DNA of 64,000 bases from Bacteroidales bacterium (GCA_021740905.1 JAIOYV010000025.1:1-64000), one strand, 5' to 3'; shown: positions 1 through 64,000, counted from the stretch's first letter. Notes: generated from the letters alone by a model not told the origin. Translations and numbers: made by a program.

Positions 1-364
1 TCGGATGACTTTCTAATTGATTGTGAGACAACCATACAATTCCGGGATTACTTTTAGCAAGAGTCATTCGATGACTTTTTAAAAAGCAAACGATTTCGCC
101 GACCATACTATTTGGCTTATGGAAATTTTAACAAAAAAGACGGGTGCTTGGCGCTTACTACCAAGTGTCGGTGTGACTTTAAGTCACGCCGACACTTTTG
201 CAATTAGGCCGCCCCCGAAATGTTGACCGAACCAAAAGAAATTATATCTTTGGTGAAAACTAATTTGCAACTAAGATGACAGGACTTTTTTCTAAAACTT
301 TTTATAAGCCGGGAACAACAGAGCGAAATAATTAAGATATGCAAAATAAACGCAAGGGTATTTT
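1..364. other. gene-free left edge
   Basis: I see no credible coding sequence. The stretch is AT-rich. It holds one copy of a dispersed hairpin family (163-197), listed separately. The first twelve bases resemble half of the ATCGGATGA hairpin seen whole near 56349, so the window edge may cut such a hairpin. Base composition resembles the two cassette genes that follow more than the addA-like gene, so it may belong to an upstream cassette. Confidence 0.5.
163..197. repeat. dispersed hairpin, family A copy 1
   Basis: Inverted repeat with 17-base arms (AAGTGTCGGTGTGACTT against its complement), one G-T wobble and a one-base loop. Related hairpins lie at 14186-14220 and 56115-56147. All share the GTCGG...CCGAC core and differ by paired changes in the arms. 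Confidence 0.75.
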
Positions 365-490
365 GGATACATTGTTTTATACGAAATCAGCTCCGATTCT
401 TCAGCTAATTATTTTAGGTTAAGCTTATTTTAGTAGCTTTGTATGGAAGTCTCGTAAGCTGACTTCGCATAAAACACATTTACGTTACCG
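365..490 (+). repeat. attC-like site 1 (left boundary of cassette 1)
   Basis: Imperfect palindrome. The left arm around 369-391 (TACATTGTTTTATACGAA) pairs with the right arm at 458-483, around a loop of about 65 bases. The right end carries GTTACCG at 484-490. The 14 bases 484-497 (GTTACCGCCAATTG) are complementary, with one mismatch, to 2062-2075 at the far end of the next gene. That is the relation expected between the start of an inserted integron cassette and the left part of its own attC. The presumed crossover follows G484. The left simple site is not obvious. Confidence 0.5.
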
Positions 491-518
491 CCAATTGAAA
501 AAAACGATACTGCAATAA

Positions 519-2048
519 ATGAGCATTTTTGAAAACATATTTAGAAAGAAGAAAGAAAACGGACAGACAAGTCCGAGCAAGCCGAGATTCTATGCTCCTG
601 ATTTCGATAAGTATGATGAGTTTGGACAAATTGTTACCATATTTGACTATACATTAAATTCTGACTTTGCAGTTGCAAACAAAGCAGGACAAACAATAAA
701 CCGACTTTTTAATTCTGTTCAGGTATTTAAAAACAAACAACTGTACGACACTTTCAGATATTTAAGGATAAATAAAGCTGATATAAAAAAGTTTGACCGA
801 TTTGATAAGGAAATAGAAGTCACTTTATTATGTATAGCTTCAATGAATGGTAATGGATATTCAAGAGAAGAAGCTTTAAACAGATTGATTGAATTACAAA
901 CTCAAAGAACAATTCCATTTATTCTTTTTCGACTTGCAGACTGGGTTACTCCAATTAGGAAAAAGGCTGAAAGTGCAATTCAAAAATTTTTAGTCGCTGA
1001 GAATACGACATATTTCATACAAAACCACAAACTGATTAGTTGGTTATTGCAGGTTCAAAGAGCTGACTTATCTGAACTTTATAATCAAATAATAAATTCA
1101 GTTACTCAAAAACGGCTTACCCCAGAACAACTTAAAGGATTAAATGAGGGTGATAGATTTTTCTATTTTAAATCGCTTGCTAAAACGGGATTAATCGATA
1201 GTGAATTGATTAATCAAATGCAGAACGATAAATACTATTTGATACGGATTTTATTGATTAAGCACTTCGATAAAGTGAACGATATAAAACCTGTACTAAT
1301 AAATCTACTTTCAGATAAATCGCAAAAAGTTAGACAAGGTGCAGTGAATTTGATTGCGAACCAAGAACTTAATGAATATGAAACAGTCCTAAGAGTTTTA
1401 ATCTTTGACGGCTCAACTTCCGTGCGATTTGAAGCAAGACGGTTATTAACTAAAGTATGTGATTGTGATTTTAAAAAAATCTATCAGGAGAGCTTATCAA
1501 AGCAAAAGCAGATTATAGGTTCAATTTTAGGTTTGTCGGAAATTTCAGATAAAAGTGAAATTCCACTTTTTCAAAAATATTTAGATTCAAATAGAGCAAG
1601 GATAAGAACGGCATCACTGATTGGTATTTACAATCTTGATTCTAATTTAGGAACAGAAAAAGCCTATCAAATACTCGAGACCGAAAATCCTGTAAGCACA
1701 AGGAGAGCAGCTGAATCTTTACTTGCAAAACAAGGCATTGATTTTAAAAGACTGAGAAAGCTATATGACCTAACAGATTCGACTGGCAAGAAAATAATCC
1801 TTCGACTGTTTAATCAATTTAGCGGTTGGTCTGTAGCTGGTGATTTCTTAAAAGCATTGACTGATAACGATAAAAAGATTCAATTAATGGCAAGGGTGTT
1901 TCTGGAATCTTGGAATAATTATACAATTAGCCTTGCTACAGGACAAAGTCAAGAGGATAAGGATTATGTTTTGAATTGGTATAAAAAGACTAAAGAAATG
2001 GGAATACAAGTACCTGGAAATATTCCTTTTATATTTGGAGAAAAATAG
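519..2048 (+). CDS. HEAT-repeat protein in cassette-like unit
   Basis: A 509-residue protein with a charged N-terminus (FRKKKENGQ) and no signal peptide or membrane segment, so probably cytoplasmic. From about residue 130 onward it is made of repeated paired helices with HEAT-like spacing, for example near DKSQKVRQGAVNLIAN and GSTSVRFEARRLL. HEAT solenoids usually serve as protein-binding scaffolds; I cannot name a partner. The start lies 34 bases after the inferred cassette boundary (484/485), and the stop lies about 20 bases before the next attC-like palindrome, the compact layout of an integron cassette. AT-rich codon use contrasts with the addA-like gene, which suggests acquired DNA. Function unknown. 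Confidence 0.75.
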   Translation: MSIFENIFRKKKENGQTSPSKPRFYAPDFDKYDEFGQIVTIFDYTLNSDFAVANKAGQTINRLFNSVQVFKNKQLYDTFRYLRINKADIKKFDRFDKEIEVTLLCIASMNGNGYSREEALNRLIELQTQRTIPFILFRLADWVTPIRKKAESAIQKFLVAENTTYFIQNHKLISWLLQVQRADLSELYNQIINSVTQKRLTPEQLKGLNEGDRFFYFKSLAKTGLIDSELINQMQNDKYYLIRILLIKHFDKVNDIKPVLINLLSDKSQKVRQGAVNLIANQELNEYETVLRVLIFDGSTSVRFEARRLLTKVCDCDFKKIYQESLSKQKQIIGSILGLSEISDKSEIPLFQKYLDSNRARIRTASLIGIYNLDSNLGTEKAYQILETENPVSTRRAAESLLAKQGIDFKRLRKLYDLTDSTGKKIILRLFNQFSGWSVAGDFLKALTDNDKKIQLMARVFLESWNNYTISLATGQSQEDKDYVLNWYKKTKEMGIQVPGNIPFIFGEK

Positions 2049-2068
2049 ATAGATGAAGGAACAACTGG

Positions 2069-2200
2069 CGGTAACAATGTGTATAATTCATAAGGGTTTC
2101 AGAGGTTTTCGAGCGTTTTTACCCGCTTCAATTTTAGTTGGTAACTTGACTGGTTTGAAGCCCGCAATCCCTTAAGAAATCATACACGTAACCGTTGTAG
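2069..2200 (+). repeat. attC-like site 2 (between cassettes 1 and 2)
   Basis: An imperfect palindrome of about 130 bases. The left arm GGTAACAATGTGTAT...CATAAGGG pairs with the right arm CCCTTAAGAAATCATACACGT, with extra bases on one side. Left core CGGTAAC (2069-2075) is the complement of GTTACCG at 484-490. Right core is GTTGTAG (2194-2200), with the inferred crossover after G2194. The loop contains GGTTTTCGAGC, which recurs in site 3. Only the AAC/GTT ends match the classical simple-site consensus; the flanking bases do not fit RYYYAAC/GTTRRRY fully. Confidence 0.6.
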
Positions 2201-2315
2201 TGCATTTTGCCGAACCGATTCAGCATGATTACCAGACAGAAAATGGAGATTTAAAAAACACCCTAATAATTGAGTTTATTAAAACATGATTTGAATTTAA
2301 AATGACAAAAAATCA

Positions 2316-2789
2316 ATGAAGACACTTTACAGAAAAGAGAAAATAAAAATGTTCCTACTGGACTATTATTTTGGTTATGGTAAATGGATTACAATATTAA
2401 GATTAATTGGTGGTCCTGGACTTATACTCATTGGACTTGATTTATATAAGAAAGGATTTGATAAATTTTCAGTTGCATATTCTGGATTTTGTCTTTTGTA
2501 TGGTGTTTATATGATTTTCAAACCATATTTATGGGTTTTGTTTAGACTTGACAACTATAAAACAGAAGATATTGAGATAAAGATTAGCGATGATATCATA
2601 TTACTTAAGGACGGCAAGAATGAATCTAAAGTTGGATTTGAAACTTTCAAAAATATCATTGATAAAAAGAGTTATTTTACGTTTGTAATATCAAAATCTC
2701 AAAGATTACGAATACCTAAACGATTGATTGAAACAGAAGAGCAAGAAATTATTAAAAATAGAATAAAAACGCACTACAACACATGGTAG
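2316..2789 (+). CDS. small membrane protein, YcxB-like C-terminus
   Basis: A protein of 157 residues, or 146 if it starts at the internal ATG at 2349 (MFLLDYYFGYG), which is plausible because the first 11 residues are highly charged. Two hydrophobic segments (about residues 25-45 and 53-73) are followed by a soluble domain ending with a pattern like ISKSQRLRIPKRLI, reminiscent of the YcxB-like domain. The role is unknown. It is the only gene of inferred cassette 2 (2195-2899), with a leader of about 120 bases. Its last codons overlap the left arm of attC-like site 3, so the final residues are encoded by the recombination site. Confidence 0.65.
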   Translation: MKTLYRKEKIKMFLLDYYFGYGKWITILRLIGGPGLILIGLDLYKKGFDKFSVAYSGFCLLYGVYMIFKPYLWVLFRLDNYKTEDIEIKISDDIILLKDGKNESKVGFETFKNIIDKKSYFTFVISKSQRLRIPKRLIETEEQEIIKNRIKTHYNTW

Positions 2790-2905
2790 AGTTCATGGGG
2801 TTTTAGCGGTTTTCGAGCATTTTAGGCTCGTAAACAAAGTAGGTGGTAAACTGATAGGAAATAGCTACGAAATCCCGCACGAAACCCTACCATCAACCGT
2901 TGAAC
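2774..2905 (+). repeat. attC-like site 3 (right end of cassette 2)
   Basis: Imperfect palindrome. Left core CTACAAC is at 2774-2780, and the ten bases 2771-2780 (GCACTACAAC) are the exact complement of 2194-2203 (GTTGTAGTGC) at the start of cassette 2. The right core GTTGAAC at 2899-2905 fits GTTRRRY. The arms share ATGGTAG against CTACCAT, and the loop contains GGTTTTCGAGC as in site 2. I see no further palindrome before the stop of the helicase gene at 2950, so the array seems to end here. Confidence 0.6.
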
Positions 2906-2949
2906 TCCTGATCACCCCGGAAACAAATCCATGCATCCAGCTAAAACCC

Positions 2950-5900
2950 TCACACCCCCACCACCTCATCCAAATAATAATACCACAACCAGGCTTCGAT
3001 GTCTTTGTAGCCCATCTGTCTTAACAGGTTTTTGTAATGAGAGACTTGTTTTTTGTGGGCATCCTCTGTTTTGTTTCCGAATTTATAGTCGAGCACGATT
3101 ACTTTTTCGCCCTTTATCATTATCCGGTCGGGTATCTTAATCCGTCCTTCACGCGAGAGGATGGCCTCTTCTGTTTTTATGTCGTACATGCCGGAGAACC
3201 AATCGGCAAAGGGTTGCTGTGATAATTTGCTTTGGATTTCGTTGGAAATCTCACTGGCTTCATCTTTTGAGAGTTTGCCCTGAAACTCCATTTCGCGTAC
3301 AGCGTTTGCAATATCGCTTTGCGAATGGATTTTTGAAAATAGTTCGTGGAGGAGAAGCCCGGTGTTTTTGGCCTTTGTTTTATCGCCTTCGATATCGGCA
3401 AAAAAATCGGTCGAGTTCAGTCGCAACTGAATACGCCCCGACACCGGCAAGGAGGGATATTGGCAATCCATAAAGTCTTTTTTGTCGGGCAATTTTGGAT
3501 GCACCGTAGGTATTTCGCCAATGCTGAGTGCGTGTTCATCCTGATTCAAAAAAACGGGTAAGTTGAAAAATTTTGCGTCCCTGCCTTCCGTCGCATTTTC
3601 ATCCAACCGGGGCGTGTTGATGGTGGCATAAAGCAGTGACGAAACCGTTTTGATATCCGGTTTTGCAGGCAATTCAGAAAAACTGATCAGCACCTCGCGG
3701 GCACGGGTAAAGGCTACATACAGCAAATTGATGTTGTCGATGTACGAGTGCAGTTTCTCGTGGTAATATTCCTTGCTGAAAAATGATTTTTCGAGTTTGC
3801 CCGAATATTTTATGGGCACACAAGGCAAACTGTCGAACGGGCTTTTTTCGGGTTTGCACCACAGGATATTCCCTTTGGTTGGCCCGGGGTCCAAAGCCCA
3901 GGTGCAAAACGGAATCATCACCACTTTAAATTCAAGCCCCTTTGCCTTGTGGATGGTAAGCAAGCGGATGGCATCCTGCTCCTGGTTCAACGACACCGTT
4001 TTGTTGATGCCCTGTTCCTCCCACCAGTCGATGAAACCCCTGATGCCAGCCGTTTCCCGTTGCGCAAAATCAAACACCAAATCCTGGAAGGCAAATAAAT
4101 AAGGGAGGTTTTTTTTATCGTGGTTCAAGCGAAAAATCCGGATTATCGATTCGGTAATGGCAAACAGCGACAGCTTTTTCAATGCCTCAAGCCCCTTTGT
4201 GAATTCTTCGGGCAGGCTGTCGTCAATATTTCCAGCATGGGGGAACTTCGTGTTTTTTGCATCGGCAGTTTCTTTTTCAAGAAGTAAATTATAGTAGGCA
4301 ACCTGTGTTTTGTAAAGGGCCTCGTTGGGCGCAATAAAGTATTTTAGCACAGCAATTATAAGGGATACGGCCAGGGAGCTTTTCACAAACAACGATTCGT
4401 CCGAGATGAAACTATAGTTGCAGTTTGGCTGGGCCTGCTCCGAGTTTTTGCGGTCGAACAAATAGTCGGCAATTTTCTTGCCCTCTGCCTTCGACCTTAC
4501 CAGGATGGCAATGTCCCTTGCTCCATATCCTATTTCTTGCAATTGTTCGATATTGTGAGCCACGGACTCCAGTGCCCTTTCTTCAAATTCTTTGCTATCG
4601 AAAAAATGGCAACTTATTTTCCCTCCCGAAGAATTATCATCCATGCCCTTGCCGGGATGCGACTGAACGGCATCCGCGTAGGCATCGACAATGGCTGTGG
4701 AAAATGGGAAGCCGTCGTTTGAGGTGGCCGGGCCATCGAATGAGGCGTTGAATTCTTGCTGAAGGATATATGGCGCAGCCGAAAATATAGTATTGTTGAA
4801 ACCTACAATGTTGGGGCAACTGCGCCAGTTGTAATCAAAACTCTCTTTTTGCACCCCCATGTTTTGAAAATCCTTTTCGAGCTGCATGGCCAGGAGTTTC
4901 CAATCGCCGTTTCGCCAGCGGTAAATGGACTGCTTCACGTCGCCTACAACCAGGCTGGTGTTGTTTTCGCTCAGGCTGTTGGCCACCAGGGGCTTGAAAT
5001 TCTCCCACTGCATCCGCGAAGTGTCCTGGAACTCGTCGATCATGAAGTGCTTGAAGTAGGTGCCAATTTTTTCGTACACAAAGGGGGCATCGCTTCCGGC
5101 AATTATCAGGTTCAGCAATTGGGCCGAATCGGCCAGCATAAACAGGTTTTTGTCCTGCGTGTATTGTTTTACTTTCTCGTTCAGCTCGGTGAGGATGCCC
5201 AACACATATAAGTTTTCGCGTACCCGGGTAGCCGTGTTGTAAGCTTCGATATGTTCATCATAAAAAGTGATGGCCTCCGATAGTATCCGGTTTAGGCCTG
5301 CATGGTAGGCCGAAATTATGTCGTGTTCTTTTGCCGATTTTTTTTTGTACCATTGCCCTGGCTCGTCGATGGCATTTCGAGGCCGGGAGCCCGGTTCTTT
5401 AAATTCATCGCTAATCTTTGCCAGATAACCGGCCACTCCGCCCGTTCCATAGGAGAAATCTTCCACTTCGAGGGAATGTGACTGGATTATCTTTATGGCT
5501 TCTTCGCCAAACGAAGAATAACTTTTTTCGGTGTCCTTTACCAGCGTGCTGATGGTAAGCATGTACTTGTTCAGGAACTCTTTGTCGGTAAGGATTTTTG
5601 AAATGGACACCTCGAAATACCGATAGTCTTCCTTAAAAATCTCCTTGCCCAGTGCGTTGATGTCGTTGCCCAGCCGCCAGCTTTTGCCACTCTCTATTTT
5701 TTCTTCGGTGAAGTTGAGCAACCACTTTTTCAAAACCGGGTGTTCGTCAAGGTTGTCGAGTAGTTCGTCGGCCCCCAATTGCAGGATCCGGTTTTGGTCG
5801 AGTTCGAGGGTGAAGGAAGCAAAGATGCCCAGTTCGCGGATAAACGACCGGATGATCCGTTGAAAAAAGCTGTCGATGGTTTCGATGGAAAAACGGGAGT

Positions 5901-6195
5901 AGTCGTGCAGGATAAGTTTTAATAATCGGTCGGCCCGTTCTTTTACCTCGGAAGATGATAAGCTAAAATCATCCATCAGAAAAGAAAGATAGGATGATCC
6001 CCTGCCATTGGCCAGGTTATAAAGCTCGCTCAAGATGCGGCTTTTCATTTCCTCTGTAGCCTTGTTGGTAAAAGTAACTGCCAGGATGTGCTTGTAATTC
6101 ATGGCATCCTCGAAAAGAAGCTGGATGTATTCGCGTGTTATCCTGTATGTTTTTCCCGATCCGGCCGAGGCCCTGAGGATTTTTATTTCTGACAT
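2950..6195 (-). CDS. addA: UvrD/AddA-type ATP-dependent helicase-nuclease
   Basis: A 1081-residue superfamily 1 helicase with a C-terminal PD-(D/E)XK nuclease, the layout of AddA/RecB in double-strand-break end resection. Visible motifs in order are Walker A ASAGSGKT (residues 10-17), VTFTNKATEEMKSRI, the Walker B motif DEFQDTSRMQW, GDVKQSIYRWRNGD, NWRSCPNIVGF, LTIHKAKGLEFKVV and LLYVAFTRAREVL. Near the C-terminus, LLLHELFSKI and VLDYKFG supply nuclease residues. The start is supported by MSEIKILRASAGSGKT placing the P-loop where expected. The partner AddB-like gene is not adjacent but at 37670-40624. A TAnnTTTG-type box on the minus strand (6230-6237) lies just upstream. Confidence 0.88.
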   Translation of the reverse strand: MSEIKILRASAGSGKTYRITREYIQLLFEDAMNYKHILAVTFTNKATEEMKSRILSELYNLANGRGSSYLSFLMDDFSLSSSEVKERADRLLKLILHDYSRFSIETIDSFFQRIIRSFIRELGIFASFTLELDQNRILQLGADELLDNLDEHPVLKKWLLNFTEEKIESGKSWRLGNDINALGKEIFKEDYRYFEVSISKILTDKEFLNKYMLTISTLVKDTEKSYSSFGEEAIKIIQSHSLEVEDFSYGTGGVAGYLAKISDEFKEPGSRPRNAIDEPGQWYKKKSAKEHDIISAYHAGLNRILSEAITFYDEHIEAYNTATRVRENLYVLGILTELNEKVKQYTQDKNLFMLADSAQLLNLIIAGSDAPFVYEKIGTYFKHFMIDEFQDTSRMQWENFKPLVANSLSENNTSLVVGDVKQSIYRWRNGDWKLLAMQLEKDFQNMGVQKESFDYNWRSCPNIVGFNNTIFSAAPYILQQEFNASFDGPATSNDGFPFSTAIVDAYADAVQSHPGKGMDDNSSGGKISCHFFDSKEFEERALESVAHNIEQLQEIGYGARDIAILVRSKAEGKKIADYLFDRKNSEQAQPNCNYSFISDESLFVKSSLAVSLIIAVLKYFIAPNEALYKTQVAYYNLLLEKETADAKNTKFPHAGNIDDSLPEEFTKGLEALKKLSLFAITESIIRIFRLNHDKKNLPYLFAFQDLVFDFAQRETAGIRGFIDWWEEQGINKTVSLNQEQDAIRLLTIHKAKGLEFKVVMIPFCTWALDPGPTKGNILWCKPEKSPFDSLPCVPIKYSGKLEKSFFSKEYYHEKLHSYIDNINLLYVAFTRAREVLISFSELPAKPDIKTVSSLLYATINTPRLDENATEGRDAKFFNLPVFLNQDEHALSIGEIPTVHPKLPDKKDFMDCQYPSLPVSGRIQLRLNSTDFFADIEGDKTKAKNTGLLLHELFSKIHSQSDIANAVREMEFQGKLSKDEASEISNEIQSKLSQQPFADWFSGMYDIKTEEAILSREGRIKIPDRIMIKGEKVIVLDYKFGNKTEDAHKKQVSHYKNLLRQMGYKDIEAWLWYYYLDEVVGV

Positions 6196-6229
6196 AGTGG
6201 TTGTTCCATATTTCGTTTTAAGCCATTTT

Positions 6230-6237
6230 CAAAAGTA
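6230..6237 (-). promoter_or_regulatory. -7 box (TACTTTTG) upstream of addA-like gene
   Basis: CAAAAGTA on the plus strand reads TACTTTTG on the minus strand, matching the Bacteroidota -7 consensus TAnnTTTG, about 35 bases upstream of the start. I found no good -33 TTTG partner, so this rests on one element. Confidence 0.4.
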
Positions 6238-6338
6238 AGGATTATTTGGGGATTGGAAATTAGAAAGTTGAAATTGGAAATTTGGCGAGCCCTCAGTTTC
6301 CAGTCTTCAGTCTTCAGTCTGTAGTCCTGTAGGTAACC

Positions 6339-6366
6339 GTAAAGACGCGATTAATCGCGTCTCTAC
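6339..6366. repeat. GAGACG palindrome, family B copy 1
   Basis: Two 14-base arms (GTAAAGACGCGATT and its near complement) with one mismatch and no loop. Related copies lie at 12209-12235, 62793-62813, 62864-62884 and 63035-63064. Confidence 0.75.
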
Positions 6367-6559
6367 CATCCAGCATCCAGTCGCAGCCAAGCTAAGATCC
6401 CGAGAGGTGGGAACGGGGCAACCAGCAACCAGCAGCCAGTTTCCTCCTGTGAATATTTCCTGAAAACTTCGGCTTGAAAAGTTCGGAATGTTTCAATATC
6501 TTTATTGCCGTTTGAAAAGTTGATAATTTTAGAATAAAAATAATTAAACATCAGGGATT

Positions 6560-6973
6560 ATGAGAACTTACATTGCTTTCGTTTTAGTCGTATTTTTGGG
6601 ATTGAGCTGCAACGTGTCGTGGGCACAAGAAGATACCGACCCTATGTCGAAATTGCTGCCTGGGACTATATTGACACTCAAAGAAGACCACTATGTTAAA
6701 TCGATGGTTGGGGTAATAGAGATTGAATCCGACAGCGAAAACTATAAAATATTTAATATTGTTTTCGATTCGAAAGATAAAGAACGTATGATGCGCAAGG
6801 GCACTCAGTTTGTTGTTAAAGAAATAGAGGTTGGTGCCGGTTTCCTGAAAATTCACATAAAAAATAAGGTGAATTATGTCTATTTCGGGAAGGTGATTGA
6901 CTTAAAGCAGCTAAAGATTTCCTCGCTCCGGAAAGTCTTCGATATTCAATTTCCTTCTATTGAGGATTTTTAG
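6560..6973 (+). CDS. secreted hypothetical protein, 137 aa
   Basis: The N-terminus MRTYIAFVLVVFLGLSCNVSWAQ is a signal peptide, probably cleaved after WAQ, so the product is periplasmic or surface exposed. The mature part of about 115 residues looks like a small beta-rich domain (TILTLKEDHYVKSMVGVIE). I do not recognise a family. The Cys in GLSCNVS could be read as a lipobox, but the downstream A-Q cleavage pattern fits better. It stands alone, divergent from the helicase gene, with the next gene pointing back towards it. Confidence 0.6.
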   Translation: MRTYIAFVLVVFLGLSCNVSWAQEDTDPMSKLLPGTILTLKEDHYVKSMVGVIEIESDSENYKIFNIVFDSKDKERMMRKGTQFVVKEIEVGAGFLKIHIKNKVNYVYFGKVIDLKQLKISSLRKVFDIQFPSIEDF

Positions 6974-7195
6974 GAAGAAAAACTAAGGGGCAGAAATAAC
7001 TTTATTTTTTCTTAAACCGTAATAGCCCTGTATTTCAGAACGTAGTGAGGATATTCTTTAAATATCTTGCCCGCATTTTCAGGCGATGACAAAAGCCTGA
7101 TATTTCGATCATGTAGGCAAAGAAATGAATGTTGTCGAAATAAGGTTCATTCAAAATTATTGAAACCAGGAAATTGGTTTTAAGATTTCTTTACC

Positions 7196-8092
7196 CTACC
7201 TCAGCGTAAACTCACTTTCACCTATCAATTTACCATCTAAGAAAATATCAACAGCATAAGTGCCCTCTATCAGTTCACCCTTATTGTCGTAAAAAATGCA
7301 TGCATCGTTTGTAATCATGTTGTTGTATTCAACCACGCGGGTGGCCGAATAAACTATTTCTTTTTCCTCGAACAAAAACAGGTTGTTCTCAGATTCGGTC
7401 AACACTAATTCGTCGGGGCGGGCAATGCGCACGTAAATAGTTTTGTCGCCGCTTGGGGCAATAGCATTGTCGGGTAGGTTAAAACAAATCTTGATTTTTT
7501 CTACACGTTTCGCCGATTTTGTTTCGCGGTCGCGCTTTCGGAGGGTCTCAACTACAATGTCCTTGGCCTTTAAGGAAGAGGCAAGTTCAATTTGGCCTTC
7601 AAGCTCCTTGGCCATCGACTGCAATTGTTCATTGGTATTTCTCTCTTTCTTGAATTTCTCTTTTACTTCTTTGTTTTCGGCAATAAGTATCTGGTTTCGT
7701 GTGTTCAACGAATCAATTTGCACGATATAATCTTTCATTATCGTACGCATGGTATTCACCTCTTTTTTGTAAGTGCGAATCTCAAAATTCTTATTGTTGA
7801 TGCTATTCAAAAGGCTTATGATTTTTTCCTTTTGCTCTTCACGAAAAAGGATAAGGCTGTCGTTGTCTGTTTTAATCGAATCGTACTGAGCATACATTGT
7901 ATTCAGTTCGGCCTTTATTTCTGCCTTCTCCTGGGTGGTTTTTATCACCTCGGCAATCTTTACTTCAGTTTCGTCGACCTGCTTTTTGTACAGATAGCTG
8001 ATAATGCCAATTACTATTATCAAAACAGCAATTATAGATAGGTAAAGAACCTTTATTTTTTTTCCATTTTCAATTTCCCCTTGCTGTGCCAT
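7196..8092 (-). CDS. membrane-anchored coiled-coil protein
   Basis: 298 residues. A short cytoplasmic tail (MAQQGEIENGKKIK) is followed by one transmembrane helix (about residues 14-33), then a long heptad-rich coiled coil (about 36-195) full of E, K, N and Q, then a compact C-terminal domain of about 100 residues beginning near KICFNLPDNAIAPSGDKTI. It is probably an inner-membrane protein with a periplasmic stalk and beta-rich head. Similar Bacteroidota proteins are often mislabelled as chromosome segregation proteins; nothing here supports that. A TACTTTTG box (8129-8136, minus strand) precedes it. Confidence 0.7.
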   Translation of the reverse strand: MAQQGEIENGKKIKVLYLSIIAVLIIVIGIISYLYKKQVDETEVKIAEVIKTTQEKAEIKAELNTMYAQYDSIKTDNDSLILFREEQKEKIISLLNSINNKNFEIRTYKKEVNTMRTIMKDYIVQIDSLNTRNQILIAENKEVKEKFKKERNTNEQLQSMAKELEGQIELASSLKAKDIVVETLRKRDRETKSAKRVEKIKICFNLPDNAIAPSGDKTIYVRIARPDELVLTESENNLFLFEEKEIVYSATRVVEYNNMITNDACIFYDNKGELIEGTYAVDIFLDGKLIGESEFTLR

Positions 8093-8128
8093 ACCTTTTT
8101 ATTTATTTCGTTCATGCTTAAAACTTTG

Positions 8129-8136
8129 CAAAAGTA
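8129..8136 (-). promoter_or_regulatory. -7 box upstream of coiled-coil gene
   Basis: CAAAAGTA on the plus strand reads TACTTTTG on the coding strand, about 37 bases before the start. It matches TAnnTTTG; the -33 element was not resolved. Confidence 0.4.
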
Positions 8137-8366
8137 TATATTATTTTCCGAGCATGGATTTATTTATTGGATTGGAGAATGCCAATATCCTCTTTCATAA
8201 AGGGGAATTGTTTTTCAATTTTATTTCGAAGTTCATAAGTTTTCCAGGTGTTTGTAAGTGCTATCTTTTTTTAATTTCAGAGGCACTTAGACTACATAGT
8301 TTCACTAAAGTGTTGGATATTGGGGAAAGGACACTTCCTTCTGAAAGCAAGTGGGAATGTGACTTA

Positions 8367-9323
8367 CTATGTGCCGACCCGACTTTGATACAGCCTCCCC
8401 TGCCATGTATCCCGTTCTTCCAGCCTTCTTTCCAATTTGTTAAGGAAAACATCGTAGCGCAGCCCCCATTTTACAGGGGTGAGATTGACGGGTGGTGGGG
8501 CTTCCCCTGCAAATCGCTGAATTTGAATATCGGGTGAAAGCTTTTCGAGAAAGTCGATCATAATTTCAATATACTCATCAATCTGAAAAAAAGTAAACTG
8601 TGTAGGATCTGCCACATATTCCCTGGCCATTGTCGTCGCTTTTATCAACTGCAGTTGATGGAATTTCAGGCTATGCAATGGAAGTTTGGAAAGTATTCCA
8701 GCCTGGGCAATAATCTCTTCACGGCTTTCGCCGGGCATTCCGATAATCATGTGGGCACCTGTTTTTATGCCTCTCCCAGCAGTTTCAATTATAGCCTTTT
8801 TCGAGTCATCAAAACTATGTCCCCGGTTTATTCTGATGAGGGTTTTTTCGTAGCAGGATTCAATGCCATATTCTACACTCAGGTAAATTTCTTTTGATAG
8901 GTGTTGGAAATAATCGAGGAGAGCATCATTCACACAATCGGGGCGGGTGCCTACCACGATGCCAATAATTTCAGGGTGGTTGATGGCTTGCTCATAAATG
9001 GCTTTCAGGTCTTCGATGGGGGCGTAAGTATTGGAGTAAGCCTGAAAGTAAGCCAGGTATTGATAGCTTCGGCGATAGCGGATTCTATGAAACTCGATAC
9101 CCTCGTCCAATTGTTGCCTGATACTTTTTGATGGAAGGCAATAGGAGGGGTTGAATGCCTGGTTATTGCAAAAAGTACATCCGCCTTTGCCTTTCGATCC
9201 GTCGCGGTTGGGGCAGGTAAATCCTGCATCGAGGCTCAATTTCTGAACCCGCCCTCCGAACTCCTCCTTTAAATGATGGGAGTAAGTATTGAATCGGCGT
9301 GTATGTTTCCAGGGGTATTTCAT
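8367..9323 (-). CDS. TIGR01212-type radical SAM protein (YhcC-like)
   Basis: 318 residues. The radical SAM cluster cysteines are C37, C49 and C52 in TCPNRDGSKGKGGCTFC, the signature of the YhcC/TIGR01212 family rather than the usual CxxxCxxC. Other family-like stretches are SVEYGIESCYEKTL, GIKTGAHMIIGMPGESREEI and SLKFHQLQLIKATTMA. The family binds a [4Fe-4S] cluster and S-adenosylmethionine in the cytoplasm; its substrate is not settled to my knowledge. Length is normal. It reads alone, and a TACTTTTG box on the minus strand (9361-9368) lies upstream. Confident of the family, not of the reaction. Confidence 0.87.
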   Translation of the reverse strand: MKYPWKHTRRFNTYSHHLKEEFGGRVQKLSLDAGFTCPNRDGSKGKGGCTFCNNQAFNPSYCLPSKSIRQQLDEGIEFHRIRYRRSYQYLAYFQAYSNTYAPIEDLKAIYEQAINHPEIIGIVVGTRPDCVNDALLDYFQHLSKEIYLSVEYGIESCYEKTLIRINRGHSFDDSKKAIIETAGRGIKTGAHMIIGMPGESREEIIAQAGILSKLPLHSLKFHQLQLIKATTMAREYVADPTQFTFFQIDEYIEIMIDFLEKLSPDIQIQRFAGEAPPPVNLTPVKWGLRYDVFLNKLERRLEERDTWQGRLYQSRVGT

Positions 9324-9360
9324 TTTGCAAGTATATCATTTTTGACTTTTAATTGGTGAG

Positions 9361-9368
9361 CAAAAGTA
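9361..9368 (-). promoter_or_regulatory. -7 box upstream of radical SAM gene
   Basis: CAAAAGTA (minus-strand TACTTTTG) about 38 bases before the start of the radical SAM gene. It fits TAnnTTTG; the -33 element is not clear. Confidence 0.4.
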
Positions 9369-9417
9369 CTTGAAAAAACAAGTTGCACTTTAGGGCTACT
9401 ATACCTATATTTGCCAT

Positions 9418-9768
9418 GTGAGTAAAAACCACACATACCGAACTATCATATTCTATAAGAATTATTTTAATGAGTTCTTTGAAAGGCAACAAGACAAAGT
9501 GAAGGATAAAATTGTCTGGACTCTTGAGTTGATTGAAGAACTTCCAAAAGTTCCTGTGACCTATCTAAAACACATTGAGGATACACAAGGACTATATGAG
9601 ATCAGGATCCAAATGGGCAAGGATATTTTTCGGATTTTCTGTTTTTTTGATAAAGGACGGTTGGTGGTCTTGGTGAATGGATATCAAAAGAAAAAGCAAA
9701 AGACATCAAAAAAAGAAATTGAAAGAGCACTTAAATTAAAGGGGGAATATGAAAATGAAAGAAAATAA
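9418..9768 (+). CDS. HigB/RelE-type toxin (Gp49-like)
   Basis: 116 residues with the Gp49/HigB layout: an N-terminal helix pair (FFERQQDKVKDKIVWTLELI), then LKHIEDTQGLYEIRIQMGKDIFRIFCFFD, then the typical tail VLVNGYQKKKQKTSKKEIERA. Members of this RelE-like fold cut mRNA at the ribosome. The start is GTG; the ATG two bases earlier reads straight into a stop. It overlaps the antitoxin gene by 20 bases, the toxin-first order usual for higBA. Confidence 0.85.
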   Translation: MSKNHTYRTIIFYKNYFNEFFERQQDKVKDKIVWTLELIEELPKVPVTYLKHIEDTQGLYEIRIQMGKDIFRIFCFFDKGRLVVLVNGYQKKKQKTSKKEIERALKLKGEYENERK

Positions 9769-10054
9769 CATAATGACACTTGAACAATTCAAAGACAAAC
9801 ACTATGGAAAGCCAGGCTCTGAAAAACGTGACCAACTTGAAGGGGGATATAAGAACTTCAAGGTCGGGGCTTTATTGCATGAAGCGAGACTTGAAAAAGG
9901 TATGACCCAGGAAGAACTTGCTTTTAAGGTAGGAACGACAAAATCGTATATTTCAAAAATTGAGAACAATATCAAAGAAGCACGACTTTCAACACTTCAA
10001 AAAATTGTTGAACTTGGATTGGGAGGGCAATTGGAGTTTTCAATTAAATTTTAG
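9749..10054 (+). CDS. HigA-like XRE-family antitoxin
   Basis: 101 residues with a Cro/C1 helix-turn-helix in the C-terminal half (GALLHEARLEKGMTQEELAF, then KSYISKIENN). The protein should neutralise the overlapping toxin and repress the shared promoter. Start choice: ATG 9749 follows a GGGGGAA ribosome-binding-like run inside the toxin gene; in-frame ATGs at 9755 and 9773 are alternatives. It converges with the methyltransferase gene, six bases separating the two stops. Confidence 0.85.
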   Translation: MKMKENNIMTLEQFKDKHYGKPGSEKRDQLEGGYKNFKVGALLHEARLEKGMTQEELAFKVGTTKSYISKIENNIKEARLSTLQKIVELGLGGQLEFSIKF

Positions 10055-10060
10055 ATAGTA

Positions 10061-10699
10061 TCATTCCTTCTTCCGTATCACATACATCCCATCCCTGATA
10101 GGAAGAATTACCTTTTCAACTCGCGTGTCGTTTTTTACCATCTCGTTGAATTCGAGAATGCCATGGGCAAAATGGTCATTATCCCGAAGATTGTCGTGCA
10201 CTACCTTGCCGTCCCAGAGAATATTATCGGCCAGGATAAACCCTCCGGGCTTTACTTTATCGAACACCAGTTGATAAAATTCGCAGTACTGTTTTTTGTT
10301 TGCATCGATGAAAACCAGGTCGAACTGCAAATCCAGTTTTGGGATTATTTCCAGGGCATCGCCTATTTGCAAAACAATTTTTTCCTTTTCTGAAGATAGA
10401 TCGAGGTAATGGCGGATGAAATCTTCCAGCTCATCGTTTATTTCGATGGTGTATAGTTTACCTTTTGGCTGAAGCCCTTTTGCAAGGCAGATTGCAGAAT
10501 ATCCCGTGAATGTTCCTATTTCAAGGATGTTTTTGGGCCGGATCATTTTACTCACCATTTCCAGGATCCTACCCTGCCAGTGCCCCGACACCTGTCGTCC
10601 ATGGAAGATTTTTACCTGTGTGTCGCGTGAAAGCCGGGCAAGCAGTTCGTCTTCGATATCGATATGCGATAAGATATATTCCTCTAATCTATCCTCCAT
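10061..10699 (-). CDS. class I SAM-dependent O-methyltransferase
   Basis: 212 residues, the size and motif pattern of the O-methyltransferase family 3 (catechol/caffeoyl-CoA OMT-like). The SAM-binding motif I is ILEIGTFTGYSAICLAKGL, followed by acidic LYTIEINDE. Motif LVFIDANKKQYCEFY and GGFILADNILWDGKV carry metal and substrate residues of the family. A soluble enzyme; the substrate cannot be told. Its start overlaps the end of the M16 protease gene by 11 bases, so the two are probably co-transcribed. Confidence 0.87.
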   Translation of the reverse strand: MEDRLEEYILSHIDIEDELLARLSRDTQVKIFHGRQVSGHWQGRILEMVSKMIRPKNILEIGTFTGYSAICLAKGLQPKGKLYTIEINDELEDFIRHYLDLSSEKEKIVLQIGDALEIIPKLDLQFDLVFIDANKKQYCEFYQLVFDKVKPGGFILADNILWDGKVVHDNLRDNDHFAHGILEFNEMVKNDTRVEKVILPIRDGMYVIRKKE

Positions 10700-11924
10700 T
10701 CTTCGACAGATAAACTAAGGTTGATAGTTGGTTCAGGTCGAGTATTTCGTTGGCCATGTCCCTGAGTTCCTCAGCAGTGACCGCCTCAATTTTTTGGTTT
10801 ATTTCTTCCAGGGTATCGCAACGTTCGAACACGAGGTAGCTTTTGGCCAGTGCCATCATCAGGCTAACAAGGTTTTCGTTGCCAATTGCAAGTTGTCCGA
10901 CCAGTTGCTTTTTGGCCTTCGACAATTGTAGCGTGCCCAGTTTGTTTTCCTGGAGCAAACGGATTTCCCGTTTCACGATGGAAAGGCTTTTTTCGAGAAA
11001 TTGTTGGTCGGTGCCAAAGTAAATCTGCAATGTACCCGTGTCGGAATAGGGCGTAAAATGCGATTCCACGTTATAGGCATATCCGTACTTTTCGCGCAAG
11101 CTAAGGTTAAGGCGGCTATTCATGCCAGGGCCGGCCAGGATATTATTCAACAAAAATAAACCCACGCGCCGGTCATCCTGGATGCTGTAGGCCACATTGC
11201 CCATGATGCAGTGCGCCTGGTGAGTCTCCATCTTCTCTCTTTTGTTACCCGGTGCATAATTCTGAAAGGGGACCCTTCGTGAACGGTTCAGATGTGGTGC
11301 AGCCTGGCTGAAATACTTTTCGAAATAATACACCAGCTTGCTAAATTCGATTTTCCCCACAGAGCAAACCATTATCTCATCGGTAAAATAGGCCCGCTGG
11401 ATAAATTCCTGTACCATTGTTTTGTCGAATGATTTGAGATGCTCGGGCGTACCCAGAATATTCGACCCCAGTCGGTGTCCATCGAAAATCAGTGCCTCGA
11501 AATCGTCAAAAATCAATTCAGAAGGATTGTCCTTGTACGAATTTATTTCATCCATGATAACTTCTTTCTCCCTTTGAAGTTCTTTTTCGGGAAAAGTGGA
11601 GTTGAAGATAATATCGCTAAAAAGCTCCAGGCTGCGGTCGTAATATTCCTTCATAAATGAGGCATAGATGCAGGTTTCTTCTTTCGATGTATAGGCATTC
11701 ATGTCGCCACCCACATCTTCCATGCGACTAAGTATATGATAGGCTTTCCGCTTCCGGGTGCCTTTAAAAATGATGTGCTCGATAAAATGCGCCATGCCCT
11801 GTTCGTGCTCTTCCTCGTCGCGCGACCCGGTGTGGATCATCACCCCGGCATGGGCAACGGGCGAATCTGCGTGTTTGTGCAACAAGCGGATGCCATTATT
11901 CAGTGTATGTATCTGATATTCCAT
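10689..11924 (-). CDS. M16-family zinc peptidase (processing-peptidase-like)
   Basis: 411 residues. The inverted zinc motif HxxEH is HFIEH (H46, E49, H50), and the distal Glu is in EKEVIMDEINSYKD (about E126). The C-terminal half contains GPGMNSRLNLSLREKYGYAYNVES, the usual substrate-cradle region of single-domain M16B peptidases related to mitochondrial processing peptidase. No signal peptide. It is the first gene of a two-gene unit with the methyltransferase. A TACTTTTG box (11941-11948, minus strand) lies 17 bases before the start. Confidence 0.9.
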   Translation of the reverse strand: MEYQIHTLNNGIRLLHKHADSPVAHAGVMIHTGSRDEEEHEQGMAHFIEHIIFKGTRKRKAYHILSRMEDVGGDMNAYTSKEETCIYASFMKEYYDRSLELFSDIIFNSTFPEKELQREKEVIMDEINSYKDNPSELIFDDFEALIFDGHRLGSNILGTPEHLKSFDKTMVQEFIQRAYFTDEIMVCSVGKIEFSKLVYYFEKYFSQAAPHLNRSRRVPFQNYAPGNKREKMETHQAHCIMGNVAYSIQDDRRVGLFLLNNILAGPGMNSRLNLSLREKYGYAYNVESHFTPYSDTGTLQIYFGTDQQFLEKSLSIVKREIRLLQENKLGTLQLSKAKKQLVGQLAIGNENLVSLMMALAKSYLVFERCDTLEEINQKIEAVTAEELRDMANEILDLNQLSTLVYLSKNGG

Positions 11925-11940
11925 TGTAAAAATTAGCCTG

Positions 11941-11948
11941 CAAAAGTA
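11941..11948 (-). promoter_or_regulatory. -7 box upstream of M16 peptidase gene
   Basis: CAAAAGTA on the plus strand reads TACTTTTG on the coding strand, 17 bases before the start codon. Matches TAnnTTTG; no clear -33 element. Confidence 0.4.
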
Positions 11949-12208
11949 GAAAAGATTTGGTATAGAGTTTTATAGTTCGGAGTTATTTAGTTCGGAGTTG
12001 CTGGTTGCCCGGTGCTGGTCGCTGGTTGCTGGTTGCTGGGGTGACGATGCCCTGTATTTAAATATTCATAAAGAATCATTTATACTAATTATGAGATAAT
12101 CCATATTCATTTTTTTGAGAATGAAAATCTTAAATTAGTGGCATTAGGGCTTGTGGCTTGGTTGATAGCTTGACAGGTACGGGCATCTCGTTTTGGCTGC
12201 ATGGGATA

Positions 12209-12235
12209 GTAGAGACGCGATTAATCGCGTCTTAC
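12209..12235. repeat. GAGACG palindrome, family B copy 2
   Basis: Arms GTAGAGACGCGATT and AATCGCGTCTTAC, nearly the same sequence as the copy at 6339-6366, with one base deleted in the right arm. Confidence 0.75.
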
Positions 12236-12365
12236 TAATTGTCTGATGTGGTTATGTTGAGGACATAGACGCACCTCCGTACCTCTCTACTTCCGTGGGA
12301 TATAGCCTGTTTGCAAGTTTTAGAAGAACACCAGTTGGGCAGGTTGAAAAATTTATTTTTTTTTC

Positions 12366-12396
12366 TTTGCTGAAATCGAAAAATCCTCTACATTTG
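12366..12396 (+). promoter_or_regulatory. promoter of tRNA-Phe
   Basis: TTTG (12366-12369), 19-base spacer, TACATTTG (12389-12396). This is an exact match to the Bacteroidota TTTG-N19-TAnnTTTG pattern, 18 bases before the mature tRNA. Confidence 0.75.
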
Positions 12397-12413
12397 CAGC
12401 CGCTAAGTCAAAA

Positions 12414-12486
<73 letters not shown>

Positions 12487-12494
12487 CAGGCATA

Positions 12495-12527
12495 AAATCC
12501 GCTTCTGAAAAGAGGCGGATTTTTTTG
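12495..12527 (+). terminator. intrinsic terminator after tRNA-Phe
   Basis: Hairpin with arms AAATCCGC...TCT and AGA..GCGGATTT followed by a run of T, nine bases after the tRNA. Confidence 0.8.
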
Positions 12528-12613
12528 TTTCTTTATTTTCATTATTCATCCAGTAATGTGTGCTTATTTCCCAAAAAATTACAACTTTGTAACCTGATTG
12601 AAAAAATGATTTT

Positions 12614-13999
12614 ATGAAAATTTGTAGCATCCACATTAAAGGCTTCCAGCAGTTCAACGATACTTTTCTTGATTTCACCAATCCCGAAACAGGAGAACCA
12701 GCCGAGAAGATTTGTTTTATTGGGAAAAATGGAACAGGGAAATCAACCCTTCTCAATTTAATAAATGAATGTTTGCCAAACATTGTAAACTATTCAGTAA
12801 GCAAAATCCCATTTTTACTGATCAAGCTGAAAACCCCCGTTGGCCTGATCAATCTGCTTTATACACAAGTAAAAGGACAGGTCCTCGTTTTTACAGGCGA
12901 CATAGATTCAAATAGTGTATGGCAGGATATGCTGAAGGCGCCTTACGACAAGCGGACAATAGAATATAGTCTTAGTATTTTAGAGAAACATAAGGTATCA
13001 ATACTCGAAAATAGTGAATTGCTGAAGGACATTGTTTTTTATAGTGATTCTGTCGATCAGTTTATTTATTCCCCAGCCGAGAGTCAAAATAATAATTACT
13101 ATAATGTTAAGGATGTGCCAGATACATCTCTCGACAATGCCCTGGGCCTTTCTAAAGAATTCCCCTATCATCATATTGTATCCGATGAAAAAGTCCATGA
13201 ATTTTGGAGAACCCTCATTTACCATATCAAGAAACGGGAAAATGAAAGGGAAGAATTTGAAAACCTTCCTGAAAACATCAATAAAACAAAAAGGCTATTG
13301 ATTGAAGAATTCAACGACCGTAGCCCTAAAATATTAGATTGTATCGCTCAATTGTGGAATAAAATTCTCGACAAGGCTGGCTTGGAATTCGATATTGAAA
13401 ATGCCAGGAACCCTATTCAGCTCACCGATAACCTGAAAGTCTACATTCGCTTAAAAGAAAGCAAAGAAACAATACCCTATAACCAGCTTAGTAAAGGAAT
13501 CCGAAACTTTATTTTCCGTATGGGGCATATCTATTCCCTATATTTCAACAGGGAAATAAATAAAGGATTTTTGTTGATTGATGAACCTGAAAACAGTTTG
13601 TTCCCCGATTTTCTTTACGATTTGGTGGAAACTTACCAGGAATTGGTAATAGATAGGAATGACGAAAACAACACCCAGATATTCATGGCCACCCACAACC
13701 CGATTATTGCTGCCCAATTCGAACCTTACGAACGGATAGTGTTGGAATGGAACGAGCAGGGTTATGTAGATGCTGTTAAAGGTACTGCCCCCGCAGGCGA
13801 CGACCCTAACGATTTATTAATAAAGGATTTCAAATTAAAAAACGTAATAGGGAAAAAAGGGCAGGAGATGTGGGAGGAATACCTTTTTTTAAGGAAAACC
13901 CTCAGGCGGACCAACAAACCTCATGAAAAAGAAAAACTTATCAGTATTATTAACAAAATAGGTTTGGATTACAATTTCGAGGATCATGAAGATTCTTAG
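12614..13999 (+). CDS. AAA family ATPase, RecF/ABC-like
   Basis: 461 residues. Walker A GKNGTGKST (residues 37-45) is near the N-terminus, an ABC-type signature LSKGIRN is in the second half, then Walker B FLLIDEPENSL and a switch region MATHNPIIAAQF. This order fits the AAA_21/RecF-like ATPases. No TOPRIM or nuclease domain follows; the C-terminal 90 residues are helical and basic. It is probably a cytoplasmic DNA- or RNA-linked ATPase. Many such lone ATPases belong to phage-defence or anti-plasmid systems, but no partner gene is present here. It sits 128 bases after tRNA-Phe, a common insertion site, though I could not find a duplicated tRNA end. Confidence 0.75.
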   Translation: MKICSIHIKGFQQFNDTFLDFTNPETGEPAEKICFIGKNGTGKSTLLNLINECLPNIVNYSVSKIPFLLIKLKTPVGLINLLYTQVKGQVLVFTGDIDSNSVWQDMLKAPYDKRTIEYSLSILEKHKVSILENSELLKDIVFYSDSVDQFIYSPAESQNNNYYNVKDVPDTSLDNALGLSKEFPYHHIVSDEKVHEFWRTLIYHIKKRENEREEFENLPENINKTKRLLIEEFNDRSPKILDCIAQLWNKILDKAGLEFDIENARNPIQLTDNLKVYIRLKESKETIPYNQLSKGIRNFIFRMGHIYSLYFNREINKGFLLIDEPENSLFPDFLYDLVETYQELVIDRNDENNTQIFMATHNPIIAAQFEPYERIVLEWNEQGYVDAVKGTAPAGDDPNDLLIKDFKLKNVIGKKGQEMWEEYLFLRKTLRRTNKPHEKEKLISIINKIGLDYNFEDHEDS

Positions 14000-14096
14000 T
14001 AAGGCAGTCGAATTAACTTCCTCAAATCAGCAATTTCTCAGAAATCAATCTATTGATTGATTAATCTGCGTGAATTGCAGGTTCAGTACTTAATCA

Positions 14097-14114
14097 GTGA
14101 ATCTGTGGCTAAAA
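14097..14114. repeat. GTGAATCTGTGGCTAAAA repeat, copy 1
   Basis: These 18 bases recur exactly at 61177-61194. Both are intergenic and in AT-rich surroundings, so this is a dispersed intergenic element rather than part of a gene. Confidence 0.6.
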
Positions 14115-14185
14115 TCAATAAAATGGAGGAACTAATTTCACCCGCACTTCTTCAATATTTATCCACAGCTTCGATTGAATCTACG

Positions 14186-14220
14186 TAGCGTCGGTGTCGC
14201 TCAAAGCGACACCGACGCTA
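14186..14220. repeat. dispersed hairpin, family A copy 2
   Basis: Perfect inverted repeat with 16-base arms TAGCGTCGGTGTCGCT and a CAA loop, between the AAA ATPase gene and fmt. Relative to copies at 163 and 56115 the arm bases change in pairs, keeping the stem. Confidence 0.8.
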
Positions 14221-14234
14221 AACCTTTACTGTGG

Positions 14235-14263
14235 TTTGGCAAGCCCCTTTTTCCCTACCTTTG
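14235..14263 (+). promoter_or_regulatory. promoter of fmt
   Basis: TTTG (14235-14238) and TACCTTTG (14256-14263) with a 17-base spacer, 18 bases before the fmt ATG. It also argues against the longer upstream start at 14231, which would lie inside the promoter. Confidence 0.6.
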
Positions 14264-14281
14264 CAATTCAAATTTTTGCTG

Positions 14282-15253
14282 ATGAAAAAAGAAGAGTTTC
14301 GGATTGTTTTTATGGGTACACCCGACTTTGCGGTTGAGTCGTTAAGGGTGCTTGTGGAAAATGGTTACAATGTGGTGGGAGTGATCACCAATGTGGACAA
14401 ACCTGCGGGGCGAGGGCGAAAGGTAAGTTTTTCGGCCGTGAAAGAATATGCCCTCGAAAAGGATTTGACCCTCCTGCAGCCCCCCAATTTAAAAGCCCCT
14501 GAGTTTGTTGAGGAATTGCGCAATTTGAAACCCGACCTTGGGATTATTGTGGCTTTTCGCATGTTGCCCGAAGTCGTTTGGGGCCTTCCCCGCTTTGGAA
14601 CTGTTAACCTGCACGCATCGCTGTTGCCGCAATACAGGGGGGCGGCACCCATCAACTGGGCTATTATAAACGGTGAAATGGAAACCGGCCTTACCACATT
14701 TTTTCTTCAACATGAAATTGATACCGGTAAAATTATTTTTCAGGAGAAGCTTCCTATAGCCCCGGATGAAAATGCCGGACAATTGCACGACAGATTAATG
14801 AAAGTAGGAGGGGAGCTGATAAAGAAAACGGTGGATGCAATCGTGAAAGGGGATTATCCCCAAATGGATCAGTCAGGCTATTTGAAAGAAGGCGGAGCCC
14901 TAAAAACAGCGCCTAAAATTTTCAAAGATGATTGCCGGATAGATTGGCCGGCTGACCTTTCGACTATTTATAACCACATTCGTGGGCTTAGCCCTTATCC
15001 GGCAGCATGGACCGAACTAAAAGGCCCGGATGGGGATACTATTCAGCTTAAGATTTATTCAGCAGAACAAGAAATAGAGGAGCATAAACTCATACCTGTC
15101 AGCTTGCTAACAGATTCCAAAACCTTACTGAAAGTGGCTGTTCAGGATGGTTTTATTTCTATTACAGAACTTCAACAGGCAGGAAAGAAAAGAATGTTGG
15201 TGGGCGATTTTTTACGGGGTTTTTCGGGGATTGAGAATTATCGGTTTGAGTAA
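14282..15253 (+). CDS. fmt: methionyl-tRNA formyltransferase
   Basis: Transfers a formyl group from 10-formyltetrahydrofolate to initiator Met-tRNA. 323 residues from the ATG at 14282 (MKKEEFRIVFMGTPDFAVES), preferred over an in-frame start at 14231 that overlaps the promoter. The folate-binding signature HASLLPQYRGAAPINWA is intact, with the catalytic Asn/His/Asp set expected around it, and ETGLTTFFLQHEIDTGKI follows. The C-terminal OB-like domain begins near residue 205. It appears monocistronic, closed by the terminator at 15274-15312. Confidence 0.96.
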   Translation: MKKEEFRIVFMGTPDFAVESLRVLVENGYNVVGVITNVDKPAGRGRKVSFSAVKEYALEKDLTLLQPPNLKAPEFVEELRNLKPDLGIIVAFRMLPEVVWGLPRFGTVNLHASLLPQYRGAAPINWAIINGEMETGLTTFFLQHEIDTGKIIFQEKLPIAPDENAGQLHDRLMKVGGELIKKTVDAIVKGDYPQMDQSGYLKEGGALKTAPKIFKDDCRIDWPADLSTIYNHIRGLSPYPAAWTELKGPDGDTIQLKIYSAEQEIEEHKLIPVSLLTDSKTLLKVAVQDGFISITELQQAGKKRMLVGDFLRGFSGIENYRFE

Positions 15254-15273
15254 TGGTTGATTTATTGTCAAAC

Positions 15274-15312
15274 AAAAAGTGGGTGTCTCTTGACCAGAAA
15301 CACCCACTTTTT
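15274..15312. terminator. bidirectional terminator between fmt and T9SS gene
   Basis: Arms AAAAAGTGGGTGT and ACACCCACTTTTT are flanked by A-rich and T-rich tracts, so the hairpin can end both convergent transcripts. Confidence 0.85.
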
Positions 15313-15332
15313 ATTTTTATATAGGTTGAAGC

Positions 15333-18300
15333 CTAATCGGTCACTATCAGTTTCCTGATTACAGTTTCTCCATTATCCATTTTTATCCGCAGAAGATTTA
15401 TTCCCAAGGGGATATCCTTTACCTGAATGTCTTTTAGGACAACTCTGTCGAGATTATCTTCAAAGATCAACTTACCGGTTGCATTGAAAATTTCAACACT
15501 CTTCACCCTTGGCATGATCGACTCAAAGCTAATGGTAAAGTTCCCATCCTGGTTTGGGTTGGGGAATACTTGTAAGAAGGCATCGTACGAAAATTCCTCG
15601 ATCGAAAAAAGATTCATGACTTCAACGGTATCGACCGAGAAACAGCTTTTCGAGTCGGTCACTGTTACGGTGTAAATGCCCGGGCACAGGTTGCTCACAT
15701 TGTACGTGGTGGCACTTGTCGGATTGCTCCACAAATAGGTATAGGGCGAAGTTCCCCCAGCAACCTGTGTAACTGTTGCGTACCCATCGCAATTGCTTCC
15801 TTGCGAACCCTGATGGTTAAACGCGAAAGTGATGGAATCGGGTTGGCTAACACTGAAGGTTTTTACTACGAGGCATTGCGCCTGGTCGTATATGCTAACC
15901 GAATACGTTCCTGCACAAATCCCACTCAAGGCATTTGTAGTTGTTGTGCCTACGCCTGGAATCGACCATTGGAATGAATAGGGTGTTAGCCCATTGATAG
16001 GGGTGGCATTAACCTGTCCATTGCATGAACCATAGCATAAGGTAGGACTTCCAATGACCAAAGCACCTGCCAGGTTCGACACTGATATAACAATCGAATC
16101 GCGGTGCACATTATTGCAAACATCGGTAAAATCGACCCAATAAATATTCGCTCCGGTTATAGGGGCAAATGTAAGTGTGCTGGTCGTTTCGCCTGTGCTC
16201 CAGTAATAATCGATCCCGGTGTTTACATAAGTTTCGAGCGTGATTGATGGTGGGGGGGCAACACCACAATACGAGGTATTGGTGTTGGTGATTTTGCAGT
16301 CGCTTAAAGGGTCGGGGCTGGTTATATCGAAAGAGGATATAAATTCACAACCCCCATTGTCGATCACGGTGACGGAGTATGCGCCAGCACATAAGTTGTT
16401 TATCAATCCCGAAGTAGTTGTTCCGCCTGCATTGGCCGACCAGTTATAGACAAAAGGTGAAATTCCGCCCTGTGGGATTATCTCAATGGAGCCATCGCAG
16501 CTATTGAAACAGTTTGTCGAATCGGCAGTTACGTCAATGCCCACCATGTTCGAGACAATAATATGTACCTGGTCGGTTTTGGAATGGCCGCAATTATCGG
16601 ATACCTGAACGCTGTAAATGGTGGTTCCCTGTTGAGGCGAAATGAAAATCCCTTCTGTGGTTTCGCCTGTCGACCAGAGATAATTTACATCCTGCAGGTT
16701 GGAAAATCCTTCGAGCGAAATAAGAGAAGGGGGAGTAACACCACACCACATGGTGTCGTTCACGGAGATTCCGGAAAGAGCCGGATCAAATAATTCGGGC
16801 TGGGTTATTTCAAAATCTTCTTCAAAAGTACATCCAATGGCATCCACAATGTTTAGGTTGAATGTGTCGGCGCAAAGCGAATCGACCGAGTTGACGTAGG
16901 TGACAAAGGTCCCGGAATTGTTCGCAGTCCACTGATACGTATAAGGCGGGATACCTGATGCCAGCACTGTTACCGAGCCATCACATTCGCCAAAACAGTT
17001 TACATTGTCGTAACTTAAATTTGAATTTTGGACATTCGAGACATTTATTGTCACCGTATCGTAAACAGCAAAACCACAATAATCCTGGATTTTGACCCAA
17101 TATACATTTACCCCAATCGCCGGGCTTACGGCAAGTAAGCTTGAGCTTGTTCCAGCTCCATTCCAGGAGTAAGTTACATCGGGAATATTGGCAAAGGCAT
17201 TTAACGAAAGCTGACCCGGGTCGCTGCAATAGTCTGTATTGATGGGCAGGATGCCCGATGAGGGGTCTAAAGCTGCATTGGGCTGGGTGATGGTAAAGTT
17301 TTGGTGAAACTCGCAATAGCTGTCATCGGTTACTGTTACCGAATAGTTGCCTGCACAAAAGGTGTTCACAATGCCATACGAAGTAGTCCCGACATTTGGA
17401 TCGGACCAGACATAATCTATGCCGCTGGCCGAACCAAGAGGTGTGACAGTGGCCATCCCATTACAAACCCCATAACATAATGCATTGCTAGTGGCAAGCG
17501 AAAGCCCTGATAAATTGGAAACACCAACAATAATACTGTCAATAAGGGTATTGCCACATAAATCGGTCACAGCAACCCAATACAGGTCGCTATTGCCTGG
17601 TGTGGGGGGGATAATGGTAATGGTTTCTGTAGTTTCGCCAGTGTTCCAAAGAAAATCGATAAACCAGGATGGATGACTGATGCACACTGCCACTAAATCT
17701 AAGGTAGCCGGTGCAGCAGTACCACAAAACATAGAGTCGGTGTTGGTTATCGAGGCCTTAAATTCAACATAATCGTAAATGGTAATGGTATCGCTGGCAG
17801 GTTCGGGGTTACAAGGACAACCGGCAAGGATTTCGATAATGAATGTTTCTGTTGATTCTTGTAGGCCATCCATAATAGCGGTATAGAAAATAGTGTCTGA
17901 TATCTGCCCAATAGGGATAGTAATCGTGGTCGGGAAGGAGGTTATGTCGCTGCCGACTGTAGCTGTGCCACTAAAGGCCAATTGAATATCTACGGGGAAA
18001 GAAAGATCGGTGGTGTCGGTGCGGCTGAAAATATAAAAACTTTCGCACCCTTCGTACAGGTCGTTCATGGTGCCGGCCGGGTTTACATTGTTGATGACTA
18101 CTGAAGTTCCATCGGTAAACGAACCGGTTTCGATAAATACGCCTGAATCGAAAACTGAATCGCCACCATCGGCAATCTTTAGTTTGATATGATAGGTTTC
18201 GCATGGGACTACTACCACAGTAGCTGTCATTGGAACGGTCAGCCCATCGTACTGAAGCGATAAACCTCCCGTATTGTCCACATAGTAGGCTGAATTACCC

Positions 18301-18953
18301 AGATAATATACAGGATCGGGGCAATTGGAAGTGCTTCCATTTCCTCCAATCGATCCATTGTTCACAGTATTTATGGAAACAGGGATTGTGGTTCCTGGTA
18401 CAAAGGCAATATTGGCCGAGCCTCCCGAAAAAATACCTGTAATTCCCGGGCCACTAATAAAAAAGCCAAATACATCATTTACCGAGGCACAAACATATTC
18501 GTTATATTCTTCCGAAGCAAAAATATAGCGGAATGTTAATGTGTCATTGGACGGGATAAAGTCAAACTCCAAAATAGTCGCGTCGAAGGTGTTTACCCCA
18601 CTCAACAAATTCAAATCAGGATCGCCAGAAAGTGATAAACCCGATCCGGAACTTCCCGAATTGTTTGGCCCAACGGCATTAGTGACCGCACCACTGGCCA
18701 AAATAATTCCTGATTCAAAGGGGAATGAAAGGGACCCGTTCTTATGAAAATAACCAATTGAGGTACCAGCGTAATTACCTGTATAGAGCACATTGAAAGC
18801 TTCTACACAACCAGAGATTAGGGAATCTTGTACCAGTGTGTCGGGTGATATAGCACTTGTTACTGCAATAGGAACATCGTTCGGGACTAATTGTCCGAAG
18901 GACAAAGTGGTAAATGCAAGGGCAATCAAAAGTAGGGTAAATGTTTTTTTCAT
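15333..18953 (-). CDS. T9SS cargo: choice-of-anchor L and SprB-like repeats
   Basis: 1206 residues. Signal peptide MKKTFTLLLIALAFTTLSFG is followed by a choice-of-anchor L domain (about 30-280, with FASEEYNEYVCASVNDVFGF). A Calx-beta-like segment comes next (about 280-400), then alternating repeats of about 100 residues in which NxxCFGxCDGSVTV-type and WSTGETTxxI-type modules recur (SprB/Ig-like adhesin modules, about 420-1110). The type A T9SS sorting domain (VFPNPNQDGNFTISFES) closes the protein. It is expected to be exported and cell-surface attached, and may act in adhesion or gliding; that last is inference. SprB is the known Flavobacterium gliding adhesin with such repeats. Confidence 0.88.
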   Translation of the reverse strand: MKKTFTLLLIALAFTTLSFGQLVPNDVPIAVTSAISPDTLVQDSLISGCVEAFNVLYTGNYAGTSIGYFHKNGSLSFPFESGIILASGAVTNAVGPNNSGSSGSGLSLSGDPDLNLLSGVNTFDATILEFDFIPSNDTLTFRYIFASEEYNEYVCASVNDVFGFFISGPGITGIFSGGSANIAFVPGTTIPVSINTVNNGSIGGNGSTSNCPDPVYYLGNSAYYVDNTGGLSLQYDGLTVPMTATVVVVPCETYHIKLKIADGGDSVFDSGVFIETGSFTDGTSVVINNVNPAGTMNDLYEGCESFYIFSRTDTTDLSFPVDIQLAFSGTATVGSDITSFPTTITIPIGQISDTIFYTAIMDGLQESTETFIIEILAGCPCNPEPASDTITIYDYVEFKASITNTDSMFCGTAAPATLDLVAVCISHPSWFIDFLWNTGETTETITIIPPTPGNSDLYWVAVTDLCGNTLIDSIIVGVSNLSGLSLATSNALCYGVCNGMATVTPLGSASGIDYVWSDPNVGTTSYGIVNTFCAGNYSVTVTDDSYCEFHQNFTITQPNAALDPSSGILPINTDYCSDPGQLSLNAFANIPDVTYSWNGAGTSSSLLAVSPAIGVNVYWVKIQDYCGFAVYDTVTINVSNVQNSNLSYDNVNCFGECDGSVTVLASGIPPYTYQWTANNSGTFVTYVNSVDSLCADTFNLNIVDAIGCTFEEDFEITQPELFDPALSGISVNDTMWCGVTPPSLISLEGFSNLQDVNYLWSTGETTEGIFISPQQGTTIYSVQVSDNCGHSKTDQVHIIVSNMVGIDVTADSTNCFNSCDGSIEIIPQGGISPFVYNWSANAGGTTTSGLINNLCAGAYSVTVIDNGGCEFISSFDITSPDPLSDCKITNTNTSYCGVAPPPSITLETYVNTGIDYYWSTGETTSTLTFAPITGANIYWVDFTDVCNNVHRDSIVISVSNLAGALVIGSPTLCYGSCNGQVNATPINGLTPYSFQWSIPGVGTTTTNALSGICAGTYSVSIYDQAQCLVVKTFSVSQPDSITFAFNHQGSQGSNCDGYATVTQVAGGTSPYTYLWSNPTSATTYNVSNLCPGIYTVTVTDSKSCFSVDTVEVMNLFSIEEFSYDAFLQVFPNPNQDGNFTISFESIMPRVKSVEIFNATGKLIFEDNLDRVVLKDIQVKDIPLGINLLRIKMDNGETVIRKLIVTD

Positions 18954-19124
18954 ATTCAGATATTATTTATTTTCATACTCTTATCAGACACTCTATAATT
19001 TTTTTTGGTTGCTCAACATACGAAAAATAGTTAAATCTCCGGCCAAATTTCAATCATTCAAATTTTCATATTGTCTAAATCGTTGCAAATGTATGAAATA
19101 ACAGGAATAGATTTGTATTTTAAT

Positions 19125-20369
19125 TTAATTCAATACAATCTTCTGCCTATATACCTTTCCACCTTGACGGATAACCAAAATAAAAATGCCTCTTGTTAAT
19201 TCTGAAACATTGATCCATAATTGGTTTTCTGATTTTATCATCGTCTGCCCCGATAGATTATATAAAGTGGTTTCAAATGGGAGATAGCTTTCTGTGAGAT
19301 TTAGGTTGATATAAGATTGGCTAGGGTTTGGGAATATTTGAATTTCGTTATTCGCGTTTTCATCTATCCTAAAATGGTAGAAATTACTATAAATATCTCC
19401 AATTGCATCAGTAATATGACATTCCTCCTCGTCAAAACATTTTACATAAACTAAATCTTCCTCGTTTATAAAATCAATATGCTCCCAGCTTTCCCCTAAA
19501 TTTGTCGATTTTAAAACGGATCCACTATCCCCGACAATATAGCCCGTTAAGTTGCTCGTGAAATCAATAGCGTTAAGTGTTTTCGTACTGTCATTATTAA
19601 TCGTATACCAGGTTTGACCGACATTTGTTGTTTTAAAGATTCTGCCTTCTTTTCCAACAATAAAACCTAAGGAGTCATTGATGAATTTGATGTCATTAAA
19701 TTGTTGATTAGGCATTGAAAAAACTTCTTCCCATAAGCTACCTCCATCCAATGTCCTCAACACAATTGCATTTGAAGAATAATCGCTACCAGTAACAAAA
19801 ACAATACTTTCATCAATAAGATAGATATTTGAAGATCCTAAATAATAATCTGATGTTGTAAATACAATTATTGCTGTGTCATTATGATACTTATAAATTA
19901 TACTACCTGGATTAATATCTGCAAAAAAAGCGTAAAACCCGAAATCAATATCTATAAAGGACAAGGATGAATAAAACGTAGTAAATGTGTTCATATTTTC
20001 CCAAGTTTGTCCACCATTTATAGTCCGCATGTACCCTACTCCAAATTCAGTATAGTATCCTATAATTCCTGTATCTTTATTTAGAAAATACATTTCATAT
20101 ATCCCGCCCCATTTATCTAATATTTGTTCGTAAGAACTTGCTGCAAAGTTAAAACGATAAACCTTCCCAGAGAAATCATGACTTGAAACCTGGTAATTAT
20201 TTGAAATATAACAAAAAATTTCATCAACAATGCATATTTGGTCATTTTCATTTAGGTTATTTTTATACCAGGTAGTCTGTCCATATATGGTCCCATTAAC
20301 CTGAAAGACAATCATTGAAAAAAGGAATGCCTTAAGAATCATACCTGATACCTTATTCAAGAATTTCAT
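19125..20369 (-). CDS. T9SS cargo: YCF48/BNR-like beta-propeller
   Basis: 414 residues from the ATG at 20369 (MKFLNKVSGMILKAFLFS); a GTG nine codons upstream is in frame but less likely. A signal peptide is followed by a beta-propeller with blades marked by repeated motifs such as GFIVGKEGRIFKTTNVGQTW and GYIVGDSGSVLKSTNLGESW. The type A sorting domain (IQIFPNPSQSYINLNL) follows, ending VYRQKIVLN. Exported by T9SS; the ligand is unknown. It reads the same way as the larger T9SS gene, separated by about 170 bases. Confidence 0.85.
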   Translation of the reverse strand: MKFLNKVSGMILKAFLFSMIVFQVNGTIYGQTTWYKNNLNENDQICIVDEIFCYISNNYQVSSHDFSGKVYRFNFAASSYEQILDKWGGIYEMYFLNKDTGIIGYYTEFGVGYMRTINGGQTWENMNTFTTFYSSLSFIDIDFGFYAFFADINPGSIIYKYHNDTAIIVFTTSDYYLGSSNIYLIDESIVFVTGSDYSSNAIVLRTLDGGSLWEEVFSMPNQQFNDIKFINDSLGFIVGKEGRIFKTTNVGQTWYTINNDSTKTLNAIDFTSNLTGYIVGDSGSVLKSTNLGESWEHIDFINEEDLVYVKCFDEEECHITDAIGDIYSNFYHFRIDENANNEIQIFPNPSQSYINLNLTESYLPFETTLYNLSGQTMIKSENQLWINVSELTRGIFILVIRQGGKVYRQKIVLN

Positions 20370-20729
20370 TTTTATTAATCCTATTAAGTATAACACCCTA
20401 TTAATTTGGTCTCTGCAATATACTATTTATTAAGTTCATTTGCAATTATTCCAGTCTATTTATCAATAGGTATCCTGATAAAATTCTAATTTTCAATAGC
20501 CCCGAATTTTATGTTGGGGATAATCTTGGTGAGGAAGCATGGACTTTAGTCAGTCAAACCGCCCTTGGCCTAAAAGACATCCTTTTTTAGTTTTTTTTTA
20601 AGTTGATTGTCATTATACTTAAACGGAGAAATCTGTTCGATCTACTCTTTCCCAAAAACAACCCCTCCTTATTTCCAATAAAAATCTTATTTTTACGACT
20701 GAAAAAGTAAAATATAAAATCGAAACCGA
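20370..20729. other. divergent intergenic region
   Basis: It separates the minus-strand propeller gene from the plus-strand acyl-CoA operon, so promoters for both must lie here. I see a weak CCCC...GGGG hairpin near 20501-20519 and a T-rich run near 20583-20599, but no convincing TAnnTTTG box for the operon. Confidence 0.45.
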
Positions 20730-21497
20730 ATGGAATTTAAAAATCTAAAACTCGAAGAAAAGGACAACATCTTGTTTGTGACCATCAGTCGCCCTGAAGC
20801 GATGAATGCCCTAAACACGCGCTTCTTCCAGGAAATGGACGAGGTGGTTGCCCATTATGCCAACAAGGAAAACCTACGGGCAATGATTATCACCGGCGAA
20901 GGGAAAGCCTTTGTGGCCGGTGCCGACATTGCCGAAATGGTAAACAAAAACTCTGTGGAAGGAACTGAATTTTCCCTATTAGGGCAAAACACTTTTTCCA
21001 GTCTTGGGAAACTGGAAATCCCAGTCATTGCTGCCATAAATGGATTTGCTCTCGGTGGCGGACTTGAACTGGCCATGGCTTGCGATTTCAGGATTGCCAG
21101 CACCAAGGCAAAGTTTGGGCAGCCTGAAGTCAACCTCGGTTTGACACCCGGTTATGCCGGCACACAACGCCTGCCACGCTTGGTAGGGTTGGCCGATGCC
21201 CTGTTTCTTTTACTTACTGCCGAAATGATTGATGCACCAACAGCCCTGCGTATCGGGTTAGTACAAAAGGTAGTCGAACCCGAAGAGCTGATGACAGAAG
21301 TAATTCGGATTGCGACATTGATTGCCGGAAAAGGTCCTGAGGCAATAAAAAAAGTAAAGTTTGTAACTCGTCAGGGTATGTTGACTGATTTTGATTCAGG
21401 CAGTAGATTAGAGGCAGAACAGTTTGGGTCGCTGTTTGGCAATGAAGGAACCGAAGGGATGAAAGCCTTTTTGGAAAAACGCAAACCGGTTTGGTAA
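20730..21497 (+). CDS. enoyl-CoA hydratase (crotonase family)
   Basis: Hydrates trans-2-enoyl-CoA, probably short chain. 255 residues, typical length. The oxyanion-hole region AFVAGADIAEM and the crotonase signature INGFALGGGLELAMACDFRI are intact. PEVNLGLTPGYAGTQRLPRLVG supplies the acid-base Glu region. It is the first of three genes whose products cover hydration, 3-hydroxyacyl dehydrogenation and thiolysis (or the reverse, condensation direction). Soluble. Confidence 0.9.
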   Translation: MEFKNLKLEEKDNILFVTISRPEAMNALNTRFFQEMDEVVAHYANKENLRAMIITGEGKAFVAGADIAEMVNKNSVEGTEFSLLGQNTFSSLGKLEIPVIAAINGFALGGGLELAMACDFRIASTKAKFGQPEVNLGLTPGYAGTQRLPRLVGLADALFLLLTAEMIDAPTALRIGLVQKVVEPEELMTEVIRIATLIAGKGPEAIKKVKFVTRQGMLTDFDSGSRLEAEQFGSLFGNEGTEGMKAFLEKRKPVW

Positions 21498-21623
21498 TTG
21501 AAAAGTGAGAGAGAAATTAGGTAATTATGAAATTAAGGGTCAGTCTATTCTTTTTGCCTTAATTACTAAATTATCTATTTACCTAATTACATAAAATAAT
21601 ATAAACTACATAACTAAAAGAAT

Positions 21624-22961
21624 ATGGATTACATTAATAAACTTGAAAAGGTTTCTGTACTCGGAGCTGCCGGGAAAATGGGAAGTGGCATATTGCTTCT
21701 TACGGCGGTCGAAATGGCCGACCAGGCCCTGAAATCAGAAAACAAAGACAAAAGCTTTACGCTGAACGCCATTGATGTGTCGAACGATGCGCTGGGCGGC
21801 TTGATGCGCTACTTGAAAGTGCAGGTGCAAAAACTGGCCGAAAAGAAAATGGTGGCCCTGCGCGGCATGTATGCCGACAGGAATGACTTGATCGAAAACG
21901 GCGAAATCATCGACCAATACGTGCTGGATGTGATGACTTATGTGAGGCCAACCACAGCACTTGAAGCGGCCTACAATTCTACCCTCGTGTTCGAGGCGGT
22001 GAGCGAAAACAAGGACTTGAAAAACAAGTTGCTTTCGCAAATTGATAAAAATAGTAGCAACAAGCCCTGGTTCCTCACGAACACTTCGTCTGTTCCGATA
22101 CATGAACTTGAAAAAGGGGCTGACCTTAAAGGGCGGATCGTGGGCTTCCATTTCTACAACCCACCTGCCGTACAAAAGCTGGTCGAGTTGATCGTAACCG
22201 ATGCCACTGCTGCCGACCTGAAGGACTTTGCCATGACGTATGCGAAAAACCTGCGCAAGATTATCGTACCATCGAACGATTTCGCAGGCTTTATCGGAAA
22301 CGGTCATTTTATGCGTGATGCCTTGCATGGGATTCATACCGTTGAAAAGCTAGCCAAAGAGAACTCTTTTGTGGAAGCCGTGTACATGGTCAACAAAGTG
22401 AGCCAGGACTACCTGGTGCGTCCAATGGGTATTTTTCAATTGATCGACTATGTGGGGGTAGATGTGGTGAAGTTTATTATGAATGTAATGAACCCTTACC
22501 TAAAAGATGAAGACCTCCATAGCGACCTTCTGGATAAATATTTTGAGCTGGGCGTAAAGGGTGGACAGTTTTCGAGTGGGGCACAAAAAGATGGCTTCCT
22601 GAAATATGAGAAAGGCAGGGTTTCCGGCATTTACGATCCTGATAAAAAGGATTATGTGGCTGTTGCCGATATTCAGGAAGCTTGCGACAAGAAACTTGGA
22701 GACCTTCCAAAGAGTTGCGTTGCCTGGAAATCAATCATCGGGAAAAAGGACAGGAGCAAGGAGTTTACGGCACTATTTGGCGATCTTAAAAATATGGACA
22801 CCTTGGGCGCAAAATTGGCAATGGAATATGGTGCACGGTCGAACGCCATTGGTAAAAAACTGGTTGCCGACAATGTGGCCCATTCCGAAGCCGATGTAAA
22901 CACCGTAATGTTGACCGGTTTCTTCCATGCGTATGGCCCGATTAACGAATATTTTGTGTAA
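21624..22961 (+). CDS. 3-hydroxyacyl-CoA dehydrogenase family protein
   Basis: 445 residues. NAD-binding Rossmann motif VLGAAGKMGSG (about residues 12-22), then VFEAVSENKDLKNKLL and the family signature around LTNTSSVPIHEL and RIVGFHFYNPPAVQKLVEL, with the catalytic His in the latter. It is longer than the roughly 285-residue single-domain enzymes: a second C-terminal helical domain is present, as in duplicated or bacterial long forms. It should oxidise 3-hydroxyacyl-CoA to 3-ketoacyl-CoA, the step between its two neighbours. The gap to the crotonase gene is 126 bases; the thiolase gene follows 19 bases after. Confidence 0.87.
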   Translation: MDYINKLEKVSVLGAAGKMGSGILLLTAVEMADQALKSENKDKSFTLNAIDVSNDALGGLMRYLKVQVQKLAEKKMVALRGMYADRNDLIENGEIIDQYVLDVMTYVRPTTALEAAYNSTLVFEAVSENKDLKNKLLSQIDKNSSNKPWFLTNTSSVPIHELEKGADLKGRIVGFHFYNPPAVQKLVELIVTDATAADLKDFAMTYAKNLRKIIVPSNDFAGFIGNGHFMRDALHGIHTVEKLAKENSFVEAVYMVNKVSQDYLVRPMGIFQLIDYVGVDVVKFIMNVMNPYLKDEDLHSDLLDKYFELGVKGGQFSSGAQKDGFLKYEKGRVSGIYDPDKKDYVAVADIQEACDKKLGDLPKSCVAWKSIIGKKDRSKEFTALFGDLKNMDTLGAKLAMEYGARSNAIGKKLVADNVAHSEADVNTVMLTGFFHAYGPINEYFV

Positions 22962-22980
22962 CCCGCTAAAATCAGAAAAA

Positions 22981-24222
22981 ATGAAACTAAGAAGAAAAGT
23001 ATATATGACAGCCGGCTATAATACCATTTCGCTCGGTACTGGCCGCAAAGAATTCAACCCTAAAAAAGAACGCCCCGGATTGGAGCATTACCTGAAAGAA
23101 GCAGGACAGGGAACCCTAACGCAAATCGGTGGCGCCGACAATGTGGACGAAGGCGTGGTAGGCAATTTCATGGCCTCACGGTTCAACAAGCAGGCTCATC
23201 TTGGTGCTTTCATGCCCATGATCGACGCAAAACTGATGTACAAACCATCCATCCGTACAGAGGGAGCCTGTGCATCGGGCGGATTGGCGCTAATCTCAGG
23301 GATTAAGTCAATTTTAGCCGAAACCGCCGAGGTGGTGCTGTCGGTGGGGGTTGAAGTTCAGAATACCCAAAAGGCCATATATGGAGCCGACGTATTGGCT
23401 GGTGCAGGCTGGTTTCAGAAACGAAAAGATGGACATGCCTATTTCTTCCCGGGTCAGTTTAGCGACCGTGCTGGGGCTTATTATGAAAAGTATGGCAAAG
23501 ACTACACCCGGAAAGGCCTGGCCAAATGGTTTGCTAACGCGATGGACAATGCGCGTTTATGCGATACGGCACAAGAGCATCACAACACTCACCCAAATCC
23601 AATAGAACTTGGTATGATGGAACCTAACGGGAAAGTATTTACCGATCACCTGAATGTTTTCGATTGCTCAAAAGTTTCTGACGGTGCCTCGGCCATTGCA
23701 ATTATGTCGGAAGATGGTTTGAAGCGTTGCGGCATTGCTAAAAAAGATGCTGTTGAAGTGATAGGATTAGGCCATGCCGTTGGAGATATTACTGAGGATC
23801 CCAAAGACCTCACTCGTCTTGATACCATCGAAAAAGCGATTCAATTGGCTTTCGAATCAGCAGGAATTACTAAAGATGACCTTGCTACCATTGAGGTTCA
23901 CGATTGTTTTACCATTGCTGGTATCCTGGCCACCGAAGCCCTCGGATTTGCAGAGCGCGGCAAAGGGGCGCAATTTGTGGCTGATGGAAACACTGCCCGC
24001 GATGGTAAAATCCCCATAAACACCACAGGTGGACTTATTGGCTGGGGACACCCAACCGGAGCCACAGGCGTTCACCAGGCGGTAACTATTTGGGAACAAC
24101 TAACCGGAAGAGCCGGGAAAGCCCAGATTGAAATCCCTGCAAACCGACCTTATGGCATGACCATCAATATGGGTGGGGATGATAAGACTGTGGTGGCGAT
24201 TGTCTACAAACAAGGAGAGTAA
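22981..24222 (+). CDS. thiolase family protein (acetyl-CoA acyltransferase)
   Basis: 413 residues from the ATG at 22981 (MKLRRKVYMTAGY), chosen over an in-frame start that overlaps the dehydrogenase. The nucleophilic Cys is C97 in RTEGACASGGLAL. HDCFTIAGILATEALG and the GHP motif in TTGGLIGWGHPTGATGVHQ follow. The arrangement and the NMGGDDKTVVAIV ending resemble SCP-x-like/archaeal thiolases more than the classical tetrameric FadA type, so whether it acts in thiolysis or condensation is open. Last gene of the acyl-CoA operon. Confidence 0.87.
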   Translation: MKLRRKVYMTAGYNTISLGTGRKEFNPKKERPGLEHYLKEAGQGTLTQIGGADNVDEGVVGNFMASRFNKQAHLGAFMPMIDAKLMYKPSIRTEGACASGGLALISGIKSILAETAEVVLSVGVEVQNTQKAIYGADVLAGAGWFQKRKDGHAYFFPGQFSDRAGAYYEKYGKDYTRKGLAKWFANAMDNARLCDTAQEHHNTHPNPIELGMMEPNGKVFTDHLNVFDCSKVSDGASAIAIMSEDGLKRCGIAKKDAVEVIGLGHAVGDITEDPKDLTRLDTIEKAIQLAFESAGITKDDLATIEVHDCFTIAGILATEALGFAERGKGAQFVADGNTARDGKIPINTTGGLIGWGHPTGATGVHQAVTIWEQLTGRAGKAQIEIPANRPYGMTINMGGDDKTVVAIVYKQGE

Positions 24223-24398
24223 TAACTTGATTTAAGATTGATGATCAATCCCGCAATAATAGCGGGACAGGCTGATTTTTGATTTCGGATTGTTCGGCGG
24301 ATAACCCAAAGCTACATCATACATCATAAATCGTTAATCCTTGTTCTGAAATCAATTTTTTTCAACCTCGTAGTAGCATTTTACGAACATTACAGATT

Positions 24399-24442
24399 CA
24401 ACCTTATTATCTTATTCGCATATAAATAAGGTAATAAGGTTG
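24399..24442. repeat. AT-rich inverted repeat, 18-base arms
   Basis: CAACCTTATTATCTTATT pairs with its complement with one mismatch around an 8-base loop. No T tract follows, so it is not a standard terminator. Confidence 0.6.
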
Positions 24443-24555
24443 ATGATTATACTATTCCTTCCTGTCTACTAAGGTTGAAAAACAAAAAAATAAGGTTTTT
24501 CAATTCAAATGAAATTTGGAAAAGGAAGAAGGTCGTATAATTTGAAAAAAACACC

Positions 24556-24587
24556 AACAAGGATGTTTAGCGATAAGCATCCTTGTT
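24556..24587 (+). promoter_or_regulatory. hairpin in the leader of the hydrolase gene
   Basis: Perfect arms AACAAGGATG and CATCCTTGTT with a 12-base loop, ending 18 bases before the ATG of the hydrolase gene. It could be a weak upstream terminator or a leader element; no function is shown. Confidence 0.35.
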
Positions 24588-24605
24588 CTTTGAAACAAAA
24601 CACTC

Positions 24606-25406
24606 ATGGCGGAACGAATTACAGGAATTTTTAAATCGAACAATTTTGAGAGGGTCGACCATGCGGAGATATATTATGAACTGATCAATGCTGTTGATTT
24701 ATCGAAAGCTAATCGTTTGCTGGTTCTTTTGCACGAAGGCCTGGGTAGTACAAGCCAGTGGAAAGATTTTCCGGAGGTTCTTTCTGAAACACTGGATTTA
24801 CCTGTACTTGTTTACGATAGGTTGGGTTATGGGAAATCAAGTCCTGTTAAGGAGCGCAACAGTGGATACCTGATCGATGAAGCCGAATGTATCCTTCCCC
24901 GTTTATTGAAACACCTCGAATATGAAGGGAAGGTCATCCTGTTTGGTCATAGCGATGGGGCGACTATTGCTCTTTTGTATGCCGCTTTTTATCCTGGCAA
25001 AACCGAAAAAGTAATTGCCGAAGCTCCCCATGTCTTTATCGAAGACTTATCTGTTGAAGGTGTATTGCAAACCATTGAGGCATTCAAGACTGGTGAATTG
25101 AAAGCCCGCCTCGAAAAATACCATGGTAAACAAACCGATTCGATGTTTTGGGGATGGGCCAATTTCTGGTCGCAGGAAAGCAGCCGGAAATGGAACATGC
25201 TCTCTATGTTGCAGCGTATCGAAAGCCCGGTGCTTTTTATCCAGGGCGATAATGACAATTTTGGCACCCTCCAACAAGGGCGAGAAATTGCCGACCATGT
25301 GATGGGCGAATACGAAGAACTGATCCTCGAAAACTGTGGGCATATCCCGCATTTCGAAACAAAAGAAGAGGTATTGAAAGCTATTGCGGACTTTATAAAA
25401 CCATAA
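24606..25406 (+). CDS. alpha/beta hydrolase
   Basis: 266 residues with the alpha/beta hydrolase fold. The oxyanion strand is LLVLLHEGLGS, the nucleophile S116 is in the elbow GHSDG, the acid is in FIQGDNDNF (about D217) and the His is H246 in ENCGHIPHFE. A helical cap lies between about 135 and 195. No signal peptide, so cytoplasmic. GHSDG is common among esterase and meta-cleavage-type hydrolases; the substrate cannot be inferred. Its own leader separates it from the acyl-CoA operon. Confidence 0.87.
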   Translation: MAERITGIFKSNNFERVDHAEIYYELINAVDLSKANRLLVLLHEGLGSTSQWKDFPEVLSETLDLPVLVYDRLGYGKSSPVKERNSGYLIDEAECILPRLLKHLEYEGKVILFGHSDGATIALLYAAFYPGKTEKVIAEAPHVFIEDLSVEGVLQTIEAFKTGELKARLEKYHGKQTDSMFWGWANFWSQESSRKWNMLSMLQRIESPVLFIQGDNDNFGTLQQGREIADHVMGEYEELILENCGHIPHFETKEEVLKAIADFIKP

Positions 25407-25487
25407 ATATCTTTTGCTTCTCCCCTTTATTTATTCCTTAAATAGAAAAACGTTTCAAAAATTCCCTTCAAACAACCACCTTATGCA

Positions 25488-25498
25488 CTGGTATTCAG
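25488..25498. promoter_or_regulatory. candidate activator site 1, CTGGTATTCAG
   Basis: A near-palindrome (CTG-n-TAT-TCAG) within GCACTGGTATTCAGCGTA. It matches the second copy at 25607 in 13 of 18 positions. It lies about 240 bases upstream of the sigma-54-like element, a normal distance for an enhancer site of the NtrC-like regulator encoded at 32217. Confidence 0.4.
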
Positions 25499-25553
25499 CG
25501 TATAAAAAAATAATTATCTCCTAAAATAGTCGTCCATCAGATAAGGAGTATTT

Positions 25554-25574
25554 TGTGTTGTATAATTCAACACA
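25554..25574. promoter_or_regulatory. short inverted repeat TGTGTTG/CAACACA
   Basis: Perfect 7-base arms around TATAATT, between the two CTGRTATTCAG copies. It could be an operator; no direct evidence. Confidence 0.35.
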
Positions 25575-25606
25575 TGTCAATTTATTCAACATACCGATAA
25601 ACTGCG

Positions 25607-25617
25607 CTGATATTCAG
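25607..25617. promoter_or_regulatory. candidate activator site 2, CTGATATTCAG
   Basis: A palindrome CTGA-TAT-TCAG within GCGCTGATATTCAGTATG, 119 bases downstream of copy 1 and about 120 bases upstream of the sigma-54-like element. Confidence 0.4.
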
Positions 25618-25738
25618 TATGATACGTCGTTATTGTCGATGCACTGTAACTATTCTCTACACTTCACCTTGTTTATTTTTACAGCATGCTTTGTTGTAAC
25701 AATCTGTTTTGCTTGTACTTATATATGTGTTTTCTCTT

Positions 25739-25754
25739 TGGCATCAGAGTTGAA
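25739..25754 (+). promoter_or_regulatory. sigma-54-like -24/-12 element
   Basis: TGGCAT-N5-TTGAA against the consensus TGGCAC-N5-TTGCW. Spacing is exact and the -24 GG is present, but the -12 GC reads GA, so the match is imperfect. It lies 50-70 bases before the possible starts of the operon's first gene, and a sigma-54 activator is encoded downstream in the same locus. Confidence 0.4.
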
Positions 25755-25825
25755 AAACGATATCTTGTTATTGAAAACAAAATAAATGGACACAAAACAA
25801 ATTTATGAACTTAATAATTACGGCG

Positions 25826-27529
25826 ATGAAAACTAAAGTATTTGCATTTGTCGGTTTCCTTTTATCCTTATGCTTAATCACATACGGGAAGGAAGAAACC
25901 AAGACCGACCTTTCACAGGCCGACACACTTCGCGTCTCCTGCACTCAGGAGATGTTTGATCTCACCTCAAAATGGGTGAATGAGTTTGAGGGATTAAATC
26001 CGGACATTCCTATTATCGTGACTCCGGTTCCTGAAAATTCAATGACTAAAACACTAAAGGGCGGATCCGATCTCGGAATTATCAATCAGGCCAATAGCAT
26101 TGCATTAAATGACCAGGCATTATGGAGTGTAGTGATTGGTCGGGACATTCTGGTGCCTGTTATGAATGCATCGAATCCGTTCTTAAATGAAATTCTCCAA
26201 CAAGGGATTTCTTCTAATGATTTTGCACAGATTATCAGAAATCCTGAAATGAGAAAGTGGGGTACACTTCTTAATAATGATCAAAATGCACCTGTTCACT
26301 ATTATTTGGTGAACGATGCGTCCATCTCATCGGGGTTGTTGAAATTTCTGAATATCAGCGCAACAAACCTGAATGACGTGGAAGTGAAAAGCGAAAAGGA
26401 ATTGATAACCTTAGTTCAGAATGACCCATACGCAATTGGATTTTGCAAATTGACTTCAATTGTTGAACCCAATTCTCAAAATCTGGTGAGCGACATTCAG
26501 TTGGTTCCGATTGATAATAACGGGAATGGGAAAATAGATTTCATCGAAAATATCTATGGCAATGTAGCGGATTTTCAAAGAGGTGTCTGGATTGGGAAGT
26601 ACCCAAAATCTTTGTATCAAAATATCTATTCTATCGCCTCGGGGAATCCAACAGGCACAATAGAATTGGCGTTTTTAACATGGGTAATTACGGATGGGCA
26701 GCAATTAATGAAGCAATCTGGATATTCTGAGCTGGTATTCAACGAGCGTCAAAGTAAAATAGACAAGTTCATGAATGTCTTAAAACAGGAAGCACCAGGT
26801 TCACAAATTGCTAATATCGATTATGTTTTTCCTTCAACAACAGAGGCATTGATACTAATTTTTATTGTACTTGGGGCGGCTGCCTTTATTTTGATGATCC
26901 GATCTCAGAACAGGAAAGTGGTTCAATCAAGCGAACCGATTTCAGGCTCTCCTTTGCTATTTAGTGCTGATTCGGTTACCGCACCCAAAGGATTGTTTTA
27001 CGATAAGTCGCATACATGGGTTTTTATGAATGAGGAGGGGCGGGTAAAAGTCGGTATTGATGATTTCCTACAACACCTTACTGGGCCAATTACACGGATA
27101 AAAATGAAAAATGCCGGAGAAAAAATCAAAAAAGGAGATCCGATCCTATCTATTGTGCAAAATGGCAAGCACTTAACTGTATATGCACCCATTTCAGGAA
27201 CAATAAAAGAACAAAATGAACAACTCAACTCAAATTCCTTGATAATTAACAACTCTCCTTACAAGGACGGTTGGGTGTATGTTATAGATCCTGTAAACTG
27301 GATAAACGAGATCCGGTTTTTAATTATGGAGAAAAAATATAAAGAATGGATAAAAGGCGAGTTTTCACGGTTCAAAGATTTTTTGTCGCTAGCCCTTAAG
27401 CCTGAAATGCCGAATTATGCTTACAGCACTCTACAAGAAGGAGGTGAAATTAAAAATGGTATCCTGGAAGAATTAGGCCCTGAAATTTGGGAAGATTTTC
27501 AGACCCATTTTATCGACATACCTCAATAG
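25826..27529 (+). CDS. periplasmic-binding-protein/GcvH-like fusion
   Basis: 567 residues from ATG 25826 (MKTKVFAFVGFLLSLCL, a signal peptide); an in-frame ATG lies 7 codons upstream. Residues about 30-330 resemble a PstS/phosphate-type solute-binding protein (TLRVSCTQEMFDLTSKWVNE, GVWIGKYPKSLYQNIYSIAS). A transmembrane helix follows (about 339-359). After it a GcvH/barrel-sandwich domain (about 390-490) shows FYDKSHTWVFMNEEGRVKVG, KIKKGDPILSI, GKHLTVYAPISGTI and DGWVYVI. The hairpin Lys (K448) is one position later than the lipoyl-Lys in canonical GcvH. A C-terminal extension with LQEGGE and EIWEDFQ is shared with the paralogue at 29718. This places a carrier-like domain on the cytoplasmic side and a binding domain in the periplasm. 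Function unknown; first gene of the operon. Confidence 0.75.
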   Translation: MKTKVFAFVGFLLSLCLITYGKEETKTDLSQADTLRVSCTQEMFDLTSKWVNEFEGLNPDIPIIVTPVPENSMTKTLKGGSDLGIINQANSIALNDQALWSVVIGRDILVPVMNASNPFLNEILQQGISSNDFAQIIRNPEMRKWGTLLNNDQNAPVHYYLVNDASISSGLLKFLNISATNLNDVEVKSEKELITLVQNDPYAIGFCKLTSIVEPNSQNLVSDIQLVPIDNNGNGKIDFIENIYGNVADFQRGVWIGKYPKSLYQNIYSIASGNPTGTIELAFLTWVITDGQQLMKQSGYSELVFNERQSKIDKFMNVLKQEAPGSQIANIDYVFPSTTEALILIFIVLGAAAFILMIRSQNRKVVQSSEPISGSPLLFSADSVTAPKGLFYDKSHTWVFMNEEGRVKVGIDDFLQHLTGPITRIKMKNAGEKIKKGDPILSIVQNGKHLTVYAPISGTIKEQNEQLNSNSLIINNSPYKDGWVYVIDPVNWINEIRFLIMEKKYKEWIKGEFSRFKDFLSLALKPEMPNYAYSTLQEGGEIKNGILEELGPEIWEDFQTHFIDIPQ

Positions 27530-27587
27530 TGCCTGATTCTGATTTCAATAGTTTTCAAAATGATACTTAAAATTAAAATCGAAACCA

Positions 27588-28451
27588 ATGGGAACAAATC
27601 GAAGAAACTTTTTAAAACTACTCGGTACAGCTGGTTTTACAATGGCTGTGGGGAAAAGCTTTGGTGCCTTGGCCAAGAAAAAAAGCCCTGTCGAATTTTA
27701 TGGGATTTTATACGACTCCACACTTTGTATCGGTTGCCAGGCCTGCGAATATGCGTGTGCGGAGGAATATGGGCTTCAAGAGCCGCAAGACGAGCCTCAA
27801 ATCGGAGTTGTTCGCAAAACAGATGAAACAAGACGACTGGTCATTAACTCTTATGATACTTCAAAAGGAGAGCAGTATATCAGGGTTGCCTGCAATCATT
27901 GCAACCAACCTGCTTGCGCATCGGCCTGTTTAACAAAAGCTATGTTGAAAACTGAAGAAGGTCCAGTTATTTGGCGCGAAGATAAGTGCATGGGCTGTAG
28001 GTATTGTATGATATCCTGTCCGTTTGATATTCCAAAATTTGAATACCACAGCGCGAATCCAAAAATCCAGAAATGCAGGATGTGCTACGAACGGATTCAG
28101 GATGGAAAAATCCCTGCCTGCGTTGAAACGTGCAGTGAGGGTGCTTTGATTTTTGGAAAAAGAAGTGAATTGCTCGAAATCGCGAAACAAAGGATTTATG
28201 CCGAACCCGAAAAATATAACCATGAAATTTATGGTGAGACCGAAGCCGGGGGAACAAGTGTCTTATATCTCGCTTCTGTACCCTTTCATGAATTGGGGTT
28301 CAATACTAAAATTCAAAAAACTTCCTACCCTGAATTGACCAAAGGATTTTTGTATAGTGTCCCGGCAATTTTTGTGTTATGGCCTGCTTTATTGTTAGGC
28401 TTACGTCAGGCAACTAAGGATAATCATATTAAAGAAATAGAAAATGAGTAA
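27588..28451 (+). CDS. HybA-like periplasmic four-cluster ferredoxin
   Basis: 287 residues. The N-terminus NRRNFLKLLGTAGFTMAVG is a twin-arginine signal, so it is exported folded. Sixteen cysteines in four groups (C47/50/53/57, C102/105/110/114, C134/137/140/144, C163/166/178/182) bind four [4Fe-4S] clusters in the DMSO-reductase-B/HybA pattern. A C-terminal hydrophobic helix (about 257-277) anchors it, as in HybA. HybA relays electrons between a hydrogenase and the quinone-reactive HybB, but no hydrogenase large or small subunit is in the window. It overlaps the next gene by 8 bases, confirming co-transcription. Confidence 0.85.
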   Translation: MGTNRRNFLKLLGTAGFTMAVGKSFGALAKKKSPVEFYGILYDSTLCIGCQACEYACAEEYGLQEPQDEPQIGVVRKTDETRRLVINSYDTSKGEQYIRVACNHCNQPACASACLTKAMLKTEEGPVIWREDKCMGCRYCMISCPFDIPKFEYHSANPKIQKCRMCYERIQDGKIPACVETCSEGALIFGKRSELLEIAKQRIYAEPEKYNHEIYGETEAGGTSVLYLASVPFHELGFNTKIQKTSYPELTKGFLYSVPAIFVLWPALLLGLRQATKDNHIKEIENE

Positions 28452-29685
28452 TACAGATATAACATTAGCACGGGATAATTATGGGAGTTCCATCTGGAGC
28501 TTTTTGATAAAAGAATTCAAACCCAAAAATAAGTTTTTTACTCCTTTTAATATTATCTCGATACCGATAATGCTCTTGGGCCTTGGGATTATTGTAATCC
28601 GTTTCTGGAAAGGAATTGGCTCGGTAACCAACCTTACCCAGGAGGTTCCCTGGGGGTTATGGATTGGTTTTGATGTGGTTACAGGTGTTGCCTTTGCTGG
28701 TGGTGCCTACGTAATTACATTTATGGTGTATATCCTGAATATGCGAAATTTTCGCTCAATAGTAAGGGTAACAGTTCTGAATGGCTTTCTGGCCTACATC
28801 TTTTATGCAGGGGCGCTGTTACTCGATCTGGGCAGGCCCTGGAATGTTATCAACCCTATAATTGGCAATGGGTTTGGCACCAGCTCGGTGTTGTTTTTGG
28901 TAGCCTGGCACTTTCTGCTTTATATCCTTGCTATGTTGATTGAGTTTTCGCCAGTAGTGGCCGAATGGCTTGGGGCAAGGCGTGCCCGTTTTATTTTGTC
29001 GGGGATGACCGTGGGCGCCGTTATTTTTGGGATCACCTTATCCACTTTGCACCAGTCAGGTTTGGGCGCATTATACTTGATGGCGAAGGACAAAATTCAT
29101 CCTTTATGGTATTCCGAATTTATCCCTATATTGTTTTTTGTGTCAAGCATATTTGCAGGGCTTTCGATGGTGATATTTGAAGGTTCGATAAGCAACAAAG
29201 TGTTTTTTAGGCAAATTGATAAAAAAAACCACACGCAGCACAATACCATCATTCATAGTTTATCAAAGATTTGTGCAGGGGCCATGTTTGCTTATTTATT
29301 CCTTCAGGTTTTGGTGTTCGTACATGGCAAACACTGGGACTTGCTGAACAGTCCGATGGGCTTCTGGTATCTTACAGAAATGATAGGCTTTGTTCTGGTT
29401 CCAATGGTCTTATTTTTCTTAAGCTACAGGAATACCAATATTTTAATGATAAAAGTGGCCGCCATAATTACCATGCTCGGAATCATTATCAACAGGCTTA
29501 ATATTTCGGTGATAGGGTTTAAATGGGATGCTGCTTCGCACTATGTTCCGTCCTGGATGGAAATTGTGGTGACCCTTGCGGTGATTTTTACTGAAATATG
29601 GATTTTCCGTTGGATCATAAACCGGATGCCTGTTTTGCGTGCATCCCCATCCTGGGTAAAGGATAAAATACCTGATCAACAATAA
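28444..29685 (+). CDS. HybB/NrfD-family integral membrane subunit
   Basis: 413 residues with about ten transmembrane helices and the NrfD/PsrC/HybB look (TQEVPWGLWIGFDVVTGVAF, TLSTLHQSGLGALYLMA, KDKIHPLWYSEFIPILFF). Such proteins exchange electrons with menaquinone and, in some complexes, couple this to proton translocation. It has no heme motifs of its own and depends on the preceding ferredoxin. Start ATG overlaps the HybA-like stop. The usual third partner (molybdoenzyme, hydrogenase or cytochrome) is replaced here by two GcvH-like membrane proteins. Confidence 0.87.
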   Translation: MSNTDITLARDNYGSSIWSFLIKEFKPKNKFFTPFNIISIPIMLLGLGIIVIRFWKGIGSVTNLTQEVPWGLWIGFDVVTGVAFAGGAYVITFMVYILNMRNFRSIVRVTVLNGFLAYIFYAGALLLDLGRPWNVINPIIGNGFGTSSVLFLVAWHFLLYILAMLIEFSPVVAEWLGARRARFILSGMTVGAVIFGITLSTLHQSGLGALYLMAKDKIHPLWYSEFIPILFFVSSIFAGLSMVIFEGSISNKVFFRQIDKKNHTQHNTIIHSLSKICAGAMFAYLFLQVLVFVHGKHWDLLNSPMGFWYLTEMIGFVLVPMVLFFLSYRNTNILMIKVAAIITMLGIIINRLNISVIGFKWDAASHYVPSWMEIVVTLAVIFTEIWIFRWIINRMPVLRASPSWVKDKIPDQQ

Positions 29686-29717
29686 AAAAGAGTTTTAATT
29701 GTCTAAATTTTAATACT

Positions 29718-30437
29718 ATGGAAGCTTTAAATAGTTATTACGATATTTTTGACACGAAAGGAATTGAGTACATCATTATCATCGCTTTCCTTTTGTTGCT
29801 GATCCCCTTCTGGATTAAGCTGAACCAATCGAAAATGGTAGAAAAAATAAGCCAAAAACTGGAAATACTTACGGCTGCAATCCTAAACATCCCAAAAGGG
29901 ATATTCTTCTGTAAAAACCATACCTGGGCACATCTCGAAAAATCGGGGCTGGCAAAAGTTGGCCTCGACGATTTTGTTTTAAAAACAGTAGGCAAGATTC
30001 ATCTAAAAACTGTCCGAAAGCAGGGGGATAAAATTAGGAAAGGCGATTTGATAGGAGAAATAATCCAAAACAATAAAACCCTCAAAGTCTTCTCGCCTAT
30101 TACGGGAGAGATCAGGCAGCTTAATCCGATAATCGACGAGGGGGCTGAAATCCTAAACGAAAACAGCTACGAAAAATACTGGATGTATGACATTGAACCA
30201 TTCGATTGGCAGGCCGAGACCCAGACGTATTATATGGCCAACGCTGCCATGGCCTGGTCGATGAAAGAATTGCAAAAGCTAAAGGATTTTCTAATGGTAT
30301 CGCTGGCAAAAAATTCGCCCGGGCAATCTTACTTTGCCTTGCAGGAGGGTGGTGAATTACGGATAAATCCGCTTTCGGATTTGCAGGAGGAGATCTGGAA
30401 TGACTTTCAGGATGAATTTTTAAATAATGTTTCCTGA
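29718..30437 (+). CDS. membrane-anchored GcvH-like protein
   Basis: 239 residues. A transmembrane helix (about 16-33) is followed by a linker and a GcvH-like barrel-sandwich domain (about 60-160: GIFFCKNHTWAHLEKSG, AKVGLDDFVLKTVGKI, KIRKGDLIGEI, NKTLKVFSPITGEI, YWMYDIEPFDW). K120 is the hairpin Lys, displaced by one residue from the canonical lipoylation site, exactly as in the fusion at 25826. The C-terminal extension (LQEGGE, EIWNDFQ) is also shared, so the two are paralogues and this one lacks the binding-protein half. Last gene of the operon, closed by the terminator at 30444. Confidence 0.75.
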   Translation: MEALNSYYDIFDTKGIEYIIIIAFLLLLIPFWIKLNQSKMVEKISQKLEILTAAILNIPKGIFFCKNHTWAHLEKSGLAKVGLDDFVLKTVGKIHLKTVRKQGDKIRKGDLIGEIIQNNKTLKVFSPITGEIRQLNPIIDEGAEILNENSYEKYWMYDIEPFDWQAETQTYYMANAAMAWSMKELQKLKDFLMVSLAKNSPGQSYFALQEGGELRINPLSDLQEEIWNDFQDEFLNNVS

Positions 30438-30443
30438 TTTTAT

Positions 30444-30472
30444 AAAACCGGCGAAAAAGCCGGTTTTTTTTT
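30444..30472 (+). terminator. intrinsic terminator of the redox operon
   Basis: Arms AAAACCGGC and GCCGGTTTT around GAAAAA, then a run of T. It separates the four structural genes from the sensor kinase gene. Confidence 0.85.
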
Positions 30473-30534
30473 CGTAATTTGCATGGAAATCATACAGCTA
30501 AAAAAAGTACATAATATGCTTAAAACAAAGTGAA

Positions 30535-32220
30535 ATGACCGACGATGGTAAATCAAAACAGAAAAAATGGAGAATGATTTGTTTCTTAAGAAAATATTCA
30601 AAACTACAGACATCAATTTATTGTCAGGTAGTTTATATTATCACCCTTTTGTCCCTGTTTCTATATGTCTCGTTTGGTGTAATTTTCCGGTCGGTAAACG
30701 AGCGATATTTAAATACGGTTATTCAACAAAGTGGGAACAATATTGGTTCGATTGTAGAAGGGGCTTTGTATCAACACATGCTTGAGAATGACAATACAGC
30801 CTTACAGAATATGCTCGACATTATTAATACCCTGCCAAGCATTCAGGATGTAAACATGTACGATGATAAGGACAGTCTGATTTATTCTTCTCTCCCAGCC
30901 GACACCAATATCCGGAGCAATCCAAATTGTAAGGAATGTCATAGTGATATACAAACCATGTTTCCTAAAAAAGAGAAGTCCTTCAAAATAGTCAGCATAG
31001 ATAGCCATTGCGAAATGAGCCCAAAGGACTATGATTCACGCTTTTTGTTGATCAAATCGCCTATCCTGAACGAAATGTCTTGCTATACGGCTAAATGTCA
31101 CGCGCATGATAGAAGTGAAGAGGTGCTTGGCTCGTTTGTAATAAGGATACCTTTGGAACAACTTGACAATGCCCTGTACGAGTCGTCAACTGATTTTTTT
31201 CTGTTGGCTTCTTTAACAACCCTATTGCTTTTGGGTTTCTTAATAATTTTTACCCGAAAAAATATTAAAGCCCCATTAAATGAGATCATTAAGGCAAGCG
31301 AGGCAGTTTCGAGAGGGGATAAAAGCAAAAGACTCGAAATAAAACCCAATCAGCTAAGTGATATGAGATTGGTTTCCACAGCTTTTAACGAAATGCTTGA
31401 CAATTTGCAACTGGCCACCAACGAATTGCAGAATTGGTCGCAACAGCTTGAATACAAAGTTCAGAAAAAGTCGGAGGAACTGCTGGAAATGCAACATGAA
31501 CTAATCCGGGTTGAACGGATCGCATCCCTGGGTAAATTGTCCGCTTCGGTAGCTCATGAAATCAATAATCCGTTATCCGGGATATTAACGTATACAAAAT
31601 TGGTTAACAAACAAATAACCAAACTCGATTTGAAGAAACCCTCTGTCGATTCAATTCTAAAATACCTTAAAGTGATTGAAGAAGAAACAAAACGATGTGG
31701 CGACATTGTTAAGGGATTATTAGATTTTTCGAGAAAAGACCAGGAAGATTTTGAATCCAATAACCTGCATCGGATTTTAGATGAGGTTTTTACTTTGATG
31801 AACCATCAGATGAAAATTGCCAACATCATTTTTATCAAAGAATTTAATGCTGAATTCGATACTATCTCTTGCAACAAAAATCAAATCAAACAGGCTTGTG
31901 TTGCTATCCTAATGAATTCCCTCGAAGCGGTGACCGATAATGGTGAAATTATTGTGAGAACCAGCAATCCTGGCAATATCAATATAAAACTTGAGATAAT
32001 AGATAATGGCGTAGGGATAGCATCCAGTGACCTTCCCCACGTTTTTGAGCCATTTTTCTCCGCCAAGCAAAAGGCAAGTGGAATTGGATTGGGTTTGGCA
32101 ATCGTTCATGGAATTGTACAAAGCCACAATGGAAAAATCGAAGTCGAATCGGATCCAGACAAAGGCACAAAAATATCCATAGTTTTACCTCTGACTAAAG
32201 ATCAAAACAAAATAATATGA
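30535..32220 (+). CDS. sensor histidine kinase with two c-type heme motifs
   Basis: 561 residues. TM1 is about 30-50 and TM2 about 220-240, enclosing a periplasmic sensor domain with two heme attachment motifs: CKECH (C132-H136, CX2CH) and CYTAKCH (C183-H189, CX4CH). A HAMP domain follows (about 241-293), then the H-box SVAHEINNPLSG (phospho-acceptor H341), N-box MNSLEAV (N461), DNGVGI and GIGLGLAIV. The kinase probably senses redox state or a small ligand through periplasmic heme and phosphorylates the regulator that starts inside its stop codon (ATGA overlap). Heme attachment needs a cytochrome c maturation system elsewhere in the genome. Confidence 0.85.
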   Translation: MTDDGKSKQKKWRMICFLRKYSKLQTSIYCQVVYIITLLSLFLYVSFGVIFRSVNERYLNTVIQQSGNNIGSIVEGALYQHMLENDNTALQNMLDIINTLPSIQDVNMYDDKDSLIYSSLPADTNIRSNPNCKECHSDIQTMFPKKEKSFKIVSIDSHCEMSPKDYDSRFLLIKSPILNEMSCYTAKCHAHDRSEEVLGSFVIRIPLEQLDNALYESSTDFFLLASLTTLLLLGFLIIFTRKNIKAPLNEIIKASEAVSRGDKSKRLEIKPNQLSDMRLVSTAFNEMLDNLQLATNELQNWSQQLEYKVQKKSEELLEMQHELIRVERIASLGKLSASVAHEINNPLSGILTYTKLVNKQITKLDLKKPSVDSILKYLKVIEEETKRCGDIVKGLLDFSRKDQEDFESNNLHRILDEVFTLMNHQMKIANIIFIKEFNAEFDTISCNKNQIKQACVAILMNSLEAVTDNGEIIVRTSNPGNINIKLEIIDNGVGIASSDLPHVFEPFFSAKQKASGIGLGLAIVHGIVQSHNGKIEVESDPDKGTKISIVLPLTKDQNKII

Positions 32221-33557
32221 CAACAGATATTTCGATATTAATTGTTGACGATGAAGAATCGGTCAGGAACAGCCTACACGACTGGTTCATGGAGGACGGT
32301 TATCAAGTTGCCTGCGCTGAAAATGCCAAGGAAGCACTTTCGATCCTTGAATCTAAAAATTATGACATCATATTGGCTGATATTAAAATGCCGGGGATGG
32401 ATGGGATGGAAATGCACCGGCGGATACGATCTTTGAATAAAGACTCCATTGTGATTATTATGACAGCGTTTGCTTCCGTTTCAACAGCCGTGCAAGCCTT
32501 AAAAGACGGTGCTTACGATTACATTACCAAGCCCTTCGACCCGGACGACCTATCGCACCTGATCCGAAATGCAGCAAACCAGATTTCATTAAAAGCCGAA
32601 AATGAGGCGTTACGGAACCGGGTTGTTTCCCTTGAGGATGTGGAAGATCTTATCGGAAACAGCGAGGCGATGAAGAGAGTATTGAAGGAGGTTGAAAGAG
32701 TGACCCAATCAAGTTCGCCGGTAATAATTACAGGCGAAAGTGGGACTGGCAAAGAGTTGATTGCAAGAGCAATTCATTCCAATTCGCCCAGAAAATTTTT
32801 TCCGATGGTAAGTGTCCATTGTGGCGCCCTGTCCGAAAGCTTGTTGGAGAGTGAATTGTTTGGACATGAAAAAGGAGCCTTTACTGGAGCTATGTACAAT
32901 CGAAAAGGACGCTTCGAAATGGCCGATGGGGGGTCTATTTTTCTGGATGAGATCGCCACAATTTCATCCAAGATGCAAATTGAACTGTTGAGGGTACTCG
33001 AAACAAAAACCTTTATGAGAGTCGGGGGCAACAAGGAGATCAGCTCAGATTTTAGGGTTATCTGTGCCACAAACAGGGACCTAAAACAAATGGTTCAAAT
33101 AGGAACCTTTCGCGAAGACCTCTTCTATAGGTTGAATGTGGTTAATATTACAATTCCACCTTTGCGGGAAAGAATTGAGGATATTCCACTGCTTGTAGAT
33201 TACTTTATCAATAAATACTGTAAATCCATGAGCCGGGAAGTAATTTCTGTCGATCAGGCCGTGTTGAAGCGTTTGGCTGAATATGACTTTCCGGGCAATG
33301 TACGCGAACTCGAAAACATGATTGAGCGCGCTATTGTGGTTGGAAATTACAAAGAGATCAGGCTTAAAGATCTTCCGTTTGAGAGGGATTTGGTAAGTAG
33401 TTCTGTCGAAAGCTTGAGCGATCTGGAAAAAAGGCACATAATCCAAATTCTTGAAAAATACAACTGGAATATCTCAAGGTCGGCCAAGGCACTGAAAGTG
33501 GACCGGGTAACACTTTACAATAAGATTAAAAAATATGATCTTGCCCCAGCAAAATAG
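32217..33557 (+). CDS. NtrC-family sigma-54 response regulator
   Basis: 446 residues. The receiver domain (1-120) has DDEE, phospho-acceptor D55 (ILADIKMPG) and the conserved Lys in YDYITKPFDP. The AAA+ domain has Walker A GESGTGKE and the sigma-54-contacting loop in EKGAFTGAMYNRKGRFE. Walker B is GGSIFLDEI. A Fis-type helix-turn-helix ends the protein (NISRSAKALKVDRVTLYNKI). All activator elements are intact. The likely target is the upstream operon with the sigma-54-like element at 25739; this is inferred from location. Confidence 0.93.
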   Translation: MTTDISILIVDDEESVRNSLHDWFMEDGYQVACAENAKEALSILESKNYDIILADIKMPGMDGMEMHRRIRSLNKDSIVIIMTAFASVSTAVQALKDGAYDYITKPFDPDDLSHLIRNAANQISLKAENEALRNRVVSLEDVEDLIGNSEAMKRVLKEVERVTQSSSPVIITGESGTGKELIARAIHSNSPRKFFPMVSVHCGALSESLLESELFGHEKGAFTGAMYNRKGRFEMADGGSIFLDEIATISSKMQIELLRVLETKTFMRVGGNKEISSDFRVICATNRDLKQMVQIGTFREDLFYRLNVVNITIPPLRERIEDIPLLVDYFINKYCKSMSREVISVDQAVLKRLAEYDFPGNVRELENMIERAIVVGNYKEIRLKDLPFERDLVSSSVESLSDLEKRHIIQILEKYNWNISRSAKALKVDRVTLYNKIKKYDLAPAK

Positions 33558-33639
33558 CATCGTAAATATTGAAAGTAAAAGTTAGGCCATGCAGATTTTC
33601 AAAGATAGATTTATCAAATCGTATTAATGTTCATGAAGA

Positions 33640-34173
33640 ATGGAAAAAGATTCCATTTTATTGATTACACACGGACACTTCGAGAAAGAATTTCTTGATA
33701 GAACGGCCATTCTTGTGGCTCGTGAATTTCGGTTACCTATTACTATTAAAGAAAACCATTCCGATCTGAGTGAATTTTACGATCCAACAAGAAGACAATA
33801 CGATGGACACAAGCTATTGCAGGATATTGATGCCAGGTATTCATCTTCATCGATGATTAGGGTTGGACTTTTTCGGGTAGATTTATTTATTCCTATCCTC
33901 ACCTTTATTTTTGGCCAGGCAGCTTTTAATGGCAGCACAGGCGTTGCATCATTGTACCGATTACGAAATGAGCAATATGGCATTAAGAAAAATGAAGCCT
34001 TATTACTGGAGCGGTTCAGCAAAGTAATTATTCACGAAATAGGGCATGCCATGGGGTTGATCCATTGCCATATTCCCGGATGTGTAATGCAGCCAAGTAC
34101 TTATGTGGAAGATATTGATCAAAAAAATCATGAATTTTGCCCAAATTGCCGTCATAAAATAGACCTATTTTAA
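33640..34173 (+). CDS. archaemetzincin-type zinc metalloprotease
   Basis: 177 residues. The extended zinc motif HEIGHAMGLIHCHIPGCVM (H132, E133, H136, H142, C143, C148, M150) and the downstream CPNC (C167, C170) are diagnostic of archaemetzincins, which carry a second structural zinc in the cysteine set. Length is close to the family norm. No signal peptide, so cytoplasmic. Substrates are unknown in prokaryotes. It follows the response regulator by 82 bases and precedes the flavin reductase by 9, so it may be co-transcribed with the latter. Confidence 0.88.
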   Translation: MEKDSILLITHGHFEKEFLDRTAILVAREFRLPITIKENHSDLSEFYDPTRRQYDGHKLLQDIDARYSSSSMIRVGLFRVDLFIPILTFIFGQAAFNGSTGVASLYRLRNEQYGIKKNEALLLERFSKVIIHEIGHAMGLIHCHIPGCVMQPSTYVEDIDQKNHEFCPNCRHKIDLF

Positions 34174-34182
34174 GCATAAACG

Positions 34183-35283
34183 ATGAATACAAAATACCCA
34201 ATCCTCAAATCAATCCAATTTGGCCCTTACGAATTGCCCAACCGGGTAGCAATGGCCCCATTGACACGCCGAAGGGCAGGTGCAGGTGGCGTGCCCACAG
34301 CCATGAATGCCCTGTATTATGCACAACGCGCGAGTGCTGGTTTAATAATGGCCGAGGCAAGTCCTATTTCGCAACAAGCGACAGGTTACCCCGATGTGCC
34401 GGGAATTTACACCCAAAAACAAATCGAGGGCTGGAAATTAGTGACAGATGCGGTGCATGAAAAAGGAGGAAGGATTTTTCTTCAGCTCTGGCATGTTGGA
34501 CGCTTCTCGCACAACGATTTTCAACCCGGAGGAAAACCTCCGGTTGCTCCTTCTGCAGTCCCTTTTCGTGGAAGACAAATTAATACCGGAAAAAACGGAT
34601 ATCAGGAAACCCCAATTCCCCTAGCCCTGACTAAACCAGAAATCAAATCTATTATAGGCGATTATTGGCAAGCTGCAAAGAATGCTATGGAAGCCGGATT
34701 CGATGGTGTCGAGCTTCATGCTGCTAATGGCTATTTGATTGATCAATTCTTGAACGATATATCCAATCACCGCACCGATGAATATGGTGGCAGCTTTGGC
34801 AATCGATACCGGTTTTTGGCAGAAGTACTGGATACCCTTTGCTCGGTTTGGGGAAGTGATAGGGTGGGAGTAAGGTTGGCTCCCGGAGGAGGTAGTCTGG
34901 GAATGCGCGACAGCGATCCCCTTGGTTTGTTTGCTTATGTGATTTCTCGATTGAATGAATTCAACTTGGCCTATCTCAGCATCCTTCAACAATGGTTCGA
35001 TGTAGAAAACTATCCCCAAGAACTAAAAAACCTGACCCCTTATTTTCGAAAATTCTACGATGGTTTGCTTATCACCAATCATGGTTTCGATTTCGCGCAA
35101 GCCAATAAGATGATAGAAGAAGGCTATGCCGACATGGTGGCCTTTGGAAAGTGGTATATATCCAATCCTGATTTGGTAGAACGATTTGCCATAGGAGCAC
35201 CAATTACTGAACCCGACCCGGATACTTTTTATGGTGGAAATGAAACCGGATATACGGATTATCCGATATGGGATCGAACGTAA
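34183..35283 (+). CDS. old yellow enzyme family ene-reductase (NemA-like)
   Basis: 366 residues, the classical OYE size. FMN and substrate residues are visible: MAPLTRRRA at the N-terminus, QLWHVGRFSH (Q101, H104) and the substrate-binding pair H179 and N182 with proton donor Y184 in ELHAANGYLIDQFLND. The enzyme reduces activated C=C bonds with NAD(P)H. The final GYTDYP box is typical of NemA/OPR-type members. Nine bases after the archaemetzincin gene. Confidence 0.92.
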   Translation: MNTKYPILKSIQFGPYELPNRVAMAPLTRRRAGAGGVPTAMNALYYAQRASAGLIMAEASPISQQATGYPDVPGIYTQKQIEGWKLVTDAVHEKGGRIFLQLWHVGRFSHNDFQPGGKPPVAPSAVPFRGRQINTGKNGYQETPIPLALTKPEIKSIIGDYWQAAKNAMEAGFDGVELHAANGYLIDQFLNDISNHRTDEYGGSFGNRYRFLAEVLDTLCSVWGSDRVGVRLAPGGGSLGMRDSDPLGLFAYVISRLNEFNLAYLSILQQWFDVENYPQELKNLTPYFRKFYDGLLITNHGFDFAQANKMIEEGYADMVAFGKWYISNPDLVERFAIGAPITEPDPDTFYGGNETGYTDYPIWDRT

Positions 35284-35380
35284 ATATCTGCATTATTGAG
35301 AATGATTATAGGGGTATATTTTGGCTGTTGAAACCATTCTGATGAACTCAAAATAAATCGACATGAAAACTGAAAATATA

Positions 35381-35412
35381 TTTGCAGCAGAATATTCAAA
35401 TCACTACTTTTG
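35381..35412 (+). promoter_or_regulatory. promoter of tRNA-Ser
   Basis: TTTG (35381-35384), 20-base spacer, TACTTTTG (35405-35412), 12 bases before the tRNA. Confidence 0.7.
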
Positions 35413-35424
35413 TCGCGCTTTAAT

Positions 35425-35512
<88 letters not shown>

Positions 35513-35519
35513 AAAAATA

Positions 35520-35553
35520 AATCCTGAGATTCGACGAGTCTCAGGATTTTTTT
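35520..35553 (+). terminator. intrinsic terminator after tRNA-Ser
   Basis: Arms AATCCTGAGA and TCTCAGGATT followed by a run of T, eight bases after the tRNA. Confidence 0.85.
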
Positions 35554-35698
35554 GTGATAGATTTTTGTTTTTGGAATTATCGGCTTGTACTTATATTTTC
35601 CGATTCCCTTTACCTACTCGCGATACTTACCTTACTCACTTTACCCAACCCAACCATCCCTACTCAACTCAGATTTCTTCCACCCTGACCATAGTCAG

Positions 35699-35728
35699 TT
35701 GTGGGTTCGATTATTAAAATTATTTTTG
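35699..35728 (+). promoter_or_regulatory. promoter upstream of the small membrane protein and DUF1015 gene
   Basis: TTG (35699-35701), 19-base spacer, TATTTTTG (35721-35728), 24 bases before the ATG at 35753. It supports the small gene being the first of a two-gene transcript. Confidence 0.55.
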
Positions 35729-35752
35729 CCGTTGAATAAATAAAAAACCTTA

Positions 35753-35983
35753 ATGATGAAAAAGATAAACTGGTTGAAAATATCCGGGATAGTAGCAGTA
35801 GTCATGCTTGTAATCACATCCATGTTTTCTTTCACCTTGTTTTTGCGCAAATTGCCCGACATTAACACAGCCCTTTTGCTTGTTTTCTGCTTTACTCTAA
35901 TCGCAACAATTGCAAGCATTTTTTATATCTCAAAAACCCATTATGGCACCGGGTATCAAAATGAAAAAAACGAAAATAAATAA
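35753..35983 (+). CDS. small two-helix membrane protein
   Basis: 76 residues. A basic N-terminus (MMKKINWLK) and two hydrophobic helices (about 10-31 and 40-60) linked by RKLPDINTA, with a polar, charged tail. I know no family. A promoter lies directly upstream and the DUF1015 gene starts 28 bases after the stop, which supports translation. A second ATG one codon later is equally possible. Confidence 0.55.
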   Translation: MMKKINWLKISGIVAVVMLVITSMFSFTLFLRKLPDINTALLLVFCFTLIATIASIFYISKTHYGTGYQNEKNENK

Positions 35984-36011
35984 TTTATAATTTACTTTTA
36001 ATTGAATTGAA

Positions 36012-37262
36012 ATGGCAATAGTTAAACCATTTAAAGGACTGCGTCCCCCCAAAGAAATAGCTGCCGACCTGGCTTGTCTGCCTTACGATGTGATGAATAG
36101 CGAAGAAGCCGCAGCGATGGCCGAAGGCAAAGAATGCTCGTTGTTGCACATAACACGCGCCGAGATAGATTGCCCTGCGGGTACTGATATCCACAGCGAA
36201 ACGGTGTACAACAAAGCGGTCGAGAATTTTAAAAAAGCCCAGGAATACGACTGGTTGGTGCAGGACAACGAAGCGAAGTTTTACATCTATGCACAAACCA
36301 TGGATGGCCGGACCCAGTATGGCATTGTGGGTGCTGCAGCTTTCGAAGATTACAAAAATGAAATCATCAAAAAGCATGAATTAACCCGTCCTGAGAAGGA
36401 GGAAGACAGGATGATCCTGACCCGCTACACCAACGCCAATATCGAACCGGTATTCTTTAGCTACAAGGCAGTTCCTGAGATTGATGCCATAGTTTCAAAT
36501 ATTGTGAAGAATCAGCCAGCCGATTACGATTTTATTGCAGAAGATGGTTTTGGACATCATTTTTGGGCTATCAACGAGGAAGTGGTAAATGCTAAAATTG
36601 AAGAGCTTTTTGCTACCAAAGTACCCTTTACGTATGTGGCCGATGGTCATCACCGTACGGCTGCCGCTGCCCGCATTGGCGACGAGAAAAAAGCACAGAA
36701 TCCAAATCATACCGGCGACGAGGAGTACAACTTTTTCATGGCTGTCCATTTCCCCGACAATCAATTGAAAATTATTGATTACAACCGGGTTGTTCAGGAT
36801 CTGAATGGGTTAAGCGATGAAGAGTTTATTTCAAAACTCAATGCATCTTTTGAAGTTGAAAAAATGGGGACCGAAATTTATAAGCCTTCCCGGTTGCACG
36901 AGTTCAGCATGTACCTTTCAGGCAGTTGGTACAAACTGACAGCAAAGCCGGGCACCTACGACGACAATGATCCGATTGGAATCCTGGATGTGACCATTCT
37001 TTCGAATACTGTCCTTGACCCGATCCTCGACATCAAAGACCTGCGCCGTTCTACCCGTATCGACTTTATTGGCGGGATCCGTGGCCTTGGCGAATTGAAA
37101 AAGCGTGTCGACAATGGCAGCATGAAAGCAGCTTTTGCGCTGTATCCTGTTTCGATGGACCAGCTCATCAACATTGCAGACACCGGAAACATTATGCCAC
37201 CCAAAACTACATGGTTTGAACCAAAGCTTCGAAGTGGGTTGGTGATACACTCGCTGGATTAA
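36012..37262 (+). CDS. DUF1015 family protein
   Basis: 416 residues. The N-terminus VKPFKGLRPPKEIAADLACLPYDVMN is the hallmark of DUF1015, and YVADGHHRTAAAARIG and IGGIRGLGELKKRVD are other conserved blocks. The DGHHR motif resembles the nucleotide-binding ParB/Srx-type loops, so an enzymatic role such as kinase is possible. In many genomes this gene neighbours serine biosynthesis genes (serA, serC), but neither is here. Soluble. Ends at the strong terminator 37310-37358. Confidence 0.9.
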   Translation: MAIVKPFKGLRPPKEIAADLACLPYDVMNSEEAAAMAEGKECSLLHITRAEIDCPAGTDIHSETVYNKAVENFKKAQEYDWLVQDNEAKFYIYAQTMDGRTQYGIVGAAAFEDYKNEIIKKHELTRPEKEEDRMILTRYTNANIEPVFFSYKAVPEIDAIVSNIVKNQPADYDFIAEDGFGHHFWAINEEVVNAKIEELFATKVPFTYVADGHHRTAAAARIGDEKKAQNPNHTGDEEYNFFMAVHFPDNQLKIIDYNRVVQDLNGLSDEEFISKLNASFEVEKMGTEIYKPSRLHEFSMYLSGSWYKLTAKPGTYDDNDPIGILDVTILSNTVLDPILDIKDLRRSTRIDFIGGIRGLGELKKRVDNGSMKAAFALYPVSMDQLINIADTGNIMPPKTTWFEPKLRSGLVIHSLD

Positions 37263-37309
37263 AGAAGTTCAAAGTTAAAGAGTTCTGAGTTGAAGAGTTC
37301 AAAGTTTAA

Positions 37310-37358
37310 AATTCCTTGCTGGGGTATACCAATTGTCGGTACCAGCAAGGAATTTTGT
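37310..37358 (+). terminator. intrinsic terminator after DUF1015 gene
   Basis: Arms AATTCCTTGCTGG and CCAGCAAGGAATT around a 19-base loop, followed by TTGTTATT. Downstream of degenerate AGTTCAAAG repeats (about 37265-37305). Confidence 0.75.
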
Positions 37359-37433
37359 TATTATGCAATTGTTATCTGATGACAAATGCTGTTGTTACCG
37401 TATTCAAAGAAATGGTATTTTCGTAAAAAATTA

Positions 37434-37574
37434 ATGGAAGATTATATGAATGATATCCCCGAAGAGCACAAGAAACTATTAAAAGAAAGGTATCAGAAAA
37501 TGAAAGACAATCCAAATTCCGGAATAAAATGGGATACGGTGAAAAAAGAACTATTGCAGAAATATGCAGTTTAA
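37434..37574 (+). CDS. possible small antitoxin-like protein
   Basis: 46 residues if it starts at ATG 37434 (MEDYMNDIPEEHKK); an in-frame start at 37386 adds 16 unlike residues. The C-terminal helix pattern (LLKERYQKMKDNP, then WDTVKKELLQKY) resembles the tail of small addiction-module proteins that bind RelE/ParE toxins, but no toxin gene is adjacent. Degenerate repeats of opposite orientation lie on each side (37265-37305 and 37608-37672). Could be a relic or a solo gene. Confidence 0.4.
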   Translation: MEDYMNDIPEEHKKLLKERYQKMKDNPNSGIKWDTVKKELLQKYAV

Positions 37575-37669
37575 ATATTAACTTTGAGCATACCTGACAA
37601 TAAGCCGGCTCAGAACTCTTTCAACTCAGAACTCTCCAACTCAGAACTCTTCAACTTTGCCCACCCAAC

Positions 37670-40624
37670 TCAAACCCTCCTGCAAATATCCTTAAAATCG
37701 CAACTCTCGCAAACCTTGCTGTCTTCGACCTGTGAGAATGAAATATCCCGGTTGAAAATTTCTTCGAGCAATTCCAATAGCTCAGGTTCAAACTCTTCTT
37801 TTAATCGGTTGTAACTGAGTTCCTCTTTGTTGTTTAATGTGATCCCTGCCGAATATTCTTTGTCAAATAATTCTTTGGTCAGGTAAAGGGCCAGGTCAAT
37901 GTCTTCATTTACTCCGTGCGATTCTTTGTATAAAAAAGCGTACACAAATAGCTGAAAAATAGCCTTGAATTCTTTGCGGTTGCCTCGCTGGTATAGAATA
38001 TCGGGAGACTTTAAATTTTTCTTGTCCGCTCCGGTTTTGTAATCGACAATCCGGATGGTTTTGTCAGGCCTGTCCACCCGGTCGATCAAGCCACCGAGGT
38101 TTACGCTCGCTCCGGTTTCATTTAGCCTAACACTGTGCTTCACTTTCATTTCGAGATCGACAATCTGAAGCGGGGCCTGCTGCTGGTCTACTTTAATAAT
38201 TTGCTTCAGGTATTTGCGAAGCACCTCGAAGGCCAGCGAATTTTTCCCTGTAATTTGGATATCCTGACCTGGTTTTTGGCTTTTGAAAAACTCCTTCGCA
38301 AAAGACAGCTTCAGTACCTCCTGTTGCTTTTTGTCATCTTTTAAAATGATCTCAAATTCCCGGTCCGAAATAATTTTGCCTATATAGGGCCTGTACAATT
38401 GCTCGATGGTATCGTGCAGGATATTCCCGAAGATAAGGGCATCCACCTCTTCGCTAACTTCCTTTGGGGCTTTCAACCGGGCAACATATTTGAAATAAAA
38501 CCGAAGGCTGCAAATCAGGTAGTCGTTTAGGGCACTGGGAGAAATGTAGGCACTGTCTTCTTCCTGGGATAAAAACTTAGAGAGATTAGCCCACACAGCT
38601 TCATCCTTTGCAATTTCAATTTTTTCCTGCCTGTCAAGTTGAAGGTCGAGGCTACTTTGTTTTGTTATGATAGTGATGTCTGAATTAAACTTCAACTGGT
38701 ACAAGTATCGGCTCATTTCACTTTTTCCAAAATCGGTGTTTTGGGTGTTAAAAATCAGGTGGACATTTTCGGCCCGTTGTATCATGCGGTAAAAATAATA
38801 GGCCGAAATAGCATCCTGGTGATCGGAAACGGGCATATCGAAACCCCTACGCAAATTGTAAGGGATAAAGGAGATGTTGCCTTGGTTTTTAGGGAATACC
38901 CCTTCGTTCATGGACGGTATTACGATGGAATTGAAATCGAGGGCACGGGTTTCGAGCACACCCATTATCTGCAAGCCTTTTAGAGGTTCGCCCGAAAAAG
39001 GCAGGTTTATTTGCTGGACTACCTGACGAAAGAATCTGATAAAAGTATTTAGGCCGATCTCGATTTTTCGCTCCTGCAACAGGGCCTCCAATCGCGACAG
39101 GCTTAGGTAAAGCTCGTGAATGATTTCTTTCTCAATGAGGTTGATTGATTGATTTTTTCCGGGCAGTTGATCGAGACGGGCCGACAATTTGTACAAACAA
39201 AATTTTAAATACCCGATCAATTCACCGGGCGTATTGGGGAGGGTGGAAAATATCCTTCGAATCGTTTCATCTTCCTCCGAAAATATATCGACATCGATAA
39301 AAACAAGGTTATGGTTTACAATATCCTTCTTCAGTAGCTTTGTGCCTTCGCTTTCGAATAACGCAAAAAATGGATGGTCTAAAATACTGAGAACTTGTTT
39401 GTGGTAAAATGTAGCCCTTCGACCGCTTTGCCGTTTACTTTTTTGAAGGTCGATGAGGTTTTCGATAAAATTAAAAGCCGAAGAATTTGTAGCAGGATAT
39501 CCCATTGTGATATTCACATGGCTGAATTTTTCAGGGAGCGAATAAAGCATGGGGAACAGCAATTTTTCGTCGGGCAGGATAAGCGCATTCCTATCGGGCG
39601 ATTGATCTTGCCCAGCCTCCAATGTTTGAAGTATTGAATAGGCAGTTTTGGCCTGCATTGTTTGCGAGTTCACCGGGTAGAAAAATATTTTCTTTTTCGG
39701 ATTTTCGAAGTTTCGGAACAAGTCGATTTCTTCAATTTCGCCCTGGGGCCTTGAATCAAACAAACTGGTCTGCCCTGTCGAATCAGTTTTCCGATTCGAT
39801 AGAGGAAAATCTTCGGGCATGGGGAAAAGCTCAAGGTTCTCTCGCAAAAACCGGCCTGCCTCATGGTAATCTTTGTCGAGATAAAAATGATCATAATCCC
39901 AAAAGAAACCGGCTAGCTTCCTTTTTCGCAGAACTTTCAATAATTCAATTTCACATTTATTAAGAGCATTTAAACCAATAAAATAAATGGATGGAAAAGG
40001 AAATTCTTTTGAAGACGACCCCGTGAAATTTCCTGCCACGTTTCGGTATAACATCCCTTCGTAGGCAAGTCCTTTTTGTTTGAGTCGGTTTTGAAAATTT
40101 TCGTAAAGGGGGTATAAAATTTTCCACATCAGAACAAATTCTTCCTGATACTTAAACTGCCCCTGGTTTTTTAGACTTCCCCAAAACTGTTCGATATATT
40201 GTTTTTGCTCCTGGCTCAGGTAATCGAATATAAAGTCGATTTGCTTTAAATCCGATAGATTCGTAAATAATTCTTTTGGGTTTACGAGCTGTTTGTCTAA
40301 CTTATCAAAATCGTTGAGCACCATCATGCCCCAAAAATAAAACTCATCAAAAGCTTCCTGTTTTTTCGATACTTCTATATAGCTTTCATATAAGTCGAAA
40401 ATTAATTGAAATTGATCAGGTATCTGGTCGGTCGACAGTTTCTGCATTAACTCAGGTATAGTGAAAATGTGAGGCGACCAAACCGGGCTATCGAATTGTT
40501 CGGCGAAGTATTTTCGAAAAAACAACCCTGCACGGCGATTTGGAAACACAAGTCCAATTTTATTAAAATCTGACTTATGATTGTGTTTTAAGTATTTTGC
40601 AACTTGAAAAATAAAAGAATCCAT
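37670..40624 (-). CDS. addB: AddB-like nuclease/inactivated helicase subunit
   Basis: 984 residues. The N-terminal half is a degenerate UvrD-like domain (GLVFPNRRAGLFFRKYF where a P-loop would be). Later blocks such as NTQNTDFGKSEMSRYLYQL and the C-terminal PD-(D/E)XK nuclease (LIFGNILHDTIEQLYRPYI, RIVDYKTGADKK) follow. Four cysteines, one in YLICSLRFYFKYVARL and three in CESCDFKDICRRV, match the iron-sulphur staple that locks the AddB nuclease. It should form the AddAB helicase-nuclease with the product at 2950-6195, although the genes are 31 kb apart here. Confidence 0.85.
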   Translation of the reverse strand: MDSFIFQVAKYLKHNHKSDFNKIGLVFPNRRAGLFFRKYFAEQFDSPVWSPHIFTIPELMQKLSTDQIPDQFQLIFDLYESYIEVSKKQEAFDEFYFWGMMVLNDFDKLDKQLVNPKELFTNLSDLKQIDFIFDYLSQEQKQYIEQFWGSLKNQGQFKYQEEFVLMWKILYPLYENFQNRLKQKGLAYEGMLYRNVAGNFTGSSSKEFPFPSIYFIGLNALNKCEIELLKVLRKRKLAGFFWDYDHFYLDKDYHEAGRFLRENLELFPMPEDFPLSNRKTDSTGQTSLFDSRPQGEIEEIDLFRNFENPKKKIFFYPVNSQTMQAKTAYSILQTLEAGQDQSPDRNALILPDEKLLFPMLYSLPEKFSHVNITMGYPATNSSAFNFIENLIDLQKSKRQSGRRATFYHKQVLSILDHPFFALFESEGTKLLKKDIVNHNLVFIDVDIFSEEDETIRRIFSTLPNTPGELIGYLKFCLYKLSARLDQLPGKNQSINLIEKEIIHELYLSLSRLEALLQERKIEIGLNTFIRFFRQVVQQINLPFSGEPLKGLQIMGVLETRALDFNSIVIPSMNEGVFPKNQGNISFIPYNLRRGFDMPVSDHQDAISAYYFYRMIQRAENVHLIFNTQNTDFGKSEMSRYLYQLKFNSDITIITKQSSLDLQLDRQEKIEIAKDEAVWANLSKFLSQEEDSAYISPSALNDYLICSLRFYFKYVARLKAPKEVSEEVDALIFGNILHDTIEQLYRPYIGKIISDREFEIILKDDKKQQEVLKLSFAKEFFKSQKPGQDIQITGKNSLAFEVLRKYLKQIIKVDQQQAPLQIVDLEMKVKHSVRLNETGASVNLGGLIDRVDRPDKTIRIVDYKTGADKKNLKSPDILYQRGNRKEFKAIFQLFVYAFLYKESHGVNEDIDLALYLTKELFDKEYSAGITLNNKEELSYNRLKEEFEPELLELLEEIFNRDISFSQVEDSKVCESCDFKDICRRV

Positions 40625-41115
40625 AGTTTATAATCATTCTAAATAAGCACAAGGCTGATAACATAGCATAGAATAATGAATCTGTATTTATTTATTATTC
40701 TAACATTGTGCACACATATCTAATTTGCTACTATATTACTATTCATGGGGAATGTTGGTCGTAAATGTGAACAAAAATCCCTCTAATTAATTTCTAACAA
40801 TAATCAGCAAAAAAAAAGTAACCAACAAGTCGTTTCGCAAAGTATATATCGCACAATATTAATTATTTTAATATTCAATAATAATTTTTCAAGATAATTT
40901 TTTTGTTATTCAAAAATGTGGTATGTTGTCTTGAAGTTTGAAGTTTTTTAATAAATTGAAAGATTTAAGTTGATTAAGGGGGTCCTGTCGTCCGATGGGA
41001 CCTTTCTTTTTTTAAATACTCGGAAACCTTAAATTTTATTCCATTCACATTCTCGTAGATTATCCAGAACTGTTTTTAGCAAAGGTAATCAGAAATCTTA
41101 CCATCCGATTAATAT
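40625..41115. other. AT-rich gene-free region
   Basis: No coding sequence seen. It contains long AT runs (about 40840-40915) and the terminator-like hairpin at 40981-41013 with no gene in front of it. A small RNA or a leader is possible. Confidence 0.45.
40981..41013 (+). terminator. orphan intrinsic terminator
   Basis: A two-part stem GGTCC-TG-TCG-TC-CGA-TG-GGACC is followed by TTTCTTTTTTT. No reading frame ends nearby on this strand, so it may close a small RNA that starts in the preceding 50-100 bases. Confidence 0.6.
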
Positions 41116-41146
41116 TTTGAATTGGCGTTGCGGTTTACTATTTTTG
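41116..41146 (+). promoter_or_regulatory. promoter of LysM protein gene
   Basis: TTTG (41116-41119), 19-base spacer, TATTTTTG (41139-41146). An exact Bacteroidota pattern 34 bases before the ATG. Confidence 0.7.
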
Positions 41147-41180
41147 AGTGCTTTTTAAGTTTGATATTTAGAACATCTAC

Positions 41181-43829
41181 ATGAAGAAACATATCGTAAT
41201 TATATTTATCTTATATTTTGTAATTCAAGTTGTTGGCCAAGTGTCGGCCCAATCCGGTAAAGTAGTTGTTTCGACTGAAAAAGTTTTGGTCGATGGCAAA
41301 GCATACTATCTTCACAAAGTTGAGCCTGGCCAGACCTTATATTCAATAGCCAAAGCCTATAATGTTTTGCCAAACGAGGTGGCCGAAGAAAATCCCGAAG
41401 TTTTTCAAAGCCTCCCTATTGGGCATCAGCTCAAAATACCTATTATCAAAGGGCGCAACAATACCATCGACGAAATTGAACATTCCGATAAATTTGTCTT
41501 CCACTACATTGAAAAGGGGGAAACATTATACTCGCTTGCCAAGAACAACACCACCACCGTTGAGACCATTGTTAAGTGGAACCCGCAAACGGCTGATAAA
41601 GTAAAGCCTGGCGATGTAATCAAAATCCCCAAGCCGAATGTCGATCCTGTTTTGCTCGAAAGCCTACTTCCTAATAAGCAAGCTGACAAGCAAGTGGATA
41701 TTGTCTCCCACGACCAGCCAGGTTTTATTTTTCATGAAGTAGAAAAAGGGCAGACCCTCTATTTTATATCGAAAAAATACGATATTACCCGCGAAAAGTT
41801 AATTGAATTGAACCCCGGGGCGGACAAAACCCTCGCAATTGGTCAAATGGTGAAAATCCCTAAACCAGCTGCGCAAGCAGGTGAGACCCAACAAGCGAAT
41901 ATACCGACCGGTCAACCCGGAAAGGACACCACAAAAACGAGGGTGGCCAAAGGGTTTATTGAACATACGGTGCAGAAAGGCGAAACTCTGTTTTCCATTT
42001 CCCGGAAGTATGAACTTCAGAAAGAAGAAATAGTACGGTATAACAAAGGGGCTGATGCTGTGCTTTCTATTGGTACAGTGTTGCAGGTGCCCATCTTTGA
42101 AAAAAGTGAAAATGCACCGGGATTGAATGAAATACTCAGCGATCTGTCGGGAAAAACTACTCCCGCTGACACTTTTGTATGGGAGGATCGGAGGTTTTAT
42201 TACCACAAAGTGGAACCCAAAGAAACCCTCTATTCTTTATCGAAATTCTACGATATTAAAATAAGGAAGCTCAAGAAAGCCAATGATGAATTGAAAGACA
42301 GGGAGATGCGAATTGGGGAGATAATCCGAATACCCAAGGATGACATTAAGGATATTCGTATGGTGGCCCGGTTGGTAAAAGCAAAACATGCCATAAAGGT
42401 ATCAGGAAGTGCAGAATTGATTCCCGGCAAGAAGGCAATAACCCTCTTTCCCTGCGACACCTTCGAATACATACGCGAACGCGACACTTTCCATATTGCT
42501 TTGATGTTACCATTTTACTTGTTCGAAAACGATACCATGCAGGTTAACGATAGCCTTCGGTTCGAGAAATTGTTGAAAACTTTTTTTGACGACAAGAAAT
42601 TAGACAAGGCGAAATTTCCTTCGAAACCTGGTCTGCGAATTTTTAATGGCTCCAATGTGTTTCTCGAATTTTACGAAGGCTTTTTGCTAGCAATCGATTC
42701 GGCCCGAAAAACAGGTATGAATTTGGAGCTTTTTGTGTACAACACACAAAACAACAGCGATTCGGTAATGGATATCCTTCGTAAACCGGAAATGAAAGAT
42801 ATGGACTTTATAATCGGTCCTGTATCGAACAAAAACATCGACTTAGTGTCGCAGTTTGCTCTTAAAAACAAAATATTGTTTGTGCCGCCTTTGCCATCGA
42901 GCGATACTTTTAATGTTGCCAACCCATATTATTTCAAGGTAAAGCCTTCGCTTGAAACACAAATAAAGAAGTTCTCGGACCTTTTGTCGAACTACTACGA
43001 CCGGAACATTGTGCTGATGCACTACGGTACTATTGAGGAAGAACAGGTTGTCGCATTGTACAATAAGTTCCTGCCCCCTATGTTGAAGGTAAGGGCTGGC
43101 CAAAATCCTGTTCGGTTTAAAACAGTGAAATTGGACCGCAAGAAAGCCTTTGATATTATAAAACCCAAAAAAGACAAGGACGATAAAGAAATCATTCAAC
43201 ATCCTATTAAAAAAGAACTGATTGACAGTATCCCCAACCTCGTTATTATCCCTACTTTGGAGAGGGGGTTGGTATCGAATACCATCAGACAATTGAATTC
43301 AATTTACGAAGAGGTAGTAAGCGATTACGAGATAACGATTTGTGGATTCCCCGATGTCTTGCGTTTCGAAAACCTCGACCTGGAATACCTTCATAACCTT
43401 GAATTTCATACCTTCCTCACTTCACACATCGACTATGAAAACCAGGAAGTGAAGGATTTTATCTTGAAATATCGCCAAACATTTATGGCAGAGCCTTCGC
43501 AATTTAGTTTTCAGGCTTACGACATTGGTCTTTATTTCTTTCAGGTATTGCAGAAAAAAGGGACAGATTTTCAGGATTGCATTGAAAACTATTCACCCAA
43601 TCCTCAACTGCAAAACGAATTTGAATTTAGGCAAACCGATTATTTCAGTGGCTTTGAGAACCAGCATGTGTATGTGCTGAAATACGATCGCGAGTATGAT
43701 ATCGTCCGGCTCGATCTTTTATTCAAGTCTATTAATGAAGAAAAGAAAGGAATGTATCGGCAAGTATTACCAGATGATATTAAATCAACGGAACCTGGAA
43801 ATTTGAAATTATACCGAAAGCCCAAGTAG
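41181..43829 (+). CDS. LysM-repeat protein with periplasmic-binding-like domain
   Basis: 882 residues. A signal peptide (MKKHIVIIFILYFVIQVVGQ) is followed by five LysM domains (about 31-75, 97-141, 184-227, 256-300, 334-380), each with the GETLYSIAKxY-type start and IxIPK-type end. A domain of about 450 residues follows, resembling branched-chain amino acid/leucine-type binding proteins (HIALMLPFYLFEND, MDFIIGPVSNKNIDLVSQFA, EPSQFSFQAYDIGLYFFQVL). It is likely periplasmic and peptidoglycan-bound. This architecture is common in Bacteroidota; its ligand is not known. Preceded by its own promoter. Confidence 0.88.
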   Translation: MKKHIVIIFILYFVIQVVGQVSAQSGKVVVSTEKVLVDGKAYYLHKVEPGQTLYSIAKAYNVLPNEVAEENPEVFQSLPIGHQLKIPIIKGRNNTIDEIEHSDKFVFHYIEKGETLYSLAKNNTTTVETIVKWNPQTADKVKPGDVIKIPKPNVDPVLLESLLPNKQADKQVDIVSHDQPGFIFHEVEKGQTLYFISKKYDITREKLIELNPGADKTLAIGQMVKIPKPAAQAGETQQANIPTGQPGKDTTKTRVAKGFIEHTVQKGETLFSISRKYELQKEEIVRYNKGADAVLSIGTVLQVPIFEKSENAPGLNEILSDLSGKTTPADTFVWEDRRFYYHKVEPKETLYSLSKFYDIKIRKLKKANDELKDREMRIGEIIRIPKDDIKDIRMVARLVKAKHAIKVSGSAELIPGKKAITLFPCDTFEYIRERDTFHIALMLPFYLFENDTMQVNDSLRFEKLLKTFFDDKKLDKAKFPSKPGLRIFNGSNVFLEFYEGFLLAIDSARKTGMNLELFVYNTQNNSDSVMDILRKPEMKDMDFIIGPVSNKNIDLVSQFALKNKILFVPPLPSSDTFNVANPYYFKVKPSLETQIKKFSDLLSNYYDRNIVLMHYGTIEEEQVVALYNKFLPPMLKVRAGQNPVRFKTVKLDRKKAFDIIKPKKDKDDKEIIQHPIKKELIDSIPNLVIIPTLERGLVSNTIRQLNSIYEEVVSDYEITICGFPDVLRFENLDLEYLHNLEFHTFLTSHIDYENQEVKDFILKYRQTFMAEPSQFSFQAYDIGLYFFQVLQKKGTDFQDCIENYSPNPQLQNEFEFRQTDYFSGFENQHVYVLKYDREYDIVRLDLLFKSINEEKKGMYRQVLPDDIKSTEPGNLKLYRKPK

Positions 43830-43920
43830 GTAAATAAGGAATTAAGGAGATGGGAAATTAGGTTATCAGGAAAATAGCTGCAAAACACTATATATTAGTT
43901 ACCTCACTTCCCTTACTTAA

Positions 43921-44505
43921 CTAATTCTTCTTCAACAGAAGTTTTTTGTAAATTTCGAGGCAAGTCCAGGCATCGGTGGCTGCATACCGGAGTTGGCCGT
44001 TTGTCAACACCGGGTTTTCCCAGTTCGATAGCTGCTGCGATTTTGATATCCGAAAATTAAGCACGATAGCTGTAAGTTTCTTCAAGCCCATACTTTTTAT
44101 GCCGAACTCTTTAACATAGTTTTGTAAATCTATAAAACCACCTTCGTTGAATGGAGCCAACGATTTCAGAAGCTTTATATCATCGTGGATGGCAACGCCA
44201 ATTTTCACGATATTCTCATCGGCCATTATTTCGGCAAGAACTGGCGGAAAACCTACGGAATTGAGCCGGAACAACCAGGCTTTTTCCGCAGAGGCAAGTT
44301 GCAGCAATGCCACATCGTTGGTATTTGAATTCCCTTTTTTGAAGCAAGGTTTTGTTTCCGTGTCGAAGCCCAAAATCTTTTGTTGGCGAATTTCAGGCAA
44401 TACCTCATGGATATCTGAAGCATGGTCTATCACAATTATTTCACCTTCAAAAGCCTTTAGCGGCAATTCGTAAATTTCTTCTTTTGTAATTTGTTTCTGA
44501 ATCAT
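43921..44505 (-). CDS. 3'-5' exonuclease domain protein (RNase D-like)
   Basis: 194 residues of a single DEDD exonuclease domain. Exo I is LGFDTETKP, Exo II lies in VKIGVAIHDDIKLL, and Exo III is in YAATDAWTCLEIYKKLL, the DEDDy form. No HRDC domain follows, so it is shorter than RNase D. Probably trims RNA or DNA 3' ends in the cytoplasm. It is in line with the DUF5063 gene, 61 bases downstream of it. Confidence 0.88.
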   Translation of the reverse strand: MIQKQITKEEIYELPLKAFEGEIIVIDHASDIHEVLPEIRQQKILGFDTETKPCFKKGNSNTNDVALLQLASAEKAWLFRLNSVGFPPVLAEIMADENIVKIGVAIHDDIKLLKSLAPFNEGGFIDLQNYVKEFGIKSMGLKKLTAIVLNFRISKSQQLSNWENPVLTNGQLRYAATDAWTCLEIYKKLLLKKN

Positions 44506-44566
44506 AAAATCTGAATTATCTGTACCTGTTTTCAGGTTTCTCCCAACTTAAATCCACTCCCAATGG

Positions 44567-45160
44567 TCACCAAACATAAGGATTCGTATTTGAATGTCCC
44601 GCATCATTGGCATCGTCCCATTCTTCCGAATCAATATCTTTATCGCCGAACAAGATATTGTGAAAGGCTTGCATTATGCTCATAAGCCTTGCCCCCCAAT
44701 ATTGTTGAAAATTTTGTCGGCACTCCCACAGGGCATCATTCATAATTTCCATACTACCATTCCGGTACAACTGCACGAAATCCGACAAGTCCTGATAGAT
44801 GTCGGCAAAACACTCCGACAAGGCCACATTTGTTTCTTCTTCTTCCAATTGTGTAAGAGCTTCGTTCACGTACACAAACCTATCGAAGGGACCAAGCCGT
44901 AATGATACCTTGTTCTTTATCGCGACCCATTCTTCCTCGGTCAAAAATTTCTCGACCGGGTCGTCATAAACCGGTTCAACCTCTTCCAGTTGCAAAGCTT
45001 TTAGATACAATAAAGAAAGAAGCTTTTGCATAGTCGTAATAAAACGCTTACGGTTATAATCGCTCAGCGTTTCAAGTAGGTTGCAGTACTCGGCTGCTAC
45101 TGTCACAAATTCAAGTGCATCCTTTTGGTAAACACGGTTTTCATTCGAATTGTCCATCAA
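44567..45160 (-). CDS. DUF5063 domain protein
   Basis: 197 residues, all helical and acidic. The N-terminal pattern FVTVAAEYCNLLETLSDYNRKRF and LLSLLYLKALQL fit DUF5063. Function unknown. In many Bacteroidota it stands directly before the 3'-5' exonuclease gene, as here, which suggests a functional pair. A near-match to the -7 box (minus strand TACTTTCG) lies about 45 bases upstream. Confidence 0.8.
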   Translation of the reverse strand: MMDNSNENRVYQKDALEFVTVAAEYCNLLETLSDYNRKRFITTMQKLLSLLYLKALQLEEVEPVYDDPVEKFLTEEEWVAIKNKVSLRLGPFDRFVYVNEALTQLEEEETNVALSECFADIYQDLSDFVQLYRNGSMEIMNDALWECRQNFQQYWGARLMSIMQAFHNILFGDKDIDSEEWDDANDAGHSNTNPYVW

Positions 45161-45391
45161 TATAAAAGCGAAATCACTACTAAATTACCTTAATATCATT
45201 TCATGCGAAAGTAGAAATTATACGTTAAAATAAAAACTTAACGGCTCTCTTTTCCAGTATTTATAGGGATTTTGTGTTAACTAGCCTGAATAATTCATAA
45301 AGCTGCTATGACTTCAAACGAAAATCTGAACGTGGAGGACCACCGCCGAAAAAGTGGGGCAGGCACAGATAACACGGATTTGCGCAGATAT

Positions 45392-47308
45392 TTAAAACAA
45401 CCGTTCGGTCCATTCCATTCGTTTATCGGGAAGGTATTGCATCTTTTTGTTGTCGAACAGCCAACGGATTACCTTCACCACTTTATCCTGTTTTTGATTG
45501 ATCCGGCCAACCAGCTCTTCAAGCCTCATAGGTTTCAGTAGCAAAGCTTCTTTTATCGAAGCCACCATCGTGTCGAATTCAAAGCTACTTAAGTTAAGCT
45601 CGTTGCGGCGTTGGCAATAGTCGCATTTCCCACAGCGGTCGGATGTCTTTTCACCAAAATATTCAAGCAACAACTGGCTACGGCATTTATGGGTCGAGAA
45701 GGCATAATGCAAAACCGCATTGATCCGCTCCAGGTACACTTGCTTTTTACTTTCATAATTTTCTTTCGAGATAAAAAGCGATTTATCATCGAGCCGCTCC
45801 ACTGTATAAACCACCAAGGGCGATTGTTTTGCAGGCACGTAGTTGATGATCTTGCTTTTCGACAGGTACTTCAGCATTTCGTAAAGGGTGTCGCGATTGA
45901 TGCCGATGCGGCTGGCGAGCAGGTCTTCGTCGATGCGCACATAGTCGTTGAAAAGCCCGGTGTAGGAGCGAAGGATCAGTTTAATAAGGCTGTCGTACCG
46001 GGCATTGGCCACTTGGAACTTGTATAGGTCGTCGCGACCTACCAGGAATATCAATCTTGAAGGGTTATTCAGTTCATCGGTCAGTTCGATGTAGCCATCC
46101 TGTTGAAGGATCTTCAAACAATTGAAAGCCTGTACATAATCGAGGCTGAATTTTTTGGTAAAGTCGAACAAATTGAAATCGTAAGCCATTCCTTTGCCCC
46201 CTTCAAAAGGGATAGAAAAATAATTGCCCAAAGCCTGGTACACTTTTTTGATCACCTCTCGGGGCGGAAAGCTTTTGGTGAAGCGTGTTTTCAGTTTGGT
46301 TTCGTCCGAAGCATTGACTAAAAGAACAGCATACGCTTTTTTTCCGTCGCGCCCACCTCGGCCTGCCTCCTGAAAATAGGCTTCGAGCGAATCGGGAAAA
46401 TCGAGGTGTACCACAAAGCGCACATTGTCTTTGTCGATGCCCATCCCAAAGGCATTGGTGGCCACCATAACCCTCATGCGGCCACTTTTCCAGGCTTCCT
46501 GTTTTTGGGAGCGCACTTTCATCGTTAACCCGGCATGGTAAAAATCAGCATTTATTTTATTGCTTTTCAAGAAGGTGGCAATCTCGCGTGTGCCTTTCCG
46601 GTTGCGCATGTATACAATGCCCGTGCCCGGCACCTGAGAGATAATCCGCAAAAGGTACTTTAACTTGTCTTCGGTTTCGCGCACCACGTACGCAAGGTTG
46701 TCGCGTTTAAAACTCTTCTGAAAAACATTTTTTTGTTTGAACAGCAATCGTTCCTGAATATCTTCCACAACTTTTGGGGTGGCGGTTGCGGTAAGGGCCA
46801 ATATGGGCACATCGGGCAAATGCTTCCGAAGATCGGCAATGCGTAGGTACGATGGCCGGAAATCGTAGCCCCATTGCGATATACAGTGGGCTTCGTCAAC
46901 GGCGACCATGCTTATGTGCAAGCGGTCTAATCTTTCAAGAAACATGGCAGTGCCAAGCCTTTCGGGCGAAAGGTACAGGAACTTATAATCGCCATACGCG
47001 CAATTATCGAAGGCAATGCTGATTTCGTGATTGGTAAGCCCGGAGTACACGGCCAGTGCCTTTATGCCTCTTTTTTGCAAGTTTTCAACCTGGTCTTTCA
47101 TCAAGGCAATAAGCGGGCTGACCACCAGGCACAAGCCTGGTTGGGCCAGTGCCGGCACCTGAAAAGTGATAGACTTGCCCCCGCCGGTGGGCATAAGGGC
47201 CAGGGTATCGTTCCCCGAAGCCACCGAGCGGATAATATCTTCCTGCAACTCGCGGAAAGTCGAATGGCCCCAGTATTTGGTCAATATTTGAACATAGTTG
47301 TTTGTCAT
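45392..47308 (-). CDS. recQ: RecQ-family ATP-dependent DNA helicase
   Basis: 638 residues from ATG 47308 (MTNNYVQILTKYWGHSTFRE); an in-frame upstream start adds 36 unlike residues. Superfamily 2 motifs are Walker A MPTGGGKS, DEAHCISQWGYDFRPSY, LTATATPKVVEDI, VATNAFGMGIDK and QEAGRGGRDG. The zinc-binding region ends with CGKCDYCQRR and a winged helix follows; no HRDC domain is evident. It unwinds DNA 3'-5' in recombination and replication repair. The aromatic-rich loop after DEAH, specific to RecQ, is intact. Confidence 0.93.
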   Translation of the reverse strand: MTNNYVQILTKYWGHSTFRELQEDIIRSVASGNDTLALMPTGGGKSITFQVPALAQPGLCLVVSPLIALMKDQVENLQKRGIKALAVYSGLTNHEISIAFDNCAYGDYKFLYLSPERLGTAMFLERLDRLHISMVAVDEAHCISQWGYDFRPSYLRIADLRKHLPDVPILALTATATPKVVEDIQERLLFKQKNVFQKSFKRDNLAYVVRETEDKLKYLLRIISQVPGTGIVYMRNRKGTREIATFLKSNKINADFYHAGLTMKVRSQKQEAWKSGRMRVMVATNAFGMGIDKDNVRFVVHLDFPDSLEAYFQEAGRGGRDGKKAYAVLLVNASDETKLKTRFTKSFPPREVIKKVYQALGNYFSIPFEGGKGMAYDFNLFDFTKKFSLDYVQAFNCLKILQQDGYIELTDELNNPSRLIFLVGRDDLYKFQVANARYDSLIKLILRSYTGLFNDYVRIDEDLLASRIGINRDTLYEMLKYLSKSKIINYVPAKQSPLVVYTVERLDDKSLFISKENYESKKQVYLERINAVLHYAFSTHKCRSQLLLEYFGEKTSDRCGKCDYCQRRNELNLSSFEFDTMVASIKEALLLKPMRLEELVGRINQKQDKVVKVIRWLFDNKKMQYLPDKRMEWTERLF

Positions 47309-47716
47309 TTCTCTTTTTGATCTCCAGCGCAATTGCTGTACAAAAATAAGCTTCTTATTGCCATTGTGATATACTTCAATTATTTTTACAAAAATAATGT
47401 TCATATTTCTTTTCAATATCCTTTATTTTCTTATTTTTGAAGAGTAAAATTTTACCGGAACCTATGCTCAAATTAACCTACATACTACCATGCGAAGCCC
47501 ACAACCCAGTGTTAGTAGAGAGAGAGAGAGAGAGAGAGAGAGTAAAAATTACCCATTGTTTTTTCATCCCGATAATTTCATCTCTCTAATTGGTAAGAAC
47601 AAGTTCGACTATTGATGGGCATTCGGTGGTTTTGCTGCCGGATGTCCTCAGCCCGGGAAAAATCTTTCACGAATAAAAGAAAAACTTCAGCCTTTTTAAT
47701 CTTTAAACTAAATTTT
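47309..47716. other. intergenic region with AG microsatellite
   Basis: Between the divergent RecQ gene and the beta-helix/GH5 gene. It contains the (AG)13 tract at 47517-47542. An in-frame extension of the downstream gene back to 47612 lacks signal-peptide character and is not accepted. Confidence 0.55.
47517..47542. repeat. (AG)13 dinucleotide tract
   Basis: Thirteen uninterrupted AG units, 175 bases before the start of a large surface-protein gene. Long dinucleotide tracts in promoters can vary in length by slippage. Confidence 0.9.
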
Positions 47717-50700
47717 ATGAAATCATACAACATGCATAAAATTATCGCAATACTATTATTGCTTTTCTTTCAAACAAGTGTACTATATGCACAAATACCA
47801 GATACTTACTATATCGATCCTACAAATGGAGATGATATTAATAATGATGGTAAAATGGATATAAATGGTATAATACATCCGTTCGCATCTTTCGATGCAG
47901 TAAGTTGGATTTATGGAGACATATACCTAATTAAGAAAGGAGAAGAAATCCAGTTGACAAATACCTTAGAAATATTGAATTCAGATATCACTATCGGAGC
48001 TTATGATACAGGTGCTAAACCAATCATTACTTCTACATCCAGTAGTTCTCAAAATTCGATAATATCAGCCTATAACAAACAAGGGTTGACTATTACAAAT
48101 ATTGAGATCAGTAGTGCATCTGCAGCGGCAGTAGGAATATATTTTGAAGGAACTTCATATAATAACACAATCGATGCTTGTGAATTTAATAGTACCGGCA
48201 AAGGGATAGATTGTTTTAGTTATACTGTTTCCTCCCAATATCTGACTATTAGCAATTGTCTTTTTGAAACTTGGAATTACGGTATTTTTAATTATCGTTT
48301 TTCGCAAATCGAAATAGAGAATTGCGAAATTATCGGAACGGATATAGGTATCTATTGTGAAGGTCATCTTCTTTATGGTTGTCAGTTAACAATTAACGAT
48401 TGCAAAATACTCGGAAATTCGGATTATGGAATATTTTGTGATCAAATAAACGATGTATCAATTAAGAATAGTAATATTGAAGATGCGGATATGGGGATTA
48501 AACTATATAATTGCGATTTCATTGATATTGAAGGCTGTACCATTTTTGATTCAAACAGTGCTTCACAATCTGGAAATGACGGGATTATTATTTATGGCTC
48601 TGCCGATCTAGCATCAATAACTAATTGTAAATTAAAAGTTCTTCAAAAACCAATTGAAGTTCAAAATATAGATGAAGTAAATATTGTAAATTGTACCATA
48701 TATGATGATGGTACTGGCAGTTTAAGCGATTACATAGATGGTATTTACATTAAAAATGTATCACAAGTTGTATTGATTAGCACTTGTACAATAAACAGGA
48801 ACAAAACAAATCAGAACTGCATTAATATAGATACAGATTGCCCTAATGTTGATATAAGCAACAATATTCTAAACAGGGATTCAGGTACGGGCGGTAGTTG
48901 CCTAAAATACATAAATAATGTTACGGCAGATATATATAACAATAACTGTATAGCAAATACTGGAATAGTAGCTTGTATGAATTTAAACGGGGAAGACGAA
49001 AATATTTCCAACAACTTTATGGAAGGGGCTGAAAAAGGGATAATAACCGAGACAGCAATTTCTAACATTCACCATAATATTATAAAGAACTGCACTATTT
49101 CCGGAATCGAAATTGGGACAGGTACCCAGACCGACATATATCACAATGTAGTCTACAACGAAAGCAATACTTCCTCATATACTGCCCTCAAAGTCGAAAC
49201 TCAAACAGAGCATACTCATGTGTACAACAATATCTTCTATTTGGAGAACCTGACAGGATTAGTATATGATTTTTATTATTGTCCGGGTATTTATACAAAC
49301 AATAATATGATACCCGCCGACTTCAACGATTTTATTAAGGTGGGGTCAACTTATCACGACTACTTGACTAACTACACAAATTGCAACAACAATGGATCGA
49401 ACACTATCCAGCAGGCCCCTGTTTTTGTTGATGTTGATTATAACGATTTTAGCCTGATGTACGGTTCGCCTGGAATAGATGTGGGGCTTACCACTACCAC
49501 ATATTTGCTCGATTATGCCGGAAACGATATCCCTGCAAGTGGCACAGCCACCGACATTGGTGCGTACGAATACTATCCTCCTGCCGAACCCATAAATTGG
49601 GCAACAACAGAGCTATCCGGATGGTATTTTGCAACCGACGCAATTGTTGAGAACTACCCCGACCATAAAAAGGGGAATATTTATAAAGACGGGGAATTGG
49701 TGAACATACGGGGTGTAAATTGGTTCTCGATCGAAAATGGTAAAACCGACTTAGGCCTCGATAAATGTGATTATGTCGAACTGCTAACGCTAATACAAGA
49801 ACAAGGCTTCAACACCATCAGGTTGGTTTACACAGCAGATATAATCATGGATAATATCAACACTAATAGTCAGGCCTGCGAAGGTATAGTTTACGATTCC
49901 AATGATTTTCCAAACAACATTGACTTTTATAATACATACCCAGGCGGCCCCAAGACCAAGTACGAAGCCCTGCAAATAATTATAAACAAATGTTACGACC
50001 TGGGAATTAATGTTCTGTTGTCGCACCATGGTATCGGGGGCAACAACAATGGGAGCTTATGGTATGAGTTTGGCCCATATAATTGGAGCGAAGCCGATTA
50101 TATTGAAACATTAGAGTACGTGGCCTCACATTTTACACAGTCAAATATTATTGGTATAGATATCATAAACGAACCCTACGAAGCCTTATGGAACAATTCA
50201 AGCGCGGGCAATAATTTCAAGGCATTTGTCGAAAAGGCAGGCGAGGCCGTTTATGCTGAAAAACCCGAATGGCTTATTTTTGCCGAAGGTATCCAACAGC
50301 ATAATATTACCGCACTCGAAAACGAAGAACAGGGCCTGGATGCCAGTGTGGCAAGCCTAAACCCCGCATCGGCTTATGGCCCGGCCGAGAGTTTGAGTGC
50401 TGTGAAGAACTATTTTGTAAACCCGGGTAAAATACCGACCCATAAAATTGTGTTAAGCCCCCATACAAAACAATGGGAACACGATTTTGTCCAGTATTAC
50501 ATAAGCAACTACGAAAGCAGCACCATTACACGGGGGCAATATAAAGCAAAACTGAAATTGTTCAACGATTTCAGGTGGGGCGGTCTGTCGGATGATTATG
50601 CCCTGGTGCTGGGGGAATTTGCCGCAAGCTTTCACCCAGTTTATTCTGATAGTAAAACCTGGTTCGGACCTTTTATCGAATATATGGGCGAAACAAAATT

Positions 50701-52495
50701 GCCCGGCTCTTTTTATGCAAGCATCAATGGCAACGATTACGAAGAAGTTGAATACAATGGCAATACCGAAAATGCCTATTTTGGATTGCTCGAAGACGAT
50801 TGGGCTTCACTGATACAGGACAAGATGGATACCCTTGCAAGGATGTTTGGCAGGGTAAAAGGCACTGCCCCGTTCACCTACGATCTATATTCGCCCCGCG
50901 ACGGTACAAGGTATAATTTCCCCTCAAATAGTTTGACAACCAACGATGTTGTGGAGCATACCGCACATTGGGCTGGCGATGGCGATGGAACACAATATGC
51001 CTATGATGTACTTGATGCAATAAACGATTATGGTGAATTGCACGATATTTTGCACGCATTCAAAGTGACCCTTAATGGAGATTTGGCTGCAACTGCAGCG
51101 GATGATTTTACTATTACTGTAGGATACACCGACAATGAACTTGGCCGAGTAATTGAAAGCTCCCTTGGTTTTTATAAATACAATACAAGTTTGCAAGAAT
51201 GGCAGGAAGTTACATCTGGCGTAACTCTTAGTGTAAATGACGATGAGATTGAACTCGAAACAACTGCATTTGGAATATATGCCGTTCTTGGAACCAAAAT
51301 AAAACAAAGGACATTATTGCCTGAAGGATGGAGCTTCTGGTCGACTTATGTGGATCCTGATAATTCAAATGTTGAAAATGTATTTAGTGAGGTAATAAAT
51401 TTAGGTTACTTGGATGACTTGTTTATTTTAAAGGATGGAGCAGGTGGAGTGTTTTGGCCTGAATACAGTTTAAACAATATTAATAGTGGAAATGGAGATT
51501 TGACTATTGGCGAAGGCTATCAAATAAAAATGCTAACCGAAAGGACTATTTATGTGGAAGGGACAGAAGTAATTCCAGAAACCAATACTTTATCTGTTCC
51601 TCAAGGTTGGAGCTACCTTGGCTACTTACGAAATAATCCAGGTGCAATTGATCAAATGCTTTCAACTATTCCTACATCACATATTACTATTGTTAAGAAT
51701 GGAGCAGGACATGTTTATTGGCCCGGTTTGGTAAATACAATTGGTCACATGGTTCCTGGCGAGGGCTATCAAATAAATTTATCAGTAGCAGAATCATTAA
51801 CTTATCCATCAAATGTATTCACAAGTACAAAAAGCGGCACACCAACTTTATCTAAACCTGTATTTGTTTATAAGAACTATATTCAAGAATTGTATATAAA
51901 TACTGACAATAATATGGTAGTGGGCATCCCCTATGCAAGTTGGGATACACCACCTGAACCAGGCGATGAAATTGCTGCTATCGGTGAGAATGGACAGCTT
52001 GTTGGAAAAACAATTTTCAATGGTGGTTTTTCAGCTATTACAATTTTTGGCGATGATTATTATACTCCCAATGTTGTTGAAAACTTGAGTGATGAAGAAA
52101 GTTTTACTTTTGAGGTATGGAGTGCTACAACTAAGACTGTCAAATCGTACCATTTTAAAAATTGGCAAAAAGGAGACGGTTTTTTTACAAAAAATAGTAT
52201 CGCAATTGTTGGGGTTGAAGAAAATATCGAACCTGAAACCACTTTTAAAATAAATATCTATCCAAATCCGGGAGATGGAAAATTCCTGCTTGAAATAAAC
52301 TCATCAGAAATTTGTTCTACATTGCTTTCTGTTTATGATATAAGTGGAAAGCAAGTATATTACGAAAAGTTACATAACGATGAAGGCAACCAAAAGATTA
52401 TACTTGATTTGTCTTCCTTCGATTCAGGAATTTATACATTAAGCCTCGTTGGAAAAGATATTAACAAACAGTTGAAACTTATAATAATTAAATAG
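47717..52495 (+). CDS. T9SS surface protein: beta-helix plus GH5 cellulase domain
   Basis: 1592 residues from ATG 47717 (signal peptide KIIAILLLLFFQTSVLYAQ). Residues about 30-620 form a right-handed parallel beta-helix of pectate-lyase type, with repeated NCxF/IxN rungs (DACEFNST, ISNCLFET, IENCEIIG). A GH5-type barrel (about 655-1070) follows: FNTIRLVYTADI, acid/base E819 in IINEPYEALW, nucleophile E967 in LGEFAASFHP. Two modules of the LPEGWSFWSTY/VPQGWSYLGYL type come next, then the type A sorting domain (IYPNPGDGKFLLEI). It is likely a cell-surface or secreted polysaccharide-degrading enzyme. Base composition shifts inside the gene: AT-rich ends, richer GC over the GH5 part. Confidence 0.85.
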   Translation: MKSYNMHKIIAILLLLFFQTSVLYAQIPDTYYIDPTNGDDINNDGKMDINGIIHPFASFDAVSWIYGDIYLIKKGEEIQLTNTLEILNSDITIGAYDTGAKPIITSTSSSSQNSIISAYNKQGLTITNIEISSASAAAVGIYFEGTSYNNTIDACEFNSTGKGIDCFSYTVSSQYLTISNCLFETWNYGIFNYRFSQIEIENCEIIGTDIGIYCEGHLLYGCQLTINDCKILGNSDYGIFCDQINDVSIKNSNIEDADMGIKLYNCDFIDIEGCTIFDSNSASQSGNDGIIIYGSADLASITNCKLKVLQKPIEVQNIDEVNIVNCTIYDDGTGSLSDYIDGIYIKNVSQVVLISTCTINRNKTNQNCINIDTDCPNVDISNNILNRDSGTGGSCLKYINNVTADIYNNNCIANTGIVACMNLNGEDENISNNFMEGAEKGIITETAISNIHHNIIKNCTISGIEIGTGTQTDIYHNVVYNESNTSSYTALKVETQTEHTHVYNNIFYLENLTGLVYDFYYCPGIYTNNNMIPADFNDFIKVGSTYHDYLTNYTNCNNNGSNTIQQAPVFVDVDYNDFSLMYGSPGIDVGLTTTTYLLDYAGNDIPASGTATDIGAYEYYPPAEPINWATTELSGWYFATDAIVENYPDHKKGNIYKDGELVNIRGVNWFSIENGKTDLGLDKCDYVELLTLIQEQGFNTIRLVYTADIIMDNINTNSQACEGIVYDSNDFPNNIDFYNTYPGGPKTKYEALQIIINKCYDLGINVLLSHHGIGGNNNGSLWYEFGPYNWSEADYIETLEYVASHFTQSNIIGIDIINEPYEALWNNSSAGNNFKAFVEKAGEAVYAEKPEWLIFAEGIQQHNITALENEEQGLDASVASLNPASAYGPAESLSAVKNYFVNPGKIPTHKIVLSPHTKQWEHDFVQYYISNYESSTITRGQYKAKLKLFNDFRWGGLSDDYALVLGEFAASFHPVYSDSKTWFGPFIEYMGETKLPGSFYASINGNDYEEVEYNGNTENAYFGLLEDDWASLIQDKMDTLARMFGRVKGTAPFTYDLYSPRDGTRYNFPSNSLTTNDVVEHTAHWAGDGDGTQYAYDVLDAINDYGELHDILHAFKVTLNGDLAATAADDFTITVGYTDNELGRVIESSLGFYKYNTSLQEWQEVTSGVTLSVNDDEIELETTAFGIYAVLGTKIKQRTLLPEGWSFWSTYVDPDNSNVENVFSEVINLGYLDDLFILKDGAGGVFWPEYSLNNINSGNGDLTIGEGYQIKMLTERTIYVEGTEVIPETNTLSVPQGWSYLGYLRNNPGAIDQMLSTIPTSHITIVKNGAGHVYWPGLVNTIGHMVPGEGYQINLSVAESLTYPSNVFTSTKSGTPTLSKPVFVYKNYIQELYINTDNNMVVGIPYASWDTPPEPGDEIAAIGENGQLVGKTIFNGGFSAITIFGDDYYTPNVVENLSDEESFTFEVWSATTKTVKSYHFKNWQKGDGFFTKNSIAIVGVEENIEPETTFKINIYPNPGDGKFLLEINSSEICSTLLSVYDISGKQVYYEKLHNDEGNQKIILDLSSFDSGIYTLSLVGKDINKQLKLIIIK

Positions 52496-52505
52496 GTAAG
52501 TATTA

Positions 52506-52537
52506 GCATCCGGGTATAAATCCCGGATGCTTTGTTT
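52506..52537 (+). terminator. intrinsic terminator after GH5 gene
   Basis: Perfect arms GCATCCGGG and CCCGGATGC around TATAAAT, followed by TTTGTTT. Confidence 0.85.
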
Positions 52538-52575
52538 AATTTATCATAGTATAATAATATCATAGTATTTTAATT

Positions 52576-55500
52576 ATGAAGTACCTATTTATTTATTCTT
52601 GTTTTTTTGTATTTCCCTTTTTTATTCAAGCTCAAATCCAGTTTCAGGAACATCCAATCATCGAAAAAACAGTAGATGAAATCCGAGATGTAGTGCCTGT
52701 TGATCTTGATCAGGACGATTATTTAGATTTATTAGTGGCATCTGAAAATGATAATAGGATAAGTTGGTTTAAAAATGATGGGCAGGGCAATTTTGTAACT
52801 CATAATATAATAAGTTCTCAAGCGTATGGTGTAATATCTGTATTTGCAATAGATATTGATGGAGATGGAGATAACGATGTTTTATCTGCAACACAGGATG
52901 ATGACATAATATCTTGGTATGAAAATTTGGGTAATGGATTATTTGGCTCGCAGCAAGTTATTTCTTATCTTGTTGATGAACCAAAATCTGTTTTTGCTAC
53001 AGATTTAGACGGGGATGGAGACAACGATGTTCTTTCTGCCTCATTGTTTGACAATAAAATTGCTTGGTACGAAAACAACGGACTCGGCAATTTTGGTCCA
53101 CAGCAAATAATTACAACCAATGCAACATGGGCCTTTTGTGTTTTTACAATCGACTTAGATAACGATAACGACAATGATGTTATATCAACCTCAATATTAG
53201 ACAATAAAATTGCATGGTACGAGAATTTAGGTTCAGGTATTTTTGGTGGCCAGCAAATTATCACAACACAGGTTCAGGTACCCAATTCAATTTATTCTAC
53301 TGACTTGGATGGTGATGGTGATAACGATATTTTATCAACTTCTGATTATGATCATAAAGTGGCTTGGTATGAAAACTTGGGTTCAGGAGTTTTTAGTAAC
53401 CAGCAGATAATTTCAAATCAATTTTTTAAGCCTTGGGATATAATAGCTTGTGATTTAGATGCTGACGGTGACCAAGATGTAGTCTTTGCAACCTGGTATA
53501 CTTTTCAAGGAACATATTGGTGCGAAAATGACGGCATAGGTGGCTTTAGTGCACCTATAAAAATAGATTCAACTTTATTATCAATGACCGTTAGCTGTGC
53601 TGACCTTGATTTGGATGGGGATATTGATATCACTGCGGCATATCAGGGCACCTTAGCTTGGTATCCCAATGATAGTACCGGTTTATTTACCCAACGGAAC
53701 ATAATCACTTTTGACATAAATGGACCAAAATGTTTATTGAATATAGACTTAGATGGCGACAACTTTAATGATATACTTGTAGGAAGTCTATCTTCTTTAG
53801 TCTGGTTCAGGAATTCAGGCACTGGCCAATTCCTTTTTGAAGACACCATATCAGTTGATGTATATGATGTTACCGATGTATTTGCCAGTGATTTGGATGG
53901 CGATGGTGCCAATGATGTAATTTCTTCATCTGGCGATTTCAAACTTGCCTGGTACGCAAACGATGGCCTCGGTCACTTTGGGCCTCAGCAAATAATTTCT
54001 GATTCGGCAATAGCTGCCAAATGTGTTTTTATTGCCGACCTTGATAGTGACGGAGATAATGATGTGATTTGTGGCGTTACAAATATTACAAGTTCAAATA
54101 ATGACAAAAAACTTTCGTGGTGGAAAAATGATGGTTTAGGTAACTTTGGGTCGGAGATAGTACTCTACCAGGGTATTGACGGTGTAAGTGATGTATTCGT
54201 GGCTGATCTGGACCAGGATGGAGATTTGGACATACTAACCGCAGCTTATGAGGTTGAGTGGTACGAAAATTTGGGTGGTGCAAACTTATTTGCCTTTCAT
54301 TTTATTGGCCAGGGCTTACAAGCTCATGAAATACATGCAGCCGACCTTGACGGAGACAACGATTTGGATGTTGTTGCATCAAGTGGTAACGGAGGTAGTT
54401 ACAATATTCATTGGTGGGAAAACAACGGTAGCGGTAGTTTTACCCAAAAGCCACAAATTGCTTCAAATATGCCTTATACTTCTGCCATTTATGCAAATGA
54501 CATGGATAAGGATGGAGATATTGATATTATTGGACAGGGTGGTACATGGTCAAACTCATTGATTTGGTTTGCGAACGATGGCATGGGTAATTTTGGTCAA
54601 AATATGCTAATAGCTGATTCGGCAGATGTGTATTCCATATTAGCCTCAGATTTGGATTATGATGGAGATTGCGATGTACTTTATAATTCTGTAAGCAAAG
54701 ACAAAATACTTTGGTCTGAAAACCTCGGCTATTTTACCGCAGATGCAGATTCGGCTTGCGCCAACCTACCTTTCATTTTTGGTAGCCAGCTTCTCAACAG
54801 CCCGGGAACTTATTACGATACCATGCAAACAGTCTTTGGCCTAGACAGTGTGGTGGAACTGGCGTTTTCACATATCCCTATACCATCGGTATCAATAGTA
54901 CCCTTCGCTCAAAATGAACTTTGTTTTCAGGAAAGTAGCATTGCCTTGCCGCTTGCAAGCCCGGCCGACGGGTATTACGCAGGGCCGGGTGTTGTGCCGC
55001 CCGATTTAAACATAAGCCAGGCAGGGGTTGGTACACACGAAATCAGCTACCTTTTCACCGATACCGCCACTGGTTGTTTTAATAGCGATAGCACCGAAAT
55101 AACCATTTACCCAATCCCGGTAGTATCAATAGTACCCTTCCCTCAAAATGAACTTTGTTTTCAGGTAAGTAGCATTGCCTTGCCAGCAGCAAGCCCAGCC
55201 GGAGGGTATTACGCAGGGCCGGGTGTTGTGCCGCCGGATTTAAACATAAGCCAGGCAGGGGTTGGCACACACGAAATAAGCTACCTTTTCACCGATACCG
55301 CCACCGGCTGTTTTAATAGCGATAGCACAGAATTAACAATCAACCCTCTGCCTCTTGTTTCCATTTCAACCTTCCAGCCAAGTGAAATTTGTTATGATGA
55401 AGCCAGCATTGCCTTGCCTTTGGCAATTCCTGCTGGTGGGTATTATTCAGGGCCAGGGGTTATGCCGCCCGATTTAAACATAAGCCAGGCAGGGGTTGGC

Positions 55501-56082
55501 ACACACGAAATAAGCTACCTTTTCACCGATACTGCCACCGGCTGTTCTAATAGCGATAGCACGGAACTTATAATAAATGCGCTTCCAGTGGTTTCTATCT
55601 CACCCTTTCCGCAGGATACTTTTTGTATCCAAACCGGCATTATAGATTTTCCATTGGCATCGCCATTAGGAGGATACTTTGTCGGTGCCGGGGTAACAGC
55701 ATCAAATATCAACCTAAACCTTGCCGATACCGGGACACACGACATCAGCTACCAATACACCGACACCTCCACAGGCTGCGCAAATGGCGATACCACACAA
55801 TTAATAGTCATTTTCTGTCTTTCTGTGGCAGAGGAAGAAAGCTTGGGGATTTCGGTTTATCCCAATCCTGCAAACAGCTTCATCAACATTGGTTTTAAAA
55901 ACATACCGCCATCGGGCACGGTCACCTGTCTTCTTTTCAATAGCACAGGAAAAGAAATCATTGTTGACAAAGCAACAGAGTTCCCTTATCAAATAGACAT
56001 AAGCCAATTGAAGGCGGGGTTGTATTATTTGAAAGTTGTGGTGGGAGAAAAGGCTGTAAGGTATAAAATTGTAAAACAATAA
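52576..56082 (+). CDS. T9SS surface protein: FG-GAP repeats and tandem modules
   Basis: 1168 residues. Signal peptide (MKYLFIYSCFFVFPFFIQAQ), then about 14 FG-GAP/VCBS units carrying calcium-binding DLDGDGDNDVLSAS-type loops, each followed by IAWYENLGxGxFG (about 25-730, an integrin-like propeller). A short linker follows, then four 78-residue modules (about 770-1080) that are almost identical in their second half (PPDLNISQAGVGTHEISYLF). The type A sorting domain (ISVYPNPANSFINIGF) ends the protein. Probably an exported adhesin or carbohydrate-binding surface protein; ligand unknown. It follows the GH5 gene by 80 bases, with a terminator between. Confidence 0.87.
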   Translation: MKYLFIYSCFFVFPFFIQAQIQFQEHPIIEKTVDEIRDVVPVDLDQDDYLDLLVASENDNRISWFKNDGQGNFVTHNIISSQAYGVISVFAIDIDGDGDNDVLSATQDDDIISWYENLGNGLFGSQQVISYLVDEPKSVFATDLDGDGDNDVLSASLFDNKIAWYENNGLGNFGPQQIITTNATWAFCVFTIDLDNDNDNDVISTSILDNKIAWYENLGSGIFGGQQIITTQVQVPNSIYSTDLDGDGDNDILSTSDYDHKVAWYENLGSGVFSNQQIISNQFFKPWDIIACDLDADGDQDVVFATWYTFQGTYWCENDGIGGFSAPIKIDSTLLSMTVSCADLDLDGDIDITAAYQGTLAWYPNDSTGLFTQRNIITFDINGPKCLLNIDLDGDNFNDILVGSLSSLVWFRNSGTGQFLFEDTISVDVYDVTDVFASDLDGDGANDVISSSGDFKLAWYANDGLGHFGPQQIISDSAIAAKCVFIADLDSDGDNDVICGVTNITSSNNDKKLSWWKNDGLGNFGSEIVLYQGIDGVSDVFVADLDQDGDLDILTAAYEVEWYENLGGANLFAFHFIGQGLQAHEIHAADLDGDNDLDVVASSGNGGSYNIHWWENNGSGSFTQKPQIASNMPYTSAIYANDMDKDGDIDIIGQGGTWSNSLIWFANDGMGNFGQNMLIADSADVYSILASDLDYDGDCDVLYNSVSKDKILWSENLGYFTADADSACANLPFIFGSQLLNSPGTYYDTMQTVFGLDSVVELAFSHIPIPSVSIVPFAQNELCFQESSIALPLASPADGYYAGPGVVPPDLNISQAGVGTHEISYLFTDTATGCFNSDSTEITIYPIPVVSIVPFPQNELCFQVSSIALPAASPAGGYYAGPGVVPPDLNISQAGVGTHEISYLFTDTATGCFNSDSTELTINPLPLVSISTFQPSEICYDEASIALPLAIPAGGYYSGPGVMPPDLNISQAGVGTHEISYLFTDTATGCSNSDSTELIINALPVVSISPFPQDTFCIQTGIIDFPLASPLGGYFVGAGVTASNINLNLADTGTHDISYQYTDTSTGCANGDTTQLIVIFCLSVAEEESLGISVYPNPANSFINIGFKNIPPSGTVTCLLFNSTGKEIIVDKATEFPYQIDISQLKAGLYYLKVVVGEKAVRYKIVKQ
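54877..55812 (+). repeat. four tandem 234-bp coding repeats
   Basis: Equivalent points (GTATCAATAGTA and variants) fall at 54889, 55123, 55357 and 55591, exactly 234 bases (78 codons) apart. Units 1-3 are nearly identical over the segment coding for PPDLNISQAGVGTHEISY; unit 4 has diverged. Confidence 0.9.
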
Positions 56083-56114
56083 AAAGAATGAACCCGTGCC
56101 ATGGGACATCGCAA

Positions 56115-56147
56115 AGTGTCGGCGTGGCTTGGAGCCACACCGACACT
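56115..56147. repeat. dispersed hairpin, family A copy 3
   Basis: 15-base arms AGTGTCGGCGTGGCT with one wobble and a TGG loop. Same GTCGG/CCGAC core as copies at 163 and 14186. Confidence 0.75.
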
Positions 56148-56209
56148 CGCCACGCAGTTAAACAGCAAGGGCTTTGCTTTGAGAGAAACCCTTGCTTGCC
56201 TTTTCGAAC

Positions 56210-56280
56210 CGGTAGAGACGCAAGGTTTACCAGCCGAAGCTTTAGCGTAGGTTGGCATTGTATCTCATAAGTCTCTACCG
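56210..56280. repeat. inverted repeat with family B ends and CCGAAGCTTTAGCGTAGG core
   Basis: Ends CGGTAGAGAC and GTCTCTACCG are perfect complements. Inside is CCGAAGCTTTAGCGTAGG (56234-56251), which recurs at 57568-57585. Confidence 0.65.
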
Positions 56281-56348
56281 CCCTGTCTGGTTCCGTATAG
56301 CCGTGCCACCGAAAAAGAAGCGGTAGCGTGGTGGTAGGCCATACACAC

Positions 56349-56381
56349 ACTCATCCGATGACTCAAAGTCATCGGATGAGT
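56349..56381. repeat. hairpin ACTCATCCGATGACT
   Basis: Arms ACTCATCCGATGACT and its complement around a three-base loop. The first bases of the window look like half of the same element. Confidence 0.75.
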
Positions 56382-56495
56382 TATGTGGTGACTCAATAGG
56401 GTTTAACACATTAACACCGAAAAAAACGGTGGCACGGGTTGGGGCACCGTAAAACCTTTTGCCCGTTATACCGTAATCATGTTCAGAAATTAACA

Positions 56496-57413
56496 ATGAA
56501 AAATAATATGGTTTTCAAACTTCCTATATCTGTCGGGCTTCTTACCCGGTCAAAAGTCGTGGTTCTCTCCGGATTGTTGCTTTTATTTCTTTTAAGTTCT
56601 TGCACCTCGGGTTCCGCCGAACAAAAGTCGCTCGAATCGCAGGTGGTAATTGACCCAACAGAGGATATGGCCACTAAGATAGAAATGGCCAAAACGGTGG
56701 TTTATTCCCTTCCATCGCCCATCGAAACCTCTATGTTGCTAAAACACGCCGATGTGGATTACGATGAAAATATTCTAAACCCAACCAGTTTCGTGAACAA
56801 CTACAACACAATTAAAAAGAAGGCCCTGAACCTGGGGGTTTTTTGTGCCGATTTAAGCTATTGCAGCGTGTTTGATCAACAGCAAACCTCGATAAACTAT
56901 ATGATGGCCGCGAAGAAGATTGCCGAGGGTCTCGATATTGCGAATTTTGTTGATGACAATACAAAAGCCAGGTTGGAAACCAATTTCAACGACCGCGATT
57001 CGGTATTGGCCATCCTATCCGAAATTTTCATGAAATCGAATGCCCTTCTTATGGAAAGCCGAAGCACCGCACTCACCTCGCTGGTTTTATACGGTGGATG
57101 GGTAGAAGGTTTGTACATTGCCACCCAATTGGCCAAAAAAAGCAAGACCATCAATAATATACTTATTGACAGGATATCAGACCAAGGGCTTTCTCTCTCC
57201 ATTGTGATCGATTTGTTGAACGAAAACCAAAACAACCAGGATGTATCTGCGGTACTTTTAGATGCAAACAAACTGGCCGCTTTTTTCAACAATTTTTCTG
57301 AAATTAAGAATAATAGCACCGAAGGGAATGAAGATTATTATACTTTGCTTGGACCAGAACTGAATAAGCTGATAGAAGAAACTTCTGAGATCAGAAACAA
57401 ATATACCCGTTGA
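56496..57413 (+). CDS. hypothetical lipoprotein
   Basis: 305 residues from ATG 56496; an upstream in-frame start lies inside repeat DNA. The N-terminus has a lipoprotein signal ending LLFLLSSC, with the lipidated Cys at about residue 36, followed by TSGSAEQKS. The mature part is helical (DYDENILNPTSFVNNYNTIKKK, YCSVFDQQQTSINYMMAAKK) with no known motif. Probably anchored in the inner or outer membrane facing the periplasm. I know only that similar unnamed lipoproteins occur in Bacteroidota. Confidence 0.7.
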   Translation: MKNNMVFKLPISVGLLTRSKVVVLSGLLLLFLLSSCTSGSAEQKSLESQVVIDPTEDMATKIEMAKTVVYSLPSPIETSMLLKHADVDYDENILNPTSFVNNYNTIKKKALNLGVFCADLSYCSVFDQQQTSINYMMAAKKIAEGLDIANFVDDNTKARLETNFNDRDSVLAILSEIFMKSNALLMESRSTALTSLVLYGGWVEGLYIATQLAKKSKTINNILIDRISDQGLSLSIVIDLLNENQNNQDVSAVLLDANKLAAFFNNFSEIKNNSTEGNEDYYTLLGPELNKLIEETSEIRNKYTR

Positions 57414-57564
57414 TAATTTAGTTCTCTGAGTGGACTAACTCTTCAAAAGCTCAATCAACAGATTCAGATTTTATAGAAACAATTAGGGTTGATCCGTTTC
57501 AGTTTGTTCGATTAAGCAGTCACAAACTTTTGAAGTGGCTTCTGCGACCTTACTCATCTTTTAT

Positions 57565-57588
57565 CCACCGAAGCTTTAGCGTAGGTGG
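57565..57588. repeat. CCACC-GAAGCTTTAGCGTA-GGTGG repeat
   Basis: Inverted ends CCACC/GGTGG around a core shared with 56234-56251. Intergenic, before the stop of the glycosyltransferase gene. Confidence 0.55.
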
Positions 57589-57600
57589 AACTCCCCTTAA

Positions 57601-58800
57601 TTACCTATTCACTCTTTTCGCCTTCTCCCAATTCACCGATTGTTTTCCTTTTATGTATCGGAAAAAGCCCAGGTAAACGGATAGGTTCATGATGAAAAAA
57701 TAATAGGGCACGAAGAATATTTTAAGTTGGATTTTTTTGTTCTCGAAATACCAGCCCATTAAGGCAACGGCATAAAACAGAATTTGCCCCATCAACAAAG
57801 TGCCATAGACATTTCCGGGTAGGGTCGGGGCCTCGTCAAAAAAAAGCAAAAAGTTGAGTGGAATGATTATCAGTAAGGCAAGCGGAACCAGAGTCCAGCG
57901 CAGTACTTTGTGCGAAATATATTGCAACGACAGCCATCCAAAATTGAAAAAATTGAGCAAAGCCTTTAATCGGATAATCGATTGGATGGCTCCGGCAGAT
58001 ATCCTGACCTTCCGTTTCAATTCTTCTGTCACATTCAACGAGGCATCCTCTATTGCATAAGCCTCGGGGTGATACTGCACCCGGTAGCCTTTCATGGCAA
58101 TGCGCAGCGAAATAATGAAATCGTCCAGCAAGGTGTCTTTTTCGACTTCTTCGTACAATTCGGTGCGCACCGCAAACAACTCGCCGGCTGCACCAATTAC
58201 CGACGAAAGATCGGCTTCCCATCGTTTGATGAGTGATTCGTATTTCCAGTAAATGCCTTCCCCTGCCCCCGATGCGGTGTCTTTTTCGTTTGTGCTGATG
58301 CGCTTTTCGCCAGCCACACAGCCCACTTTGGGATCGGCCATCAGCTCGGCTATTTTGCGGATGGAATGTTTGCCCAGGCGTGTGTTGCAGTCGGAAAAAA
58401 CAACGATGGGCGTTTGCACAAATTGCATCCCCCTGTTCATGGCAGAGATCTTTCCTTTACGTTCCGGCTCATGGTATAGTTCAACTTCCGGATATTTCTT
58501 TAGAAGGTCAGGCGAGCCATCGTCCGAACCATCGGTTACCCATATAAAGCGGAGTTTTGCATTGGGGTAATCCAATTGGTCGTAATCTCTTTGTTTTATG
58601 TCGATGTAATCTTTTTCGTTGAAGGCTGCAACGAATAGGGTAATTTCAGGCAGATCTTCGTCAGCGATAGACGGATTTTCCTTCTGGATCCCCACCATTT
58701 TTTTCACCCAAACAATAAAACCGAGCATGAGGGCATATCCGATATAAGAGTAGAATATCAGCAAAATCAAAAGCCAGAATATGATCTCGGTATTATTCAT
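57601..58800 (-). CDS. family 2 glycosyltransferase, membrane type
   Basis: 399 residues from ATG 58800, chosen because it overlaps the stop of the upstream gene by 8 bases; a longer frame to 58899 has an unlike N-terminus. One N-terminal transmembrane helix (MNNTEIIFWLLILLIFYSYI), a GT-A domain with ITLFVAAFNEKDYI, FIWVTDGSDDGS, VVFSDCNTRLG and KDTLLDDFIISLRI, and C-terminal transmembrane helices after about residue 290. It should polymerise or transfer sugars at the inner membrane, as in exopolysaccharide synthesis. The Gln/Arg-x-x-Arg-Trp motif of processive synthases may be KVRISAGA..., not clearly present. Confidence 0.87.
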   Translation of the reverse strand: MNNTEIIFWLLILLIFYSYIGYALMLGFIVWVKKMVGIQKENPSIADEDLPEITLFVAAFNEKDYIDIKQRDYDQLDYPNAKLRFIWVTDGSDDGSPDLLKKYPEVELYHEPERKGKISAMNRGMQFVQTPIVVFSDCNTRLGKHSIRKIAELMADPKVGCVAGEKRISTNEKDTASGAGEGIYWKYESLIKRWEADLSSVIGAAGELFAVRTELYEEVEKDTLLDDFIISLRIAMKGYRVQYHPEAYAIEDASLNVTEELKRKVRISAGAIQSIIRLKALLNFFNFGWLSLQYISHKVLRWTLVPLALLIIIPLNFLLFFDEAPTLPGNVYGTLLMGQILFYAVALMGWYFENKKIQLKIFFVPYYFFIMNLSVYLGFFRYIKGKQSVNWEKAKRVNR

Positions 58801-60031
58801 TTCCCTTCTCTTTGAAATTGATTTGTGATTGATAAAAATTGAGCAGTTTTTTGGAGATCGCTTTGTTGTCGTAGTTTTCAGCAATAAATCCGGCTGCATT
58901 TTGGCCTATCTCTTTTCTTAATTCGGCATCCTTTAATACTTTTTTTATTGATGACAGGAACTCTATTTCATTGTCCCCAATCATAATATTTTGCTTGTGT
59001 TGGGTGGCAATCCCTTCGGAACCCACCAATGTAGTGACAATACATTTCCCCAGTGCCATGCCTTCGATTATTTTAATCCTCATACCCGATCCCGATAGCA
59101 GGGGAACGATCATCAACGAATGGGCGTTCATAAAATCGTAGGCATCGTCCACCTCGCCCTGATAAACTACGTTTTGAGTTTTTCGGAGCTTTTTCTCCAT
59201 CCACTCAGGTGCATTTCGTCCGGCCACATAAAACTTCAGGTCGGGGAAATCTTTCAATACCTCGCCCCAAATTTTATCGAAAAACCAAACTAAACCTTCC
59301 TGATTGGGTGCCCAATCCAATGCCCCGATAGTGAATAAGTCGATGGTTTCAGGTTCTGTTGATTCCCTTTTTAAATCATCCACAAACAGCCCTGTTTGGC
59401 TCACAAAGGATGGTTTGGTGTTGCCCATTTTCTGAAAAATATTTTCATCCCTTTCAGTGATAGGCACCAGCACATCGTATTGGTCGAGCATCGTTTTTTG
59501 AAGGCGATGGATACGCTTCGACAGGTTTTTCAAATAAAGCCTTTTGAAAATATTCTTCTCCTGCATGGCCACCCGGAGCCATATTTCTTCTTCGATATTA
59601 TGCGCCCGGAAGGCAATCAACGCCCTCGAATGTTTCCTGATAACGGGGATATACAAGGCCATGTAAAGTCCTTCAAGTTGTACCACATCAATTGCCTTTT
59701 CCTGCAAAATTTGGATAAGGGCATCCTCGTAATCTTTCGAAATAAAGCGATCGGCTGAATACGGTAATTTTGAGAAGAGCATATTTTTCAACCCCCCTAT
59801 GGGTGTGATCGGGGCTTCCACATCAACCACCTGCAAATCGACAAATTGGTGTACTTCAGCAGGTATGTCTTCGGGCTTGCAATAATGTTTCGTGGTGTTC
59901 ATGGCCAGCATAGTGACCGAATGTCCGTGCCCTGAAAACCCTTTCGTGAGATTGCTTACAGCTATTGCCCCGCCATCGATGGCCGGGAAAGGTACTTTGT
60001 TCACAAGCTGCAAAATCTCCATACGTTTCAA
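58793..60031 (-). CDS. GT4-type glycosyltransferase
   Basis: 412 residues, GT-B fold. The N-terminal domain starts ILQLVNKVPFPAIDGGAIAVSN, with the glycine-rich acceptor loop. The C-terminal domain has FYVAGRNAPEWM, NVVYQGEVDDAYDFMNAHSLMIVPLLSGSGMRIKIIEGMALGKCIV with the conserved E-x7-E region. It transfers a sugar from a nucleotide donor to a lipid-linked or surface glycan. The stop overlaps the next gene's start, so both glycosyltransferases are translationally coupled. A minus-strand TACTTTTG box is at 60051-60058. Confidence 0.88.
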   Translation of the reverse strand: MKRMEILQLVNKVPFPAIDGGAIAVSNLTKGFSGHGHSVTMLAMNTTKHYCKPEDIPAEVHQFVDLQVVDVEAPITPIGGLKNMLFSKLPYSADRFISKDYEDALIQILQEKAIDVVQLEGLYMALYIPVIRKHSRALIAFRAHNIEEEIWLRVAMQEKNIFKRLYLKNLSKRIHRLQKTMLDQYDVLVPITERDENIFQKMGNTKPSFVSQTGLFVDDLKRESTEPETIDLFTIGALDWAPNQEGLVWFFDKIWGEVLKDFPDLKFYVAGRNAPEWMEKKLRKTQNVVYQGEVDDAYDFMNAHSLMIVPLLSGSGMRIKIIEGMALGKCIVTTLVGSEGIATQHKQNIMIGDNEIEFLSSIKKVLKDAELRKEIGQNAAGFIAENYDNKAISKKLLNFYQSQINFKEKGNE

Positions 60032-60050
60032 TCAGGATTTCTTAATGGCG

Positions 60051-60058
60051 CAAAAGTA
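60051..60058 (-). promoter_or_regulatory. -7 box upstream of glycosyltransferase pair
   Basis: CAAAAGTA on the plus strand, TACTTTTG on the coding strand, 20 bases before the start. The -33 element is not clear. Confidence 0.4.
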
Positions 60059-60122
60059 ATTTTTTTGGGACAAAAAGAGGGGAAGTTTGGGAAATGAACA
60101 AAGTGAGGTTCTATTTTGCGAA

Positions 60123-60623
60123 CTAATAATCCTTTTTCCTCACCATCGAAAACTCCATCTTTCGATCCTCACTGTTTTCAATTCCAGAAATAGATACAAG
60201 CATTGAATCGGTACCTGCCAATTTATAAACAAGCTTCTTCGGAAAATCATGCTTTGGATTCTGGCAAGTAAAACCCAGACTGTCGATTTCAATCATTCTG
60301 AAATAAATGGACTTGCCTTCGTTTTGTCCCGGCACAGTAGCAATGTAGCAGAGGCTATCTGGAAATTGCCTGATCTCAAGGAATTCAAAAAAAGTGGTGT
60401 CTTCGCTGCTAACATGGAAGCCCTGCCCTGTTATAATAGAGTCAGATTGCACTGTCCATTGTTCGAGCAAACTGGTATCCCTCGAAGCTTGCCAGGTTCC
60501 TTCAAGCCAGGTGGGGATATTAGGAGATTGATCAATCTCCTTGCTTTTTGGACTTGACCAGGAACAGGCAAAAAGAAAGATCAGCACAAAGTTTAAAAGG
60601 TATGTCGATTTCATAGAGTTCAT
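60123..60623 (-). CDS. DUF6265 family lipoprotein
   Basis: 166 residues. A lipoprotein signal (FVLIFLFACSW) is followed by the DUF6265 pattern: WLEGTWQASRDTSLLEQW, FEFLEIRQFPDSLCYIATVP, CQNPKHDFPKKLVYKLAG and MEFSMVRK. The fold is probably a small lipocalin-like barrel; the role is unknown. Start ATG 60623 shares one base with the stop of the upstream TonB-like gene; an ATG three codons later is an alternative. Confidence 0.82.
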   Translation of the reverse strand: MNSMKSTYLLNFVLIFLFACSWSSPKSKEIDQSPNIPTWLEGTWQASRDTSLLEQWTVQSDSIITGQGFHVSSEDTTFFEFLEIRQFPDSLCYIATVPGQNEGKSIYFRMIEIDSLGFTCQNPKHDFPKKLVYKLAGTDSMLVSISGIENSEDRKMEFSMVRKKDY

Positions 60624-61057
60624 TAAAAGTTGATGGTATAGCCATAACCCGATGGTTCATCCTTTTTTTTCTCGTTTTCCGGCGGTGTACTTGTTTTGTC
60701 TTCTTTGTATTCATAAGAAAAACCCGCACTTTGGAGTGGAGGTGGGAAGGGGATCCTGAACTTCATCTTTTTCTTCACCCTCATACCCCGGTTGTAGGTT
60801 TTGTTGAATTTCAATAGCCGCACCACCCGGATAGCTTCCTCGTCGCAGCCATGGCCCAGCGGGTGGATTATTTGTTCGTTCGAAATTGCCCCATAATGGT
60901 CAACATCAAAACTGATATGAACAATACCCTGAATATTGTTTTGGCGAGCCTCATCAGGGTATTGGATATTGGCCGCCAAAAATTTATCCAATGCATCTTT
61001 CCCACCGGGGTAGGTGGGCAGGTTCAAAAACTTTTTCTCTTTGTTGGGTTTCTTCAT
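60623..61057 (-). CDS. TonB C-terminal domain protein
   Basis: 144 residues. The TonB C-terminal core is visible: YPGGKDALDKFLAANIQYPD, GIVHISFDVDHYGAISNEQI, GCDEEAIRVVRLL. Unlike true TonB there is no N-terminal transmembrane helix or long proline linker, so it is probably a soluble TonB-like domain, not an energy transducer. Followed directly by the DUF6265 gene. Confidence 0.78.
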   Translation of the reverse strand: MKKPNKEKKFLNLPTYPGGKDALDKFLAANIQYPDEARQNNIQGIVHISFDVDHYGAISNEQIIHPLGHGCDEEAIRVVRLLKFNKTYNRGMRVKKKMKFRIPFPPPLQSAGFSYEYKEDKTSTPPENEKKKDEPSGYGYTINF

Positions 61058-61378
61058 AATTCAAATTTTTACATCATTTGAGGTTGTCGATATAGCTACC
61101 CCAGATTGGCCATTACACAGGATCAATCTTGAGATTGATTCTTTTCTGAGCCAATTTTTTAGTGATATTTTAATTTGTGAATCTGTGGCTAAAAATAACC
61201 ATCGAAAAATGCCATAGATTCACAGATTTAAAACATTCAATTTTGGTGAATTCATTATGAGAGTTCCACCAAGACAAAACTATGCACAATATTTATTAAT
61301 CTTTCATAAAATGATGAACATAATTTTGCCTGATTCCTTTGTAGAAGAACTATAATTGCAAAAGTAAATTTACATGAA
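61058..61378. other. divergent intergenic region with repeats
   Basis: No gene. It contains the second copy of GTGAATCTGTGGCTAAAA (61177-61194), whose TGTGAATCT is repeated inverted at 61216-61224, forming a possible stem. A near-match to the -7 box (TATAATTG, about 61350) could serve the phosphoesterase gene. Confidence 0.5.
61177..61194. repeat. GTGAATCTGTGGCTAAAA repeat, copy 2
   Basis: Exact 18-base match to 14097-14114. Here the element is part of an imperfect stem reaching to 61224. Confidence 0.6.
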
Positions 61379-62629
61379 ATGAGGTTTTATTTTTCCTTCT
61401 CCATATTTTTGATCGTACTTGTGTTGATCGACCTATACAGTTTTAAGGCCATCAGGATTGCCATGAAAAAATCGGTTACCCGTCAGGTTATATCCATTGC
61501 TTTTTGGGCACTGTCTGTTGTGTTGTATGTAATGGTGGGCACTGTTCTCCTCAACAAACCCGACCACGACACGGTGGGCCGGTACGCTTCCATATCCATT
61601 ATTTTTGGGATCTTGCTGCTGTTTCTGTTGCCTAAATTGATGATCCTGGTTTTTCATTTTTTTGATGATATTCAATTCCTTATCCGGAAATTGATAGTAA
61701 AGCTGAGAAACAGAAAAACCCCTCGTGCTATTAGTGATAAAGGCCGCCGGGCATTCCTCACCAAAACAGGAATTGTGTTGGCTGCACTACCATTTACATC
61801 GGTTATGTATGGGATTTTCAAAGGCCGTTTTAATTTTTCGGTCTATTCCGAATCCATTGCGTTCAAAAATCTCCCCGGCAATTTCGATGGTTTGAAACTT
61901 GTGCAGTTTTCCGATTTCCATTTGGGAAGCTTTTCGGGGAACTACGAACAGGTAGAAGCAGCCATCGAATTGATCAACCAACAGGAGCCAGATTTGCTGG
62001 TTTTTACTGGGGATTTGGTGAACAATTCGAGCCACGAAATTGATGAGTTCCTGCCCTTGCTTAAAAAACTAAATGCCCGATACGGGAAATATTCCATCCT
62101 CGGAAACCACGATTACGGTGATTATTCGAAATGGGATTCGGATGCAGATAAACAAACCAATTTCGAGCGGATGATCAGCCTTCAGGAAGAAGCCGGTTTT
62201 GAGCTACTGCGAAACGAGAACAGGCAAATCCAAATCGGCGATGAGTCCATCAAGTTAGTTGGTCTCGAAAACTGGGGGCATCCCCCATTCCCACAATATG
62301 GCGATTTGCGCAAAGCGATGCAGGGAGTAGATGAAGAGAAATTCACCCTCTTGCTTTCGCACGACCCATCGCACTGGGATGCCGAAGTGCTAGGAAAAAC
62401 CAGGATAGACCTCACGCTGGCAGGGCATACCCACGGAATGCAATTTGGCATCGAGATCCCCGGGTTTAAATTTAGCCCCATCCAGTTTAAATATCCCCGA
62501 TGGGGAGGCCTGTACACCGAAGGGAAACAGCATCTTTATGTTAACCGGGGCATTGGCTATATTGGAATTGCGGCAAGGGTAGGTATAAATCCAGAGGTGG
62601 CTGTGTTGGAATTGAGGAAAGAGGCTTGA
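61379..62629 (+). CDS. membrane metallophosphoesterase (calcineurin-like)
   Basis: 416 residues. Three hydrophobic helices near the N-terminus (about 3-24, 36-58 and 68-93), a basic linker, another hydrophobic stretch (about 127-146), then the phosphoesterase domain: FSDFHLGSF, LLVFTGDLVNN, YSILGNHDYGDYSKW, LLSHDPSHWDAE and LAGHTHGMQFG. All five metal motifs are intact. The family (YaeI/YkuE-like) acts on phospholipid or cell-wall precursors; the exact substrate here is unknown. Monocistronic. Confidence 0.88.
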   Translation: MRFYFSFSIFLIVLVLIDLYSFKAIRIAMKKSVTRQVISIAFWALSVVLYVMVGTVLLNKPDHDTVGRYASISIIFGILLLFLLPKLMILVFHFFDDIQFLIRKLIVKLRNRKTPRAISDKGRRAFLTKTGIVLAALPFTSVMYGIFKGRFNFSVYSESIAFKNLPGNFDGLKLVQFSDFHLGSFSGNYEQVEAAIELINQQEPDLLVFTGDLVNNSSHEIDEFLPLLKKLNARYGKYSILGNHDYGDYSKWDSDADKQTNFERMISLQEEAGFELLRNENRQIQIGDESIKLVGLENWGHPPFPQYGDLRKAMQGVDEEKFTLLLSHDPSHWDAEVLGKTRIDLTLAGHTHGMQFGIEIPGFKFSPIQFKYPRWGGLYTEGKQHLYVNRGIGYIGIAARVGINPEVAVLELRKEA

Positions 62630-62790
62630 TGCTAAGTCCTCGCCTGAAAGTATTGAAATTAAAATAATTCTATTTAGAGAAAAGGCAGATTGAAACTGTG
62701 ATCCATCTCGGTAAAATGACACGATGGAATTCCCGAAACTGGGACAAACTGTTTGGTAGCAACGCAATCGTATAGGAGCATGGTATAATA

Positions 62791-62886
62791 ATGAGACGCA
62801 AGGCTTGCGTCTCTACCTGGGAAACTGATATTTTTATCAAGTGATTTCCTGATACCCTGGGTAGAGACGCATGGCATGCGTCTCAT
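62791..62886. repeat. composite palindrome of two family B copies
   Basis: Two GAGACG hairpins (62793-62813 and 62864-62884) face each other. The outer parts also pair, so about 32-base arms form a larger inverted repeat around a loop of about 30 bases. It lies just past the stop of the minus-strand T9SS gene and may end its transcript. Confidence 0.7.
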
Positions 62887-62895
62887 TAGAAAAAT

Positions 62896-64000
62896 CTAAT
62901 ATTTCATCACCACCATTTTTCTTGTCTGCTCAAAACCTTCTGTTTTCAACCTATAATAATAGGTTCCGGCAGGTAGGTTTTTGCTGTTGAAGGTGATGCT
63001 GTGGTGGCCTTTGTGAAGAGTTGTAGGTTTTCCGCGTAGAGACGTTGCATGCAACGTCTCTACGATCCGTTCTCCCAACAAATTGAAAATTTCAATTTCT
63101 ACGGCACAATTTTTTGGCAGATAAAATGATATTTCGGTTTCATCCCTAAATGGATTTGGAATGTTTTGGAATAGCTCGAAATTGGCCCCAGGATGTTGGA
63201 TATTGGGCATATCCCCTATTGTTGATGTATCATTTACAGTTATGTAATCTACAATCAACTTAGTATCTGTTATCATTCCGTTACCAACAATAAGCTCTAC
63301 ATCAAACATACCTACTGAATTATAGACCACAGTAGGGTTTTGCAAGGTGTCGCTTGTTCCATCGCCAAAATCCCAAAGCCAGCTTGTTGGGTTGTCGGAT
63401 GAGAGATCCGTAAATTGGATAGTATCGCCCAAGGAGATTACAGTGTCGGAGGCTGTGAAGTTGGCTAACATATATTGGGAAAGTTTCGAAATATAAATAT
63501 CTCTGCATCCATTTGAACTTAAATAAGAAATTCCACTGCCAGGGTTAAAATCGGCAGAACTTTGGAAATATCCTGTTGTATAAATATTCCCGGGAGCATC
63601 TATGGCTATGGAATATCCAAAGTCACTAGAGCTACTACCCATTGCTTTCGCCCAAACAAAATTTCCTGAAGCATCTAATTTTGAAATAAAAATATCCTGC
63701 CATCCATTTGAGTTTAAATTATATATTCCACTTCCCGGGTCAAAATCGACAGTACCTTGGAAAATTCCTGTTGTATAAACATTTCCTATAGCATCTAAGG
63801 CAATGGAATTTCCATCGTCAGCATTAGTGTCCCCCATTGCTTTTGCCCAAACAAAATTTCCAGAAGCATCTAATTTCGAAATAAAAATATCCCTGATTCC
63901 ATTTGAACTTAAATTATATGTTCCACTGCCCGGGTCAAAATCGGCAGTCCCTTCAAAAAATCCTGTTGTATAAATATTTCCGGAAGCATTAATGGCTATC
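62896..64000 (-). CDS. T9SS protein with SBBP and PKD domains (partial)
   Basis: The reading frame is open to the right window edge, so the N-terminus is missing; 368 codons are visible. Upstream part: beta-propeller repeats of the SBBP type, 65 residues each (GNVYTTGIFQGTVDFDPGSG, DIFISKLDASGNFVWAKAMG), repeated at about 195-base intervals. Then a PKD domain (DTIQFTDLSSDNPTSWLWDFGDGTSD) and a type A sorting domain (LFQNIPNPFRDETEISFYL) ending RKMVVMKY. A family B palindrome at 63035-63064 is read in frame inside the sorting domain. Exported by T9SS; function unknown. Confidence 0.85.
   Translation of the reverse strand, partial: IAINASGNIYTTGFFEGTADFDPGSGTYNLSSNGIRDIFISKLDASGNFVWAKAMGDTNADDGNSIALDAIGNVYTTGIFQGTVDFDPGSGIYNLNSNGWQDIFISKLDASGNFVWAKAMGSSSSDFGYSIAIDAPGNIYTTGYFQSSADFNPGSGISYLSSNGCRDIYISKLSQYMLANFTASDTVISLGDTIQFTDLSSDNPTSWLWDFGDGTSDTLQNPTVVYNSVGMFDVELIVGNGMITDTKLIVDYITVNDTSTIGDMPNIQHPGANFELFQNIPNPFRDETEISFYLPKNCAVEIEIFNLLGERIVETLHATSLRGKPTTLHKGHHSITFNSKNLPAGTYYYRLKTEGFEQTRKMVVMKY
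63035..63064. repeat. GAGACG palindrome inside a coding sequence
   Basis: A perfect 30-base palindrome with arms CGTAGAGACGTTGCA. It is ten codons long and in frame, encoding VETLHATSLR in the sorting domain. Confidence 0.85.

Follow-up and report, generated by a model that had tools for sequence, protein, structure and literature searches.

Electron-transfer modules of the Hmc/HybAB type, known from sulphate reducers and enterobacteria, pair a Tat-exported protein carrying four iron-sulphur clusters with an NrfD-like membrane protein. Two-component systems of the NtrC family combine a HisKA/HATPase kinase with a GAFTGA-bearing AAA+ regulator, a -24/-12 promoter and dyad enhancers. Periplasmic sensors of the sCache_haem type (DUF3365/Tll0287; GSU0582/GSU0935; PMC12889525) join a Cache-like domain to a c-haem motif, and a 2026 preprint describes single-haem sCache_haem domains fused to signalling modules as NO sensors with tight NO binding (PMC12889525). 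Archaemetzincins (peptidase M54) are recognised by an HExxHxxGxxHC zinc site, and the biological role of the family has been described as little known (PMC3427221). Counterparts of each of these are found, together with proteins of the GcvH fold, in a conserved seven-gene operon carried by a stretch of 64,000 nucleotides from a Bacteroidales bacterium (GCA_021740905.1 JAIOYV010000025.1:1-64000, hereafter the window). A previous sequence-only reading of the window recognised no characterised complex of this make-up, and likewise our search of the literature, limited to open-licence papers, found no description of the operon.

Gene content and putative regulation of the operon

The sequence-only reading described a tight operon of four genes. 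Examination with Pfam and NCBIfam profiles confirmed the four families, encoded by intact ORFs in a tight run from 25826 to 30437. These genes are the front half of the operon; the end proposed at 30437 did not hold, since the unit runs on through a kinase, a sigma-54 response regulator and an archaemetzincin, a rare metalloprotease. The features are as follows.

25555..25573, no strand assigned: candidate enhancer (UAS) for the regulator, perfect dyad GTGTTG-N7-CAACAC
25574-25592 and 25644-25662: weaker copies of the dyad, at spacings of 19 and 89, similar in several relatives
25739..25754, + strand: candidate sigma-54 (-24/-12) promoter, TGGCAT-N5-TTGAA
25826..27529, + strand: fusion of a solute-binding protein (SBP), a TM segment and a GcvH-like domain (PF01597, 3.4e-26; PF12849, 4.5e-6); the ORF opens at 25805
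27588..28451, + strand: HmcB/HybA-like four-[4Fe-4S] subunit with Tat signal and C-terminal TM segment (NF045715, 4.9e-93)
28444..29685, + strand: HmcC/HybB/NrfD-like membrane subunit (NF045714, 9.1e-118; PF03916, 1.2e-10)
29718..30437, + strand: TM-anchored GcvH-like protein (PF01597, 2.8e-17) with the non-canonical lipoyl site QNNK
30444..30467, + strand: intrinsic terminator, hairpin and T-run
30535..32220, + strand: sensor histidine kinase (HAMP, HisKA, HATPase) whose periplasmic domain carries haem motifs
30928-30942, + strand: haem motif CxxCH in the periplasmic domain of the kinase
31081-31101, + strand: haem motif CX4CH in the same domain
32217..33557, + strand: NtrC-family response regulator (receiver, sigma-54 AAA+ with GAFTGA, Fis HTH)
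33640..34173, + strand: archaemetzincin, peptidase M54 (PF07998, 1.3e-22), with an intact zinc site, HEIGHAMGLIHC

The ATG at 25826, already proposed as the start of the first gene, is the likely one because the family alignment begins at Met8-Lys9, which corresponds to this codon. About 30 genomes of the order share this gene arrangement, as do members of other classes, in which the families named by the sequence-only reading are again found together, so it is not due to chance. As for the terminator taken to close the operon, the hairpin and T-run at 30444 are real, but a strict match is found in only 4 of 29 related gaps; in this genome it may partly separate the two halves of the operon. 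No hydrogenase or molybdoenzyme subunit is adjacent, as had been stated. When flanking genes from more than 50 loci were clustered, no further widely shared family emerged that might be a hidden catalytic subunit, and PADLOC gave no sign of a known defence system. Genes for an enoyl-CoA hydratase, a 3-hydroxyacyl-CoA dehydrogenase and a thiolase lie just upstream in the window (20730-24222), and a gene of the Old-yellow-enzyme family of oxidoreductases lies directly 3' of the archaemetzincin gene (34183-35283); neither group is kept beside the operons of relatives.

All sequence elements of an NtrC/sigma-54 circuit are present, namely a HisKA/HATPase kinase, a regulator with receiver, GAFTGA-bearing AAA+ and HTH domains, a -24/-12-type promoter, dyads, and RpoN encoded in the genome. 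The pattern TGG[CT]A-N6-TTG occurs upstream of 29 of 39 first-gene candidates (a few of them misassigned second genes or fragments) and of none of the 25 second GcvH genes, against a mean of 0.2 in shuffled sequences. The dyad is conserved upstream in relatives, where it is often repeated at intervals of about 70 and 89 bases, and the copy in the window is the only perfect one in the whole genome. Genome-wide, sites with one mismatch show no clear excess (16, compared with 13 for a reversed-pattern control), and those inspected lack the conserved arrangement. The conserved promoter and tandem dyads, with no further strong dyad in the genome, suggest autoregulation as the simplest reading, while other targets with poorer sites are possible, this view of the regulon being based on one simple dyad pattern.

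Predicted properties of the encoded proteins

The GcvH-like domains align with solved GcvH over their full length and without gaps, and their profile match to PF01597 indicates the same fold. The column of the lipoyl lysine is occupied by Gly (63), Asp (13) or Asn (10) in 86 of 99 domains, the two domains of the window having Gly and Asn. Lysine is found there in six of the 99, never in an ExxK context, and the lipoyl lysine at the hairpin tip that characterises lipoylated GcvH is absent from the proteins of the window. A lysine lies one residue past the canonical position in 68 domains, and Arg, Gly, Asn or Glu takes its place in 29. A canonical GcvH with the motif EAVK is encoded separately in the same genome (L025:6893-7282). 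Positive charges are more numerous after the TM segment than before it (3.6 and 1.2 in the SBP type, 3.9 and 1.0 in the TM type) and fusions to receivers must be cytoplasmic, so the GcvH domain is predicted to face the cytoplasm. Since HmcB is predicted to be periplasmic, a direct role of the GcvH-like domains in electron exchange with it is unlikely. Elsewhere, such domains occur in fusions with receiver domains and, in one case, with cytochrome b561; these fusions and the gene context suggest that the GcvH-fold proteins act as cytoplasmic adaptors. If so, 'gcvH' is a misleading annotation for many genes of these genomes.

The first protein is predicted to consist of a periplasmic PstS-like domain, one TM segment (about residues 347-365) and a cytoplasmic GcvH-like domain (398-517), and it ends in a conserved C-terminal DGG region; its structure prediction, from a shallow 2-sequence alignment limited to the window and L004, gave a pLDDT of 33, too low for use. 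When aligned with nine PstS-like relatives, among them the PstS of the same genome (followed by two genes resembling PstC and PstA), the SBP domain is seen to be homologous to PstS and to have lost the anion-binding motifs of these relatives (SGAFALYP, RSDACGA and similar). Phosphate sensing by this domain was rejected as unlikely on that basis, although some ligand is possible. The domain also keeps an EF-hand-like loop, PIDNNGNGKIDFIE (window 26507-26548), which is found in PstS-like relatives as well.

Both haem motifs of the kinase are near-invariant (52-54 of 54 relatives), and Met82 and His191 (window numbering) are invariant in the 54; the motifs suggest two haems per sensor domain. Genes for c-type cytochrome assembly are present in the genome. 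A profile of the sensor has a weak match in 3b42, a c-haem Cache domain (E 7e-5); PF21563 matches 28 of 46 members (best 1.4e-5) and PF11845 matches 8 of 46 weakly (best 0.04). Structure prediction of the domain gave a pLDDT of 31, again too low for use, with a shallow 3-sequence alignment from the same two sources. Two tandem kinase genes, both with two haem motifs, were observed at L004:12683-16084, L058:13512-16851 and L060:13707-17007. In the archaemetzincin, a PF07998 protein, the HExxHxxGxxHC motif of M54 peptidases is shared by 37 of 40 relatives.

The HmcB-like protein has exactly 16 cysteines in four clusters and the Tat motif RRNF, and the 16 columns are kept in at least 95% of 45 relatives. 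Together with the NrfD-like membrane subunit, HmcC, which is the presumed menaquinone site, it has the make-up of Hmc/HybAB/NrfD modules. No catalytic or multihaem partner was found in the operons of the order except for a 7-haem cytochrome at L059, where HmcBC is absent.

Distribution of core and accessory genes

A survey of 247 genomes of the window's own order identified the first GcvH-like gene in 35, in the form of an SBP fusion or of TM-GcvH. The kinase is present in 33 of these and nowhere else in the 247 (Fisher 5e-39), and the archaemetzincin is present in 33 of the 35 and in 6 of the 212 others (Fisher 2e-32). HmcC was found in 30 genomes, 28 times inside the operon, that is in 28 of the 35 (Fisher 4e-28); all these p values overstate independence, as the surveyed genomes are related. 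The two HmcC outside the operon have a formate dehydrogenase catalytic subunit in their operons, as assigned from protein sequences. In the operons inspected, a catalytic subunit is absent, in line with the sequence-only reading. In six genomes the GcvH-like gene is accompanied by those for kinase, regulator and protease, yet no HmcC match exists anywhere in the genome, which makes the quinone module an accessory rather than the core; one of the six (L059) has a 7-haem cytochrome and, next to it, a cytochrome b561-GcvH fusion in the place of HmcC. The link of the GcvH-like gene to kinase, regulator and protease is thus tighter than its link to HmcBC. By its distribution, the GcvH-like gene belongs with the kinase, the redox module being exchangeable.

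In a phylum sample of 395 genomes, GcvH-like relatives were found in 52, mostly of other classes, where two types of operon can be distinguished: (i) TM-GcvH, HmcB, HmcC, a second GcvH-like protein (often Cys-rich), a haem-motif kinase and an NtrC regulator, in many cases with archaemetzincin, and (ii) HmcB, HmcC, a 13-haem cytochrome, a kinase of the same kind and two receiver-GcvH fusions. A search of plasmids returned HybB-like HmcC relatives only, and a contig scan with the fusion as query returned one relative, the peptide patterns probably being too specific.

Several loci deserve mention in their own right. Both operon types lie back to back in one genome at L031:1-14047 and at L038:100-14655. 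At L103 (G517:C16) the operon is apparently decaying, with a truncated regulator, no kinase or HmcC, and archaemetzincin kept. On the opposite strand beside the operon of the NIOZ-UU40 MAG (L004:3819-6964) are genes for a Rieske-like protein and for a cytochrome b with a fused C-terminal 11-haem portion. At L039:54-9458 and L042:10491-19999, the receiver-GcvH type adjoins a run of cytochromes, which carry as many as 19 CxxCH motifs, and of 420-aa proteins without haem, an arrangement that resembles an outer-membrane electron conduit.

Possible functions and relation to known systems

A redox-responsive control system is more likely than a new respiratory enzyme, and we lean towards reading the operon as a self-regulated two-component signalling module that responds to redox conditions through an exchangeable quinone-linked input. 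HmcC and HmcB would connect the menaquinone pool with the periplasm by electron transfer and would thereby set, or report, the redox state that the haems of the kinase read. The GcvH-fold adaptors, devoid of a lipoyl site, would tie the redox input to kinase and receivers, and the SBP fusion would link a periplasmic ligand to them as well. The phosphorylated regulator would then bind the dyads and turn on the same operon, including the protease, archaemetzincin being the likely effector. In this scheme we infer the signal, the direction of electron flow and the contact between GcvH and kinase. The receiver-GcvH fusions and the fact that the kinase never occurs without a GcvH-like gene in 247 genomes argue for it; the presence of HmcBC inside 28 of 35 operons counts against it, as this would also fit an effector complex under the control of a kinase. 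A more specific proposal, made tentatively, is that the H-protein fold was recruited without its lipoyl group as a membrane-tethered adaptor connecting exchangeable quinone-linked modules (HmcBC, cytochrome b561 with the 7-haem cytochrome, or HmcBC with the 13-haem cytochrome) to the phosphorelay of a dihaem kinase.

Such an effector complex is the main rival of the signalling module. HmcBC and two GcvH-fold scaffolds would form an electron-disposal complex or a menaquinol:cytochrome oxidoreductase, with GcvH domains as structural as the barrel-sandwich domains of RnfC/NqrA, and the kinase-regulator pair would answer a periplasmic redox signal and merely control expression. Retention of all 16 cysteines of HmcB, the frequency of HmcBC in the operons, weak matches to the barrel-sandwich domains of NqrA/RnfC and the multihaem cytochromes that adjoin the complex in other classes agree with this, as does the apparent autoregulation, by which the target is the operon itself. 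However, six genomes retain everything but HmcBC, GcvH is fused to receivers, and the HmcC relatives outside the operon accompany formate dehydrogenase catalytic subunits, none of which is present here; we regard an effector complex as possible but rather doubtful. It is less probable still that the kinase is a sensor of NO, or of another haem ligand, of the sCache_haem type and that the operon answers nitrosative or oxidant stress, with HmcBC and archaemetzincin serving to repair damage or dispose of it. By analogy with the reported single-haem relative, a signalling protein that binds NO tightly (PMC12889525), NO rather than redox state could be what the kinase senses, and the 3b42 and PF21563 matches point the same way. 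Against this stand the two haem motifs instead of one, the weakness of the PF11845 match and the lack of NO reductase or Nrf in the operons, while the association with quinone and cytochrome modules speaks for redox sensing.

Finally, the sequence-only reading suggested that the GcvH-like domains may carry a dithiol or other group that exchanges electrons with the quinone pool, here taken as lipoamide dithiols acting through HmcBC. In pyruvate dehydrogenase lipoyl domains, a shift of the lysine by one residue abolishes lipoylation. The PF01597 match and the frequent lysine next to the canonical position would suit a dithiol carrier, but the alignment to solved GcvH is ungapped at the lipoyl site, the canonical column is mostly Gly, Asp or Asn, the neighbouring lysine is itself replaced in 29 domains, and GcvH and HmcB are predicted to lie on opposite sides of the membrane. 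The dithiol proposal is accordingly very improbable.

The operon offers a testable context for three things lacking a clear role: GcvH-like paralogs annotated as glycine cleavage proteins, HmcBC modules without an enzyme, and bacterial archaemetzincins. If the signalling module is right, anaerobic Bacteroidota and their relatives would sense the state of their quinone pool or of the periplasm by means of a haem kinase connected to an electron-transfer module of its own; if the adaptor proposal also holds, such systems would constitute a new class of respiratory-state sensor in which archaemetzincin is the effector.

Compared with NtrC-family systems, whose kinase, regulator, promoter and enhancers it shares, the operon has quinone-linked redox subunits, GcvH-fold proteins and an archaemetzincin alongside. 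HmcB and HmcC are the best NCBIfam matches of its redox subunits (4.9e-93 and 9.1e-118), although the bit scores fall under the equivalog cut-offs (311.6/420 and 393.8/550); unlike Hmc/HybAB modules, these subunits lack a catalytic or HmcA partner in the order surveyed and are linked to GcvH-like proteins and a kinase. The kinase shares a Cache-like periplasmic sensor and a c-haem motif with sCache_haem proteins, but it matches PF11845 weakly and has CX4CH as a near-invariant second motif. The archaemetzincin has the zinc site of its family and stands out as a bacterial protein associated with a two-component operon. The same domain as in canonical GcvH is present over its full length, whereas the lipoyl site is lost, a C-terminal DGG region is added, and the protein is anchored in the membrane or fused to an SBP, a receiver or a cytochrome b.
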